In this document: positions 1 through 40,057 of the stretch, one piece after another
How positions within the stretch are numbered: the first letter of the stretch is position 1
Layout of the letters: each line of letters starts with the position of its first letter
DNA from: Candidatus Woesearchaeota archaeon
GTDB taxonomy: Archaea > Nanobdellota > Nanobdellia > SCGC-AAA011-G17 > GW2011-AR18
Reading direction: 5' to 3'
DNA length: 40,057 bases
Assembly: GCA_018302545.1 (NCBI GenBank)
Contig: JAGVZM010000003.1
Span: forward strand, 1 to 40,057
The notes under the pieces: generated by a model
What the model was told of the DNA's origin: nothing
What the model saw: only the letters and a program-made list of their open reading frames with translations
The model's database searches: none
Position numbers and translations under genes: made by a program

Positions 1-1023
1 CTTTCAGGAAGAAGAGCATGTATAGTTCATATTTATACTCAATCAGGACTTCCAAATACAGAAGCATTTGCAAGAATATTGATCATGGCAGATGCAGCAG
101 AAAGAGCAGGAGCAAGAGAGGTTTATTTAATATTAGCCCAAAATATTTTTGATAGGCAAGATATAGATCCAAGAGAGAGGGAGCATGAAGAATATAAAAG
201 CTTTTCACCAGGAAGAAAAAGAAAAATAGAAGTTATGCAAGGTCAGTCCTTCTCTTTGGATGTTGCAGCAAAACACTTTCAAAGGGCAGGCATTAAAAAA
301 ATTTTAACTTTAGATACACATTCAAGGGCTTCTGATGTAAGATATGAAAAAAGATTTCATTCTCCAGATGCTTTCTCTAGTTTAGACCCAACTCTAATCT
401 TTGCCCATTATATGGAAAATTTAGGATTAGAAATAGGAGATAAAGGAAGTAATCTTGTTCTAGTCGCTCCAGATAAAAATGCAAGATCAATAGTAGATAG
501 TTTTTATGAACTATCTGGATTCGAAAATGCAGCGAGAGTTTATTGCAATAAATACAGAGCAAAACCCAACGATCCTTCTAAAGTTGAAGCAGCAGTAGAA
601 GAAACCTCAGATAATTATAATGGAATAGATGGAAGAATAGTTATAGCCATGGATGATATGGGAGATACTCTCGGGACATTAGAAAAAACAGTAGTATCTG
701 GTTTAATGGAACAAGGAAGACCAAAGCAAATACATGCATTATTAACACACTTAATTTTATCAAGACAGAGCGGTTACGAATTAATAGCTCGTAATAAATT
801 AAATGTGCATGGATCAAATAGTCATGCGAACATGGCATTCAAAAAAGATCAACCAGGAACAGACCAAATTTCTGTATTAGATTTTACCCCTTATTTTGCA
901 TGGGCATTAACAGAGCATTTAACAAATGGCACTGCAATTCCAAGGTTTGGAATAGAAGATTTATCAAAAGCAGCAGATTTATATGAAATAGCAAAAAAAG
1001 GAAGGATTATAGACTTCTCTTAA
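1..1023 (+). CDS. Ribose-phosphate pyrophosphokinase-like protein, 5' end missing
   Basis: The reading frame is open from base 1, so the true start lies outside the window; the first in-frame TTG/ATG codons at 79/85 are internal. The protein resembles PRPP synthetase, which makes PRPP from ribose 5-phosphate and ATP. The N-terminal part has the PRPP-synthetase core pattern (SGLPNTEAFARILIMADAAE, then a TLDTHS strand). Near the C-terminus IVIAMDDMGDTLGT matches the PRPP-binding loop of phosphoribosyltransferase folds (usually VVDDxxxTGGT). The loop is non-standard and the canonical RQDRK motif is not evident, so this is a divergent family member and activity is inferred. It ends tail-to-tail with a minus-strand micro-ORF. 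Confidence 0.75.
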   Translation, partial: LSGRRACIVHIYTQSGLPNTEAFARILIMADAAERAGAREVYLILAQNIFDRQDIDPREREHEEYKSFSPGRKRKIEVMQGQSFSLDVAAKHFQRAGIKKILTLDTHSRASDVRYEKRFHSPDAFSSLDPTLIFAHYMENLGLEIGDKGSNLVLVAPDKNARSIVDSFYELSGFENAARVYCNKYRAKPNDPSKVEAAVEETSDNYNGIDGRIVIAMDDMGDTLGTLEKTVVSGLMEQGRPKQIHALLTHLILSRQSGYELIARNKLNVHGSNSHANMAFKKDQPGTDQISVLDFTPYFAWALTEHLTNGTAIPRFGIEDLSKAADLYEIAKKGRIIDFS

Positions 1024-1142
1024 CAAGCAGCCCACTTTTCCTTTGAAATACTTTTAAGCCATTTTCTATAAAGCCTTAAGTCATCTAATCTATTATCTCT
1101 ATTTGTGAATAATCTATTATACCCTCTATATTCATATTCCAT
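1020..1142 (-). CDS. Micro-ORF, 40-aa basic protein (second of a coupled pair)
   Basis: A 40-codon ORF begins MEYEYRGYNR and ends KEKWAAC. A purine-rich GGGGGTGGAG ribosome-binding site lies just upstream of its ATG. The start lies inside the end of the upstream micro-ORF (11-nt overlap), which suggests translational coupling. The composition is rich in Arg, Lys and aromatic residues. I recognise no family. Strong ribosome-binding site, overlap and codon use make translation likely, but the ORF is short. It could be a viral or plasmid-type small protein. Confidence 0.5.
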   Translation of the reverse strand: MEYEYRGYNRLFTNRDNRLDDLRLYRKWLKSISKEKWAAC

Positions 1143-1266
1143 GAACTCCACCCCCTAATGACTTAATTAAATAAGACCTGCTTGCGACCCGCCCATACCG
1201 CTCCCAATGCTCAACTCTTTTCTTCTTAATCTCTAACTCTTTTTCATTTCGGCTATCTACCACCAT
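1132..1266 (-). CDS. Micro-ORF, 44-aa basic protein (first of a coupled pair)
   Basis: A 44-codon ORF begins MVVDSRNEKELEIKKKRVEH and ends GGGVHGI. An almost perfect Shine-Dalgarno, AGGAGGTGG, sits right before the ATG, stronger than for most genes here. It uses CGG, CGA, AGG and GGG codons that the neighbours avoid and is clearly more G+C-rich by eye, which suggests recent acquisition. Its stop overlaps the start of the next micro-ORF. No known domain is recognised. Together the two ORFs fill most of the 1024-1372 gap; the rest is A+T-rich leader for the gene at 1373. Confidence 0.5.
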   Translation of the reverse strand: MVVDSRNEKELEIKKKRVEHWERYGRVASRSYLIKSLGGGVHGI

Positions 1267-1372
1267 AACCACCTCCTAATAATATAAAGTAAAACCTTTA
1301 TTAATCAATTATTAAACAGAGATAAGAATTAAATTACATAAACTTTAAAAAGTAAAAATCCCAAAAATTAAT

Positions 1373-2029
1373 ATGATTAGTCTTTATACTATCCCTCTAT
1401 GGTTCTTAAATTATACAATAATCTTAGGATTGGTTTTTACAATAATAACATTATTGGTTGGTTTATACTCAATAAAAATATATAAACTTTCTATGCAAAA
1501 ACAATCAAAGATTTTTGGTGTAGGTTTCTTATTTATTGCTTTTTCATATTTTATTAAAACATTAATGTTATTAATACCCTTCTCAAAATTACATATTGAA
1601 AGAATTATAGACGTTTCTACTTTTAGTGCTTGGACAAGTTTAGGAGCTTATTTGCATATATTATTCTTTCTAACAGGATTAATAACAATATTATATGCAA
1701 CTTTAAATGTAAATAATTTTAGACTATTCTCATTGATATTAGCCTTAACAATTATACCCTTGACACTTTCCACTTTAAAATTACAAGCATTTCACATCTT
1801 AGCTTCTATTTTACTAATTTACATAACAGGTCATTACTTGATGTGTTATTTATCCTATGGCACTAAAAAAAACATACTTGTATTTTTAGCATTTTTATCT
1901 TTATTATTTGTAAATATAGACTTAATATTCTCTCAACATAGTGGTATATATTATGTTTTAGGAGATTTACTGAGTTTTATTGCATACGGATTAATATTAA
2001 TAAAATTGATTTTGATAACCAAAAAATGA
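1373..2029 (+). CDS. Seven-TM membrane protein of unknown function
   Basis: This 218-residue protein is almost entirely hydrophobic. Seven candidate membrane helices are visible, roughly residues 10-35, 48-70, 86-108, 117-137, 140-160, 165-185 and 192-214, joined by short loops. I see no catalytic motif. The stop codon overlaps the start of the winged-helix gene by 4 nt (ATGA), so the two are translationally coupled and probably act together, as a membrane sensor and a regulator or simply as co-expressed proteins. The functional link is inferred from the overlap alone. Confidence 0.7.
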   Translation: MISLYTIPLWFLNYTIILGLVFTIITLLVGLYSIKIYKLSMQKQSKIFGVGFLFIAFSYFIKTLMLLIPFSKLHIERIIDVSTFSAWTSLGAYLHILFFLTGLITILYATLNVNNFRLFSLILALTIIPLTLSTLKLQAFHILASILLIYITGHYLMCYLSYGTKKNILVFLAFLSLLFVNIDLIFSQHSGIYYVLGDLLSFIAYGLILIKLILITKK

Positions 2030-2301
2030 GCAAAAAACGTGAGAGGCTTGAAGTTATCTATGATATCCTCAAAGCCATACAGGAAAAGAATGGAAAAATT
2101 AAGCCCACACATATACTTTACAAATCAAATCTCTCTCATCAAATGATGAATGAATATTTAAAAGAATTAATTGATGGAAATTTTGTAATTGAAAAACAGG
2201 ATAAAAAAGGCAAGACCTACGAACTAACTCAAAAAGGTTTTGATTACTTAAATAAATACAAGGTGATTGTTGAATTTGTAGAAAGTTTTGGTTTGAGTTA
2301 A
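2026..2301 (+). CDS. Winged helix-turn-helix protein (ArnR1-like)
   Basis: This 91-residue protein has the pattern of a small archaeal winged-helix domain: a first helix (LEVIYDILKAIQ), a helix-turn-helix (THILYKSNLSHQMMNEYLKELI) and a wing ending in YELTQKGFDYLNKYK. The K(T)YxLTxKG(xx)FL pattern is typical of the ArnR1/COG3432 family of archaeal transcription regulators. It overlaps the upstream 7-TM gene by 4 nt. Its targets are unknown; the paired membrane gene and the downstream FecR gene are the obvious candidates for its regulon. Confidence 0.75.
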   Translation: MSKKRERLEVIYDILKAIQEKNGKIKPTHILYKSNLSHQMMNEYLKELIDGNFVIEKQDKKGKTYELTQKGFDYLNKYKVIVEFVESFGLS

Positions 2302-2332
2302 TTTTATATATTTGTAACTAGCATTTCTTATA

Positions 2333-3640
2333 ATGCTAAAAAAGAGTTTCTTTATAATAATTCTATTCTTTATTTGTTCATTTAGTGTAAATGCATTAGA
2401 AGGTGCTCCAGAAAATGATGCTACTTTTTATTTAGATACATATAGTAACACCCATAGTGTGGGGTTTAGAGATTTTCCAGGAGAGGAACTTGGCCTAGCT
2501 TCAGGTAATACTGGTTTCTTTATCTCTAATGGTCAGATTATAACACAACTTAGTCAAAATCACTCTTGGGGAAATTGTGATCATCCACCACAAAGGGTTT
2601 GTAAAACTGAAAGAAAATTAACTAGTAGTTATAAGGATGGGCATTTAGAAATGGTTCTTAGAAGTGATACAGAAGTAATTTATAATGGAGATCCAATATG
2701 GCCTTCAGAAAAACCAGTTGTTCCAGGAAAAATAAACTTATTTAGTGAATTAAAATTAGAAGGAGATTTTGATGACACAACTTTATCAAGATTTCAAGGA
2801 AAAGCTACACGTAAATCCTCGACTACTTCAGATTGGCAATGTGCAAAATGGGAAGATAATGATGTTGGCGGAAATTGTGAATTAGATCGTTATATCGCAG
2901 AACCTATAGAAACCGAATCCTATAAATGGTCTGGGTTTATTAAAGCACCAAATCCAAAAGGAGGTATTGCAGTTTTATCAGAAGTTAAAGGGGATGTAGA
3001 GATAAAAAGAGCAAATAGTCAAAATTCTATTCCTGCTAAAGTAGGAGACATAATAAAAAAAGGAGATTTTATACTTACAGGCTTTGAATCTGAAGCTGCA
3101 ATAGATTTTGGTTATTCCAAATTAGAGATATATCAACTTACTCATTTTAGAATAGATGAATTCACAGAAAAGGATAAAATTGCAAAAACACAATTATATT
3201 TAAGAGTTGGAACAATAAAACCAATTTTAAAATATAAAGCTTCTATTAGAGGGGATTTTTCAGTAACAACTCCGACATCCATTTCTAGCATTAGAGGTAG
3301 CGAAATGATTGTAGTCTATAATAATGAAACAAATAAAACAGATATCTTTGTGACTGAAGATAAAGCCTATGTTAAGGGTTTAAATGATGATGTGGAGATT
3401 GAAATAGAAGAAGGTAAAAAAACAAGTGTAGATCAATCAGGAAAATCTTCTAAAATTGAAAGCTTTTCAAGTTCAGAAATACCAAAAAGCCTTACTAAAA
3501 ATTCACAAAAAACTTATGAAGATTCAAAAACTCAAAAAAAAGGTTCATCATTGAAATATATTTTAATAATTATAGGCATAATAATTATACTAATACTATT
3601 TTTTATATTTAAGAATAAAAAAAAGAAAAATAAGAAGTAA
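2333..3640 (+). CDS. Secreted, C-terminally anchored FecR-domain protein
   Basis: This 435-residue protein starts with a signal peptide (MLKKSFFIIILFFICSFSVNA, probable type I cleavage after VNA). A Cys-containing N-terminal region of unknown fold follows to about residue 200. A FecR-like domain runs from about 205 to 330 (VLSEVKGDVEIKR, VGDIIKKGDFILTG, then a SSIRGSEMIV strand). A Ser/Lys-rich stalk follows, and the C-terminus has one membrane helix (about 405-425) and a lysine-rich tail. The layout predicts an extracellular domain anchored by its C-terminus. Bacterial FecR proteins relay signals to sigma factors; no such partner exists in archaea, so the role here is unknown. Confidence 0.75.
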   Translation: MLKKSFFIIILFFICSFSVNALEGAPENDATFYLDTYSNTHSVGFRDFPGEELGLASGNTGFFISNGQIITQLSQNHSWGNCDHPPQRVCKTERKLTSSYKDGHLEMVLRSDTEVIYNGDPIWPSEKPVVPGKINLFSELKLEGDFDDTTLSRFQGKATRKSSTTSDWQCAKWEDNDVGGNCELDRYIAEPIETESYKWSGFIKAPNPKGGIAVLSEVKGDVEIKRANSQNSIPAKVGDIIKKGDFILTGFESEAAIDFGYSKLEIYQLTHFRIDEFTEKDKIAKTQLYLRVGTIKPILKYKASIRGDFSVTTPTSISSIRGSEMIVVYNNETNKTDIFVTEDKAYVKGLNDDVEIEIEEGKKTSVDQSGKSSKIESFSSSEIPKSLTKNSQKTYEDSKTQKKGSSLKYILIIIGIIIILILFFIFKNKKKKNKK

Positions 3641-3674
3641 GATTAATAAATTCTTTACCATATCTAAAAATTAT

Positions 3675-3767
3675 GGGCAGGTAATTCAGCCTGGAAACTT
3701 AAAGGTTAGGCAATAGAATGATCGGTTGGCAATCGGTATGCCGTGGGTTCAAATCCCGCCCTGTCCA
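3675..3767 (+). tRNA. tRNA-Ala(GGC) with a 19-nt D-loop intron
   Basis: Acceptor 3675-3681 pairs with 3760-3766 (7 bp) and includes G3-U70, the alanine identity pair; discriminator A3767 is followed by an encoded CCA (3768-3770). D-stem is 3684-3687/3716-3719, anticodon stem 3721-3725/3733-3737 with loop 3726-3732 and anticodon GGC at 3728-3730, and T-stem 3743-3747/3755-3759. The D-loop is 28 nt instead of about 9. Removing 3695-3713 leaves a normal loop and a 74-nt tRNA. The junctions form a bulge-helix-bulge: GCCT 3689-3692 pairs with AGGC 3708-3711, bulges GG^A and AA^T carry the cuts, and an inner hairpin 3696-3699/3704-3707 closes a UAAA loop. Confidence 0.88.
3695..3713 (+). other. Predicted intron of tRNA-Ala (D-loop, about position 19/20)
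   Basis: 19-nt insertion bounded by the predicted cuts after 3694 and after 3713. The 4-bp central helix and two 3-nt bulges match the archaeal splicing-endonuclease substrate, and excision restores the standard loop AGCCTGGTA. Inferred from folding by hand. Confidence 0.8.
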
Positions 3768-3804
3768 CCAAATATTTAAATACGAAATTATAAATTATAA
3801 GTAA

Positions 3805-4236
3805 ATGAAAAAAGAGTGTATATTTTGTAAAATAATTAATAAGAAAAATAAACAAAAAGAAGATATAATTTATGAAGATAAAAAAACAATAGCTCTATTA
3901 GATATTTCTCCTGCATCTAAAAAAGGAGGCCACACTTTAGTTATTCCAAAAAAACATTATGAACTAGTAACTGAAATGCCTGATGAAGATCTAAAAGCAA
4001 TAATGTTCACAATAAGAAAAATATCAAAAGCTTTAATGAGTTTTGCCTTGGGAATGAATATAATCCAAAATAATAAAAAAGTAGCAGGCCAATATATAAA
4101 ACATGTTCATTTTCATCTAGTTCCAAGATTTCCTAAAGATGGAATAACTATTGAAAAATGGACAACTTTTAGGTATAAAGATGAACTACATAGACAAGAA
4201 ATAGCTTCTAAGATCAAAAACCTTTTAAAAGAATAA
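3805..4236 (+). CDS. HIT-family hydrolase
   Basis: This 143-residue protein opens with CIFCKII, the start typical of HIT (histidine triad) proteins with a zinc-binding Cys pair. It has the GGHTLVIPKKHY strand and ends its core with HVHFHLVPR, the HxHxH active-site triad that forms the nucleotidyl-His intermediate. Members hydrolyse nucleoside phosphoramidates or dinucleoside polyphosphates (Hint/Fhit-like). Length and motif order are normal for the family. It lies alone between two tRNA genes; nothing in the context narrows the substrate. Confidence 0.9.
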   Translation: MKKECIFCKIINKKNKQKEDIIYEDKKTIALLDISPASKKGGHTLVIPKKHYELVTEMPDEDLKAIMFTIRKISKALMSFALGMNIIQNNKKVAGQYIKHVHFHLVPRFPKDGITIEKWTTFRYKDELHRQEIASKIKNLLKE

Positions 4237-4252
4237 TTTTAACAAATTTTAT

Positions 4253-4325
4253 GCCTCTGTCGTCTAGCGGTCAGGACACGAGTTTCATAAGCTCGATATC
4301 GCAGGTTCAATTCCTGCCAGAGGCA
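4253..4325 (+). tRNA. tRNA with CAT anticodon (elongator Met, or Ile2), no intron
   Basis: Acceptor 4253-4259 pairs with 4318-4324 (7 bp, G1-C72), with discriminator A4325. The anticodon stem CGAGT/GCTCG encloses loop TTCATAA, anticodon CAT. The T-arm is GCAGG/CCTGC around TTCAATT. The 73-nt gene has normal arms and no insertion. G1-C72 argues against the initiator tRNA (archaeal initiators usually have A1-U72). Elongator Met and Ile2 (a C34-modified isoleucine tRNA) cannot be told apart reliably by eye. CCA is not encoded; the dcd gene on the other strand ends at the next base. Confidence 0.9.
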
Positions 4326-4880
4326 CTATTTTTTAATTTCCCAATTACTAACAATTGGTTTTCCATTATCATTTTTATCATATCTTTTCCAAGAAATGTA
4401 ATCAAAAGAAGCAGGAGTTTTTAACTCAAAGACAACAGCTCTTGCAACCCTCATCTTATGATATATCTTAACATCATTTGGCCCATTATTTTTAATCTCC
4501 AAAGCGCAGATCTTAGGCTCTTGTCCAGTATCTAAGATCATGGCAGATTGAACAACACTTATCCCTAATCTGGCTAAAGTACTTCTCCCCTCAAGCATCA
4601 TACTTAATTTATTAGAAATTCCAATCTTTTCATATATTTGGCCAATAATAAACTCTCCAGATTTTAATAAATAAGATTCACTATCTTTAATTTTAATTTC
4701 CTCATAATCAGGCAATTCATTCTTAGAAGTATCAACAACTCTTCCATTTGCTTTAGGTCTAAATAAAGTATCTCCTAAATGAAAAGTCAAACCAGCAGGC
4801 CTAATATTTGTTTCATCAAAAGGATCAATAATTAAATCTTTATTTTTAATTGCTTCTAAAATATCAAGATTAGACAACAT
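4326..4880 (-). CDS. dcd: dCTP deaminase / dUTPase-family protein
   Basis: This 184-residue protein matches the dCTP deaminase family, which forms dUTP for thymidylate synthesis. The conserved core EGRSTLARLG lies at 98-107, with the Ser and Arg that bind the triphosphate. CALEIKNNG (about 125-133) carries the glutamate corresponding to the catalytic Glu of Dcd (E128). An N-terminal IRPAGLTFHLGD segment matches the nucleotide-binding strand (usually QPASxDLRLG). The usual AHRIDPGW segment is replaced by AMILDTGQEP, so substrate preference, and whether it is deaminase only or bifunctional deaminase/dUTPase, is open. Its 3' end abuts tRNA-Met(CAT). Confidence 0.85.
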   Translation of the reverse strand: MLSNLDILEAIKNKDLIIDPFDETNIRPAGLTFHLGDTLFRPKANGRVVDTSKNELPDYEEIKIKDSESYLLKSGEFIIGQIYEKIGISNKLSMMLEGRSTLARLGISVVQSAMILDTGQEPKICALEIKNNGPNDVKIYHKMRVARAVVFELKTPASFDYISWKRYDKNDNGKPIVSNWEIKK

Positions 4881-4915
4881 AAAAATCTAAGAAAATATTA
4901 AGTATTAAAAACTAT

Positions 4916-6601
4916 CTAATAGATCATATTTCCATTTCTAAGTTGATCAACTAATCTATCATAATCTTCCTTACCATCTTTTCTAATCTTCTTAACATTC
5001 AATCCATTTAATGAAGCAACAATTTTATCACTTGCTAAGATCTCAGGAAGATTTACAAAGTCTGCCCCAATTTTATAAAGTTCCAGATAATCCATTGCAT
5101 TCTTAACCGTAACAAAAACAGTGCATTTTCTATTTTCCCCTTTGAATGCATTTACAATTATCTTATTTGCATCTAATTCTGTAATTGTAGAAATTAAAAT
5201 TTTAGGTTTGAGTTTAGCCAATTCTTCTATAATTTCAATATCATTTATATCTGCATAAACAGTGTCAACACCAATATTATTTAACCTTTTAACTAATTCA
5301 GGATTAAAATCCACAACTAAAATTTTTTTATTTTTTATTTTATCCACAATATTATATCCAATACGATGACAACCAAATAAAATTATATCATATTTTTTCT
5401 TTTTATCTCTGTGTGTAAGATTTTCAATTAAATATTTTCTCTCAAAAATCTTTAAAAATCTAGAAAACAAATTAAATATCTTATCTCCATATAGTATTAA
5501 ATATGTTGAACCTGTTATAGTAATTATTCCGACAGTAGTAACCACAATAGAGGCGTCCCTAGATACATGTTGTGCGCTTAAACCAATTGCCATTAATATT
5601 AAAGAAAATTCACTTATTTGAGCTACAGTCAAACCAGCCAAGAAACTAGTTCTACTCCTATATCCCATAACAATCATCAAGAAAAAAACAATTAAGGGAT
5701 TTCCAATTAATATAAATACTGAAAATATTATTATAGGAAATAAAAATGCTTTAAAAGAACTAAATACCATTGTTATACCCAAATTAATAAAAAACATTGC
5801 AATAAAGAAATCTCTTAAAGGTTTTATTTTAGAGCTAATGTCTAAGCCAAATTGAGAGCTAGATAAAGCAAATCCTGCTAAAAATGCCCCAATTTCAACA
5901 CCAAAACCTAAATTCCAACCAATTATAGCGATTAAAAAGCACCAAGCAATTCCTCCTAAGAACAATAATTCCTGGTTTTTAGACACCGAAGAAAAACAAG
6001 GTTTTATAACTAATTTATACAATACATAAACAATTAAAAATAAACCTAGTGCTTTTAATAAAGTTAAAAATAAAACATACCCTAATTCTGTCCCATTACT
6101 TAAACTGCTTATAAAAATCAAAGCCAACACTGCTACAAAATCTTGAATTAATAAAAAACCAACAGCAATCTTACCATATAAAGTATCTAAATCATTTTTA
6201 TCAGTTAATAGTTTAACAATAATAATTGTACTACTAAAAGTTAATGCAACACTAATATAGATAGATTCAAGAGTTCCAAAACTTAAATATTTTGAAATTA
6301 TAAATCCTATGATTGAAGTAAAAACTATCTGTCCCAAACCAGTAACCAAAGAAACCTTTCCTATTTCTTTTAGGTGTTTTGGATTAAGGCTTATACCAAC
6401 TATAAATAATAATAAAGAAACACCAATTTGGGAAAATAAAAATAATTGATCTGATTCATGTATCAATCCTAAAAACATTGGCCCCAATAGTATGCCTGTA
6501 ATAACATATGCAATAATTGCAGGTTGCCTTAAAAATCTAGAGATAAATGCTAATACTGCAGCCACCAAAATTATTAAAGTAAACTCCGCAAAAAAATTCA
6601 T
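4916..6601 (-). CDS. CPA2-type cation/proton antiporter with RCK (TrkA-N) domain
   Basis: This 561-residue protein has about twelve membrane helices (residues 5-390) in the Kef/NapA-type monovalent cation:proton antiporter-2 pattern: PAIIAYVITGILLGP near the N-terminus, then FSSTIIIVKLL and GAFLAGFALSSS. A cytoplasmic Rossmann domain (about 403-530) opens with YDIILFGCHRIGYNI and VVDFNPE, the NAD-binding TrkA-N/RCK pattern that gates Kef proteins. It probably exchanges K+ or Na+ for H+. Upstream lies an orphan IS605-type hairpin. Confidence 0.88.
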   Translation of the reverse strand: MNFFAEFTLIILVAAVLAFISRFLRQPAIIAYVITGILLGPMFLGLIHESDQLFLFSQIGVSLLLFIVGISLNPKHLKEIGKVSLVTGLGQIVFTSIIGFIISKYLSFGTLESIYISVALTFSSTIIIVKLLTDKNDLDTLYGKIAVGFLLIQDFVAVLALIFISSLSNGTELGYVLFLTLLKALGLFLIVYVLYKLVIKPCFSSVSKNQELLFLGGIAWCFLIAIIGWNLGFGVEIGAFLAGFALSSSQFGLDISSKIKPLRDFFIAMFFINLGITMVFSSFKAFLFPIIIFSVFILIGNPLIVFFLMIVMGYRSRTSFLAGLTVAQISEFSLILMAIGLSAQHVSRDASIVVTTVGIITITGSTYLILYGDKIFNLFSRFLKIFERKYLIENLTHRDKKKKYDIILFGCHRIGYNIVDKIKNKKILVVDFNPELVKRLNNIGVDTVYADINDIEIIEELAKLKPKILISTITELDANKIIVNAFKGENRKCTVFVTVKNAMDYLELYKIGADFVNLPEILASDKIVASLNGLNVKKIRKDGKEDYDRLVDQLRNGNMIY

Positions 6602-6653
6602 TTATTCACCTCTTAATAATTTTAAGAAAGAGGTATTAATAAAAGTTTCTTAA

Positions 6654-6686
6654 TGAATCTCCCAACCACAGCAAGTTGTGGGGTAT
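6654..6686 (-). mobile_element. Orphan IS200/IS605-type right-end hairpin (reRNA-like)
   Basis: This 33-nt block matches 26 of 33 positions of the right end of the tnpB relic at 25340-25372. Both fold into a 6-bp hairpin with a 4-nt loop (here 6666-6681). Pair 1 changes from T-A to C-G, and pairs 3 and 6 switch between G-U and Watson-Crick, so the stem is conserved by covariation. No transposase or matching left end lies nearby. It is either a degraded element end or a non-autonomous element. Confidence 0.65.
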
Positions 6687-6712
6687 GATTATAAATGAAA
6701 ATAAAGAAGAAA

Positions 6713-7021
6713 TCACTTCTTTTTCATTGTAATTTCTATAAAACTTACTTTTACATCTTTACCATCTTTATTTTTAAAACCTTCACTTCCAATAATTACA
6801 TGATTATTATCTACATCATCTTCTAAGAAACTATTTTTAGCTCTCTCAACAACATCCACAGCCTTACTGATAAACTTTCCCCTAGCTTTAACTACTACTT
6901 CATTAGCATTCTTTGTTGCAAATTGCATAACTACAGCAGTTACATAATTCATGGGATTTTTATCGCCTATAAATACAGTATTTCCAATATTATCTTTCTT
7001 CTTAATCTCTTCAGCAGTCAT
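6713..7021 (-). CDS. albA: Alba chromatin/RNA-binding protein
   Basis: A 102-residue Alba-family protein. It shows NTVFIGDKNPMNYVTAVVMQ, the conserved N-terminal strand and helix with the IGxKPxxxYV signature (here GDKNPMNYV), then VVVKARGKFISKAVDVVER, the basic helix region. Alba dimers bind double-stranded DNA and RNA and help package archaeal chromosomes. The usual lysine pair of the K16/K17 site is reduced to one Lys followed by Asn-Pro. The gene lies 12 nt downstream of rps17e on the same strand, so the two are probably co-transcribed. Confidence 0.9.
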   Translation of the reverse strand: MTAEEIKKKDNIGNTVFIGDKNPMNYVTAVVMQFATKNANEVVVKARGKFISKAVDVVERAKNSFLEDDVDNNHVIIGSEGFKNKDGKDVKVSFIEITMKKK

Positions 7022-7033
7022 TTTATCACACTC

Positions 7034-7234
7034 CTAAAGTTTAGATTTTGATCTTTTCTTTAATAGATGAGTAATATAACCTGCTACAACATTTCTCAAT
7101 TTTTTAGAATATACATCTGCCAAATCTGTAACAGACTGTTTGTTGTGTTGAAAATCTAATTTAAACTTGTCAGGATATCTATTTAATAAGTTCGTGCCTG
7201 TCCTCTTGATTAAAGTACTTCTAATTCTTCCCAT
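7034..7234 (-). CDS. rps17e: Small-subunit ribosomal protein eS17
   Basis: A 66-residue protein with the full archaeal S17e pattern: MGRIRSTLIKRT, a RYPDKFKLDFQHNKQSV segment, then DVYSKKLRNVVAGYITHLLK. It belongs to the archaeal/eukaryotic small ribosomal subunit and has no bacterial counterpart, which helps fix the domain of life. Length is normal. The C-terminal tail is lysine/serine-rich. It is followed 12 nt later by alba. Confidence 0.95.
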   Translation of the reverse strand: MGRIRSTLIKRTGTNLLNRYPDKFKLDFQHNKQSVTDLADVYSKKLRNVVAGYITHLLKKRSKSKL

Positions 7235-7288
7235 AAAACTTGCAAAAATTGAGGCTTTATAAAGATTGCTAATGCCCCACTCAATCTC

Positions 7289-7645
7289 CTATAATTTGAT
7301 AATATATCCATTATTTGGGTTTCCAGGATCTCCCAGACAGTAATTGTTATAAAAGCCTTTAACCCCATTTCCATTTTTTCCATAAGTAAAATGTATAATT
7401 GCCTCTTTAAATGTTCCTTCAAAAGTTCCAGAAACATTTTGTCTACCAAAAGCACTTGTTAAAGTATCTCCTCCCCAATAAGATCCAATAGCACTATAAT
7501 TTCCTATTTCATTTAAAGGAAAAGTTGGAATTCTTTGTCTACCAACTAACTTTGTATCTATTCTAACTCTCTCTAAATAATCTTCAACATATCTATTTTG
7601 AGCTTCTTTCACTCTTAATTCCAATCCAGATTTTGTATTTACCAT
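7289..7645 (-). CDS. Hypothetical protein, 118 aa
   Basis: I chose the ATG at 7645 (MVNTKSGLEL) over the GTG four codons upstream because it gives a normal start. The protein has a charged helical N-terminus (KEAQNRYVEDYLERVRID) and a Gly/Asn/aromatic-rich C-terminal half (YSAIGSYWGGDTLT, FGRQNVSGTFEGTF, GLGDPGNPNNG-like tail), suggesting a small beta-rich domain. There is no signal peptide or membrane helix and I do not recognise a family. It sits between the Trm-like gene and rps17e on the same strand. Confidence 0.6.
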   Translation of the reverse strand: MVNTKSGLELRVKEAQNRYVEDYLERVRIDTKLVGRQRIPTFPLNEIGNYSAIGSYWGGDTLTSAFGRQNVSGTFEGTFKEAIIHFTYGKNGNGVKGFYNNYCLGDPGNPNNGYIIKL

Positions 7646-7706
7646 ATAAATAAACACTCAATCAAGGATATAATTTATTGTGGGATACTATTTACCCACA
7701 AAAATA

Positions 7707-8819
7707 TCATAATCTCTCTAGAACGTATATTTGTCTAAGAATCTTACTTTTTCTATAGTTATATTCTATAGGATTATTTATTAGATTAAAACCATTTTTC
7801 TCAATAATATCATTAAAATTAATAAATAATTTTTTATTTTCTCTAGTCCTTATTGTAGGGATTATTATAACTAACCTTCCATTTGTTTTTATAATATCTT
7901 TAAGATTTTTCATTAAATCATTATATAAATTAGAAAGTTCTATGACTAATTTTCTACCTTCAAGGACATTAGGTAATTTTCTAATATAAGGACCCATATA
8001 AGGTTCTGTAACAACTGCATCAACCTTTTTAATTTCTTTAGCTAAATCTATAACATTAGCCTCAATTAATTTAAAATCAACATTTAATTTATATGTTCCC
8101 TTTAACCATTCAAGGTTATCCTTACTCTGTTTCATTGCTTCTTTATCGTTGTCAACACCAATAACTTTAATCCCCTTTAACATTGCTTCTTGTAATATTG
8201 TACCACTTCCACAAAAAGGGTCTAATAGAATTTGATTCTCTTTAGCTTTACTTAAATTAACTAAAATTTTAGCTAGTCTTATAGAAATAACTTTCAAAAA
8301 ATCAACATTAGGCCTCACATCATCTCTCATCTTAAATTCCTTGGGATTTGTGATAGAGAAAACTTTTCCAATATAGCTTTTAAAGACTACAAAATTTAGA
8401 GTTTTACCGAGTTGCAGCTTCTCAAATATTCTAGAAGGTTCTCCTTGTTTTTTATATAATGCCTTGACTTTTATACTCTTAAAATAATCTTTTAGATAAT
8501 CCTCTAAAAAAGAAGTTAGATCTGTACTAAAATGATCTATAAAATATTCTATCTTATTACTTGTTCCGTTATAAATATCAGCTTTATTTAATGCTTCTTC
8601 AATCTGGTCTAATCTATCAGAACTAGAAATTACCTCAGCAATATTTATTATACCTCCAAATTCATTAATAATTCTAGGATTTAATTTATCACAATCTACA
8701 ACAGCAACATGTTTACCTGATTCAATAATTTGAAACTTGATCTTTAACCTTTCAAAAACAGATTCTATTTCAAGTTTACTTAATTCTGGATCTCTTCCCA
8801 ATAAAAATAAATATAACAT
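7707..8819 (-). CDS. THUMP-domain RNA guanine-N2 methyltransferase (TrmG10/Trm11-like)
   Basis: This 370-residue protein has an N-terminal RNA-binding THUMP-type region (about 50-160) and a C-terminal class I methyltransferase. SAM motif I is DPFCGSGT at 200-207, followed by GVDNDKEA. The catalytic motif, normally (D/N)PPY, reads TEPYMGPY at 271-278. The architecture is that of the archaeal enzyme that methylates G10 in tRNA. The altered motif (E-P-Y for D-P-P-Y) appears intact but unusual, so the target is inferred. Confidence 0.78.
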   Translation of the reverse strand: MLYLFLLGRDPELSKLEIESVFERLKIKFQIIESGKHVAVVDCDKLNPRIINEFGGIINIAEVISSSDRLDQIEEALNKADIYNGTSNKIEYFIDHFSTDLTSFLEDYLKDYFKSIKVKALYKKQGEPSRIFEKLQLGKTLNFVVFKSYIGKVFSITNPKEFKMRDDVRPNVDFLKVISIRLAKILVNLSKAKENQILLDPFCGSGTILQEAMLKGIKVIGVDNDKEAMKQSKDNLEWLKGTYKLNVDFKLIEANVIDLAKEIKKVDAVVTEPYMGPYIRKLPNVLEGRKLVIELSNLYNDLMKNLKDIIKTNGRLVIIIPTIRTRENKKLFINFNDIIEKNGFNLINNPIEYNYRKSKILRQIYVLERL

Positions 8820-8869
8820 AAATTAAAAGCTTAAGAAATGGTTATAAGGTTTTCTAACGATTAAGATTT

Positions 8870-8995
8870 ATGACAATGGCAGGATTTAAGTGGTTTTGCC
8901 CAAAATGTGGCAATATAGGGCATGGAGAAAATCCTGCTGAAGAATGTCCAGAATGTGGAACTTTAGGATTTGAATTCCATCGAACCTCTGATTAA
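8870..8995 (+). CDS. Small rubredoxin-like zinc-ribbon protein, 41 aa
   Basis: A 41-codon ORF starts MTMAGFKWFCPKCGN and ends FEFHRTSD. Two CPxCG knuckles (C10/C13 and C26/C29) form a complete four-Cys zinc ribbon. A TATA-like stretch (GGTTATAAGG) lies about 25-30 nt upstream, so the transcript may be nearly leaderless. The next gene starts 1 nt after its stop. Such tiny ribbons are common in DPANN archaea, but the specific role is unknown. The Cys spacing makes it convincing despite its size. Confidence 0.8.
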   Translation: MTMAGFKWFCPKCGNIGHGENPAEECPECGTLGFEFHRTSD

Positions 8996-8996
8996 A

Positions 8997-9320
8997 ATGG
9001 AAAAACAAAAAGCAACCTATGAAGATTTGTACCATGCTTTAAGTTATAGAGAATGGAAAACAGTAAATTCTATATTAGATGAACTTGATTCCAAAGGCTT
9101 AAGCACTAAACATATGAGGCGGACTTATGCTGGAGTCTACCAAACTTTAGTTGAATGGGTTGATGAAGGTTTAGTAAGAGACAGAAAAGGAACAATTAAA
9201 AGAGACTTAGACGGAAAAACCATTGAAATACCAATTTACGAATATTTGCGTGTTTCTACAGGAATTCCAGAAAAACTAAAAAAAGAAGGGGCATTGGAAT
9301 CAAAATTAGCAACAAGCTGA
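8997..9320 (+). CDS. Hypothetical protein with possible helix-turn-helix, 107 aa
   Basis: I use the ATG at 8997 (MEKQKATYEDL) rather than 8970, because 8970 lies inside the zinc-ribbon gene and 8997 follows its stop by 1 nt. The first 65 residues look like a three-helix DNA-binding domain (YHALSYREWKTVNSILDELD, TKHMRRTYAGVYQTLVEWV), followed by a short beta hairpin (RKGTIKRDLDGKTIEI). I do not recognise a named family. Tight coupling to the zinc-ribbon gene suggests they work together. Confidence 0.65.
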   Translation: MEKQKATYEDLYHALSYREWKTVNSILDELDSKGLSTKHMRRTYAGVYQTLVEWVDEGLVRDRKGTIKRDLDGKTIEIPIYEYLRVSTGIPEKLKKEGALESKLATS

Positions 9321-9414
9321 AAAACTTAAAATAGTTTATAAGATCTATACACTCTTGAAAATTTTTCAGAAAATCACAATAAATCCATATAAATCCAAAA
9401 AATGATTTAAATCT

Positions 9415-10074
9415 ATGAAGTATTTGATTAATTTAATATTACTATTTCTATTAATTCCTACTGTAAATGCTTGGAAATGGACAACACATGAGAATATTAT
9501 TGAATATGTCTATTACAATCTCCCATTAGAAAAACAACAAGAATTAAATCTAACAAAATTAAAAGAAGGTTCAATAATACCCGATAGAGATTTTAGGGAT
9601 ACAAGAAAACATAGTTTACCAAAATCTTTAGAAGAAGCAGAAAAATGGTTAAATAATGATTCAGACTTAAGTTTAAACATAGGCATTGCGTCTCATTACA
9701 TTTCAGATTCTTTTGTGGCCCCTCATAATATCGCAGGAGAAGACTATGATGATCATGCTAAATATGAAGGACAAGTAAAATATTATTATCCAAATTCAGA
9801 TTGTAAAGACTATGGTTATAGATTAGAAGATTTAAAAATAGCATCTAAAAACTCTAAAAATTGGAATCTATGGTTAAAAACAAAAAATAAATCAGTTCCA
9901 GAAAAAGAAGTAGAAGAATCAACAAAATTTTTATTTTCTATAATTTTAAACAAACTAAATACAACATGTATAGAAAAAACAAAAATAGAAGAAATACCTT
10001 ATTTCAATAGAAAAAAATTAATAATCTCCTCTTTGATATTATTGATAGGGTTATACTTAATTAAAAAATTCTAA
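9415..10074 (+). CDS. Secreted zinc-dependent phospholipase C / S1-P1 nuclease-fold protein
   Basis: This 219-residue protein has a signal peptide (cleavage near VNA, residue 19) followed at once by WKWTTH, the N-terminal Trp that ligands zinc in this superfamily. GIASHYISDSFVAPHN carries the His/Asp metal ligands (HxxxDxxxPxH pattern), and DDHAKYE adds another. A C-terminal hydrophobic helix (about 200-217) would anchor it outside the cell. Catalytic metal sites look present; whether the substrate is a phospholipid or nucleic acid cannot be told. It overlaps the convergent gene by 4 nt. Confidence 0.75.
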   Translation: MKYLINLILLFLLIPTVNAWKWTTHENIIEYVYYNLPLEKQQELNLTKLKEGSIIPDRDFRDTRKHSLPKSLEEAEKWLNNDSDLSLNIGIASHYISDSFVAPHNIAGEDYDDHAKYEGQVKYYYPNSDCKDYGYRLEDLKIASKNSKNWNLWLKTKNKSVPEKEVEESTKFLFSIILNKLNTTCIEKTKIEEIPYFNRKKLIISSLILLIGLYLIKKF

Positions 10075-11177
10075 ATTTCTTTGATGACTAATTGTCCTTT
10101 CATCCTTTGTTCAACTAAAGAAACTGCTTTTTTATTAACTTTTCCATTAACTAATAATATAACTCCCAAATTTTTTAATTTTCCCTCTCCAAATGCAGCA
10201 TTAACATCTGATTCATTTATAGAAGCTTTCCCCTTAGCTTTAACAAAATGCCTCAATTTACCAAAAGCAGTATTCAAATCAACTATAAAATTAAATTCCT
10301 TCTCTTTTCTTATCATCTCCTCATGTAATACATCTGCTTTATTATCTTTTAAGAATTTCAAAATTTGATTATAGAACTTTCCATCTGGTTTTTTTAGTTT
10401 ATCAAAAGACATAACCTCTAATTTCTCTTGTACTGCCTGATAATTTTTCCTAACATCCAATACTTCCTTAATTTCTTCTTCACTAGGACTATTAATCCCT
10501 TCTTGAATAGTCTCTTCTTCAATTAATTTAAGTTCTTCCACAATTTCTTCTTTTTCAACAGTTTCTATATCTTCAGGATCAGGTACTACTCCCTCTTGAA
10601 TAACAAGTTTTTCAGGTTTTGTTATCTGAACTTCCTCTATAATCTCTTTTTGACTAGGAGGCTCATCAACAACTTTTTGTTCAAATTGTTCTTGAGTTAA
10701 AATATTAGAGACGACTTCTTTATTATTAAGATTATCAAGAATCTCTTGAATTATTAATTTGGCTTGTTGGTCACTAACTAAATTATGTTTCCAAAAAACA
10801 TCCACATTTCCATTATCATTAACCTCTATTCTTGTAGCAAAATCATACAAGCTCTTAATAGCAACCCTCTGCCAAGGCTCCAAATTTTTTTCTCTAACAA
10901 CTAAACTTTCTTTTAATAATTCATAAGCTTGTTTTTCTCTACCTCCCAAAGATTCCCCTAATCTTTGGTCCATTAGATGAGCCTGCTCAGGAAGATAGTA
11001 TAAAGGACTTCCACCGATAGAAGCTTTGGTAATTTTTAAGATTTTTCTTGCTACCATTTCACTTAAAATAGCAGAAGCAAAAATTGTATCTAAGTTAAGA
11101 TGCTTAGCAACTTGAATAGGCAAGACAGACCCATTTTCATTCATAAACTGAATTACTACCTCTCTTTGATCAACCAT
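10071..11177 (-). CDS. Hypothetical protein with N-terminal winged helix, beside endA
   Basis: This 368-residue protein has three parts. Residues 1-70 look like a winged helix (VVIQFMNENGSVLPIQVAKHL, AILSEMVARKILKITK). The middle (about 155-230) is a Glu/Val-rich low-complexity linker. The C-terminal 120 residues (from FDKLKKPDGKFYNQILKFL) form a mixed helical domain with no motif I can name. It follows endA on the same strand after 57 nt, so the two are probably one transcription unit. A role in tRNA splicing or RNA binding is a guess from position only. Confidence 0.7.
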   Translation of the reverse strand: MVDQREVVIQFMNENGSVLPIQVAKHLNLDTIFASAILSEMVARKILKITKASIGGSPLYYLPEQAHLMDQRLGESLGGREKQAYELLKESLVVREKNLEPWQRVAIKSLYDFATRIEVNDNGNVDVFWKHNLVSDQQAKLIIQEILDNLNNKEVVSNILTQEQFEQKVVDEPPSQKEIIEEVQITKPEKLVIQEGVVPDPEDIETVEKEEIVEELKLIEEETIQEGINSPSEEEIKEVLDVRKNYQAVQEKLEVMSFDKLKKPDGKFYNQILKFLKDNKADVLHEEMIRKEKEFNFIVDLNTAFGKLRHFVKAKGKASINESDVNAAFGEGKLKNLGVILLVNGKVNKKAVSLVEQRMKGQLVIKEI

Positions 11178-11234
11178 AGAATAAACATCTATCTTACTTT
11201 TTTAAGCATTTTGTAGATTCTGAAGATATATCAT

Positions 11235-11831
11235 TTAGGGTCTTAACCATTTTATTTCCCAATAAGTCACATCAGATTCTGCATCCACACAACCAACTAA
11301 CAATCTCTTTCTCGTAGAATGAGCAACCCTATTTTTAGCACTAAATTCATACCAAGTCAATACTTCACCTTCGCTTACAGGAAATACAACCCACTTAGCA
11401 TGGTCTTCTCCAGGTTTAATTCCCCTATCATAAACTCTAAAATCAGCCCCAAATTTCAAAGCAGTCTTAACTATATATCCCCTTCTTCTTAAATCTTTAA
11501 AGACAGCATATCTTGTCCAAAAATTAGGTTCAATTTTTTTAGCTTTTTTAACAAAATTATCAAAGTCTATAATCTTATTTTTATTATCAAATATCTCAAA
11601 TTTGCTTCTCTCAACCAGATACAAAGTTTCAATCAAAGAGTATTGAAATTTCTTGCTTTCTGTAGGTTCACCATACCTTCCTTTATCATATAATTCTCTA
11701 GTTAAATCATTACTATCTGCAATTACAACTTCACCAATTAAAAAAGATTTAACCATTTCTTTAGTTTCAGGAAGTTCTTCACTAGTATCTTTTAGTTTTA
11801 CTAGTTTATCTTTAACCTTAACTTTTGTCAT
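11235..11831 (-). CDS. endA: tRNA-splicing endonuclease EndA
   Basis: This 198-residue enzyme cuts archaeal pre-tRNAs at bulge-helix-bulge motifs. The catalytic triad is complete: Tyr134 in FRVYDRG, His144 in GEDHAKWVVFP, Lys175 in STRKRLLVGCVD. The Y-to-H and H-to-K spacings (10 and 31) equal those of the Methanocaldococcus jannaschii enzyme (Y115/H125/K156). The C-terminal YWEIKWLRP strand is the dimer edge. Size and single catalytic domain fit the homotetrameric type. I see no insertion resembling the crenarchaeal-specific loop, which matters because this window carries non-canonical tRNA introns. The N-terminal 25 residues are Lys/Glu-rich. Confidence 0.93.
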   Translation of the reverse strand: MTKVKVKDKLVKLKDTSEELPETKEMVKSFLIGEVVIADSNDLTRELYDKGRYGEPTESKKFQYSLIETLYLVERSKFEIFDNKNKIIDFDNFVKKAKKIEPNFWTRYAVFKDLRRRGYIVKTALKFGADFRVYDRGIKPGEDHAKWVVFPVSEGEVLTWYEFSAKNRVAHSTRKRLLVGCVDAESDVTYWEIKWLRP

Positions 11832-11892
11832 AATTGATTAAATAACAAACAGCTTAAAAAGCTTTTTATATTTATATTTCGTAATATACAAA

Positions 11893-12783
11893 ATGAAAAT
11901 AGTATTTTTAGGCACTGGATCAATGCAGCCAACTAAAGAAAGAAACCTTAGTTGTATCTATATTAATTACGATTCTGAACATATCTTATTTGATTGCGGA
12001 GAAGGGACCCAAAGGCAATTAAAAATAGCTGGATTAAAAGCCCCAAAAATAACGAGAATTCTCATAAGTCATTATCATGGGGACCATATTCTTGGCTTAG
12101 GTGGAATATTAAAAACATTAGAAGCAAATGATTATAATAAAACTTTATACATTTATGGCCCTAAAGGATTAGAGAATTTTTATAATAATATAATAAATTC
12201 TGCTTACAAAGGAAAAGGAATTAAAACAAAACTGATAGAATTAAAAGAAGGAATAATTATAGATGAAAAAAACTTTCAGATAGAAGCAAAAAAATTAGAG
12301 CATTCAGTTCCATGTTATGGATTTTCATTGATAGAAAAAGAAAAAATAAAAATAAACTTAGATTATTTAAAAAAATTCAATTTAAAACAGCACCCATTAA
12401 TAGGAGAGTTGCAGAAAGGTAAAGATATAACTTATGAAGGAAAAAAGATAAGCCATAAAAAAGCAACTTATAAAATAAAGGGAAAAAAATTAACAATAAT
12501 CTATGATACTGCTTATTGTAATCAAGCAATAGCTTTAGCAAAAGATTCAGATTTGCTGATTTCAGAAGCTACATTCTCAAAACAAGAGAAAGATAAGGCT
12601 AAAGAATATAAACATTTGACATCAGAAGAAGCAGCTACAATTGCCAAAAAAGCAAAAGCTAAAAGATTAATTTTAACGCACTTCTCACAAAGATATAAAG
12701 ATGTCTCTATATTGAAGAAGGAAGCTAAGAAAATATTTTCAAAAACAGAAACTGCAGAAGATTTTCTAGAAGTTAATTTTTAA
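11893..12783 (+). CDS. rnz: Ribonuclease Z (tRNase Z)
   Basis: This 296-residue metallo-beta-lactamase-fold nuclease removes 3' trailers from pre-tRNAs. It starts MKIVFLGTGSMQPT, typical of RNase Z, with zinc motif SHYHGDH (H60, H62, D64, H65), the GEGTQRQL segment, a distal Asp in YDTAYC and a C-terminal His in LTHFSQRY. Length fits the short archaeal/bacterial form. Three of the four tRNA genes here lack an encoded CCA, which fits a need for this enzyme. It is divergent from endA and overlaps the next, convergent gene by 11 nt. Confidence 0.93.
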   Translation: MKIVFLGTGSMQPTKERNLSCIYINYDSEHILFDCGEGTQRQLKIAGLKAPKITRILISHYHGDHILGLGGILKTLEANDYNKTLYIYGPKGLENFYNNIINSAYKGKGIKTKLIELKEGIIIDEKNFQIEAKKLEHSVPCYGFSLIEKEKIKINLDYLKKFNLKQHPLIGELQKGKDITYEGKKISHKKATYKIKGKKLTIIYDTAYCNQAIALAKDSDLLISEATFSKQEKDKAKEYKHLTSEEAATIAKKAKAKRLILTHFSQRYKDVSILKKEAKKIFSKTETAEDFLEVNF

Positions 12784-13303
12784 CTATTTTTTTCACATCA
12801 AATTCTTTATAACTTTCTTTACCAAATCTATTTTCATCAAGCAATTTCACATTATTAATCTGGATCTTATAAAGTTGTGATTCAAGTTTCTTTGAGTTAA
12901 AATCTTTCAATGTTTTAATGATATTTGAAGCTTTTATATATCTTTTAAGATAAAGTGGGCCTATAGATAGAACCTCCTTATTAGAAATCTGCTTTGAAGT
13001 TCCTAAAATTTGCAAACCCTTTAGTAATGAACCCCATTTTTGATGACTATCATAAATCTCAACCGCAACTTTAGAATTCTTCGCTATATTATTAGAATGT
13101 TTAGAATTCGGGTCTGTCCAAATATAAAGATTAAATTCCTTATCAAATACATAAAATACACAACAAACATGCGGTTGTTTATTTTTAAGATCTATTGTTG
13201 ATAAAGCCAATAAATAATTGGATTCTAAAATATCATAAAAAGATTCAATAATCTTGTCTGATTCTTTTGTATCAGAAGTTTGTATTAAAATATTAGTTTT
13301 CAT
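12773..13303 (-). CDS. Pyridoxamine 5'-phosphate oxidase-like flavin-binding protein
   Basis: This 176-residue protein has the split-barrel pattern: YLLALSTIDLKNKQPHVCCVFYVFD, then LYIWTDPNSKHSNNIAKNSKVAVEIY, as in PNPOx-like and general-stress FMN proteins, followed by a GLQILGTSKQI strand. True PNP oxidases are longer and carry extra active-site residues, so this is more likely a flavin- or heme-binding reductase of unknown substrate. It starts 1 nt upstream of the stop of the membrane-protein gene, whose transcript it probably precedes or joins. Confidence 0.75.
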   Translation of the reverse strand: MKTNILIQTSDTKESDKIIESFYDILESNYLLALSTIDLKNKQPHVCCVFYVFDKEFNLYIWTDPNSKHSNNIAKNSKVAVEIYDSHQKWGSLLKGLQILGTSKQISNKEVLSIGPLYLKRYIKASNIIKTLKDFNSKKLESQLYKIQINNVKLLDENRFGKESYKEFDVKKIVKN

Positions 13304-13304
13304 T

Positions 13305-14129
13305 TTAATAATTCTTAAAGATAAATAAATTTGCCCATAAGGAAACAGTTATATCTATTATTTGTTTAATAATAACAAAAATTACAGATAAAATTGTTGC
13401 AAGGGTTACAGCCATCAAACCGCTACTGATTGGTCCCCAAATTAATAAGAAACCATTAAGTAGTAATCCAATTACAGTTGATATCAAAATAATAAATAAT
13501 CCTGTTAATATTGTATGCAACTTATTAGTCCTAAAATAATTAAAAGTTTTGCTCACTACTTCAATAGGATTTCTAATATCCTTTAAGAATAATATTGGAT
13601 AAGAGAAAAGAAGAATAAACCTATAAAAGAAAAATATAATTATAACTAGAATAATTGCCGGAATCAAAAAAGACCTATTTAATAGCACTAAACTAAATAA
13701 TACTATTGCAGGTATTAAATATAAAACCAACAAAGTAGCTTTTAATCCCAAAACTGCCCAAATATATTCATTGCCTGCGTCCCAAACTCCTTTGAAATTT
13801 ATTTTTGTTTTCTTTATAACCATTGAGACCATAGAATACCTCATTGTTACAGTTCCCAAACCAAATATTAAGTTAAATACCCCAATGATTACTAAACTTA
13901 TAATAAATTTAAATAATAACGAAGAGCTGTCTAAGATACTTCTAACTACTTGTTCAAATAAGTCAAATTCACCTGTAAAAATATGTGTCAAATCATTAAA
14001 ATATAAAAATAAGTATGATAAAAATGCAGTCATTAATATTAAAGATAGGTCAGGAATATACAAAGAAGAGTTATCTTTTAATAATTTCAAACAAGACCAA
14101 GCATTATCAAAATAATTCACCCTTTTCAT
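13305..14129 (-). CDS. Six-TM membrane protein of unknown function
   Basis: This 274-residue protein has about six membrane helices (roughly residues 20-45, 65-95, 115-140, 145-175, 200-230, 240-270). The KTFNYFRTNK loop before helix 5 and the V(x)MVIKKTKINFKGVWD segment recall the glycerophosphodiesterase-like or DUF975-type membrane domains of small archaea, but I cannot assign it. It is divergent from lgt and adjacent to the flavin-binding gene (1-nt gap). Confidence 0.7.
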   Translation of the reverse strand: MKRVNYFDNAWSCLKLLKDNSSLYIPDLSLILMTAFLSYLFLYFNDLTHIFTGEFDLFEQVVRSILDSSSLLFKFIISLVIIGVFNLIFGLGTVTMRYSMVSMVIKKTKINFKGVWDAGNEYIWAVLGLKATLLVLYLIPAIVLFSLVLLNRSFLIPAIILVIIIFFFYRFILLFSYPILFLKDIRNPIEVVSKTFNYFRTNKLHTILTGLFIILISTVIGLLLNGFLLIWGPISSGLMAVTLATILSVIFVIIKQIIDITVSLWANLFIFKNY

Positions 14130-14181
14130 TATAATTAAAAAACTAAAACAATATATAAAACTTATTATAATTAAATAATAA

Positions 14182-14937
14182 ATGATAGATCCTGTATTAT
14201 TTCAAATAGGCCCCTTACAAATAAGGTATTATGGAATACTATATGCTCTAGCTTTTTTAGTAGGTTATTTTATATTAAAAAAATTAGCTCCGAAATTTAA
14301 AATCAAAGAACAAATAATTGAAGATTATTTACCATGGATAATTATCTTAGATATTGTAGGAGCAAGATTATTTGAAGTTTTATTCTATAATCCCTCTTAC
14401 TATATATCTAATCCATTAAAAATATTTGCAATTTGGGAAGGAGGTTTAGCCTCTCATGGAGCAATAATAGCAATAATCTTAGGTACTTATTATTTCTGTA
14501 AAAAAAGAAACCTATCATTCTATAATTTTACAGATTTATTGGCCATTCCTGTAGCTTTAGGAGCTTCTTTCATAAGAATTGGAAATTTTTTAAATTCAGA
14601 ATTGGTTGGAAAAATAACTGACGTTCCTTGGGCAGTAAAATTCTTAGGCTATGAAGGGCTAAGACATCCTGTACAATTATATCAATCTCTAGGTCATATT
14701 ATAATCTTCTTAATATTATTATCCATAACTAAAATAAAAGATAGAAAAGAAGGCTTAATATTTTGGGCTTTATTGTTTTTAGATTCCTTATTGAGGTTTA
14801 TTACAGAATTTTTCAAAGATTTACCTTTAGACTATGGGCTGTTTTTATTTGGCTTAAACCTTGCTCAGTGGTTAAGCATTCTAATAATGTTAATCTCAAT
14901 CTTTCCACTATACAAAAGAATAAAAACCTACCTTTAG
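14182..14937 (+). CDS. lgt: Prolipoprotein diacylglyceryl transferase (Lgt-like)
   Basis: This 251-residue polytopic protein matches bacterial Lgt, which transfers diacylglycerol from a phospholipid to the lipobox cysteine of preprolipoproteins. Key segments are present: YYGILYALAFLVGY near the N-terminus, WEGGLASHGAII with the essential His, ASFIRIGNFLNSELVG with the Arg and Asn of the signature, HPVQLYQSL, and a C-terminal RFITEFFKD with the second Arg. Around seven helices and normal length. The archaeal lipid donor would have to be an ether lipid, unless bacterial-type lipids are present. A lipobox protein lies at 19454-20566. Confidence 0.9.
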   Translation: MIDPVLFQIGPLQIRYYGILYALAFLVGYFILKKLAPKFKIKEQIIEDYLPWIIILDIVGARLFEVLFYNPSYYISNPLKIFAIWEGGLASHGAIIAIILGTYYFCKKRNLSFYNFTDLLAIPVALGASFIRIGNFLNSELVGKITDVPWAVKFLGYEGLRHPVQLYQSLGHIIIFLILLSITKIKDRKEGLIFWALLFLDSLLRFITEFFKDLPLDYGLFLFGLNLAQWLSILIMLISIFPLYKRIKTYL

Positions 14938-14975
14938 AAAATTTTTCAGTTTTTCTATAGAAAATTATATAAATC

Positions 14976-14993
14976 TGTTTAACATGTTAAACA
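14976..14993. promoter_or_regulatory. 18-bp perfect palindrome, probable VapB operator
   Basis: TGTTTAACATGTTAAACA is a perfect inverted repeat that ends 1 nt before the antitoxin ATG. A TATA-like AAAATTATATAAAT sits just upstream (14961-14974). A dimeric ribbon-helix-helix antitoxin bound here would cover the transcription start, which is the usual autoregulation of toxin-antitoxin operons. Confidence 0.65.
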
Positions 14994-14994
14994 T

Positions 14995-15249
14995 ATGGCA
15001 ACAGACATATTTGCAGTAAGGGATGTAGATGACTCTACCCGTGAATTTATAACAAATTATGCTAAAAAACATAGAATAAATATGGCGCAAGCTCTTCGTG
15101 AAATTGTATTAAAATCAAAAGAAAATAGGAGTAGTAAAGGTAAAAAATATAAAAGCCTCTTTGATACCTATGAAAAAATAAAAATTTCAGGAGGAGATCC
15201 AAAGCTCAGTGAAAAAATTGATGATGTTCTCTACGGTGAAGACTTATGA
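14995..15249 (+). CDS. vapB: VapB-like antitoxin
   Basis: This 84-residue protein precedes a PIN toxin and overlaps it by 4 nt. Its N-terminal part (IFAVRDVDDSTREFITNYAKKHRINMAQALREIVL) has the strand-helix-helix outline of ribbon-helix-helix antitoxins; the C-terminal tail (SLFDTYEKIKISGGDPKLSEKIDDVLY) would wrap the toxin. A palindromic operator lies directly upstream. It should repress its own operon and neutralise the toxin. Confidence 0.8.
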   Translation: MATDIFAVRDVDDSTREFITNYAKKHRINMAQALREIVLKSKENRSSKGKKYKSLFDTYEKIKISGGDPKLSEKIDDVLYGEDL

Positions 15250-15641
15250 TTGTTGATTCATCAGTTTTCATTTCTTTTTATAGTGAAGCGGATGTACATC
15301 ATAAAGAAGCAGTAGAAATTTTTAAGAAAATTGAAAATTCAGGACAGATAATTATTAGTGATTACATATTGAATGAGATAATCTCAGTATTATTAAGAAA
15401 ATTTGGCTTAAAAAATTCATTAGAAGTCCTTGATGCCATTTTAAATAGCAGTTCTTTATACATTAGGCATACCTCTGAAGAAGAGTTTTATGAAATTGTT
15501 GAAGTTTTTAAAAATCAAAAAGATAACTTAAGCTTTATAGACTGTTCAATATTATGGTTAGCAATAAAATCGAATCTAGAAATTAATACCTTTGACAAAA
15601 ATCTAAAGAAAGAGATATTAAATAAGAAAAAAATTAAATAG
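15246..15641 (+). CDS. vapC: VapC-type PIN-domain toxin
   Basis: A 131-residue PIN-domain endoribonuclease. All four acidic metal ligands are in place: Asp4 (MIVDSS), Glu44 (LNEIIS), Asp99 (SFIDCS) and Asp117 (NTFDKN). VapC toxins usually cleave tRNA or rRNA. The ATGA overlap with the antitoxin gene is typical of the vapBC operon. The C-terminus is lysine-rich. The toxin appears intact, so the module is probably functional. Confidence 0.9.
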   Translation: MIVDSSVFISFYSEADVHHKEAVEIFKKIENSGQIIISDYILNEIISVLLRKFGLKNSLEVLDAILNSSSLYIRHTSEEEFYEIVEVFKNQKDNLSFIDCSILWLAIKSNLEINTFDKNLKKEILNKKKIK

Positions 15642-15671
15642 AATAAATAGATATTATCTCTATTAAAAGAA

Positions 15672-17564
15672 TCAAACTAATTTTACATAAACCTTCTTAA
15701 CATCTTTAATCTTTTTAATTCTGAATATTAAATCATTCAAATTATCTAGGTTTTTGACATCAGCATTAAAACTATATTCTATATCATTATCATTAATCAT
15801 CCTTCCTTTAGACTTTTCAGTCTTTAAATTCAATCTAACTAATGCATTAGTAACCTCTTTTAACAAGCCTGGCCTATCTACCGCTTCAATTGTAATTCCA
15901 ACTGGTCTGTCAAAATTTTCAACCCAATTTATCTTAACCTTCTTTTTAGTAGTTTTAAAAATTCCTTTACAATCAACTCTATGAACCATTAACCTCTTAT
16001 TACTTATCTTTACACCTATAACTAAATCTCCAGGTAAAGGTTTACAACACAGGGCTAATTTCGGAACTAAATTTTTTTCACCTTCAAAAACTAATAAGGT
16101 TTCACCAATATCTTTCTTACTATTTTCTTTTACATAATATATTCCACCGAAAAGTTTACCTGCCTCTTTTAAGGCATGTCTTATTTTTTCTTTAGCCTTA
16201 GAAGATTTGATAAATTTTAACCATTCTCTACTTGGACTTTGAGTTTTAGAAGTTAAAATCTCAATAACATCCCCATTTTTAACAGTATCCCTTATAGAAG
16301 CAAATTTTCCATTAATGTGTGCGCCTATACACTTATCTCCTAAATCACTATGTACTCTATAGGCGAAATCAATAACAGTACTTTCCTTTGGTAATTCAAA
16401 AACATCTCCTTTAGGAGTAAATGCGTATATCTCCTCTCCAAAGAAATCAACATCAAAATTTCCCAAACTATCTTTATTCTCAATTAATTGTTTTAACCAA
16501 CTTAATCTTCTATCAAAAGTTTCTTCATGATTTACTTTTTTATAAATAAAATGTGCAGCTACTCCCTCTTCAGCAATATTATGCATTTCTTCTGTTCTTA
16601 TCTGTATCTCAAATATTTTACCCTCTTTATCAACTACTGTTGTATGTAATGACTGATATCCATTTGGTTTAGGCATAGCTATATAATCTTTGAATCTATT
16701 TGAAACTGGTCTAAAGTTTTCATGAACAATTCTTAAAGATTTATAACAATCATCAATATCCTGAACAATTACCCTAAAAGCAATTATATCTGTCATATCA
16801 TTTAAACTAGAAGATTTTTCAATAATTTTCTTGTAAATACTATAAAGATGTTTAACTCGTGCTTGTATTGTAGCTTTTATACTTTCTTGATCCAATGCTC
16901 TCTTAATATCTTTCTTAATCCTAAATAAGGCTCTTTCACCAGATTTTCTTATTTTATCAACCTTATCCTCAATAACTTTGTATTTGGCTTCATCTAAATA
17001 TTTAAAACTAAGGTCTTCTATTTCAGACTTTAATTTTCCCATACCTAATCTATATGCTAAAGGAGCATAAACTTCTATCCCATCTCTAGCTAATCTTTTT
17101 CTTTCATTATCTGGCATAATGCTTAATTCTCTCAAAACTATGAGTTTATCAACCAGAATTATGAATAATGCTCTTAAGTCTCTAGAGGCAGCCAATAAAA
17201 CCTTTCTAAGATTCTCAATTTTAATCTCTTTTTTACTAATGTTATGGCTTATTTGATCCATCTTATGTACATTTTCAACAATATCAGCAATTTCATTACC
17301 AAAATCCCTTCTTATATTTTTAATATCCTCTCCATTAAACAGCAAACCATGCATTAAAGAAGCAGCTATACTAACATCATCTAATTTCAAATTTACAACT
17401 TCTTCTGTTACATCTAAATAATGTTTAATCCAAAGTTTAAACTCCTCTTCACTATATTTATTTTTTAAGAAGGTTTGACTATGCAGATAAGCTTTCTCAA
17501 TTAAGTTAGCATCAGAATTTTTATTATATTTTAATATTTTTTTTACTAAATCTTTAAAAGTCAT
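15672..17564 (-). CDS. rsh: Long RelA/SpoT-family (p)ppGpp synthetase with degenerate hydrolase domain
   Basis: This 630-residue protein has the full long-RSH layout: HD-type domain (about 20-175), synthetase (about 225-345), TGS (377-440), conserved-Cys region (LALCCKPLPGD 503-513, VHRVDC 527-532) and ACT (about 550-630). The synthetase is well preserved: RVKHLYSIYKK, TDIIAFRV, RFKDYIAMPKPNGYQSLHT and FEIQIRT. It has the RFKD motif of bifunctional Rel, not the EFDD of proteobacterial RelA. The hydrolase HD pair is broken: the expected LLHDVxED reads LMHGLLFN (71-78), so the metal-binding Asp is lost although Asp139 of LVDKL remains. It probably synthesises but does not degrade (p)ppGpp. Long RSH proteins are bacterial in origin. 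Confidence 0.9.
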   Translation of the reverse strand: MTFKDLVKKILKYNKNSDANLIEKAYLHSQTFLKNKYSEEEFKLWIKHYLDVTEEVVNLKLDDVSIAASLMHGLLFNGEDIKNIRRDFGNEIADIVENVHKMDQISHNISKKEIKIENLRKVLLAASRDLRALFIILVDKLIVLRELSIMPDNERKRLARDGIEVYAPLAYRLGMGKLKSEIEDLSFKYLDEAKYKVIEDKVDKIRKSGERALFRIKKDIKRALDQESIKATIQARVKHLYSIYKKIIEKSSSLNDMTDIIAFRVIVQDIDDCYKSLRIVHENFRPVSNRFKDYIAMPKPNGYQSLHTTVVDKEGKIFEIQIRTEEMHNIAEEGVAAHFIYKKVNHEETFDRRLSWLKQLIENKDSLGNFDVDFFGEEIYAFTPKGDVFELPKESTVIDFAYRVHSDLGDKCIGAHINGKFASIRDTVKNGDVIEILTSKTQSPSREWLKFIKSSKAKEKIRHALKEAGKLFGGIYYVKENSKKDIGETLLVFEGEKNLVPKLALCCKPLPGDLVIGVKISNKRLMVHRVDCKGIFKTTKKKVKINWVENFDRPVGITIEAVDRPGLLKEVTNALVRLNLKTEKSKGRMINDNDIEYSFNADVKNLDNLNDLIFRIKKIKDVKKVYVKLV

Positions 17565-17616
17565 AAATATTATAATTTCATTAGTTTTTTAAGATTTTCT
17601 CATATGTTTTTAGTAC

Positions 17617-18624
17617 ATGAGATACATAAGACAAGAAATCTTCCCAAAAATAGGAAAAGAAAACCAGGAAAAATTGAAAAATTCAACTATTACAATAGTG
17701 GGAATTGGAGCTTTAGGAACTACAGTTTTAGATATTTTAGCAAGAGCAGGAATAGGAAATATAAGAATAATAGACTTTGATATAATAGAACTAAACAACT
17801 TACAAAGACAAAGTTTATTTTCTGAAGAAGATATTAACAAACCAAAAGCACAAGTGGCAAAAGAAAAAATATCAAAAATTAATTCTGAAATAAAAATAGA
17901 AGATTTTTTAGAAGAACTTAATCAAACAAATATCAATATTCTAAAATCTCCTGACATAATTCTTGATTGTACAGACAATATGCAAATAAGATTTCTAATT
18001 AATGATTTTTGTAAAAAAAACAATACTCCTTGGATATATGCTTCAGTAATAGAAGAAAAAGGAATGACAGCAAACATCACAAGTGAAACACCTTGTTTAT
18101 CTTGTATCTTAAATGAACCAACAGAGAATTTAGCAAAATGTGAAAATTCTGGAATATTGAATACAATAGTCCATTCAATTGCAGCAATTCAAGCAACAGA
18201 GGCAATTAAAATTTTAACAAATCAAGGATATAGTAAAGACTTAATAAGCTATAATATCTGGTCTCAAGAATTAACAAAAATTAAAACTAAAAAAAGAGAA
18301 GGTTGCAAGCCATGTAACAAAATATTTGAATTTCTAAATGGCAAAAGAATTAAAAACAACCAAAAATCTTCTGAATATATGCAAGTAAGAAAGTGTAAAA
18401 CTAAAGGAGCATTAGAGGTCATACCAGAAAAAAGTATCCAACTAAAATTAAACAAATTAAAAGATAATTATGAGATAATATCAGAACTACCTATATTAGC
18501 AATACTAAAAATTAACTCCTATCAAACAACTGTTTATAAAAATGGAAAGATATTAGTTAGAGACTGTTCATCAGAAGAAGAAGTTAAAAAAATAGCAGAA
18601 AAAATCTATGAGGATGCAAAGTAG
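17617..18624 (+). CDS. E1-like ThiF/MoeB/UbaA adenylyltransferase
   Basis: This 335-residue protein activates a ubiquitin-like C-terminal Gly by adenylation. It has the nucleotide-binding GIGALG (29-34), NNLQRQSLF arginine finger, a zinc site from two Cys pairs (CLSC 160-163, CKPC 230-233) and Cys175 in LAKCENSG at the catalytic position. A C-terminal 75-residue extension (ending KIAEKIYEDAK) is not a rhodanese domain. The likely partner is the ThiS-like protein at 23208-23399, for tRNA thiolation or cofactor synthesis. The start ATG follows a T-rich promoter shared with the rsh upstream region. Confidence 0.9.
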   Translation: MRYIRQEIFPKIGKENQEKLKNSTITIVGIGALGTTVLDILARAGIGNIRIIDFDIIELNNLQRQSLFSEEDINKPKAQVAKEKISKINSEIKIEDFLEELNQTNINILKSPDIILDCTDNMQIRFLINDFCKKNNTPWIYASVIEEKGMTANITSETPCLSCILNEPTENLAKCENSGILNTIVHSIAAIQATEAIKILTNQGYSKDLISYNIWSQELTKIKTKKREGCKPCNKIFEFLNGKRIKNNQKSSEYMQVRKCKTKGALEVIPEKSIQLKLNKLKDNYEIISELPILAILKINSYQTTVYKNGKILVRDCSSEEEVKKIAEKIYEDAK

Positions 18625-18717
18625 AAACCGATTTAAATTAAATTACTAAAGAAATATATTGAATTATGAAAAATTAGGAAGAGAGAACAAATTTAAAGAA
18701 AATATAAAAATAGAAGA

Positions 18718-19299
18718 ATGGAAAATACCAAAAATAAATTAGGAATTTTACTGATAAGTGGTGGTTTCGATAGTGCAGTCTCTGGATATTTGATGCAAAA
18801 ACAAGGAATAGAGATTATCGCAATTCATTTCTCTTATGAACCTTTTACAGATAATTCTCCAGAATTAAAATCAAAAGCAGCTTCTGACCATTTAAATTTT
18901 AAAAAATTTATTTCAATAAATATAGGAAAAGAAGTAGAATCAATAGCTAAAAATTGTAAACACAAATATTATTTTGTATTATCTAAAAGATTAATGCTAA
19001 AAAAAGCAGAGGAAATAGCTAAAAAAGAAAATGCAGATTTTATAATAACTGGAGAGTCCTTAGCTCAAGTTGGCTCTCAGACTTTAAGTAATCTAAACTC
19101 TATAACAAATGCTACAAAAATACAAATCTTAAGACCATTACTAACTTATGATAAAGAAGAAATAATAAAAATCGCAAGAGAAATAGGCACTTACGATATA
19201 TGTATAGGTCCAGAAGTATGTGACTGTTTAGGACCAAAACATCCAGCAACAAGAACAAATATTCAAGAGATTTTAATAGAAGAACAAAAGTTAAAATAG
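18718..19299 (+). CDS. ThiI-like PP-loop sulfurtransferase, catalytic domain only
   Basis: This 193-residue protein carries an ATP-binding PP-loop (SGGFDS 14-19) and the ThiI signature GESLAQVGSQTLSNL (112-126), then RPLLTYDKEEIIKIAREIGTYD and a C(x)7C-rich EVCDCLGPKHPAT segment. Full ThiI (4-thiouridine at tRNA U8, or thiazole synthesis) is about 380-480 residues with N-terminal NFLD and THUMP RNA-binding domains; those are absent. An in-frame TAA 24 nt upstream of the ATG rules out a longer start. It may rely on a partner for tRNA binding or act in small-molecule sulfur transfer. Confidence 0.8.
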   Translation: MENTKNKLGILLISGGFDSAVSGYLMQKQGIEIIAIHFSYEPFTDNSPELKSKAASDHLNFKKFISINIGKEVESIAKNCKHKYYFVLSKRLMLKKAEEIAKKENADFIITGESLAQVGSQTLSNLNSITNATKIQILRPLLTYDKEEIIKIAREIGTYDICIGPEVCDCLGPKHPATRTNIQEILIEEQKLK

Positions 19300-19324
19300 T
19301 CCTATAAAATTCCTTTTTAGAACA

Positions 19325-19385
19325 ATGGACCACGACACGACAATATACCTGCATCAGATTTATAATTAAATAAAAACTATAAATA
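19325..19385 (+). mobile_element. Orphan IS605-type left-end-like sequence
   Basis: From ACAATGGACCACGACACGAC onward this A+T-rich intergenic stretch aligns with the minus-strand left flank of the tnpB relic (about 25840-25905): shared CACGACACGACAA, ACCTGC and an AATTAAA tail in the same order, with scattered substitutions and a 1-nt gap. No transposase or right end lies beside it. It looks like a solo left end or the scar of an excised or decayed element. Based on manual alignment. Confidence 0.45.
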
Positions 19386-19453
19386 GAAAAAGATTGGATA
19401 TAATTTCAGAATTAATATTTTTCACCTCAATATTTAAAAAAGAATATTTAAAA

Positions 19454-20566
19454 TTATTCTTCTGCAAAGCAATAAATTCTTCCATTACCTAAATCTAAAT
19501 TCATATTTTGAGAATCGCATCCAGTAACATGATCTGAATTCCAGCTGTCTTCAGGATTTTCAGGATCCCAGTTTGTATGTCCTACAACTGTAAAATCTAC
19601 AACATTATTACTATTTTCTGCACCATTATTCGTCCAATTATCACATTGTAAACTTGAATCTCTATTTGAAGTTGTATAAGGAGATCCACCATAATTATAT
19701 ACTCTTTCTAAATTTGAAAATGAATTTGTTCCTTTTTTACTTGAACCAGTAATTACATCATGTTCATTAGCAGGTACTTCAGTTCCAATTTCAGTTAATA
19801 TTTGAGATTGGGGACCATTTGTATGTAAATTCTCAACGTTTTGAGCAATTAAATCACCTAATGAATTATACCAAGGACCCTTGCCAATTCTATCTTTGGC
19901 ATTTACAGAACTTGTGCTTAAATATGCTTTCCATGTTTTTCCTGAAACTACTGAATTTCCTAATTCTTGACAGTATTCATCTGCCTTAATTAAACCACCT
20001 AAATTTCCACCATCACCAAAAGGTCTGCTTGTTACAAAAAAACTTATTTTTTCATTTACTTTTTCTGTTTCTCTTGTTTCAGGTTTAGCTATTTCAAGAT
20101 TTTCAGTTTGTTCAACAGTATTTATTGCTTGAGTTTCATAATCTTCTGTATATCCTTTTTCAGAACAATTATTAGAAACAACAACATTCACAGTTAATTT
20201 TGTTAAACCAGCTTTATTAGTTGCTGCAAATTCAATAAAATCATTACCTTCTCCTGCAAGATTTGCATCTAAAATAAATTTTCCAGTTGAAGGATTAAAA
20301 GATAAACCTGGAATTTGTGAGGTTTTAAATATTGGACGTCCACCAATACCAACTGTATTTTCAGATAATTCTGTTTTATCAGAATTTTTAGCAGATACTA
20401 TAAAAGAAAGTTCTTCTCCAGTATTTACACAAAAATAAGGATAAGGTTGATTTCCAGAGATTTTCGGACTCTCAAATATTGGTAATTGTTCAGATTCAAA
20501 TTTTGAACAAGAAATTACAAATAGTATTAAACTAAATAAAAAAATACTAATAACCACTTTTTTCAT
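19454..20566 (-). CDS. Lipoprotein with Ig-like and DUF1554-like (lectin-fold) domains
   Basis: This 370-residue protein begins with a bacterial-style lipoprotein signal peptide: Lys-Lys, a hydrophobic run, then lipobox VISC with the lipidation cysteine at residue 20. Residues about 30-130 have a cadherin-like Ig pattern (LSFNPSTGKFILDANLAGE, DFIEFAATNKAGLTKLTV). A linker follows, and the C-terminal 190 residues (SFFVTSRPFGDGGNLGGLIKADEYCQELG ... CDSQNMNLDLGNGRIYCFAEE) resemble DUF1554, a C-type-lectin-like fold of bacterial surface proteins. It is the natural candidate substrate of the Lgt encoded 4.5 kb away. It overlaps a 43-codon ORF by 4 nt. Confidence 0.85.
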   Translation of the reverse strand: MKKVVISIFLFSLILFVISCSKFESEQLPIFESPKISGNQPYPYFCVNTGEELSFIVSAKNSDKTELSENTVGIGGRPIFKTSQIPGLSFNPSTGKFILDANLAGEGNDFIEFAATNKAGLTKLTVNVVVSNNCSEKGYTEDYETQAINTVEQTENLEIAKPETRETEKVNEKISFFVTSRPFGDGGNLGGLIKADEYCQELGNSVVSGKTWKAYLSTSSVNAKDRIGKGPWYNSLGDLIAQNVENLHTNGPQSQILTEIGTEVPANEHDVITGSSKKGTNSFSNLERVYNYGGSPYTTSNRDSSLQCDNWTNNGAENSNNVVDFTVVGHTNWDPENPEDSWNSDHVTGCDSQNMNLDLGNGRIYCFAEE

Positions 20567-20694
20567 TGATTATTCAAGAGAGTTTTTCTATATAAGTCTT
20601 TTGTGTAAATTTCAATAATCTTTAATCTTTTTTCATTGTCCAAAGATTTTTTCTTTAAATAATCAACTTCTTTTTCTAAAATATAATTAGGCAT
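20563..20694 (-). CDS. 43-aa coiled-coil-like small ORF coupled to the lipoprotein
   Basis: Begins MPNYILEKEVDYLKKKSLDN and ends KTLLNNQ; its stop overlaps the lipoprotein start as ATGA. It is Lys/Glu/Leu-rich with heptad-like spacing and could be a short helix. There is no strong ribosome-binding site and no recognised family. The tail-to-head overlap is the main reason to think it is translated, either as a peptide or as a leader that couples ribosomes to the lipoprotein gene. Confidence 0.45.
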   Translation of the reverse strand: MPNYILEKEVDYLKKKSLDNEKRLKIIEIYTKDLYRKTLLNNQ

Positions 20695-20797
20695 AAAGAG
20701 AAATTAAAATATTAGGTTTATACATGTTTGGTTTATCAGTGAAATTTCAAAATTACTAAAAAGTTTTAAATATTATATTAAAAATAATTAATATTGA

Positions 20798-21634
20798 ATG
20801 AAATTTAAAGATAAGAATACTTATAACAAAAAGGGACAGATTATAGAATCTCCCCCATTAAACAATTCTGATCAAACATCTAAAAGAAATATTTGGGTTT
20901 GGATAATTATAATGATCATATTAACTATTTTTATTGTCGCAGGAATCTACATTGGATTTAATAAAGTAGATAAAATAGATTTTAAGTCAGGTACAATTTC
21001 AAAGCAAAAAGAGGTTCCCATTATAAATTCCGAGGAAAATTTTATAGTAGATCTATCTGAAAATCCAGGAGATAGAATAATTATTACCTCTGAATCAAAA
21101 GAGGGAGTAACAGGCTATTATCAAGGAAAAAAAGAAAAAATTGATTTTTCAGCTTCATCATTAGGCTTAGAAAGAGAAGCCACATTCAGCAAAAATGGAG
21201 TAGTCCTAGCTAAAGTATATTCCGGAATTCAAAATTTAACTTATGAAATTGCTGGAATAAATTGGTCTGCCCCACACCAAGGCATCGTAGTTCTTACTCA
21301 AAATCAAGAAAAAACTCTGATCGAATTCACTAATAGTGAAATAGGAAGAGCAATAGTTGAAGTAGCAGGATATTCTTATTTTAAAGTCTCAGGGGAAGCT
21401 GAAAAACATACCCTATCATTTATACAACTCTATGGTGGAATAAGTGGGTATTATAAACCAGAAAATAAAAAACTCAAACAACCACTAGGGACTATAACAG
21501 AATCCTGTTTTATGAAGGAGATTTGTCAACTAACCACTCTTTATGCCGCTTTTGGATGCAGTATGGACGATGAAACTATAGATATTCTTCCTCTCCTTGA
21601 TGGTCCCCCTCGAGGGTGTATACCTGAAAGGTAA
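20798..21634 (+). CDS. Membrane-anchored hypothetical protein with extracytoplasmic beta domain
   Basis: This 278-residue protein has a polar N-terminus of 29 residues, one membrane helix (about 32-55, IWVWIIIMIILTIFIVAGIY), and an extracytoplasmic region with repeated beta-type segments (FIVDLSENPGDRIIITS, YEIAGINWSAPHQGIVVLT, IVEVAGYSYFKVSG). Four Cys cluster near the end (CFMKEIC, GCSM, GCIPER), consistent with a disulfide or metal site. I recognise no family. It precedes the kinase-like gene by 85 nt on the same strand. Confidence 0.65.
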   Translation: MKFKDKNTYNKKGQIIESPPLNNSDQTSKRNIWVWIIIMIILTIFIVAGIYIGFNKVDKIDFKSGTISKQKEVPIINSEENFIVDLSENPGDRIIITSESKEGVTGYYQGKKEKIDFSASSLGLEREATFSKNGVVLAKVYSGIQNLTYEIAGINWSAPHQGIVVLTQNQEKTLIEFTNSEIGRAIVEVAGYSYFKVSGEAEKHTLSFIQLYGGISGYYKPENKKLKQPLGTITESCFMKEICQLTTLYAAFGCSMDDETIDILPLLDGPPRGCIPER

Positions 21635-21719
21635 ATCTCTTTTTCTAAAATATCAGAATAAAACAAATTTAAAAGAATTAAAGCTATAATTTTAATAAGT
21701 AGAACATATAAAGAAAATT

Positions 21720-22649
21720 ATGCTATTTTTCACTTTCAGAAAAAGGTTAGGATATATAAATGCTGTTTTTAGAGATGCTTGGATAAATTTTACATTGGAA
21801 TTCAGACAAATTTCCAAAAAAAGAGTGTATAATAAACAAGAATTTAATAAAAAAATAATTTATTTATTAGAACAGGCTAAAATACTTGAAGATGAATTAA
21901 AAAGGGAAAGTAAATATTATCTATTCCATGACTTAAAAGAAAATTGGATTTATTTAGAGGGGTTATTTGAGGATATTATAAAATTATGTTTAATTATTTC
22001 TAATAAAAATTTTGAAGAAACAATAGAAATAAAAGAATTAAAAGTAGAATTAGAAACAATAAAAATTAAATTAAATCAAGCAGAAAAATTAATCAAGTCT
22101 ATATCTAATGTCATTTTAGATAATTCAAATAGACTATACAAATCTTTAGTTGAAATTGCAAAAGCCGCTTTATATGAAAATCCAATTGCAGAAGGAGGGG
22201 GAGCATGGATATACAATTTAGGAGAATTAGCCATTCTAAAAATATATAAAAAATTGGGAATTAATAATCCAAAGGAAGATGCTATAAATGAATATAACCT
22301 TGGAAAAAAATTTTATTCAGGGGGTATTCAGGTTCCTTTTTTCTTTGGTCTTTTTCATTCAAAAGAAGATAATCTTTGGGGAGTTATAATGGAGAAGGTT
22401 CACGGCACCCCATTTCATGATCTATTAAGAGAAGATCGTTTAGAAGCAACAAAACAATACCGTAGTCAAATAAAATATATTATTGATCGTCTTAAATTTG
22501 ATCCAATGGATTCAAAAATAAATAAAAATACTCTTTTTGATGAAAAAAGGAAGAAAATCTATTTAATAGATCTAGATGTTTGGACAAAAGCCAAAGCCCC
22601 TGTTTTAGAAGAATTAAGAAGGGAAATAAATCAATTAGGGCCAAGTTAA
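21720..22649 (+). CDS. Protein-kinase-fold protein with N-terminal coiled coil
   Basis: This 309-residue protein has an N-terminal helical/coiled-coil half (residues 40-150) and a C-terminal half that resembles a protein-kinase fold: glycine loop EGGGAWIYNLG (158-168), candidate Lys174 (AILKIYKK), Glu191, hinge VIMEKVHGTPF (222-232), and IDLDVW (283-288) in the place of DFG. The catalytic HxDxxxxN loop is weak: only MDSKINKN (263-270) is present, so it may be an atypical kinase (RIO or aminoglycoside-kinase-like) or a pseudokinase. It is followed 30 nt later by a histidine-phosphatase gene, suggesting an opposed pair. Confidence 0.6.
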   Translation: MLFFTFRKRLGYINAVFRDAWINFTLEFRQISKKRVYNKQEFNKKIIYLLEQAKILEDELKRESKYYLFHDLKENWIYLEGLFEDIIKLCLIISNKNFEETIEIKELKVELETIKIKLNQAEKLIKSISNVILDNSNRLYKSLVEIAKAALYENPIAEGGGAWIYNLGELAILKIYKKLGINNPKEDAINEYNLGKKFYSGGIQVPFFFGLFHSKEDNLWGVIMEKVHGTPFHDLLREDRLEATKQYRSQIKYIIDRLKFDPMDSKINKNTLFDEKRKKIYLIDLDVWTKAKAPVLEELRREINQLGPS

Positions 22650-22679
22650 ACTTAAATAATTATCTCTTTAAAAGAAGTT

Positions 22680-23168
22680 ATGAAAAAGTTAATATCTTGC
22701 AGGCATGGAGATTTTAATTTTGATCCAACTACTGGAGAATATAGAATAAATCGAGATGGTCGGACTCAAATAGAACGTCTCGCACAGGCAATAAAAAGAA
22801 GAATAGGAGATTCTTCAACAACATTAATTTCATCTAAAGCTCCTAGAGCAATAGATAGTGCCGAGATAATTAGAGATTATTTGGGTTTACCAAAATTTGA
22901 AGTAATTGCCTATTTATGGGCTGCTAATGATACTCCCAAGGACATCTACCATTATTGGAAAGATAGAGACCTAACAAAATTAGCAAATCTTATTGAACCA
23001 AGATCTGATTCAGATTGCTTAATTGTGGTTTCTCATCATGGTCCAGCAGAAGATATAGTCAGAGAAGTAAAAAGATTAAATGGAATTGCTGGAAAAATAA
23101 GAGAATTAGATTATGGAGGGGCAGCTTGCTTAGATTTAGAGCTTAAAGAATATATGTTACTACAATGA
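22680..23168 (+). CDS. Histidine phosphatase superfamily protein
   Basis: This 162-residue protein has the RHG core CRHGDF (R8-H9-G10), a second arginine in SSKAPRAIDSAEII (R56), and the second catalytic His in VVSHHGP (119/120), so the active-site set looks complete. Family members remove phosphate from sugar phosphates, phosphohistidine or phosphoproteins (SixA-like). It follows the kinase-like gene by 30 nt; opposing kinase and phosphatase activity is a reasonable inference but the substrate is unknown. Confidence 0.8.
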   Translation: MKKLISCRHGDFNFDPTTGEYRINRDGRTQIERLAQAIKRRIGDSSTTLISSKAPRAIDSAEIIRDYLGLPKFEVIAYLWAANDTPKDIYHYWKDRDLTKLANLIEPRSDSDCLIVVSHHGPAEDIVREVKRLNGIAGKIRELDYGGAACLDLELKEYMLLQ

Positions 23169-23207
23169 AAACTATAATTTTTTAACCTTTTCCTAATTAT
23201 AAAAATT

Positions 23208-23399
23208 ATGAAAGTCTACCTTGAAAAAACAAATGAATACAAAGAAGTAAGATCTAAGACTCTAAAAGAGATTTTAAAAGAATTAAATATAAATCCAACA
23301 ACAGTGATAATAACAAAAAATAATGAGTTAATAACTGAAGATTCCAATATAAAAGAAACAGATGAAATAAAATTCTTGTCTGTAATTTCAGGTGGTTAA
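23208..23399 (+). CDS. ThiS/MoaD/SAMP-type ubiquitin-like sulfur carrier
   Basis: A 63-residue beta-grasp protein ending in Gly-Gly (FLSVISGG), the tail that an E1 adenylates and converts to thiocarboxylate. The pattern (KVYLE, LKEILKELNINPTTVIITKNNE, TDEIKFLSVISGG) is that of ThiS/MoaD. It lies 1 nt before the TtuA-like gene, the arrangement of the TtuB-TtuA thiolation pair, so it probably donates sulfur to that enzyme, with the E1 encoded at 17617-18624. Confidence 0.88.
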   Translation: MKVYLEKTNEYKEVRSKTLKEILKELNINPTTVIITKNNELITEDSNIKETDEIKFLSVISGG

Positions 23400-23400
23400 A

Positions 23401-24324
23401 ATGTCATGTAAAAAGTGTATAGAAAGTCCTGTAATAAAACTTACAAATAGCCCAGTCTCTCTATGCAAGTCTTGTTTCATAAAATATTTTGAAAAGAAAG
23501 TAAAAAAAACAATATCAGATTATAAATTAATAGATAAAAATGATCATATTGTAATAGCAGTTTCTGGAGGAAAAGACTCAACATCTTTATTATATTTAAT
23601 CAAAAAAATAGTCGGAGAAAGAAAAGATATTAAGATAACTGCATTAGCTATTGATGAAGGGATACATAATTATAGAGATGAATCATTAGAATTCTTAAAA
23701 GGATTTTGTAAAAAATTAAAAGTAAATTTAAAAATAGTCTCATACAAAGAAGAATTTGGTAAATCTCTAGATGAAATATTAAAAACTTATAAAGGAATTC
23801 CCTGTTCAATCTGTGGTGTTCTAAGGAGATATTTGCTAAATAAAAAAGCAAAAGAACTAAAAGCAACTAAACTAGCAACAGGCCATAATTTAGATGATGA
23901 AGCCCAGAGTATAATGATGAATTATTGCAGAAATAATATGGCCATTTCAGCAAGATTGGGCCCATTAACAGGAATTAAGAAAGATGAAAGATTCATTCCA
24001 AGAATAAAACCTTTATACTTTTTAACAGAAAAAGAAGTAACATCTTATGCGTTTTTAAAAGGTTTAATGGATAATTTTAAAGAATGCCCAAATAGTCAAC
24101 AAGCTTATAGGAATAATATTAGAGAGATGATAAACGATTTAGAATTAAAGATTCCTGGAACCAAACATTCAATAGTTAATTCATTCCTAGAAATACTTCC
24201 ATTATTAAAAGAAGAGTATAGTAAAGATTCAAAGTTAATAAAGTCCTGTTTAAAATGTATGGAACCATGTTCTCAAGAAATTTGTAAAACTTGTATTTAT
24301 ATAGAAACTGTAATAAAATCTTAA
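23401..24324 (+). CDS. ttuA: tRNA 2-thiolation enzyme of the TtuA/NcsA family
   Basis: I use ATG 23401 (MSCKKCIES) rather than the in-frame GTG at 23392 because GGTGG lies just upstream of it. The protein has N-terminal zinc Cys pairs (C3/C6, C22/C25), a PP-loop SGGKDS (55-60), the CSICGVLRR segment with an iron-sulfur-cluster cysteine, TGHNLDDEAQSIMMN, ECPNSQ, and a C-terminal CLKCMEPC...CKTC zinc finger. TtuA/NcsA thiolates tRNA uridines using a thiocarboxylated ubiquitin-like protein. It is preceded by the ThiS-like gene and overlaps the convergent antiporter gene by 4 nt. Confidence 0.92.
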   Translation: MSCKKCIESPVIKLTNSPVSLCKSCFIKYFEKKVKKTISDYKLIDKNDHIVIAVSGGKDSTSLLYLIKKIVGERKDIKITALAIDEGIHNYRDESLEFLKGFCKKLKVNLKIVSYKEEFGKSLDEILKTYKGIPCSICGVLRRYLLNKKAKELKATKLATGHNLDDEAQSIMMNYCRNNMAISARLGPLTGIKKDERFIPRIKPLYFLTEKEVTSYAFLKGLMDNFKECPNSQQAYRNNIREMINDLELKIPGTKHSIVNSFLEILPLLKEEYSKDSKLIKSCLKCMEPCSQEICKTCIYIETVIKS

Positions 24325-25280
24325 ACTGTTCTAATTAAACCACTAATGCTCAACTGTACAACCAAAAAGAAAACATACAGAAAAATTAATGCTATTCCCT
24401 CTTTCCAATCTATCTTTCTTCCACTCTCTATAAAAGTCATAAAAATAAATGTAATTAAAAGCATAAATAAAGAACTAGTTAAAAACAGAGTAAAACCTGT
24501 TTTAATTGGAAAGATCAAAGCAGTTATTCCAAGAACTAGAGTAACATTAACTATACAAGCACCTATTAGGTCTCCTAAAGACATAATTGCATGTTGTGTT
24601 CTAGTTGCCATAATTCCAAAAACCAATTCAGGCAAAGAAGTTCCTAAGGCAACAAAAAATAATCCTATAAATATTTGAGGTAAACCAAAACCCTCAGCAA
24701 TTAAACCTCCATATTTTACTGTTCCTTGTGCTGTAAAAAATAATCCAAAAATACTAAAAATAAATAAAAAACTATATCCTATTGCATGAGCTCTTCCTAC
24801 ATGATCCGCAATTTTTTCTCTATAAGATTTTCTTTCTTTGATTAAACTATAAATATTAAATATAAATAATCCCACTAAAATTGCCCCATCTAACCTACTT
24901 AATCCATTACCAAGTATCATTAAGATTATAGGGACTAATGCTAAAACAAATAATCTCAACGCATCTTTTCTAACATCTCCTTTTTTAGTTTCTATTCCTC
25001 TGGCTAAAACGACAATTATACCAGCAACTAAAGTTAAGTTAACAATTACACTTCCTATAACATTACCCAATGCCATAGAAGGATTTTTATTAAAAGCAGA
25101 AGTTATTCCAACAAATAATTCAGGCAAGGCAGTAGAAATTCCCATTATAACAAAACCAACTAAAAACTCACTCAATCTTAAAAATAAAGATATTTTAGTT
25201 AAAGATCTGACACATAATAAAGCAGATATAATTAATAATATTACAAATAAAATAAATAAAGCTAAATCACCCCATAACAT
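24321..25280 (-). CDS. CaCA-family calcium/sodium:cation antiporter (YrbG-like)
   Basis: This 319-residue polytopic protein has the two inverted alpha repeats of the Ca2+/cation antiporter family: GISTALPELFVGITSA in the first half and FVALGTSLPELVFGIMAT in the second, each with a conserved acidic residue for ion binding, plus GNVIGSVIVN and GDLIGACIVN. Ten helices are plausible. It exchanges Ca2+ or Na+ for protons or Na+. It has no cytoplasmic regulatory domain. Confidence 0.92.
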   Translation of the reverse strand: MLWGDLALFILFVILLIISALLCVRSLTKISLFLRLSEFLVGFVIMGISTALPELFVGITSAFNKNPSMALGNVIGSVIVNLTLVAGIIVVLARGIETKKGDVRKDALRLFVLALVPIILMILGNGLSRLDGAILVGLFIFNIYSLIKERKSYREKIADHVGRAHAIGYSFLFIFSIFGLFFTAQGTVKYGGLIAEGFGLPQIFIGLFFVALGTSLPELVFGIMATRTQHAIMSLGDLIGACIVNVTLVLGITALIFPIKTGFTLFLTSSLFMLLITFIFMTFIESGRKIDWKEGIALIFLYVFFLVVQLSISGLIRTV

Positions 25281-25351
25281 AATTATTTAATAAAATAACT
25301 ATTTTTTATAGCTTTGTATTGATATTTTACAACATACAGTGAAGCTCCCAA

Positions 25352-25367
25352 TCGCAGCAAACTGTGA
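25352..25367 (-). ncRNA. Right-end hairpin of the tnpB relic (reRNA scaffold-like)
   Basis: A 6-bp stem with loop CAAA (25352-25357 pairs 25362-25367) just downstream of the relic's stop. In active TnpB elements the right end is transcribed as a guide RNA scaffold. Its covarying twin is at 6666-6681. Not shown to be expressed; the tnpB beside it is broken. Confidence 0.5.
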
Positions 25368-25376
25368 GGCATCTAA

Positions 25377-25833
25377 CTAATTAAAATGCCTTTGAGATTC
25401 TTGGTTCATAGACGTTTCTACTGAAACATTTCCCCAAGCGTTACTTTCCGTACTTACTACGGTAGAAAATGCCTTGTTTCTTATTATTAAAGCAGACATT
25501 ATATCTCTGTCTACTTTTATTCCACAGTTATTACATTTATGCACTCTTATAGCTAATGTTTTCTTTACTTTATTACCACAAATACATTCTTTTATTTATT
25601 TCTTGTAATACTTGAGAATGTACTTTTTTTAGTTCTTTATTTTCTTTCTTTAAAATTACTAAATTATTATTTAGATCAAATTGAGTTAAATTTACCTTAC
25701 GTTCTTTATATTTATTAATTTTCAATTCCAATTGTTTGTTGTATATTACTCTAAATAAATTTAAAGTTTCATTTAATTTTAATTCTTGTTTTTTATTAGG
25801 ATATAATCGAAATTTGTAAATTTTCTGAATCAT
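25377..25833 (-). pseudogene. tnpB: Internally deleted TnpB (IS605 OrfB) pseudogene
   Basis: Minus strand. From 25833 a frame reads MIQKIYKFRLYPNKKQELKL, the exact N-terminal signature of TnpB, and continues for 86 residues to VHSQVLQEINKRMYLW. In a shifted frame ending at 25377 it continues as the C-terminal zinc ribbon (CICG, CNNCG) and VDRDIMSA, which holds the last RuvC Asp. A middle section of about 200-250 residues, including the first catalytic acids, is missing, with the junction near 25585-25600 and a frame shift. It is clearly inactive as a nuclease. Confidence 0.85.
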
Positions 25834-26018
25834 CCTAATTTAATAGGTTTTAATTTAAAAAAGCTTTACGCAGGTCCTCCTTGTCGTGTCGTCCACTATT
25901 GTTGTTAATTATATATCTTATAGAATATATTTAACTTCTGCATGAACCAGTCCTAGGAAATTAATAGAACAAATAATTTTAAATACCTATAATATATCAT
26001 GTAACACAAGGTGATTAT

Positions 26019-26348
26019 ATGGCTTCAAATCAAGATACAGTAGTTTCATGTACAAGATGTAATATATCTGTTCCTATGAGTAAAACTACTTATGGGGATG
26101 GAAAAAATCTTATTTGTTTTTCATGTTATAATAAAATAGTGAAAGGCATAATACCAGATAAAATAATGCAGCAAGCAGAACCTCCTCAAAAAGTAGATTA
26201 TGAATGCCATTATTGTGGCTTTAAATTCTCAAGAACTCCTGAATTCCAATTTGGGGGAAAATGTTTTAATTGTGGAAATAGAACACTGAGAGTATTAAAT
26301 TCTACACAAGCTTTAATGAAAGATAGAAAAAGTTTATTAGATTACTAA
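26019..26348 (+). CDS. Zinc-ribbon protein, 109 aa
   Basis: Four Cys pairs form two treble-clef or ribbon sites: CTRC and CFSC in the N-terminal half, CHYC and CFNC in the second half, with GNRTLRVL at the end of the second. The first module is basic and polar and could bind nucleic acid. No catalytic residues. Small multi-ribbon proteins of this type are frequent in DPANN archaea and the role is unknown. It is followed after 13 nt by the methyltransferase gene on the same strand, so they are probably co-expressed. Confidence 0.75.
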   Translation: MASNQDTVVSCTRCNISVPMSKTTYGDGKNLICFSCYNKIVKGIIPDKIMQQAEPPQKVDYECHYCGFKFSRTPEFQFGGKCFNCGNRTLRVLNSTQALMKDRKSLLDY

Positions 26349-26361
26349 TTATTTTTTTATT

Positions 26362-26841
26362 ATGGACTATAAATACATAGCTAAGTCTTATGACGAATTA
26401 CACAAGGAAGAACAATTAAAAAAGTTAGATATAATAAAAAGTCAAATAAGAGTGTCCAAAGCCTCAAGATTATTAGATATTGGTTGCGGAACAGGAATAT
26501 CTACTAATTTTTTTAAGTGTAAATCTATAGGAATAGATCCATCTAAAGAAATGATCTCAATAAGTAAAGAAAAAAACTTATTTTATGGAGAATCTGAAAA
26601 TTTATTATTCAAAGATAAAGAGTTTGATATGGTTATATCTATAACAGCCATTCATAATTTTAGAGATCCAGAAAAAGCATTAGATGAAATGTTAAGGGTA
26701 GCTAAAAAAACTATAGTTATTACTTTATTAAAAAAAGCAAATAAGTACAAAGAATTAAAAGAATTAATAAAATATAAATTAAAAAATGTTAAAGAAATAG
26801 ATGAGGAAAAAGATACTATTTTTATTTCTAAAATTCAGTAG
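26362..26841 (+). CDS. Class I SAM-dependent methyltransferase, 159 aa
   Basis: A Methyltransf_11-like domain: motif I is LLDIGCGTG, then IGIDPSKEM, and motif IV FDMVISITAIHNF followed by PEKALDEMLRVAKK. At 159 residues it is near the minimal size for the fold. The substrate cannot be predicted; the cyclopropane/ubiquinone-type families use the same motifs. It is 13 nt downstream of the zinc-ribbon gene and overlaps the degraded fragment that follows. Confidence 0.85.
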   Translation: MDYKYIAKSYDELHKEEQLKKLDIIKSQIRVSKASRLLDIGCGTGISTNFFKCKSIGIDPSKEMISISKEKNLFYGESENLLFKDKEFDMVISITAIHNFRDPEKALDEMLRVAKKTIVITLLKKANKYKELKELIKYKLKNVKEIDEEKDTIFISKIQ

Positions 26842-26981
26842 GTTTTCTATTATTAGAAATAGGTTTAGCAATACTCCCTGGGGTTGCAGGAAATCTAAAA
26901 TTTGATAATGATGGTGTTTCAAAAAGAGAAGTTCCAATAATACAAATGAAAGAAGGAAAATGGAGAGAGATAGAAATCTGA
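26841..26981 (+). pseudogene. Remnant of a LivJ-type binding protein C-terminus
   Basis: Directly after the methyltransferase stop a frame reads (GFLLLEIG)...GVAGNLKFDNDGVSKREVPI...KWREIEI and then TGA. The last 35 residues match the C-terminal strand pattern of Leu/Ile/Val-type periplasmic binding proteins (G-x-L-x-F-D-x-x-G), as in the gene at 35211-36323 (GGVMSFDKKTWSFDKPF). No start codon or N-terminal part remains. It is a leftover of a paralog or of a rearrangement. The rest of 26982-27089 holds only the promoter of the next operon. Confidence 0.5.
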
Positions 26982-27061
26982 AAATCTTTCGGAAATACTT
27001 ACAAAACCAATATTAATGTCTAAATATTATTAGTGCTAAAGGAGGAACCGTAGAAAGTCTT

Positions 27062-27089
27062 ATATACATTGAATATACATTAGATATAT
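27062..27089 (+). promoter_or_regulatory. TATA/operator region of the RelBE-like operon
   Basis: Two direct copies of ATATACATT (27062-27070 and 27073-27081, 11-nt spacing) overlap a TATA-like stretch directly upstream of the antitoxin ATG. Repeats one helical turn apart beside a toxin-antitoxin start are typical antitoxin binding sites. Confidence 0.45.
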
Positions 27090-27323
27090 ATGGTACAAGC
27101 AATGATAAGAATATCTGAGGAAACAAACCAAATCTTGAATGTAGTGAAAGCAAAACATAATCTAAAAGATAAATCTGAAGCAATAGAAAAAGTAGTCTTG
27201 GATTATGGACAAACATTGCTAGAACCGCAGCTAAGGCCAGAATTTATTGAAAAAATATCCAAAAGACAAAAAGAAAAAACAATAGAGATTAAAGACTTTA
27301 AAAAACACTTCGGTTTAAAATAA
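27090..27323 (+). CDS. RHH-like antitoxin (DUF2683-type) of a RelE toxin pair
   Basis: A 77-residue protein with a short strand (AMIRISEETNQIL) and two helices (LNVVKAKHNL, DKSEAIEKVVLDYGQTLL), the outline of a ribbon-helix-helix antitoxin, and a Glu/Lys-rich tail. The next gene starts at the adjacent base. An alternative start MIRISEE (four codons on) is possible. It should repress its own promoter, probably through the direct repeats just upstream. Confidence 0.75.
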   Translation: MVQAMIRISEETNQILNVVKAKHNLKDKSEAIEKVVLDYGQTLLEPQLRPEFIEKISKRQKEKTIEIKDFKKHFGLK

Positions 27324-27590
27324 ATGTATTATTATAAATTAAGAGAAAGTGTTGAAAGAATATTTTTTAAACTTTCCAAGAAAAATCCAAAACAATTAGA
27401 AATAATAGAACAAAAAATTAAAGAAATAATAAAAGACCCACATCATTATAAAAATTTAAGAAAACCATTACAACATCTTAAAAGAGTACACATAGATAAA
27501 AGCTTTGTGTTAGTTTTCTCTGTAGATGAATCAAATAATAAGGTTATAATTGAGGACTATAATCATCACGATAAGATCTATAAAGTCTAA
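27324..27590 (+). CDS. RelE/ParE-superfamily toxin
   Basis: An 88-residue RelE-fold protein: helical N-terminus, KIKEIIKDPHHYKNLRKPLQHLKRVHIDKSFVLVFSVDESNNKVIIEDYNHHDKIY. The RVHID-SFVLVFSVD strand and the terminal YNHHDKIY are typical of RelE/YoeB-like toxins, which cleave mRNA on the ribosome; the terminal Tyr/His region is the catalytic area. It starts immediately after the antitoxin gene and overlaps the convergent DUF5654 gene by 4 nt. Confidence 0.85.
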   Translation: MYYYKLRESVERIFFKLSKKNPKQLEIIEQKIKEIIKDPHHYKNLRKPLQHLKRVHIDKSFVLVFSVDESNNKVIIEDYNHHDKIYKV

Positions 27591-27826
27591 ACTTTCTTCA
27601 AAGTTTTATTTATTGAGTAAGTAAATATAACAGCAATTACAGTAACAAAAATTGCATAAATAAATTTAGCTATGATACTAACTAACTCCCCAAAATATTG
27701 TCTAAAAACACTTAAAATAGCTTCATTCCAAGCTAAAGCTGCAACAAAACCAAAAGCTGCAACAATAAGTGTAGAAAATTTATCTTTAATTTCTTTATTA
27801 AATTCTGAAACTTTTTTAGATGCCAA
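27587..27826 (-). CDS. DUF5654-type two-TM protein
   Basis: A 79-residue protein with a basic N-terminus (MASKKVSEFNKEIKDKFSTL), membrane helix 1 (about 20-41, IVAAFGFVAALAWNEAILSVF) and helix 2 (about 50-72). The AALAWNEAI motif is characteristic of the DUF5654 family found in archaea, whose function is unknown. It lies 2 nt downstream of the next membrane gene and is probably in the same transcription unit as the sugar dehydrogenase. Confidence 0.85.
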   Translation of the reverse strand: MASKKVSEFNKEIKDKFSTLIVAAFGFVAALAWNEAILSVFRQYFGELVSIIAKFIYAIFVTVIAVIFTYSINKTLKKV

Positions 27827-27828
27827 AA

Positions 27829-28176
27829 TTACCTCCTAATAAGTTTCTCATAAATAAAACTAATTATAATAAAACTCGCCCACAAAATTAAAATATGAAC
27901 TAATCCAGAAAAGAAAGTTTTACTAACTAAGACTCCTGCTTGAACTAATAAAGCCCCAAAAAAAGCAGAACTAAAAATACTTAATCCTCCTATCCATGCA
28001 TTTATCCATCTTTTCTCAAAAATATAAGGGATAAATAATAATACTAAAGCAGTAACACCAATCATTAAAGCCCTAAAAGGATTGACTTGAGGATAAACCC
28101 AGATATAAAATGAATCTATTATAAATTGCAGGATAGGCAATACAATAATTCCAATCAAAAATTTTTCCTTATCCAT
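27829..28176 (-). CDS. Small four-TM membrane protein
   Basis: This 115-residue protein consists of about four membrane helices (residues 5-25, 35-50, 55-80, 85-110) with a short basic C-terminus. No domain is recognised. It overlaps the sugar-dehydrogenase gene by 8 nt and is followed by the DUF5654 gene, so all three are probably translated from one message. It may form a membrane partner for the anchored dehydrogenase, an inference from gene order. Confidence 0.7.
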   Translation of the reverse strand: MDKEKFLIGIIVLPILQFIIDSFYIWVYPQVNPFRALMIGVTALVLLFIPYIFEKRWINAWIGGLSIFSSAFFGALLVQAGVLVSKTFFSGLVHILILWASFIIISFIYEKLIRR

Positions 28177-29308
28177 CTTTATAGATCCTATAAATTTTAC
28201 CAGCTACATCATCTGTTAATAATATATTATCATCAATTATTAATAAATCCATCGGTCTACCATAAACTTGGCTTCCATCTATAAATCCAGAAGCAAATTC
28301 GCTAATATCACCAGTATCAATATCTATTCTAATAACATTATAACCTACAGGAGGATCTCTATTCCAAGAACCATGTAAAGCAACCAATAAATCTCCTTCA
28401 TAAAATTCCAATCCTAAAGGTGCTGAATGAGCAGGAATCTCATAAATAGGTGCTTCTTTAAATTTACAAGAGTCTTCATCAAATTCAATATCTAACTCTT
28501 CAACAAATTCTTTATCTAATTCATTTTGGCCATAACAATAAGGCCAACCATAATCTTTACCTTCTTTTATTATATTAATTTCATCAGGAGGAATATCTTT
28601 GCCAGCTAAATCTCTTCCATTATCTGTTGCCCAAATCTTTCCCTCATATTGAATAAAGTCAACAGCGTTTCTTAAACCTGTAGCAAAAGCTTTACAATTA
28701 CTGCCGTCTAAATCGCATTTAATTATTGCTGCTCTTTTCCAATCTTTTTCTATACAGACATTACAAGTTGAACCAATAGAGACATATAATTGATCATCAA
28801 ATATTTTAATTGTTCTTGTCCAATGTGTTCCCAAAGGAAGATCAACTAATTCTTCCATTGTGTCTAAATCAGCAACATAATCTCCATTTAAATCTTTAAC
28901 TCTAATAACTTTATCTTCAGCAGCAATATAAACCCAATCTTGATAAAGAGCAATACCATGTGGTCTTAACAAACCTTCCATAAAAATAGTCCTTTTATCT
29001 TCCTTCCAATCTTGATCTTTATCATGTATTGTTACTACCTGTCCTCTTCCAGGGATTGCTGCATAAAAAACACCATCTTTATGATCAATCATTCTAACTC
29101 CATTATTTGGTCCTGGAATAGAAACTTTAGCTTTACCCAAATCATCTGCAAAAACTTCTATTTTATAACCTTCTTCTAATTTAACAAAATTTAAATTGTC
29201 AACATCAGGAGAATAATGAAAGTTATACATTTTTGAAATAAATAGAACAACTGCTAATAAAATTATAATAATTGTAGCCAAAACTCTAAACCACTTAAAC
29301 CTTCTCAT
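28169..29308 (-). CDS. Membrane-anchored PQQ-type sugar dehydrogenase-like beta-propeller protein
   Basis: This 379-residue protein has an N-terminal anchor (about 8-27) and a six-bladed propeller of the GSDH/sorbosone dehydrogenase family. Visible blades: GPNNGVRMIDHKDGVFYAAIPGRG, RPHGIALYQDWVYIAAEDKVIRV, TGLRNAVDFIQYEGKIWATDNGRD, NIIKEGKDYGWPYCYG, SAPLGLEFYEGDLLVALHGSWNRDPPVGY. The GSWNR and YGWPYCYG motifs are strong matches. PQQ-binding Arg and Ca2+ acidic positions appear plausible, but activity is inferred. Confidence 0.88.
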   Translation of the reverse strand: MRRFKWFRVLATIIIILLAVVLFISKMYNFHYSPDVDNLNFVKLEEGYKIEVFADDLGKAKVSIPGPNNGVRMIDHKDGVFYAAIPGRGQVVTIHDKDQDWKEDKRTIFMEGLLRPHGIALYQDWVYIAAEDKVIRVKDLNGDYVADLDTMEELVDLPLGTHWTRTIKIFDDQLYVSIGSTCNVCIEKDWKRAAIIKCDLDGSNCKAFATGLRNAVDFIQYEGKIWATDNGRDLAGKDIPPDEINIIKEGKDYGWPYCYGQNELDKEFVEELDIEFDEDSCKFKEAPIYEIPAHSAPLGLEFYEGDLLVALHGSWNRDPPVGYNVIRIDIDTGDISEFASGFIDGSQVYGRPMDLLIIDDNILLTDDVAGKIYRIYKDG

Positions 29309-29400
29309 AAATCTCTCTTGATCTAGTCTTTAATAAATATTTCTAACTAAATTATAACTTCAAGTAAGTTTATAATAGTTATTACAACTTCTAAATATAT

Positions 29401-30294
29401 ATGGCTGCATTAACTAAGGTTGCTATTATCGGAGCAAGTGGTTTTCTAGGAACAAAATTAATAAAAAAATTAGATTATAGGCTTGATAGTGCTTCTTCTT
29501 ATGAAGTAATCGGAACATATTATAATAATCCAAAGGAAGGAATGCTAGATTTAGACATACAAAATGAAAGAGCTGTTACCAACTTTATGAAAGAATATAA
29601 TCCAGAAGTAGTTGTTATATCTGCAACAATCCAAGGAGCAAAATGTGAAGAAGATCCAGACTTAGCAGAAAGGGTCATAATTAATGGAGCTAAGAATTTT
29701 GTTAGAGCATGCTCTTCTTCTGGCTCTAAACTTATTTTTACATCTACAGATTATATTTGGCCAGGAAAAGAAAGCTTAGAAGAATCACCTTATACAGAAG
29801 ATAGCCCCCCTAATCCTATTAATGTATATGGATACTGCAAAACATTAGCAGAAGAAGAAGTTTTAAAGTTAGGTTCTAATAGTTTAGTCGTAAGATTAAG
29901 TTCGATGTATGGTTGGAATGGAAATAAAGAAAGAAATAGTTTTCTCGGTTTCTTAAAATCTTTAAAAGGAGAAATAAAAATGGGCACTTATCAAAGAAAG
30001 CATGAAGTATGGGTTGATGATGTTTCTTTAGCAATTATAGGTTTATTAACAGCTAATGCATCAGGAGTATATAATATTGCAGGCCCAGAAATGCTTTCAA
30101 AATATGATTTAACTCAAAGGTTATTAAAATTATGTCCAAATATTACTAGAGTTATTCCTGACTCAAATATTAGGGGAAGTTTTAATATTCCAAAAAACCT
30201 ACCTATGAGCACTGCTAAAATAGAATCTTTAGGTATAACCTTTTCTTCGGTGGAAGAAGCTGTTGAGCATATTTTAAGGCAAACCTTTAGATAG
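29401..30294 (+). CDS. RmlD/MAT2B-like short-chain reductase
   Basis: This 297-residue SDR-extended protein starts KVAIIGASGFLGTKL (NAD(P)-binding GxxGxxG), has the STDYIWPGKES segment with the active-site Ser/Thr region, and YGYCKTLAEEEVL with YxxxK catalytic Tyr and Lys. The overall pattern is dTDP-4-dehydrorhamnose reductase (RmlD), which makes dTDP-rhamnose for surface glycans. No other dTDP-sugar gene is in the window, so it may instead act in another sugar pathway. Confidence 0.85.
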   Translation: MAALTKVAIIGASGFLGTKLIKKLDYRLDSASSYEVIGTYYNNPKEGMLDLDIQNERAVTNFMKEYNPEVVVISATIQGAKCEEDPDLAERVIINGAKNFVRACSSSGSKLIFTSTDYIWPGKESLEESPYTEDSPPNPINVYGYCKTLAEEEVLKLGSNSLVVRLSSMYGWNGNKERNSFLGFLKSLKGEIKMGTYQRKHEVWVDDVSLAIIGLLTANASGVYNIAGPEMLSKYDLTQRLLKLCPNITRVIPDSNIRGSFNIPKNLPMSTAKIESLGITFSSVEEAVEHILRQTFR

Positions 30295-30387
30295 AATTTT
30301 AAATAAGACATTTAGAAATAATTAACTTTTTAAATTGTTATTTTTACTTTTTATCAATGGACCGGTAGCGCAGCCTGGATAGCGCAC

Positions 30388-30417
30388 ACCAACATAGGAA
30401 ATCCTACTTGGGCACAG
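30388..30417 (+). other. Predicted intron 1 of tRNA-Arg (27/28)
   Basis: 30 nt. Inner stem CCAA 30389-30392 pairs UUGG 30408-30411, then UAGG/CCUA around an AAAU loop. Bulges AC^A and AG^U set the cuts. The central helix GCGC/GCAC has one C-A mismatch, so the motif is relaxed. Confidence 0.7.
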
Positions 30418-30427
30418 TTCCCTCCTA

Positions 30428-30444
30428 ACCAAATTGGAGGAGCC
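30428..30444 (+). other. Predicted intron 2 of tRNA-Arg (37/38)
   Basis: 17 nt. Central helix CUCC 30422-30425 pairs GGAG 30439-30442; bulges UA^A and CC^A give the cuts after 30427 and after 30444. The inner stem is only 3 bp (CCA/UGG). Confidence 0.75.
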
Positions 30445-30502
30445 AGGAAGGGGTCGTGAGTTCGAATCTCATCCGGTCCGTATTATCTTATAGATAAAAA
30501 AA

Positions 30503-31057
30503 TTATTGACCACTAAGTTTTCTCTCTAGAATATAATTATTAAGATCAACTAAAGCCATCATCAAAGCTAATTTTGTATATGTGCCTCTATCAATCGTTT
30601 GACCACTCAAAGGATATATGACTCCCTTCTCCGCACCTATATTATCTAGGTTAGTTAAACCTGCTTCTCTAAATGCTTCACTTAAAGTAAGAGCTTTATC
30701 CTTAATTAATCCTAAAACTGGTCTTGGAATCTGGAATCCAGGAGATAATCCTTCATAACTCTTAGTTCCATCATAGATGACTGCAACACATACATTAAGA
30801 TATCCAGTTCTTATCTGAGGAAAATGCATTAAACCATCTTCAATACCAACCCCATAATCACTTTTATCATAAGCTAAAACTGCTCTATTTCTTGCCCCCA
30901 ATAAAGTCTCTTCTAAACTTAATGGTTGTCTGGAAATTCCAGGCTTAACATCTACTCCAACAACTTCAAGATCGCTTCCAAATAAACCACTATCTCTAAA
31001 TAATCCATCAACTGCCTGAAATTTAGTTCTATTAATACTTCCTACTCTAATTATCAT
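30503..31057 (-). CDS. DUF84/YjjX-type inosine/xanthosine triphosphatase
   Basis: I start at ATG 31057 (MIIRVGSINRTK) instead of the upstream TTG. The protein matches the ITPase/XTPase YjjX family, which cleans damaged NTPs from the pool: RVGSINRTKFQAV with the conserved SxNxxK, GVDVKPGISRQPLSLEET, GARNRA, YGVGIEDGL, and DNIGAEKGVIYPLSGQTIDR. Residue order and length (about 184) are standard. It sits next to tRNA-Arg without operon partners. Confidence 0.88.
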   Translation of the reverse strand: MIIRVGSINRTKFQAVDGLFRDSGLFGSDLEVVGVDVKPGISRQPLSLEETLLGARNRAVLAYDKSDYGVGIEDGLMHFPQIRTGYLNVCVAVIYDGTKSYEGLSPGFQIPRPVLGLIKDKALTLSEAFREAGLTNLDNIGAEKGVIYPLSGQTIDRGTYTKLALMMALVDLNNYILERKLSGQ

Positions 31058-31092
31058 AAAAACCAAAAAACAAGAAAATTTTAAATATCTAT

Positions 31093-31299
31093 CTAATATT
31101 TATCAGAACAAGAAAGGCATAACTTTCCCTTTAATTCATGATTTTTCTTATATGCAAAAGTGAAGTTATTTCCAACCTCTTTTTTACATTTTAAACATTT
31201 TGTTAAATCAGGTTTTTTATAATTTGTTTTAAAAATTTGATTAAAAGAAGCTTCCATAGTTCTTAACTGTTTTCTTCTAATCTTTTTAATTTCTTTCAT
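31093..31299 (-). CDS. Small zinc-finger protein, 68 aa
   Basis: Basic N-terminal helix (KEIKKIRRKQLRTMEASFNQIFK) followed by CLKCKKEV and, 24 residues later, CLSCSDKY, which makes a likely four-Cys zinc site. The Lys/Arg-rich first half suggests nucleic-acid binding. No named family. The stretch 31300-31479 upstream is A+T-rich and contains the divergent promoter of the SWIB-like gene. Confidence 0.65.
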   Translation of the reverse strand: MKEIKKIRRKQLRTMEASFNQIFKTNYKKPDLTKCLKCKKEVGNNFTFAYKKNHELKGKLCLSCSDKY

Positions 31300-31427
31300 A
31301 ATATTAGATTATTCTATTTTTTTAACAATTTTCCATTATTTTCCAGATTTTAAGTTCAAATCTTAATAAATTTATTATACTTATTAATAACCTTATAATT
31401 ATAAATTTATTCTAAAAAAAGAAAGAG

Positions 31428-31435
31428 TATATAAA
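31428..31435 (+). promoter_or_regulatory. TATA box of the SWIB-like gene
   Basis: TATATAAA preceded by an A/G-rich BRE-like run (AAAAAGAAAGAG), about 50 nt upstream of the ATG at 31480. A GAGGT ribosome-binding site (31467-31471) with 8-nt spacing lies between. One of the clearest promoters in the window, implying strong expression. Confidence 0.6.
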
Positions 31436-31479
31436 CAAAAACACCTTCTCAAATTAAAACTAAAAAGAGGTAATGAAAT

Positions 31480-31638
31480 ATGGCAGCTAAAAAGAAAGCA
31501 TTTGGTGGAATGACTGTAGACTTTAAAGGAAGATCTGAAACATTAGAACAAGTTTTCGGCAATAAACCAATCGCTCCTAGCGAAATGACAAAGAAAATTT
31601 GGGCATTCGTAAAAGGAAAAAAATTAATGAAAAAATAA
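31480..31638 (+). CDS. Mini SWIB/MDM2-domain-like protein, 52 aa
   Basis: The 52-residue ORF runs from MAAKKKAFGGMTVDF to KGKKLMKK. Its second half (LEQVFGNKPIAPSEMTKKIW, then AFVKGKKL) matches the start of SWIB domains (G-x-K-P-x-x-R/S-x-E-x-T/V-K-K-L/I-W-x-Y/F-I/V-K), but the usual C-terminal 30 residues are missing. It is strongly basic and has a clear TATA box and ribosome-binding site. A chromatin-associated role parallel to Alba is inferred from its charge and from SWIB proteins elsewhere. Confidence 0.65.
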   Translation: MAAKKKAFGGMTVDFKGRSETLEQVFGNKPIAPSEMTKKIWAFVKGKKLMKK

Positions 31639-31678
31639 GACTAAGTATAAATAAATTCCATTTTTTATTTTTTTAAGT

Positions 31679-32809
31679 TTAATTATAACTAAATTTGCTA
31701 TTTTTTTTATCGTTGAATTTATAATTCTCATAAAATTCTTTCTTAAATTCTAAAAATCTATTTTCAAGAATTGCTTTTCTAGATTGCTTCATTAGGGTTT
31801 GAATAAAAAACAAATTATGAATATTACCATACCTATCACTTATTGATTCATGTGTTTTATACAAATGATGAATAAAAGATCTAGAGAAATTTTTACAGAC
31901 ATAACATTTACAACTTTCGTCTAGAGGATTTTCATCCTTATTAAATTTGACTTTTGTAATATCTATCTTTCCTTCACTAGTAAATATGCCTCCATGTCTT
32001 GAATTCATTGTTGGATACCTAGAATCAAAACAATCTATTCCTAATTGAATGCATTCTAATAGATCTTCAGGGCTTCCAACACCCATTAGATACCTAGGTT
32101 TATTTTTATCAATGAAAGGAACACTAAATTTAATAGCATTAAACATTAAGTCTCTTCCTTCGCCAATACCCAATCCTCCTAAAGCTACACCATCAAAATT
32201 CAAATCATTGATAAATTTAGCACTTTTCTCTCTTAATTCTTTAAATGTTCCACCCTGGCAAATTCCAAATAATAATTGTCCATTATCTCTATTATAATTT
32301 TTTAAACAACGTTCTGCCCATAAATGTGTTTTCCTAGTGCATTCCATAATATAACTTTCATCTTTACCATAATGGGGAACAAAATCTAAAGCCATTGCAA
32401 CATCACTTCTAATAATCTCTCCAATTTTCATAATATCTTCTGGAGCATAAAATTGTTTTTTACGTGTAAAAGGATTTATAAAATAAACTCCCTTCTCATT
32501 AGATTTATGTAGAAATGTTTTACTTAATATTTGAAATCCTCCAGAATCTGTAAATATTGTTTTATCAAACCTCATAAAATTATGTATTCCTCTAAATTTT
32601 TCAATAACTTCTAAGCCAGGTTTTAGACTTAAAACAAATGCATTAGCTATAATTGCCTCAGTTCCTAAATCTTTAACTTCTTCAGGATTTAGTTGCTTCA
32701 CACTACCCTTTGTTGCGATTGGCATAAAAAAAGGAGTCTTAACTTTTCCATGATTTGTTTCTAATATACCTGCTCTTGCTCCGGAATTTTGGTTTTCTAA
32801 ATTGAACAT
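31679..32809 (-). CDS. tgt: Bacterial-type tRNA-guanine transglycosylase
   Basis: This 376-residue protein has the size and residue numbering of bacterial queuine/preQ1 Tgt, not of archaeal TGT, which is longer and acts on G15. Visible: TDSGGFQ with D88, ALDFVPHY with D142, GICQGG (182-187), GGLGIGEG (211-218), catalytic D262 in FDSRYPTMNSRHG, and zinc ligands C300/C302/C305 with H331. The expected targets are G34 in GUN anticodons. The FVPHYG segment differs from bacterial ECTPYP, so base preference is uncertain. Confidence 0.88.
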   Translation of the reverse strand: MFNLENQNSGARAGILETNHGKVKTPFFMPIATKGSVKQLNPEEVKDLGTEAIIANAFVLSLKPGLEVIEKFRGIHNFMRFDKTIFTDSGGFQILSKTFLHKSNEKGVYFINPFTRKKQFYAPEDIMKIGEIIRSDVAMALDFVPHYGKDESYIMECTRKTHLWAERCLKNYNRDNGQLLFGICQGGTFKELREKSAKFINDLNFDGVALGGLGIGEGRDLMFNAIKFSVPFIDKNKPRYLMGVGSPEDLLECIQLGIDCFDSRYPTMNSRHGGIFTSEGKIDITKVKFNKDENPLDESCKCYVCKNFSRSFIHHLYKTHESISDRYGNIHNLFFIQTLMKQSRKAILENRFLEFKKEFYENYKFNDKKNSKFSYN

Positions 32810-32906
32810 GTTCTGAATGACAAGCCAAAATTTATAAAATGCACTATCAAAATAGGTGCATGGAGAGGAATTACATAAACTATTATTTAAGAAATAATGA
32901 AATTAC

Positions 32907-33407
32907 CTACAATCTTTCTAAAAATTTCTTAACCTCTTTTCTATTTCTTAAAAACACAACTTTATTCAAATGAGGCTTCAAAGCCTTTCTATAACTTTTA
33001 GGGTGTTCTTCTGGTCTTCTCCTCCAATTATGCATTAATTTAATTATTCTCAAATTATCCTTTAATGTTTCTTTGACTTTTGAACCATTTAGTTTTCTAG
33101 AGAAGTACCTTTTCAAAATCCTATAACTTACAACACCCAAATGAACATCTAAAAAAATTATCAAATCTGCTTTTTTTAAAGAATCTTCGACCCAATTAGT
33201 ATATATTCCTTCAACAATCCATTTTTTATTCTTGATTTTCTCTTTCATCAATTTCTTACATTCTTTTAAATCTCTTTTTTTATCATATTTTCTTTTCCAA
33301 AAAATATCATCTAAATGAATTAATTTACATTTTAATTTAGTGCTTAGTAATTTAGCTAAAGTAGTTTTGCCAGAAGCAGCACAACCCATAATGTGTATTC
33401 TTTTCAT
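32907..33407 (-). CDS. P-loop kinase of the adenylate-kinase/FlaR-like group
   Basis: A 166-residue nucleotide-binding protein with Walker A GCAASGKTT (8-16), LIHLDDIFWKRKYD (the topology-modulation/FlaR pattern), WIVEGIYTNWVEDSLKKADLIIFLDV (Walker B-like), and a basic lid RRRPEEHPKSYRK. Small P-loop enzymes of this type phosphorylate unidentified small molecules. The start overlaps the end of the PIG-L gene by 4 nt, so the two are coupled. Confidence 0.8.
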   Translation of the reverse strand: MKRIHIMGCAASGKTTLAKLLSTKLKCKLIHLDDIFWKRKYDKKRDLKECKKLMKEKIKNKKWIVEGIYTNWVEDSLKKADLIIFLDVHLGVVSYRILKRYFSRKLNGSKVKETLKDNLRIIKLMHNWRRRPEEHPKSYRKALKPHLNKVVFLRNRKEVKKFLERL

Positions 33408-34051
33408 CTTATCTTATAAAATCTTTCAGCAAGTTTACAACCAGCATGAAATCCTGAAAATATAGCCCTAACAATAACAGGAACCATTAATAAATAAACA
33501 TATAATTTCTGGCTCTTAAACTTCTTCATAGCCTCTAGTTTAATATGAAAGGTATCTGTAACATCAACATATATTCTAGGTCTTGTCTCATTTAGAACAT
33601 TCCAAACTTCATAGACATAAACATTAATATCCTTCTTAGGATCTACATCATCTAAAGCTTCAAAAACAGCCCTATTTACAGATCTATGGTCTGGGTGAGG
33701 GTCTCTTTTAGAGTGAACATATATACTAGTCGGTTTATATTTTTTAATTAAATTTCTTAAAAGTCCTTTAAATTTTTTATTCTCAATTTCTTCTTGTAGT
33801 TTACCATCACTTAAGCCTAAAATTAAAGTTTCCTTACATCCAATAAACTTACCTATTTTATCTGCCTCTTCTTTTCTAACATTAATTAAATAATCCTCTT
33901 TCAACCACGGACTACTTTTATCTCCCCTACTGAACATAATTCCCACTACATATTTTCCTTGTTGATTATATTTGGCTATAGTTGCACCCATCCCAATTTC
34001 GAGATCATCACTATGAGCGCCAAAAGTTAATACAACTTCTTTATTGATCAT
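33404..34051 (-). CDS. PIG-L/LmbE-type deacetylase
   Basis: A 215-residue protein with zinc motif GAHSDDLEIGMG (AHxDD, near residue 12) and HPDHRSVNRAV (HxxH, about residue 117) of the PIG-L family, which removes N-acetyl groups from GlcNAc-type substrates. The C-terminal stretch (MKKFKSQKLYVYLLMVPVIVRAIFSGFHAGCKLAERF) is hydrophobic and may rest on the membrane. It is followed with a 4-nt overlap by the P-loop kinase; a role in surface glycan or glycolipid metabolism is a fair inference. Confidence 0.88.
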   Translation of the reverse strand: MINKEVVLTFGAHSDDLEIGMGATIAKYNQQGKYVVGIMFSRGDKSSPWLKEDYLINVRKEEADKIGKFIGCKETLILGLSDGKLQEEIENKKFKGLLRNLIKKYKPTSIYVHSKRDPHPDHRSVNRAVFEALDDVDPKKDINVYVYEVWNVLNETRPRIYVDVTDTFHIKLEAMKKFKSQKLYVYLLMVPVIVRAIFSGFHAGCKLAERFYKIR

Positions 34052-34123
34052 ATAATAAATTTAATGAAAGGTTTCTTAAATTTTACTATAAATAAAAAAT
34101 GAGTGCACCGGCCGGGATTCGAA

Positions 34124-34151
34124 ATCCCGAATGATCAAATAAAGACCATTT
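34124..34151 (-). other. Predicted T-arm intron of tRNA-Gly (53/54)
   Basis: 28 nt. Central helix CCCG/CGGG, bulges GG^A and AU^U, and a 7-bp inner stem with a UUUAUUU loop. Removal brings CCGGG next to TTCGAAT and restores a perfect T-stem. The outer helix is weak. Confidence 0.85.
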
Positions 34152-34166
34152 CCCGGGTTATCGGCT

Positions 34167-34197
34167 CTCTACTAAACTTAACAAAAAGTTAAATTAT
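34167..34197 (-). other. Predicted anticodon-loop intron of tRNA-Gly (37/38)
   Basis: 31 nt at the canonical position. Bulges CA^A and AG^A flank a central helix CUUC/GUAG with one U-U mismatch; the inner stem has 9 bp with one bulged base and a U5 loop. Confidence 0.8.
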
Positions 34198-34214
34198 TGG
34201 AAGGCCGAGATAAT

Positions 34215-34234
34215 TTGTGTGGTACTAAATACCT
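34215..34234 (-). other. Predicted D-loop intron of tRNA-Gly (20a/21)
   Basis: 20 nt. Inner stem GGUA/UACC, central helix GUG/CAC plus a G-A mismatch, bulges CU^A and AA^A. Removal leaves an 8-nt D-loop and a 3-bp D-stem. The least certain of the three borders. Confidence 0.7.
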
Positions 34235-34280
34235 AGCCACTATACGACCGGTGCATATATTCTGAGAAAAACCGAAACTA

Positions 34281-34288
34281 TTTATAAA
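34281..34288. promoter_or_regulatory. Palindromic TATA box between tRNA-Gly and the gene at 34330
   Basis: TTTATAAA reads the same on both strands. It lies 27 nt upstream of tRNA-Gly on the minus strand and about 42 nt upstream of the plus-strand ATG; CCGAAAC before it on the plus strand resembles a BRE. One box could serve both directions. Confidence 0.5.
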
Positions 34289-34329
34289 TTTATCTTCTTT
34301 GTATTAAACTACTAATAAGGCACAATAAA

Positions 34330-34680
34330 ATGTATGGCAAATTAAAGAAGCTTGGAAGATGGGGAGAACTTCACGAAGAATCTGAAGAATTAGCCATAAG
34401 AGCTACAGCTTTAAGAATTACAGATCCTGAAAGAGCTAGAGAATTATATCTTGAAGCAGCTGTTAAGGAAGAAGAAGTACTTGGTTGTTTTTCTAGAGAA
34501 GAAAAAGGAGCACAAAAATGGTATGAATCATTTGTTGTAAGTGCAGCTGCATTATATTTCAAAGGAGAAGATTATGAAGGTTCACGTAGAATTATAGAAG
34601 AACATTCTAAAGATTTAAAGATAGAGTATTACCGAGAAAGATTAGAAGAAGTAGTTGATGCATTAGCTGAAATAAACTAA
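34330..34680 (+). CDS. Helical hypothetical protein, 116 aa
   Basis: A charged, almost wholly helical protein (LHEESEELAIRATALRITDPERARELYLEAAVKEEEVLG ... KWYESFVVSAAALYFKGEDYEGSRRIIEE). Paired helices with A/Y/G spacing resemble two to three tetratricopeptide-like repeats, a protein-protein interaction fold. No signal peptide. Transcribed away from tRNA-Gly, possibly from the shared TATA element. Confidence 0.7.
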   Translation: MYGKLKKLGRWGELHEESEELAIRATALRITDPERARELYLEAAVKEEEVLGCFSREEKGAQKWYESFVVSAAALYFKGEDYEGSRRIIEEHSKDLKIEYYRERLEEVVDALAEIN

Positions 34681-34780
34681 ACATTTAATAAAATAGATTA
34701 TTAGTTATAAATCATGAAACCAATAATAACCTATCCAATAAAAGAAATTAAACAAGAAAAAAATGATCTATTCATAAGAG
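34679..34780 (+). repeat. 102-bp direct repeat, copy A
   Basis: Near-identical to 36368-36469 (offset 1689, three mismatches by eye). It contains the leader and first 22 codons of the gene at 34714. With copy B it flanks the binding-protein gene. Confidence 0.85.
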
Positions 34781-35214
34781 CTTATATGGATTCCAAAGAT
34801 AAAAATAAAATAATACAAAGAGAAGGTTTCTCAATAACAATACCAAACACAAAAAAAGAAGAATTAAGAGAAATAATCTTCACAGTAGTAAAAATAACAA
34901 AAACTTCTAGAACAAACGACTATAAATTAGAATTAAGATCTCCAAATGCAGAATGTTGTGAGAAAGACACCTCAATTCAAGTTTCAAAAGAAGTAATGAA
35001 AAAATGGACAAAAATGCCAGATTATGAAATAGATTATGCATTAACGAGAGGAATAGATTTACAACATACCTACAATTTATTAATATCCATTCCAAGATTA
35101 ATAATTATTAAAAAAAATGAAATAGAAATTGAATTCAGCCAGAAAGAATCAATTCAACCACCAGATAGCGCCTTTAATCATATAATAAATAGAGAACATC
35201 CTTTAGATATTTAG
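34714..35214 (+). CDS. Hypothetical protein, 166 aa; its 5' end is duplicated downstream
   Basis: A soluble, Lys/Glu/Ile-rich protein with no recognised domain: strand-rich N-terminal half (ITYPIKEIKQEKNDLFIRAYM, FSITIPNTKKEELREIIFTVVKI) and a helical end. Two Cys (ECCEK) sit near the middle. Bases 34679-34780, covering its upstream region and first 22 codons, are repeated at 36368-36469. It overlaps the convergent binding-protein gene by 4 nt. Confidence 0.65.
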   Translation: MKPIITYPIKEIKQEKNDLFIRAYMDSKDKNKIIQREGFSITIPNTKKEELREIIFTVVKITKTSRTNDYKLELRSPNAECCEKDTSIQVSKEVMKKWTKMPDYEIDYALTRGIDLQHTYNLLISIPRLIIIKKNEIEIEFSQKESIQPPDSAFNHIINREHPLDI

Positions 35215-36323
35215 TCTTCTAAAACAACAGGTGTCCCATCTTTAATCGTTTTCATCACAAAAGGTTTATCAAAAGACCAAGTCTTCTTGTCAAAACTCAT
35301 TACACCACCAGCACCCCGATAGTCTTTAAGATCAGAAACATAATTACTCATACATTCAACATTGTAATTTTCACAATTTTCTAAAGCTTCAACTAAAATC
35401 ATTACAGAATCATAAGAATCTAAATTAATAACATTTGGTTCTTCATTATATCTCTCTCTGAAGTTTCTATAAAACTCTGTTTCTTCAGTTACAGGTAAAG
35501 CATAAACAACTCCTTCTAAAGCATCTCCAAATTCATTTAATGCAGTTTCAACTTCCCATTCAGAAAGCAAAGATGTTGTAATTCCTAATTCTTTTGCTTG
35601 TTTAAATAATTGTCCTCTTGTAGAATCTATGATAACAATCACATCAGGATTTGCACTTTTAAGTTTCAATAATTGTGTGCTTACATCTAAATTACTATAA
35701 TCATAAGTTTCAGCACCTACAAGTTCTCCACCTGCATTTTCAATTTCTTTTTTTATTGTATCTCTATATTGTAATCCCCAATCATTATTAAAATAAAGAA
35801 TAGCTACTTTCTTCCAACCTTGTTTTAAAGCATAACCTGTTAATAGTTCAGCTTCTGTATCTAATAAATATCTAGTGTTGAATTTATATGGGCTAAGTTT
35901 CCCAAAATTGTCTCCTGGGGAAATCATAAATATTTTATTTTGCTTAGAAAAATCTCCAGCAATCTTGTTAGCCGAACCAGAAAAAGGACCCAAAATAGCA
36001 ACTACATTATCAACATTTTTTAGTTTATTTAATCCAGTAAGTAATTTTGATAATTCTAAAGTATCTGCATCTTCATAAATAAACTTTATTTTTTTATTAT
36101 TAACTCCTCCTTTAGAATTAACTTCTTCAACAGCAAGATCCATAGCTTGCATCATATCTTCTCCAAAGAAAGCTATAGGTCCAGAAAAAGGACCAACAAC
36201 ACCAATTTTAATTTCTTCAGAATTTCTATTTCGGTTTAAAGAGAATACTATAACAACCGCAGCTATAGTAATAATTACAATCAGAGTGCCAAAAAGTCTA
36301 GACCAATTTAAGTTTTTACTCAT
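35211..36323 (-). CDS. Membrane-anchored ABC-type amino-acid binding protein (LivJ-like)
   Basis: This 370-residue protein has an N-terminal membrane anchor (about 11-28, LFGTLIVIITIAAVVIVF) and a type I periplasmic binding-protein domain: EIKIGVVGPFSGPIAFFGEDMMQAMDLAVEEVNSKGG, ILGPFSGSANKIAGDFSKQNKIFMISPG, VAILYFNNDWGLQY, and the C-terminal GGVMSFDKKTW. It belongs to the Leu/Ile/Val receptor group. No permease or ATPase genes are adjacent, so it may serve a distant transporter or act as a sensor. It is flanked by a 102-bp direct repeat. Confidence 0.85.
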   Translation of the reverse strand: MSKNLNWSRLFGTLIVIITIAAVVIVFSLNRNRNSEEIKIGVVGPFSGPIAFFGEDMMQAMDLAVEEVNSKGGVNNKKIKFIYEDADTLELSKLLTGLNKLKNVDNVVAILGPFSGSANKIAGDFSKQNKIFMISPGDNFGKLSPYKFNTRYLLDTEAELLTGYALKQGWKKVAILYFNNDWGLQYRDTIKKEIENAGGELVGAETYDYSNLDVSTQLLKLKSANPDVIVIIDSTRGQLFKQAKELGITTSLLSEWEVETALNEFGDALEGVVYALPVTEETEFYRNFRERYNEEPNVINLDSYDSVMILVEALENCENYNVECMSNYVSDLKDYRGAGGVMSFDKKTWSFDKPFVMKTIKDGTPVVLED

Positions 36324-36367
36324 GAATTCTAAAGATTAATCTAAATTTATATTCTTTTCTATAAAAT

Positions 36368-36469
36368 AAACATTTAATAAAATAAATTATTAGTTATAAA
36401 TCATGAAACCAATAATAACCTATCCAATAAAAGAATTAAAACAAGAAAAAAATGATCTATTCATAAGAG
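36368..36469 (+). repeat. 102-bp direct repeat, copy B
   Basis: Copy of 34679-34780. After 36469 the similarity fades and the reading frame runs into foreign sequence. Confidence 0.85.
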
Positions 36470-36510
36470 GGTACATAGACAATACAGACGAAATTCATTT
36501 AATGCAGTAA
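36403..36510 (+). pseudogene. Truncated 35-codon duplicate of the gene at 34714
   Basis: It starts MKPIITYPIKELKQEKNDLF and ends DNTDEIHLMQ with TAA. The first 22 codons match the full gene. Near its end, AAATTCATTTAATGCAGT (18 nt) also occurs inside the binding-protein gene (about 35530-35547), so the piece looks like a junction of two sources. It is a broken duplicate, not a functional gene. Confidence 0.65.
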
Positions 36511-36511
36511 T

Positions 36512-36601
36512 ACAAACTGTATTGACTTAAGTAACCAATTAAAGGAAACACAAAGTGTAATGGAAAAATTACTTAGTTTTCTAAAGAAAATATTTGGATA
36601 A
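36512..36601 (+). pseudogene. Orphan C-terminal coding fragment
   Basis: An open frame, with no start of its own, reads TNCIDLSNQLKETQSVMEKL and ends LSFLKKIFG, TAA. It has protein-like composition and would be the tail of a secreted or helical protein. With the duplicate before it, it fills the 36324-36674 gap between genes as recombination debris. Confidence 0.35.
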
Positions 36602-36616
36602 ATTGTACAATTTATC
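36597..36616. repeat. 20-bp perfect palindrome upstream of the second FecR gene
   Basis: GATAAATTGTACAATTTATC is a perfect inverted repeat that includes the stop of the orphan fragment and lies about 15 nt before a TATA box (TATATAAATA, 36631-36640) of the FecR gene. It could be a regulator site or a terminator stem; it is not followed by a T run. Confidence 0.5.
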
Positions 36617-36674
36617 ATATAAAGTAAAAGTATATAAATAAACACCGCTTTTTAATATTTAAAAGAGAAAAAAT

Positions 36675-38051
36675 ATGGTAAAGAAAATTAAAGAGGAAAA
36701 ACCACGCAAGAGAAAATTTTGGAAAATATTTTTTGCTTTAATTGTTTTGATAATTGTTGTTATTTTAGGAACAGGATTGTATTTTTACTGGCCTTATTTG
36801 CAGTTTGAGTCTAGCGCAGTGCTGAATATTGAAAAAGGGAAAACAGAGGTTGATTCCGGAAAAGGATTTGTCGAGGCTAAAAACGGGATGCAGTTAAAGG
36901 AAAACTGGATTGTAAGGACTAATGAGGAAAGTGAAGCGGAAATTATTTTTCTTGGCTCAACGTCAGTTAAATTAGACGAATTATCTTCTTTGATTATAAA
37001 AAAGATTGATAAGGAAAATAGGGTTGTTAGTATAGAGCAGGCAGAAGGGAATATATGGTATGATCTTTTGGAAGGTTCAGGTATTAAAATTGAAATTGAA
37101 ACTCCTGATGGGAATTTCACAAACGAAGGAACTTCATTTGGCTGTTCAGTCAGCATAGCCCAACCAAGGTTTGTAGTCTCAGCTCCCAAGATAACAAAGC
37201 CAATCGGAACCGTCATTCCTGTGATAAGGGGAAGTGTTGTTCAGAAAACAACGGAAAATCACATAAATAAAATAACTGCAGGAACGCAAAGCACAATTAT
37301 AAAGACAAATCCAATTAAAAATGAACAAATTATTAGGAATAAATTTATAGAAAAGAACGAAGATAAGTATAATAAGTTTGTAGAAAAGAGAAGAAATGAG
37401 TTAAAGAAAAAATATAGAAGAAATATTGCATTGGCTAAGAGGATGTTTCCCCAGATTACAGATGAGATACTTAATAGTTATATTGACAAGGTTTTGAAAG
37501 GCGAAATTAATATTAACGATAAGATAAAAGAAGGAACAATTCCTATAAGTGCTATAAAATTTATTCCTTCAGAAATTATATCAAATACTATCACAATAGA
37601 CACACCTGTAATTAAGACATATGAACCTATAAAAATAGACCCCCCTATAATTAAAACTACATGCCCACAAAGATATAGAATTAAATGCGAAGCAAAAATG
37701 ACTTGTAACCTTAATTATTATATACAACCACAGGATAAAGCAAATCAAGAATTATTTGGGGCATTTAAAGAATGGGTAGATAGCTTTCAAAAAGAAGATA
37801 AACAACACGTGGACAATGGAAAGTGGATTGATGATACAACCTATGTCTATAACTTCCAAACAGATCGTGGCGGATGGGGGGTTGGTTGTAGTTGTTATGA
37901 AGCCATGAATGAGTGTCAAAAGAATGTTGAAAAAGCAAATGAAATAGCTCAAAATCCAGTTGGATTATCATATCCCTCTGCTTATATATACGCAAGTCGT
38001 ATGTGTTCAACAAATTCTATAAAAGAAGTGCTGTGCGAGAAAATAGAGTAG
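36675..38051 (+). CDS. Membrane-anchored FecR-domain protein
   Basis: This 458-residue protein has a basic cytoplasmic start (MVKKIKEEKPRKRKFWK), one membrane helix (about 18-42), then a FecR-like domain (FESSAVLNIEKGKTEVDSG, NGMQLKENWIVRTNEESEAEIIFLGSTSVKLDELSSL, EGNIWYDLLEGSGIKIEIETPDGNFTNEGTSF). A long charged helical linker (about 200-260) follows, then a Cys-rich C-terminal domain (CPQRYRIKCEAKMTC ... GVGCSCYEAMNECQK). Codon use is less A+T-biased than in its neighbours. A TATA box sits at 36631-36640. As with the gene at 2333 the function is unknown. Confidence 0.8.
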   Translation: MVKKIKEEKPRKRKFWKIFFALIVLIIVVILGTGLYFYWPYLQFESSAVLNIEKGKTEVDSGKGFVEAKNGMQLKENWIVRTNEESEAEIIFLGSTSVKLDELSSLIIKKIDKENRVVSIEQAEGNIWYDLLEGSGIKIEIETPDGNFTNEGTSFGCSVSIAQPRFVVSAPKITKPIGTVIPVIRGSVVQKTTENHINKITAGTQSTIIKTNPIKNEQIIRNKFIEKNEDKYNKFVEKRRNELKKKYRRNIALAKRMFPQITDEILNSYIDKVLKGEININDKIKEGTIPISAIKFIPSEIISNTITIDTPVIKTYEPIKIDPPIIKTTCPQRYRIKCEAKMTCNLNYYIQPQDKANQELFGAFKEWVDSFQKEDKQHVDNGKWIDDTTYVYNFQTDRGGWGVGCSCYEAMNECQKNVEKANEIAQNPVGLSYPSAYIYASRMCSTNSIKEVLCEKIE

Positions 38052-38160
38052 TGCATAACCATTTTATATACAATGTAATTTCGAGCAAATATTTTTATAT
38101 TATTTTCTATAAAAGAATAGATAGTTAATTTAATAAAACCTCTAACAACCAATAATAAAT

Positions 38161-40057
38161 ATGTATTATCAAAAAGAGGTAAATCTAGTTTTAAAAGAAT
38201 TAAATTCTAGTAAAGAAGGTTTAACAAAAAAAGAAGCAAGATTAAGGTTAAAAAAATACGGAAAGAATCAAATACAAAAATTCAAAAAGATCTCAGCATT
38301 AAAAATATTTATCTCTCAATTCAAATCATTCATAATATATATATTACTAGCTGCAGCAATATTAGCTTTAATTCTAGGTGAAAAAACAGATTTCTTTGTT
38401 ATATTAATAATTGTAATACTAAACTCAATTTTAGGATTTATTCAAGAGTTCAAAGCAGAAAAGTCAATTGAGGCTTTAAAAAAATTGACATCACCAAATG
38501 CAACAGTAATAAGAGATAACAAAATACAACAAATAAAATCTTGGCAGATAGTTCCAGGTGATATTTTAGTTATTGAAGAAGGAGCTTATATTCCCGCAGA
38601 TGCAAGATTGATAGAATGTTCTTCTTTAGAGATAGATGAGTCTACATTGACTGGAGAATCTAACGCAGTTTCTAAAAATTTAAATATTATAAATAAAAAT
38701 ACAATAATCTCAAATCAAAAAAATATGATCTTTGCAGGTACAATAGCAACAAGAGGTAGGGGCAAAGCAGTAGTAACAGAAACTGCATTGAAAACAGAGT
38801 TAGGAAAAATAGCCCATGAAATACAAAATTCAGAGGAAAAAGAAACACCATTACAAAAAAAATTACATTCTTTAGGAATTTACATAACCTTAGGTGTATT
38901 GTTAATCTGTGGAATAATTTTATTATTAAATTTTTTAAGAGGAGCGCCTTTTGTAGATTCTATATTAACTGCAGTAGCTCTAGCAGTTGCAGCGATTCCA
39001 GAAGGATTACCTGCTATTATCACAATAACATTAGCTTTAGGAACTCAAAGAATGTTAAAAAACAATGCTTTGATGAGAAGACTTTCCGCTGTTGAGAGTT
39101 TAGGAAGTGTTACAGTGATATGCTCTGATAAAACAGGAACTTTAACAAAAAATGAAATGACTGTAACCAAATTGTTTACAAACAATAAATTAATCTCTGT
39201 TACTGGTTCTGGATATAAAACAGAAGGAGAATTTTTTTATAATAACAGAAAAATAAATCCAAAAGAATTAGAAAATTTGATGCAAGTAGCTTCTCTATGT
39301 AATAATGCAACTTTAGAAGGCCCATCAGATCCAACAGAAAAAGCATTATTAGTAACAGCAAAAAAAGCAGATTACAACAAAGATTTACCAAGACTAAAAG
39401 AAATACCCTTCTCTTCAGAAACAAAATATATGATAACATTAAACAAAATAGATAAGAATTTAATCTATAACTTGAAAGGAGCACCTGAAGTTGTATTAAA
39501 AAAATGTGATAAAGTTATTATAAATAATAAAGAGATAAGATTAACAGATTCCCAAAGAAAAGAAATCTTAACCCAATATAATAACATGGCTTCAGAAGCT
39601 TTAAGAGTTTTAGGATTTGCTTATTCTAAAGACGATAAATATTATGTTTTTTCAGGCTTAATGGGTATGATTGATCCTCCAAGAGAAGAAGTAAAAAATT
39701 CTATTAGTTTGTGTAAAAAAGCAGGAATAAAAATAATTATGATAACAGGTGATCATGCAATTACAGCAAAAGCCATTGGAAATGAGATTGGGATTACAGG
39801 AGACGTAATAACTGGAGAAGAATTAGATGAATTATCTCCAGAGAAATTATCTAAATTAATAGATAAAACTTCTATTTATGCAAGAGTCAGCCCACAACAT
39901 AAAGTAAAAATTCTAGAAGCATTAAAGAACAAAGGGCACGTAGTTGCTATGACTGGTGATGGAGTTAATGATGCTGTAGCCTTAAAACGTTCAGATATAG
40001 GGATAGCTGTTGGTTCTGGAACGGATGTAGCAAAACAAGCTTCTGATATGATCTTAT
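38161..40057 (+). CDS. P-type Ca2+-transporting ATPase (P2A/IIA), 3' end missing
   Basis: The gene starts MYYQKEVNLVLKELNSS and is still open at the window edge after 632 codons. Motifs: cation-transporter N-terminus (LTKKEARLRLKKYGKNQIQ), TGES at 164-167, TM4 signature IPEGLPAI (P280-L283), phosphorylation site SDKTGTLT (D323), the MIDPPREE motif, TGDGVNDA (598-605). PEGLPAIITITLALGTQRM followed by NALMRRLSAVESLG points to the SERCA/SPCA-type Ca2+ group. It pumps Ca2+ (or Mn2+) out of the cytoplasm. The last helices and stop lie beyond the window. Confidence 0.93.
   Translation, partial: MYYQKEVNLVLKELNSSKEGLTKKEARLRLKKYGKNQIQKFKKISALKIFISQFKSFIIYILLAAAILALILGEKTDFFVILIIVILNSILGFIQEFKAEKSIEALKKLTSPNATVIRDNKIQQIKSWQIVPGDILVIEEGAYIPADARLIECSSLEIDESTLTGESNAVSKNLNIINKNTIISNQKNMIFAGTIATRGRGKAVVTETALKTELGKIAHEIQNSEEKETPLQKKLHSLGIYITLGVLLICGIILLLNFLRGAPFVDSILTAVALAVAAIPEGLPAIITITLALGTQRMLKNNALMRRLSAVESLGSVTVICSDKTGTLTKNEMTVTKLFTNNKLISVTGSGYKTEGEFFYNNRKINPKELENLMQVASLCNNATLEGPSDPTEKALLVTAKKADYNKDLPRLKEIPFSSETKYMITLNKIDKNLIYNLKGAPEVVLKKCDKVIINNKEIRLTDSQRKEILTQYNNMASEALRVLGFAYSKDDKYYVFSGLMGMIDPPREEVKNSISLCKKAGIKIIMITGDHAITAKAIGNEIGITGDVITGEELDELSPEKLSKLIDKTSIYARVSPQHKVKILEALKNKGHVVAMTGDGVNDAVALKRSDIGIAVGSGTDVAKQASDMIL

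Follow-up and report, generated by a model that had tools for sequence, protein, structure and literature searches.

Marck and Grosjean in 2003 and Sugahara in 2008 reportedly described archaeal tRNA genes with introns that lie at non-canonical positions and carry a bulge-helix-bulge (BHB) motif. Reviews of such introns include D-loop and T-loop sites (PMC4090602, PMC6379350, PMC12397907), and the positions they list are 20/21, 22/23, 25/26, 29/30, 30/31, 53/54 and 59/60, among others (PMC4090602, PMC6379350). Some archaea have them in most of their tRNA genes: Pyrobaculum calidifontis, of the Thermoproteales, has 71 introns in 46 tRNA genes (PMC8450103), and in soil Asgard archaea 92-95% of the tRNA genes contain introns (PMC11291895). 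The alpha4 form of the tRNA splicing endonuclease, EndA, is described as narrow and tied to few introns at canonical sites (PMC4090602, PMC4033280, PMC6379350). For BHB tRNA introns in Woesearchaeota we found no paper in a literature search that covers subscription journals sparsely; the nearest concerns archaeal group I introns (PMC6125680).

Here we analyze a tRNA-Ala(GGC) gene in a DNA stretch of 40,057 nucleotides, referred to as the window. The genome is 1.16 Mb in size with 28.8% GC and is 95.6% complete; we regard it as that of a Woesearchaeota-like DPANN archaeon because the best matches of its EndA are proteins of Candidatus Woesearchaeota. The D-loop intron of this gene belongs to a known kind of archaeal intron. 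Like the non-canonical BHB introns described before, it is short, has a BHB at the exon borders and is expected to be removed by EndA and a ligase. It differs in its position, 19/20, which is absent from the printed list of the review (a list that ends in ‘etc.’), and in its host, which is Woesearchaeota-like rather than a member of the Thermoproteales.

An alanine tRNA gene with an insert in the D-loop

Read directly, the sequence from 3675 to 3770 is a tRNA-Ala(GGC) gene in which all four stems are present (Table 1). The acceptor stem is GGGCAGG/CCTGTCC and includes the G3-U70 pair (3677/3764). U8-A9 is present, the D-stem is ATTC/GAAT, the anticodon loop is TTGGCAA, the T-arm is GTGGG-TTCAAAT-CCCGC with TTCAAAT as its loop, and A73 and an encoded CCA close the gene. 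The alanine identity given in the preliminary description is confirmed in the sequence by G3677-T3764 together with the anticodon GGC. The raw D-loop is 28 nt long (3688-3715). Removal of the insert leaves AGCCTGGTA and restores a standard tRNA with a 9-nt D-loop, AGCCUGGUA, in agreement with intronless orthologues.

Table 1. Features of the window considered in this analysis.
Feature	Position	Strand	Contents	Basis
5' exon of tRNA-Ala(GGC)	3675..3694	+	acceptor 5' strand, U8-A9, D-stem 5' strand (3684-3687), A14-G19	sequence; splice-aware parse
Bulge-helix-bulge motif	3689..3714	+		sequence; covariation across 31 distinct D-loop introns
D-loop intron	3695..3713	+	19 nt, position 19/20, aaacttaaaggttaggcaa	strict BHB borders; site shared by intron-bearing and intronless relatives
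3' exon of tRNA-Ala(GGC)	3714..3770	+	U20-A21, D-stem 3' strand (3716-3719), anticodon GGC (3728-3730), T-arm, acceptor 3' strand (U70 at 3764), A73, CCA (3768-3770)	sequence; ARAGORN on the spliced form
HIT-family protein gene	3805..4236	+	syntenic marker beside tRNA-Ala(GGC) in relatives	tblastn at orthologous loci
tRNA with anticodon CAT	about 4253..4326	+	intronless, without CCA	third in the conserved order Ala(GGC)-HIT-CAT
EndA, tRNA splicing endonuclease	11235..11831	-	198 aa, alpha-type subunit	TIGR00324 over cut-off; PF01974, PF02778
tRNA-Arg(CCT)	30359..30479	+	two predicted BHB introns (27/28, 37/38), without CCA	splice-aware parse

A splice-aware parser ranks the borders 3694/3695 and 3713/3714 first. 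Because of its D-loop intron, this essential tRNA gene is missed by standard finders: ARAGORN reports no gene in the raw sequence and recognizes tRNA-Ala(ggc) once the insert is removed, and Rfam barely recovers the unspliced gene, at 30.8 bits, weak but above threshold, in a misplaced alignment that begins within the intron. Such a low score could also be that of a decayed pseudogene, with GCC and GCU codons read by another tRNA. We give this explanation hardly any credence: the gene keeps intact stems, G3-U70, T-loop and CCA, no other full-length copy of Ala(GGC) was found in the genome, and the intron-bearing form occurs in six genomes. The encoded CCA had itself been singled out, as missing from three other tRNAs. 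The remaining tRNA genes that we could locate in the window do lack it, but they number two, not three, and CCA is encoded in 5 of the 29 tRNA genes genome-wide and is therefore not peculiar to tRNA-Ala(GGC).

The motif and its exact placement are visible in the sequence itself. The central helix pairs GCCT (3689-3692) with AGGC (3708-3711), and the bulges GG^A (3693-3695) and AA^T (3712-3714) complete a strict 3-4-3 arrangement, in which a 4-bp helix lies between two 3-nt bulges where exons and intron meet. Inside the intron, AACT (3696-3699) and GGTT (3704-3707) form an inner helix closed by the loop TAAA. The outer helix is the D-stem; A14 stands unpaired opposite A21, hence the D-stem does not abut the BHB, a gap common to D-loop introns at 19/20. 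The description of this element as a textbook BHB thus holds for its geometry and exact borders, but not for the junction with the D-stem, from which the A14.A21 mismatch parts it. A BHB of equal or better quality, placed so that excision restores the D-loop, was reached by 0.0085% of 200,000 random and 0.007% of 200,000 permuted inserts of 19 nt. Folding is uninformative, with the minimum-energy fold of the isolated arm favouring a 5-bp GCCUG/UUAGGC register over that of the BHB.

The intron in relatives and across the class

Comparison within the same family and order, mostly of fragmented assemblies, shows the intron at position 19/20 of the Ala(GGC) gene in six genomes and its absence in five. 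Besides the gene in the window, the carriers are G002, G007 and G009 from the same family and G020 and G047 from another family of the order. The intronless genes have the D-loops AGCTCGGTA (G001), AGTCCGGTA (G017), AGCTCGGTTA (G036), AATCTGGTA (G045) and AGTCCGGTTTA (G054), three with exactly the restored layout and two with one or two additional T. Using tblastn for the HIT-family gene, we found the order Ala(GGC)-HIT-Met(CAT) in G017, G036 and G054 and Ala-HIT in G045 and G002. Since the order of Ala(GGC), the HIT-family gene and the CAT tRNA is common to several relatives, these genes are positional orthologues. The patchy presence of the intron is a matter of gain or loss within the order.

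The motif varies among the carriers. G020 and G047 have GTCC/GGAC in place of GCCT/AGGC as the central helix, a compensatory change. A G.A pair stands at the outer end of this helix in G002 and G009, which leaves three of four pairs and a relaxed BHB. For G002, G009 and G001, the last without the 19/20 intron (loci L213, L289 and L209), an additional intron is predicted in the T-arm of the Ala(GGC) gene, near 53/54.

We then considered D-loop inserts in the class as a whole. An initial pattern was replaced, as it partly presupposed the helix and gave many matches outside a tRNA-like context. The pattern used instead prescribed nothing beyond the D-stem and the D-loop's GG and TA, allowed any 11-41 nt in between, and yielded 44 matches in 41 of the 378 genomes. 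We kept 39 as tRNA-like inserts and dropped five: four intronless D-arms followed by a chance tail repeat and one match that is no tRNA. Of the 39 inserts, 31 form all four pairs of the central helix, compared with a mean of 3.5 and a maximum of 8 for shuffled introns. The inserts range from 12 to 40 nt in length, with both exon ends fixed. The 19/20 intron is also present in tRNAs whose anticodons mark them as other isotypes, such as Ala(TGC), Thr and Lys; in one genome (G076, locus L228), a tRNA-Ala(TGC) with a D-loop intron sits in the 16S-23S rRNA spacer.

For seven BHB pairs in 31 distinct introns, 94.9% of the cells are paired. Double-changed cells number 48, versus 15 after shuffling, and the covariation score is 0.661, versus 0.273. 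Sliding the partner columns by 1-3 positions lowers pairing to below 50%. The set was selected for complete (4/4) central pairing, so fully unbiased covariation is that of the inner helix only; this helix, which played no part in the selection of sequences, covaries most. These compensatory changes argue that the BHB helices are under selection.

An insert of this kind might also be an expanded D-loop that is kept in the mature tRNA, as would fit the four intact stems of the raw gene and its above-threshold Rfam score before splicing. We consider this highly improbable, given that the insert is absent from orthologues at this locus, that its length varies across the class between constant exon ends, that the BHB pairs covary, and that ARAGORN accepts the spliced form only. 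The segment is thus supported as a D-loop intron, and we infer its splicing. The preliminary account of a 28-nt D-loop holding a 19-nt insert with exact borders agrees with the splice-aware parse, with ARAGORN on the spliced form and with the orthologues, of which the intronless ones beside the same neighbours have an uninterrupted D-loop of the restored type; the unbiased insert search and the compensatory changes in the BHB helices also back the intron reading.

The splicing endonuclease and the RNA ligase

Both enzyme genes are present in the genome. Because EndA and RtcB are both encoded, cleavage at the strict BHB and ligation of the exons are expected, and we are highly confident that the locus specifies a functional tRNA-Ala(GGC) in which a 19-nt BHB intron separates G19 from U20, with EndA cutting it out and RtcB joining the exons. 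The precursor would fold into a strict BHB in the D-arm, and EndA would cut each bulge between its second and third nucleotides, at GG^A and AA^U. RtcB would then ligate G19 to U20 to give the normal 9-nt D-loop, and AlaRS would charge the mature tRNA via G3-U70. We infer the cleavage, the ligation, the order of processing and the function of the mature tRNA from the observations above.

EndA, the enzyme expected to cut the tRNA-Ala intron, is encoded 7.5 kb from the tRNA gene and is up to 75% identical to Candidatus Woesearchaeota proteins. It is the sole match to PF01974 in the genome, where a clade-specific profile run at full sensitivity also found no second EndA. Among 41 genomes from the family and order, nearly all show one strong match and no more. 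As in the alpha4 type, there is one subunit gene with both domains in a single chain. The Crenarchaea-specific loop is associated with broad specificity, and its residues in Aeropyrum are without counterpart in the EndA alignment. Neither of the features of the (alpha-beta)2 type was found, that is, a loop with a conserved Lys or a beta subunit, in searches that would detect an N. equitans-like beta subunit and would perhaps miss a truncated Pyrobaculum-like or very divergent one. The structure model is closest to M. jannaschii EndA (PDB 1a79), an alpha4 enzyme that likewise has a single subunit of 170-200 aa with N- and C-terminal domains. EndA is apparently alpha-only and may form a homotetramer.

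In 72 of 80 loci, the next gene downstream of EndA encodes a conserved protein, whose gene in the window is at 10071-11177 on the minus strand. The protein has a winged-helix N-terminus and a restriction-nuclease-like C-terminus. We rejected it as a hidden beta subunit of EndA: profile-profile comparison gave no EndA match, some relatives match Mrr_cat, and the AlphaFold model resembles restriction nucleases and MarR-like winged helices.

The rtcB gene lies outside the window. An insert of 32 nt separates the codons for MPDGH from those for WGYG and breaks the frame (locus L297, G000:C6:6485-6516 on the minus strand). In relatives, rtcB has frameshifting inserts of 28-32 nt at this site or between FD and IN. 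Six such inserts occur in five relatives, G024, G018, G011, G039 (with two) and G028 (loci L310, L322, L325, L323 and L321), and cutting them out at a four-pair BHB brings back the conserved motif of the protein; in the genome studied here the motif is regained at a BHB with three of four pairs. The rtcB genes of the clade therefore appear to carry short BHB introns, which are candidate mRNA introns. If they are real, expression of the tRNA ligase would depend on its own activity. In other relatives, among them L320, L319, L326 and L324, rtcB is one open frame of about 900-1000 residues, and the large inserts at the same two sites look like inteins.

A tRNA set rich in predicted introns and one detected EndA subunit

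A splice-aware scan of all contigs, which required at least three of four central pairs, is not exhaustive and leaves some class II anticodon calls uncertain, found 29 tRNA genes, at least 24 of them with predicted introns, and 41 introns in total. Up to three introns are predicted per gene (examples are C14:57291-57398, C14:64654-64777, C9:89472-89627 and C20:168920-169101). The predicted sites include 15/16 (Gln, Asn, Tyr), 19/20 (Ala), 27/28 to 30/31, 37/38 and 59/60, and those in the D-loop (15/16, 19/20) and T-loop (59/60) recur. The window also encodes, at 31679-32809 on the minus strand, a tRNA-guanine transglycosylase that scores as a bacterial-type Tgt (TIGR00430, queuosine) rather than an archaeal TgtA.

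Some of these introns resemble each other. Those of Glu(CTC), the gene at C9:85520 and Lys(TTT) are alike well above shuffles, as are the T-loop introns of the Cys and C24 genes; the genes with such introns are C6:12796, C9:83426 and C9:85520, and C24:5019 and C20:168920. Near-identical stretches (AAACTTTT..AAAAAGTTTAATCAAAA) are found in introns of different tRNAs, which suggests duplication or transposition of introns. Together with the group I introns known in archaea (PMC6125680), this apparent duplication would suit an Ala insert that is a self-splicing or mobile element in place of a BHB intron. The chance of that is close to negligible: 19 nt is much below ribozyme size, the BHB is the only conserved feature, and the Ala intron shows no similarity above shuffles to the other introns of the genome.

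The tRNA set as a whole resembles those of Thermoproteales and Asgard archaea in that most genes are interrupted, many sites are non-canonical and several introns may occur in one gene. It differs in that one EndA subunit was detected, with the Crenarchaea-specific loop absent. Compared with M. jannaschii and its alpha4 EndA, many non-canonical introns are predicted here, against the narrow alpha4 rule of the reviews. What is unusual is the combination of an intron-rich tRNA set with an apparently alpha-only EndA. We tentatively suggest, at slightly less than even confidence, that the single-subunit, loopless EndA of the clade removes dozens of non-canonical introns, from D-loop positions 19/20 and 15/16, the anticodon stem at 27-31 and T-loop position 59/60, and that RtcB needs the same pathway because its own mRNA carries BHB introns. 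If true, this would break the rule that an alpha4-type enzyme goes with few, canonical introns, and would amount to a self-dependent splicing circuit. The covariation-supported model of the 19/20 intron (GYYY-GG^A ... RGRC-AA^U) could join tRNA finders for DPANN genomes, and the wider pattern bears on whether the subunit type of EndA sets the number and kind of tRNA introns in a lineage.

Follow-up and report, generated by a model that had tools for sequence, protein, structure and literature searches.

A three-intron tRNA-Gly(UCC) gene in a Woesearchaeota genome with many interrupted tRNA genes and one detectable EndA

The window analysed here is a stretch of 40,057 nucleotides from the genome of a Candidatus Woesearchaeota archaeon (assembly GCA_018302545.1, contig JAGVZM010000003.1). 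It carries a tRNA-Gly(UCC) gene interrupted at three places, other tRNA genes with and without introns, and a gene for the tRNA-splicing endonuclease EndA:

34104..34254, minus strand: tRNA-Gly(UCC) gene, 151 nt; mature sequence of 72 nt, GCACCGGTCGTATAGTGGCTAKTATCTCGGCCTTCCAAGCCGATAACCCGGGTTCGAATCCCGGCCGGTGCA
34215..34234, minus strand: intron 1 of tRNA-Gly(UCC), D arm, 20 nt, at 20a/21 as placed by the splice motif
34213..34232, minus strand: alternative for intron 1, still 20 nt, at 22/23 as favoured by relatives
34167..34197, minus strand: intron 2, 31 nt, at the canonical position 37/38, relaxed motif
34124..34151, minus strand: intron 3, T arm, 28 nt, at 53/54, between T-stem and T-loop
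34280..34289, minus strand: TATA-box-like sequence TTTATAAA, a reading of the sequence, about 27-34 nt upstream of the 5' end of tRNA-Gly(UCC)
3675..3767, plus strand: tRNA-Ala(GGC), with a 19-nt D-loop intron at 3695..3713 (19/20); CCA encoded
4253..4325, plus strand: tRNA-Met(CAU), without intron
30359..30480, plus strand: tRNA-Arg(CCU), with introns at 27/28 (30388..30417) and 37/38 (30428..30444)
11235..11831, minus strand: EndA, 198 aa, PF01974, with N-terminal and catalytic domains

Read on the minus strand from 34254 to 34104, the glycine locus starts GCACCGG TC GTAT AGTGGCTA and terminates CCCGG CCGGTGC A, and a normal 72-nt cloverleaf emerges only once 20, 31 and 28 nt are taken out. 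The mature sequence, in which K denotes U or G at position 22, has a standard tRNA fold with the conserved residues. The 3' CCA is not encoded and, as the sequence reads, a T-run lies immediately 3' of the gene. The locus is missed by ARAGORN and by Rfam at its gathering score, which in the window pick up other tRNAs only; at a permissive threshold Rfam yields a chance match only. A cloverleaf parser was written in which intron jumps are allowed and each is scored by its splice motif. It returns the three-intron tRNA-Gly(UCC) with a score of 58.0, against a best of 24.9 among 160 dinucleotide shuffles and no more than 20.4 among 118 random segments of the window. ARAGORN names the spliced 72-mer tRNA-Gly(tcc), finds no tRNA in the unspliced sequence or when the T-arm intron is kept, and calls a wrong tRNA when the D-arm intron is kept. 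Model R2, which has the spliced tRNA-Gly(UCC) among its sequences, skips three stretches at the same sites as the introns of the parser. Because R2 included the sequence under test, a separate covariance model, R3, was made from four uninterrupted tRNA-Gly(UCC) sequences of other families of the order, this genome being excluded. R3 matches at exactly the ends, 34254-34104, which a first-pass annotation of the window had assigned to one tRNA-Gly(UCC) with introns of these three lengths (37.4 bits, E=4.7e-7 in 53 kb searched, the whole window included). The unspliced RNA is predicted to fold far better than shuffles (z = -5.8), and not into a cloverleaf.

All three junctions lie in bulge-helix-bulge or relaxed bulge-helix-bulge motifs. 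Intron 3 has a central helix CCCG/CGGG with 4/4 pairs, bulges GGA and AUU and an inner helix of 7 bp, and none of 5000 shuffled introns reaches its motif score, which bears out the earlier description of a non-random T-arm intron with this central helix, 3-nt bulges and inner stem. Since the outer helix is almost absent, the motif is of the relaxed HBh' type. Three of the four central pairs form in intron 2, with 23 of 5000 shuffles as good. Intron 1, placed at 20a/21, also has 3/4 central pairs, with 32 of 5000 shuffles as good, and is the weakest motif of the three. Its junction has a 2-nt uncertainty, the motif pointing to 20a/21 and homology to 22/23, which affects nucleotide 22 only; the 22/23 reading agrees with L207, an order-mate of another family whose D arm is uninterrupted (GGCTAGTATCTCGGCC), and with other glycine tRNAs. 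This weak D-arm motif with its junction conflict, together with the incomplete central helix of the anticodon intron, counts against the explanation of the locus preferred below.

This genome was searched together with 25 relatives by a glycine tRNA model, and the parser was then applied to the best sites. tRNA-Gly(UCC) has no intron in L195, L203, L218 and L221, and one D-arm intron each in L200 (22/23), L206 (20a/21), L224 (22/23) and L238 (23/24). L207 has a single 24-nt intron at 53/54, with a splice motif (bhb) score of 13.4, and is otherwise continuous, so that this junction, between T-stem and T-loop as first described, is fixed from outside. Thus two of the three sites are used elsewhere, and the gene studied here is a multi-intron tRNA gene some of whose introns are missing from orthologues. 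All three introns together occur in no other genome among the parsed tRNA-Gly(UCC) sites of the relatives.

The locus is very probably a functional tRNA-Gly(UCC) gene whose three introns are excised, forming part of a genome-wide expansion of tRNA introns. The gene would be transcribed as a 151-nt precursor, from which the splicing endonuclease would cut three short introns of bulge-helix-bulge type (D arm, 37/38 and 53/54). The cutter is most likely the single alpha-type EndA encoded in the window, and an RtcB-type ligase would presumably join the exons into the normal 72-nt tRNA. A decayed tRNA pseudogene or chance cloverleaf would account for the failure of standard finders and for the weakness of two of the three splice motifs, but this is highly improbable: the exons agree with functional orthologues, and every stem is paired save for a possible U-U at 13-22 that depends on the D-arm junction. 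This is moreover the sole tRNA-Gly(UCC) gene found. An intact copy would be expected above 70 bits by R2, and no further match is listed for this genome (G000), a 95.6%-complete assembly, down to 51 bits. The interrupted architecture is also repeated in other tRNA genes of the genome, and the interruption at 53/54 recurs in L207. The first-pass annotation had held that a better cloverleaf, or an intact second gene beside a silent locus, would speak against it; no better cloverleaf and no intact second gene were found. That the T-arm stretch is instead a regulatory or guide RNA insert, as its own hairpin might suggest, is barely credible given that its 28 nt keep an exact splice-motif register, that the L207 insert at the same site has a splice motif of its own, and that a mature tRNA requires its removal in the ARAGORN test.

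Across the genome, 28 tRNA genes were recognised from T-arm patterns and Rfam hits followed by the parser, and ARAGORN names the expected anticodon for all 28 spliced forms. True genes score 53-68, against at most 30 for 40 non-tRNA pattern sites; matches to the pattern GTNTAGTGG, mostly chance sites, were taken as negative controls. Interruptions affect 23 of the 28 genes (82%), and the 39 introns amount to 1.39 per recognised gene in a set that is incomplete, as only stretches round candidate tRNAs were read and the T-arm patterns miss genes with T-loop introns. Sixteen introns lie at 37/38 and 23 are non-canonical (4/5, 5/6, 15/16, 19/20, 20a/21, 21/22, 23/24, 27/28, 29/30, 30/31, 32/33, 36/37, 53/54 and 59/60). 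Two introns are present in ten genes and three in Gly-UCC, Asn-GUU and Leu-UAA, and the other T-arm introns, both at 59/60, belong to tRNA-Glu(UUC) (65 nt) and tRNA-Arg(UCG) (38 nt). The glycine gene is therefore not the lone oddity it was first taken for, since the same genome has at least two further tRNA genes with three introns, as well as two further introns in T arms. Classified by exact register under our own rules, 7 of the 39 motifs are strict bulge-helix-bulge; another 20 count as relaxed, their central helix being complete and one side carrying a flanking helix, and the remaining 12 are weaker. Genomes of this family give fewer R2 matches each (6-17) than those of most other families in the order, a rough hint that tRNA disruption is concentrated in this family. 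In practical terms, the default thresholds of ARAGORN and Rfam miss or truncate many tRNAs of this genome.

Several other features of the tRNA set deserve mention. The 37/38 introns of tRNA-Asp (L159) and tRNA-Glu(CUC) (L149) are identical at 28 of 30 nt with a local score of 50, compared with a best of 30 from 30 shuffled tables, which suggests the copying of an intron from one tRNA gene to another. Large-scale recent intron transposition is not shown, as this was the only convincing pair in an all-against-all comparison. tRNA-Trp(CCA) (L030) has a 62-nt intron at 37/38 in which stretches of CTGA and ATGAT recall the box C/D guide RNAs known from other archaeal tRNA-Trp introns. A tRNA-Arg with an ACG anticodon (A34) lies at G000:C9:147904-147977 (L006/L166), with the two-intron tRNA-Arg(UCG) nearby on the same contig; such A34 tRNAs are uncommon in archaea, and adenosine deamination is normally needed. 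Within the incomplete set, tRNA-Phe, tRNA-Cys and several other isoacceptors went unrecognised; these may be split genes or carry introns inside the T arm.

The endonuclease is the less expected part of the system. A second PF01974 gene was not found in this genome even at E<=10. The single EndA combines N-terminal and catalytic domains with a complete Tyr/His/Lys triad, conserved through the family, as in the alpha4 type, and at 198 aa it differs from the ARMAN-type three-unit epsilon2 enzyme, a fused protein of about 390 aa. Its closest PDB chain is the catalytic subunit of Nanoarchaeum equitans (3iey_A). The acidic L10-like loop, VDAESD, aligns with VDADGD of M. jannaschii, and the Crenarchaea-specific loop, a 9-10 residue insertion with a conserved Lys, is absent by comparison with the catalytic chains of S. 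tokodaii and A. pernix. Lys59 and Lys60 align at and next to Lys44 of A. pernix, and Lys59 is invariant in eight aligned family members; as the loops of several relatives also keep a lysine, these residues are a lead and not evidence. Judged by its sequence, EndA resembles the homotetrameric alpha4 type and lacks the loops that have been associated with broad cutting.

Exactly one EndA gene is found in each of 27 other genomes of the order and none in G012, using the same profile. As a control, two single-contig genomes of the same phylum show adjacent alpha-like and beta-like genes:

196..1079 of L269 (G111): adjacent EndA gene pair
140..999 of L270 (G138): adjacent EndA gene pair

The second gene of G111 is found by the same profile at E=1.3e-4. 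In both pairs only the second gene carries the acidic loop, the catalytic gene being without it. A second subunit is thus detectable in this phylum, though a very divergent partner could escape a profile search.

Narrow specificity is reported for enzymes of the alpha4 type (PMC6379350), and this fits badly with the relaxed motifs seen here. Broad cutting has been tied to (alpha beta)2 or epsilon2 enzymes (PMC6379350, PMC12397907, PMC4033280), with the M. kandleri EndA as an intermediate case (PMC6379350). With 7 of 39 strict motifs set against an enzyme that looks alpha4-type, either EndA cuts more broadly than expected of that type, or it has a partner that went undetected. It is conceivable, at a little under an even chance, that a lone alpha4-type EndA without a Crenarchaea- or ARMAN-specific loop removes many relaxed introns, in which case the rule requiring a beta subunit or a loop would fail in this clade and Lys59/Lys60 could substitute. 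A divergent beta-type partner, with which EndA would form a broad-specificity (alpha beta)2 enzyme and no longer be unusual, seems unlikely, and it bears on the enzyme part of the account only. Such a subunit could lie outside the assembly, and distant beta subunits can be overlooked: the Aeropyrum and Pyrobaculum beta chains are missing from the phmmer matches to this EndA. However, the profile that detects an adjacent second gene in G111 and G138 yields one gene here and in the 27 order-mates, and the EndA of the window has an intact acidic loop, unlike the alpha subunits in those two pairs.

The elements of this system are known already. Position 53/54, which the first-pass annotation had considered unusual, is among the listed non-canonical intron positions (PMC4090602), three introns are the published maximum per archaeal tRNA (PMC8450103), and multi-intron tRNAs, thought there to belong mainly to Thermoproteales, also occur in dense sets in Asgard archaea (PMC11291895). 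Its description of the genome as DPANN-like does fit, as some genomes of the phylum have a Nanoarchaeum-like two-gene endonuclease. Mean introns per tRNA gene are 0.21 in archaea and 0.84 in Thermoproteales (PMC8450103). Pyrobaculum, of the latter order, likewise has genes with three short introns, canonical and non-canonical (tRNA-Pro(UGG) of P. islandicum, tRNA-Glu(UUC) of P. calidifontis), and its intron density across the genome is similar, P. calidifontis having 71 introns in 46 tRNA genes (PMC8450103) against 39 in 28 recognised here. It belongs, however, to another phylum and has an (alpha beta)2 enzyme, in contrast to the one EndA gene without the Crenarchaea-specific loop found here, and the sites in P. 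islandicum tRNA-Pro(UGG) (25/26, 56/57 and canonical; PMC4090602) form a combination unlike that of tRNA-Gly(UCC). In the Asgard Atabeyarchaeia and Freyarchaeia (PMC11291895), also known from assembled genomes, most tRNA genes are interrupted, with many non-canonical and multiple introns; these are another lineage, with 92-95% of genes interrupted against 82% of those recognised here. N. equitans (NEQ205/NEQ261) shares disrupted tRNA genes and the nearest EndA structure, but is known for tRNAs that are split and for an enzyme of (alpha beta)2 form, where the present genome has cis introns and one EndA with an intact acidic loop.

No description of a dense intron set with a single alpha-type EndA in this phylum was found in the literature covered, mostly outside subscription journals. 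The glycine gene adds one more lineage to a known pattern, and the genome as a whole is more useful, since its intron density per recognised gene occurs alongside an endonuclease type called narrow (PMC6379350). One small protein and synthetic RNAs would thereby allow a direct test of the standing view that heteromeric or loop-bearing endonucleases and the diversity of introns evolved together.

The window also encodes a tRNA-guanine transglycosylase of 376 aa (31679..32809, minus strand), for which the genome collection gives bacterial hits exclusively, at 38-46% identity. In an archaeal genome this points to possible gene transfer.
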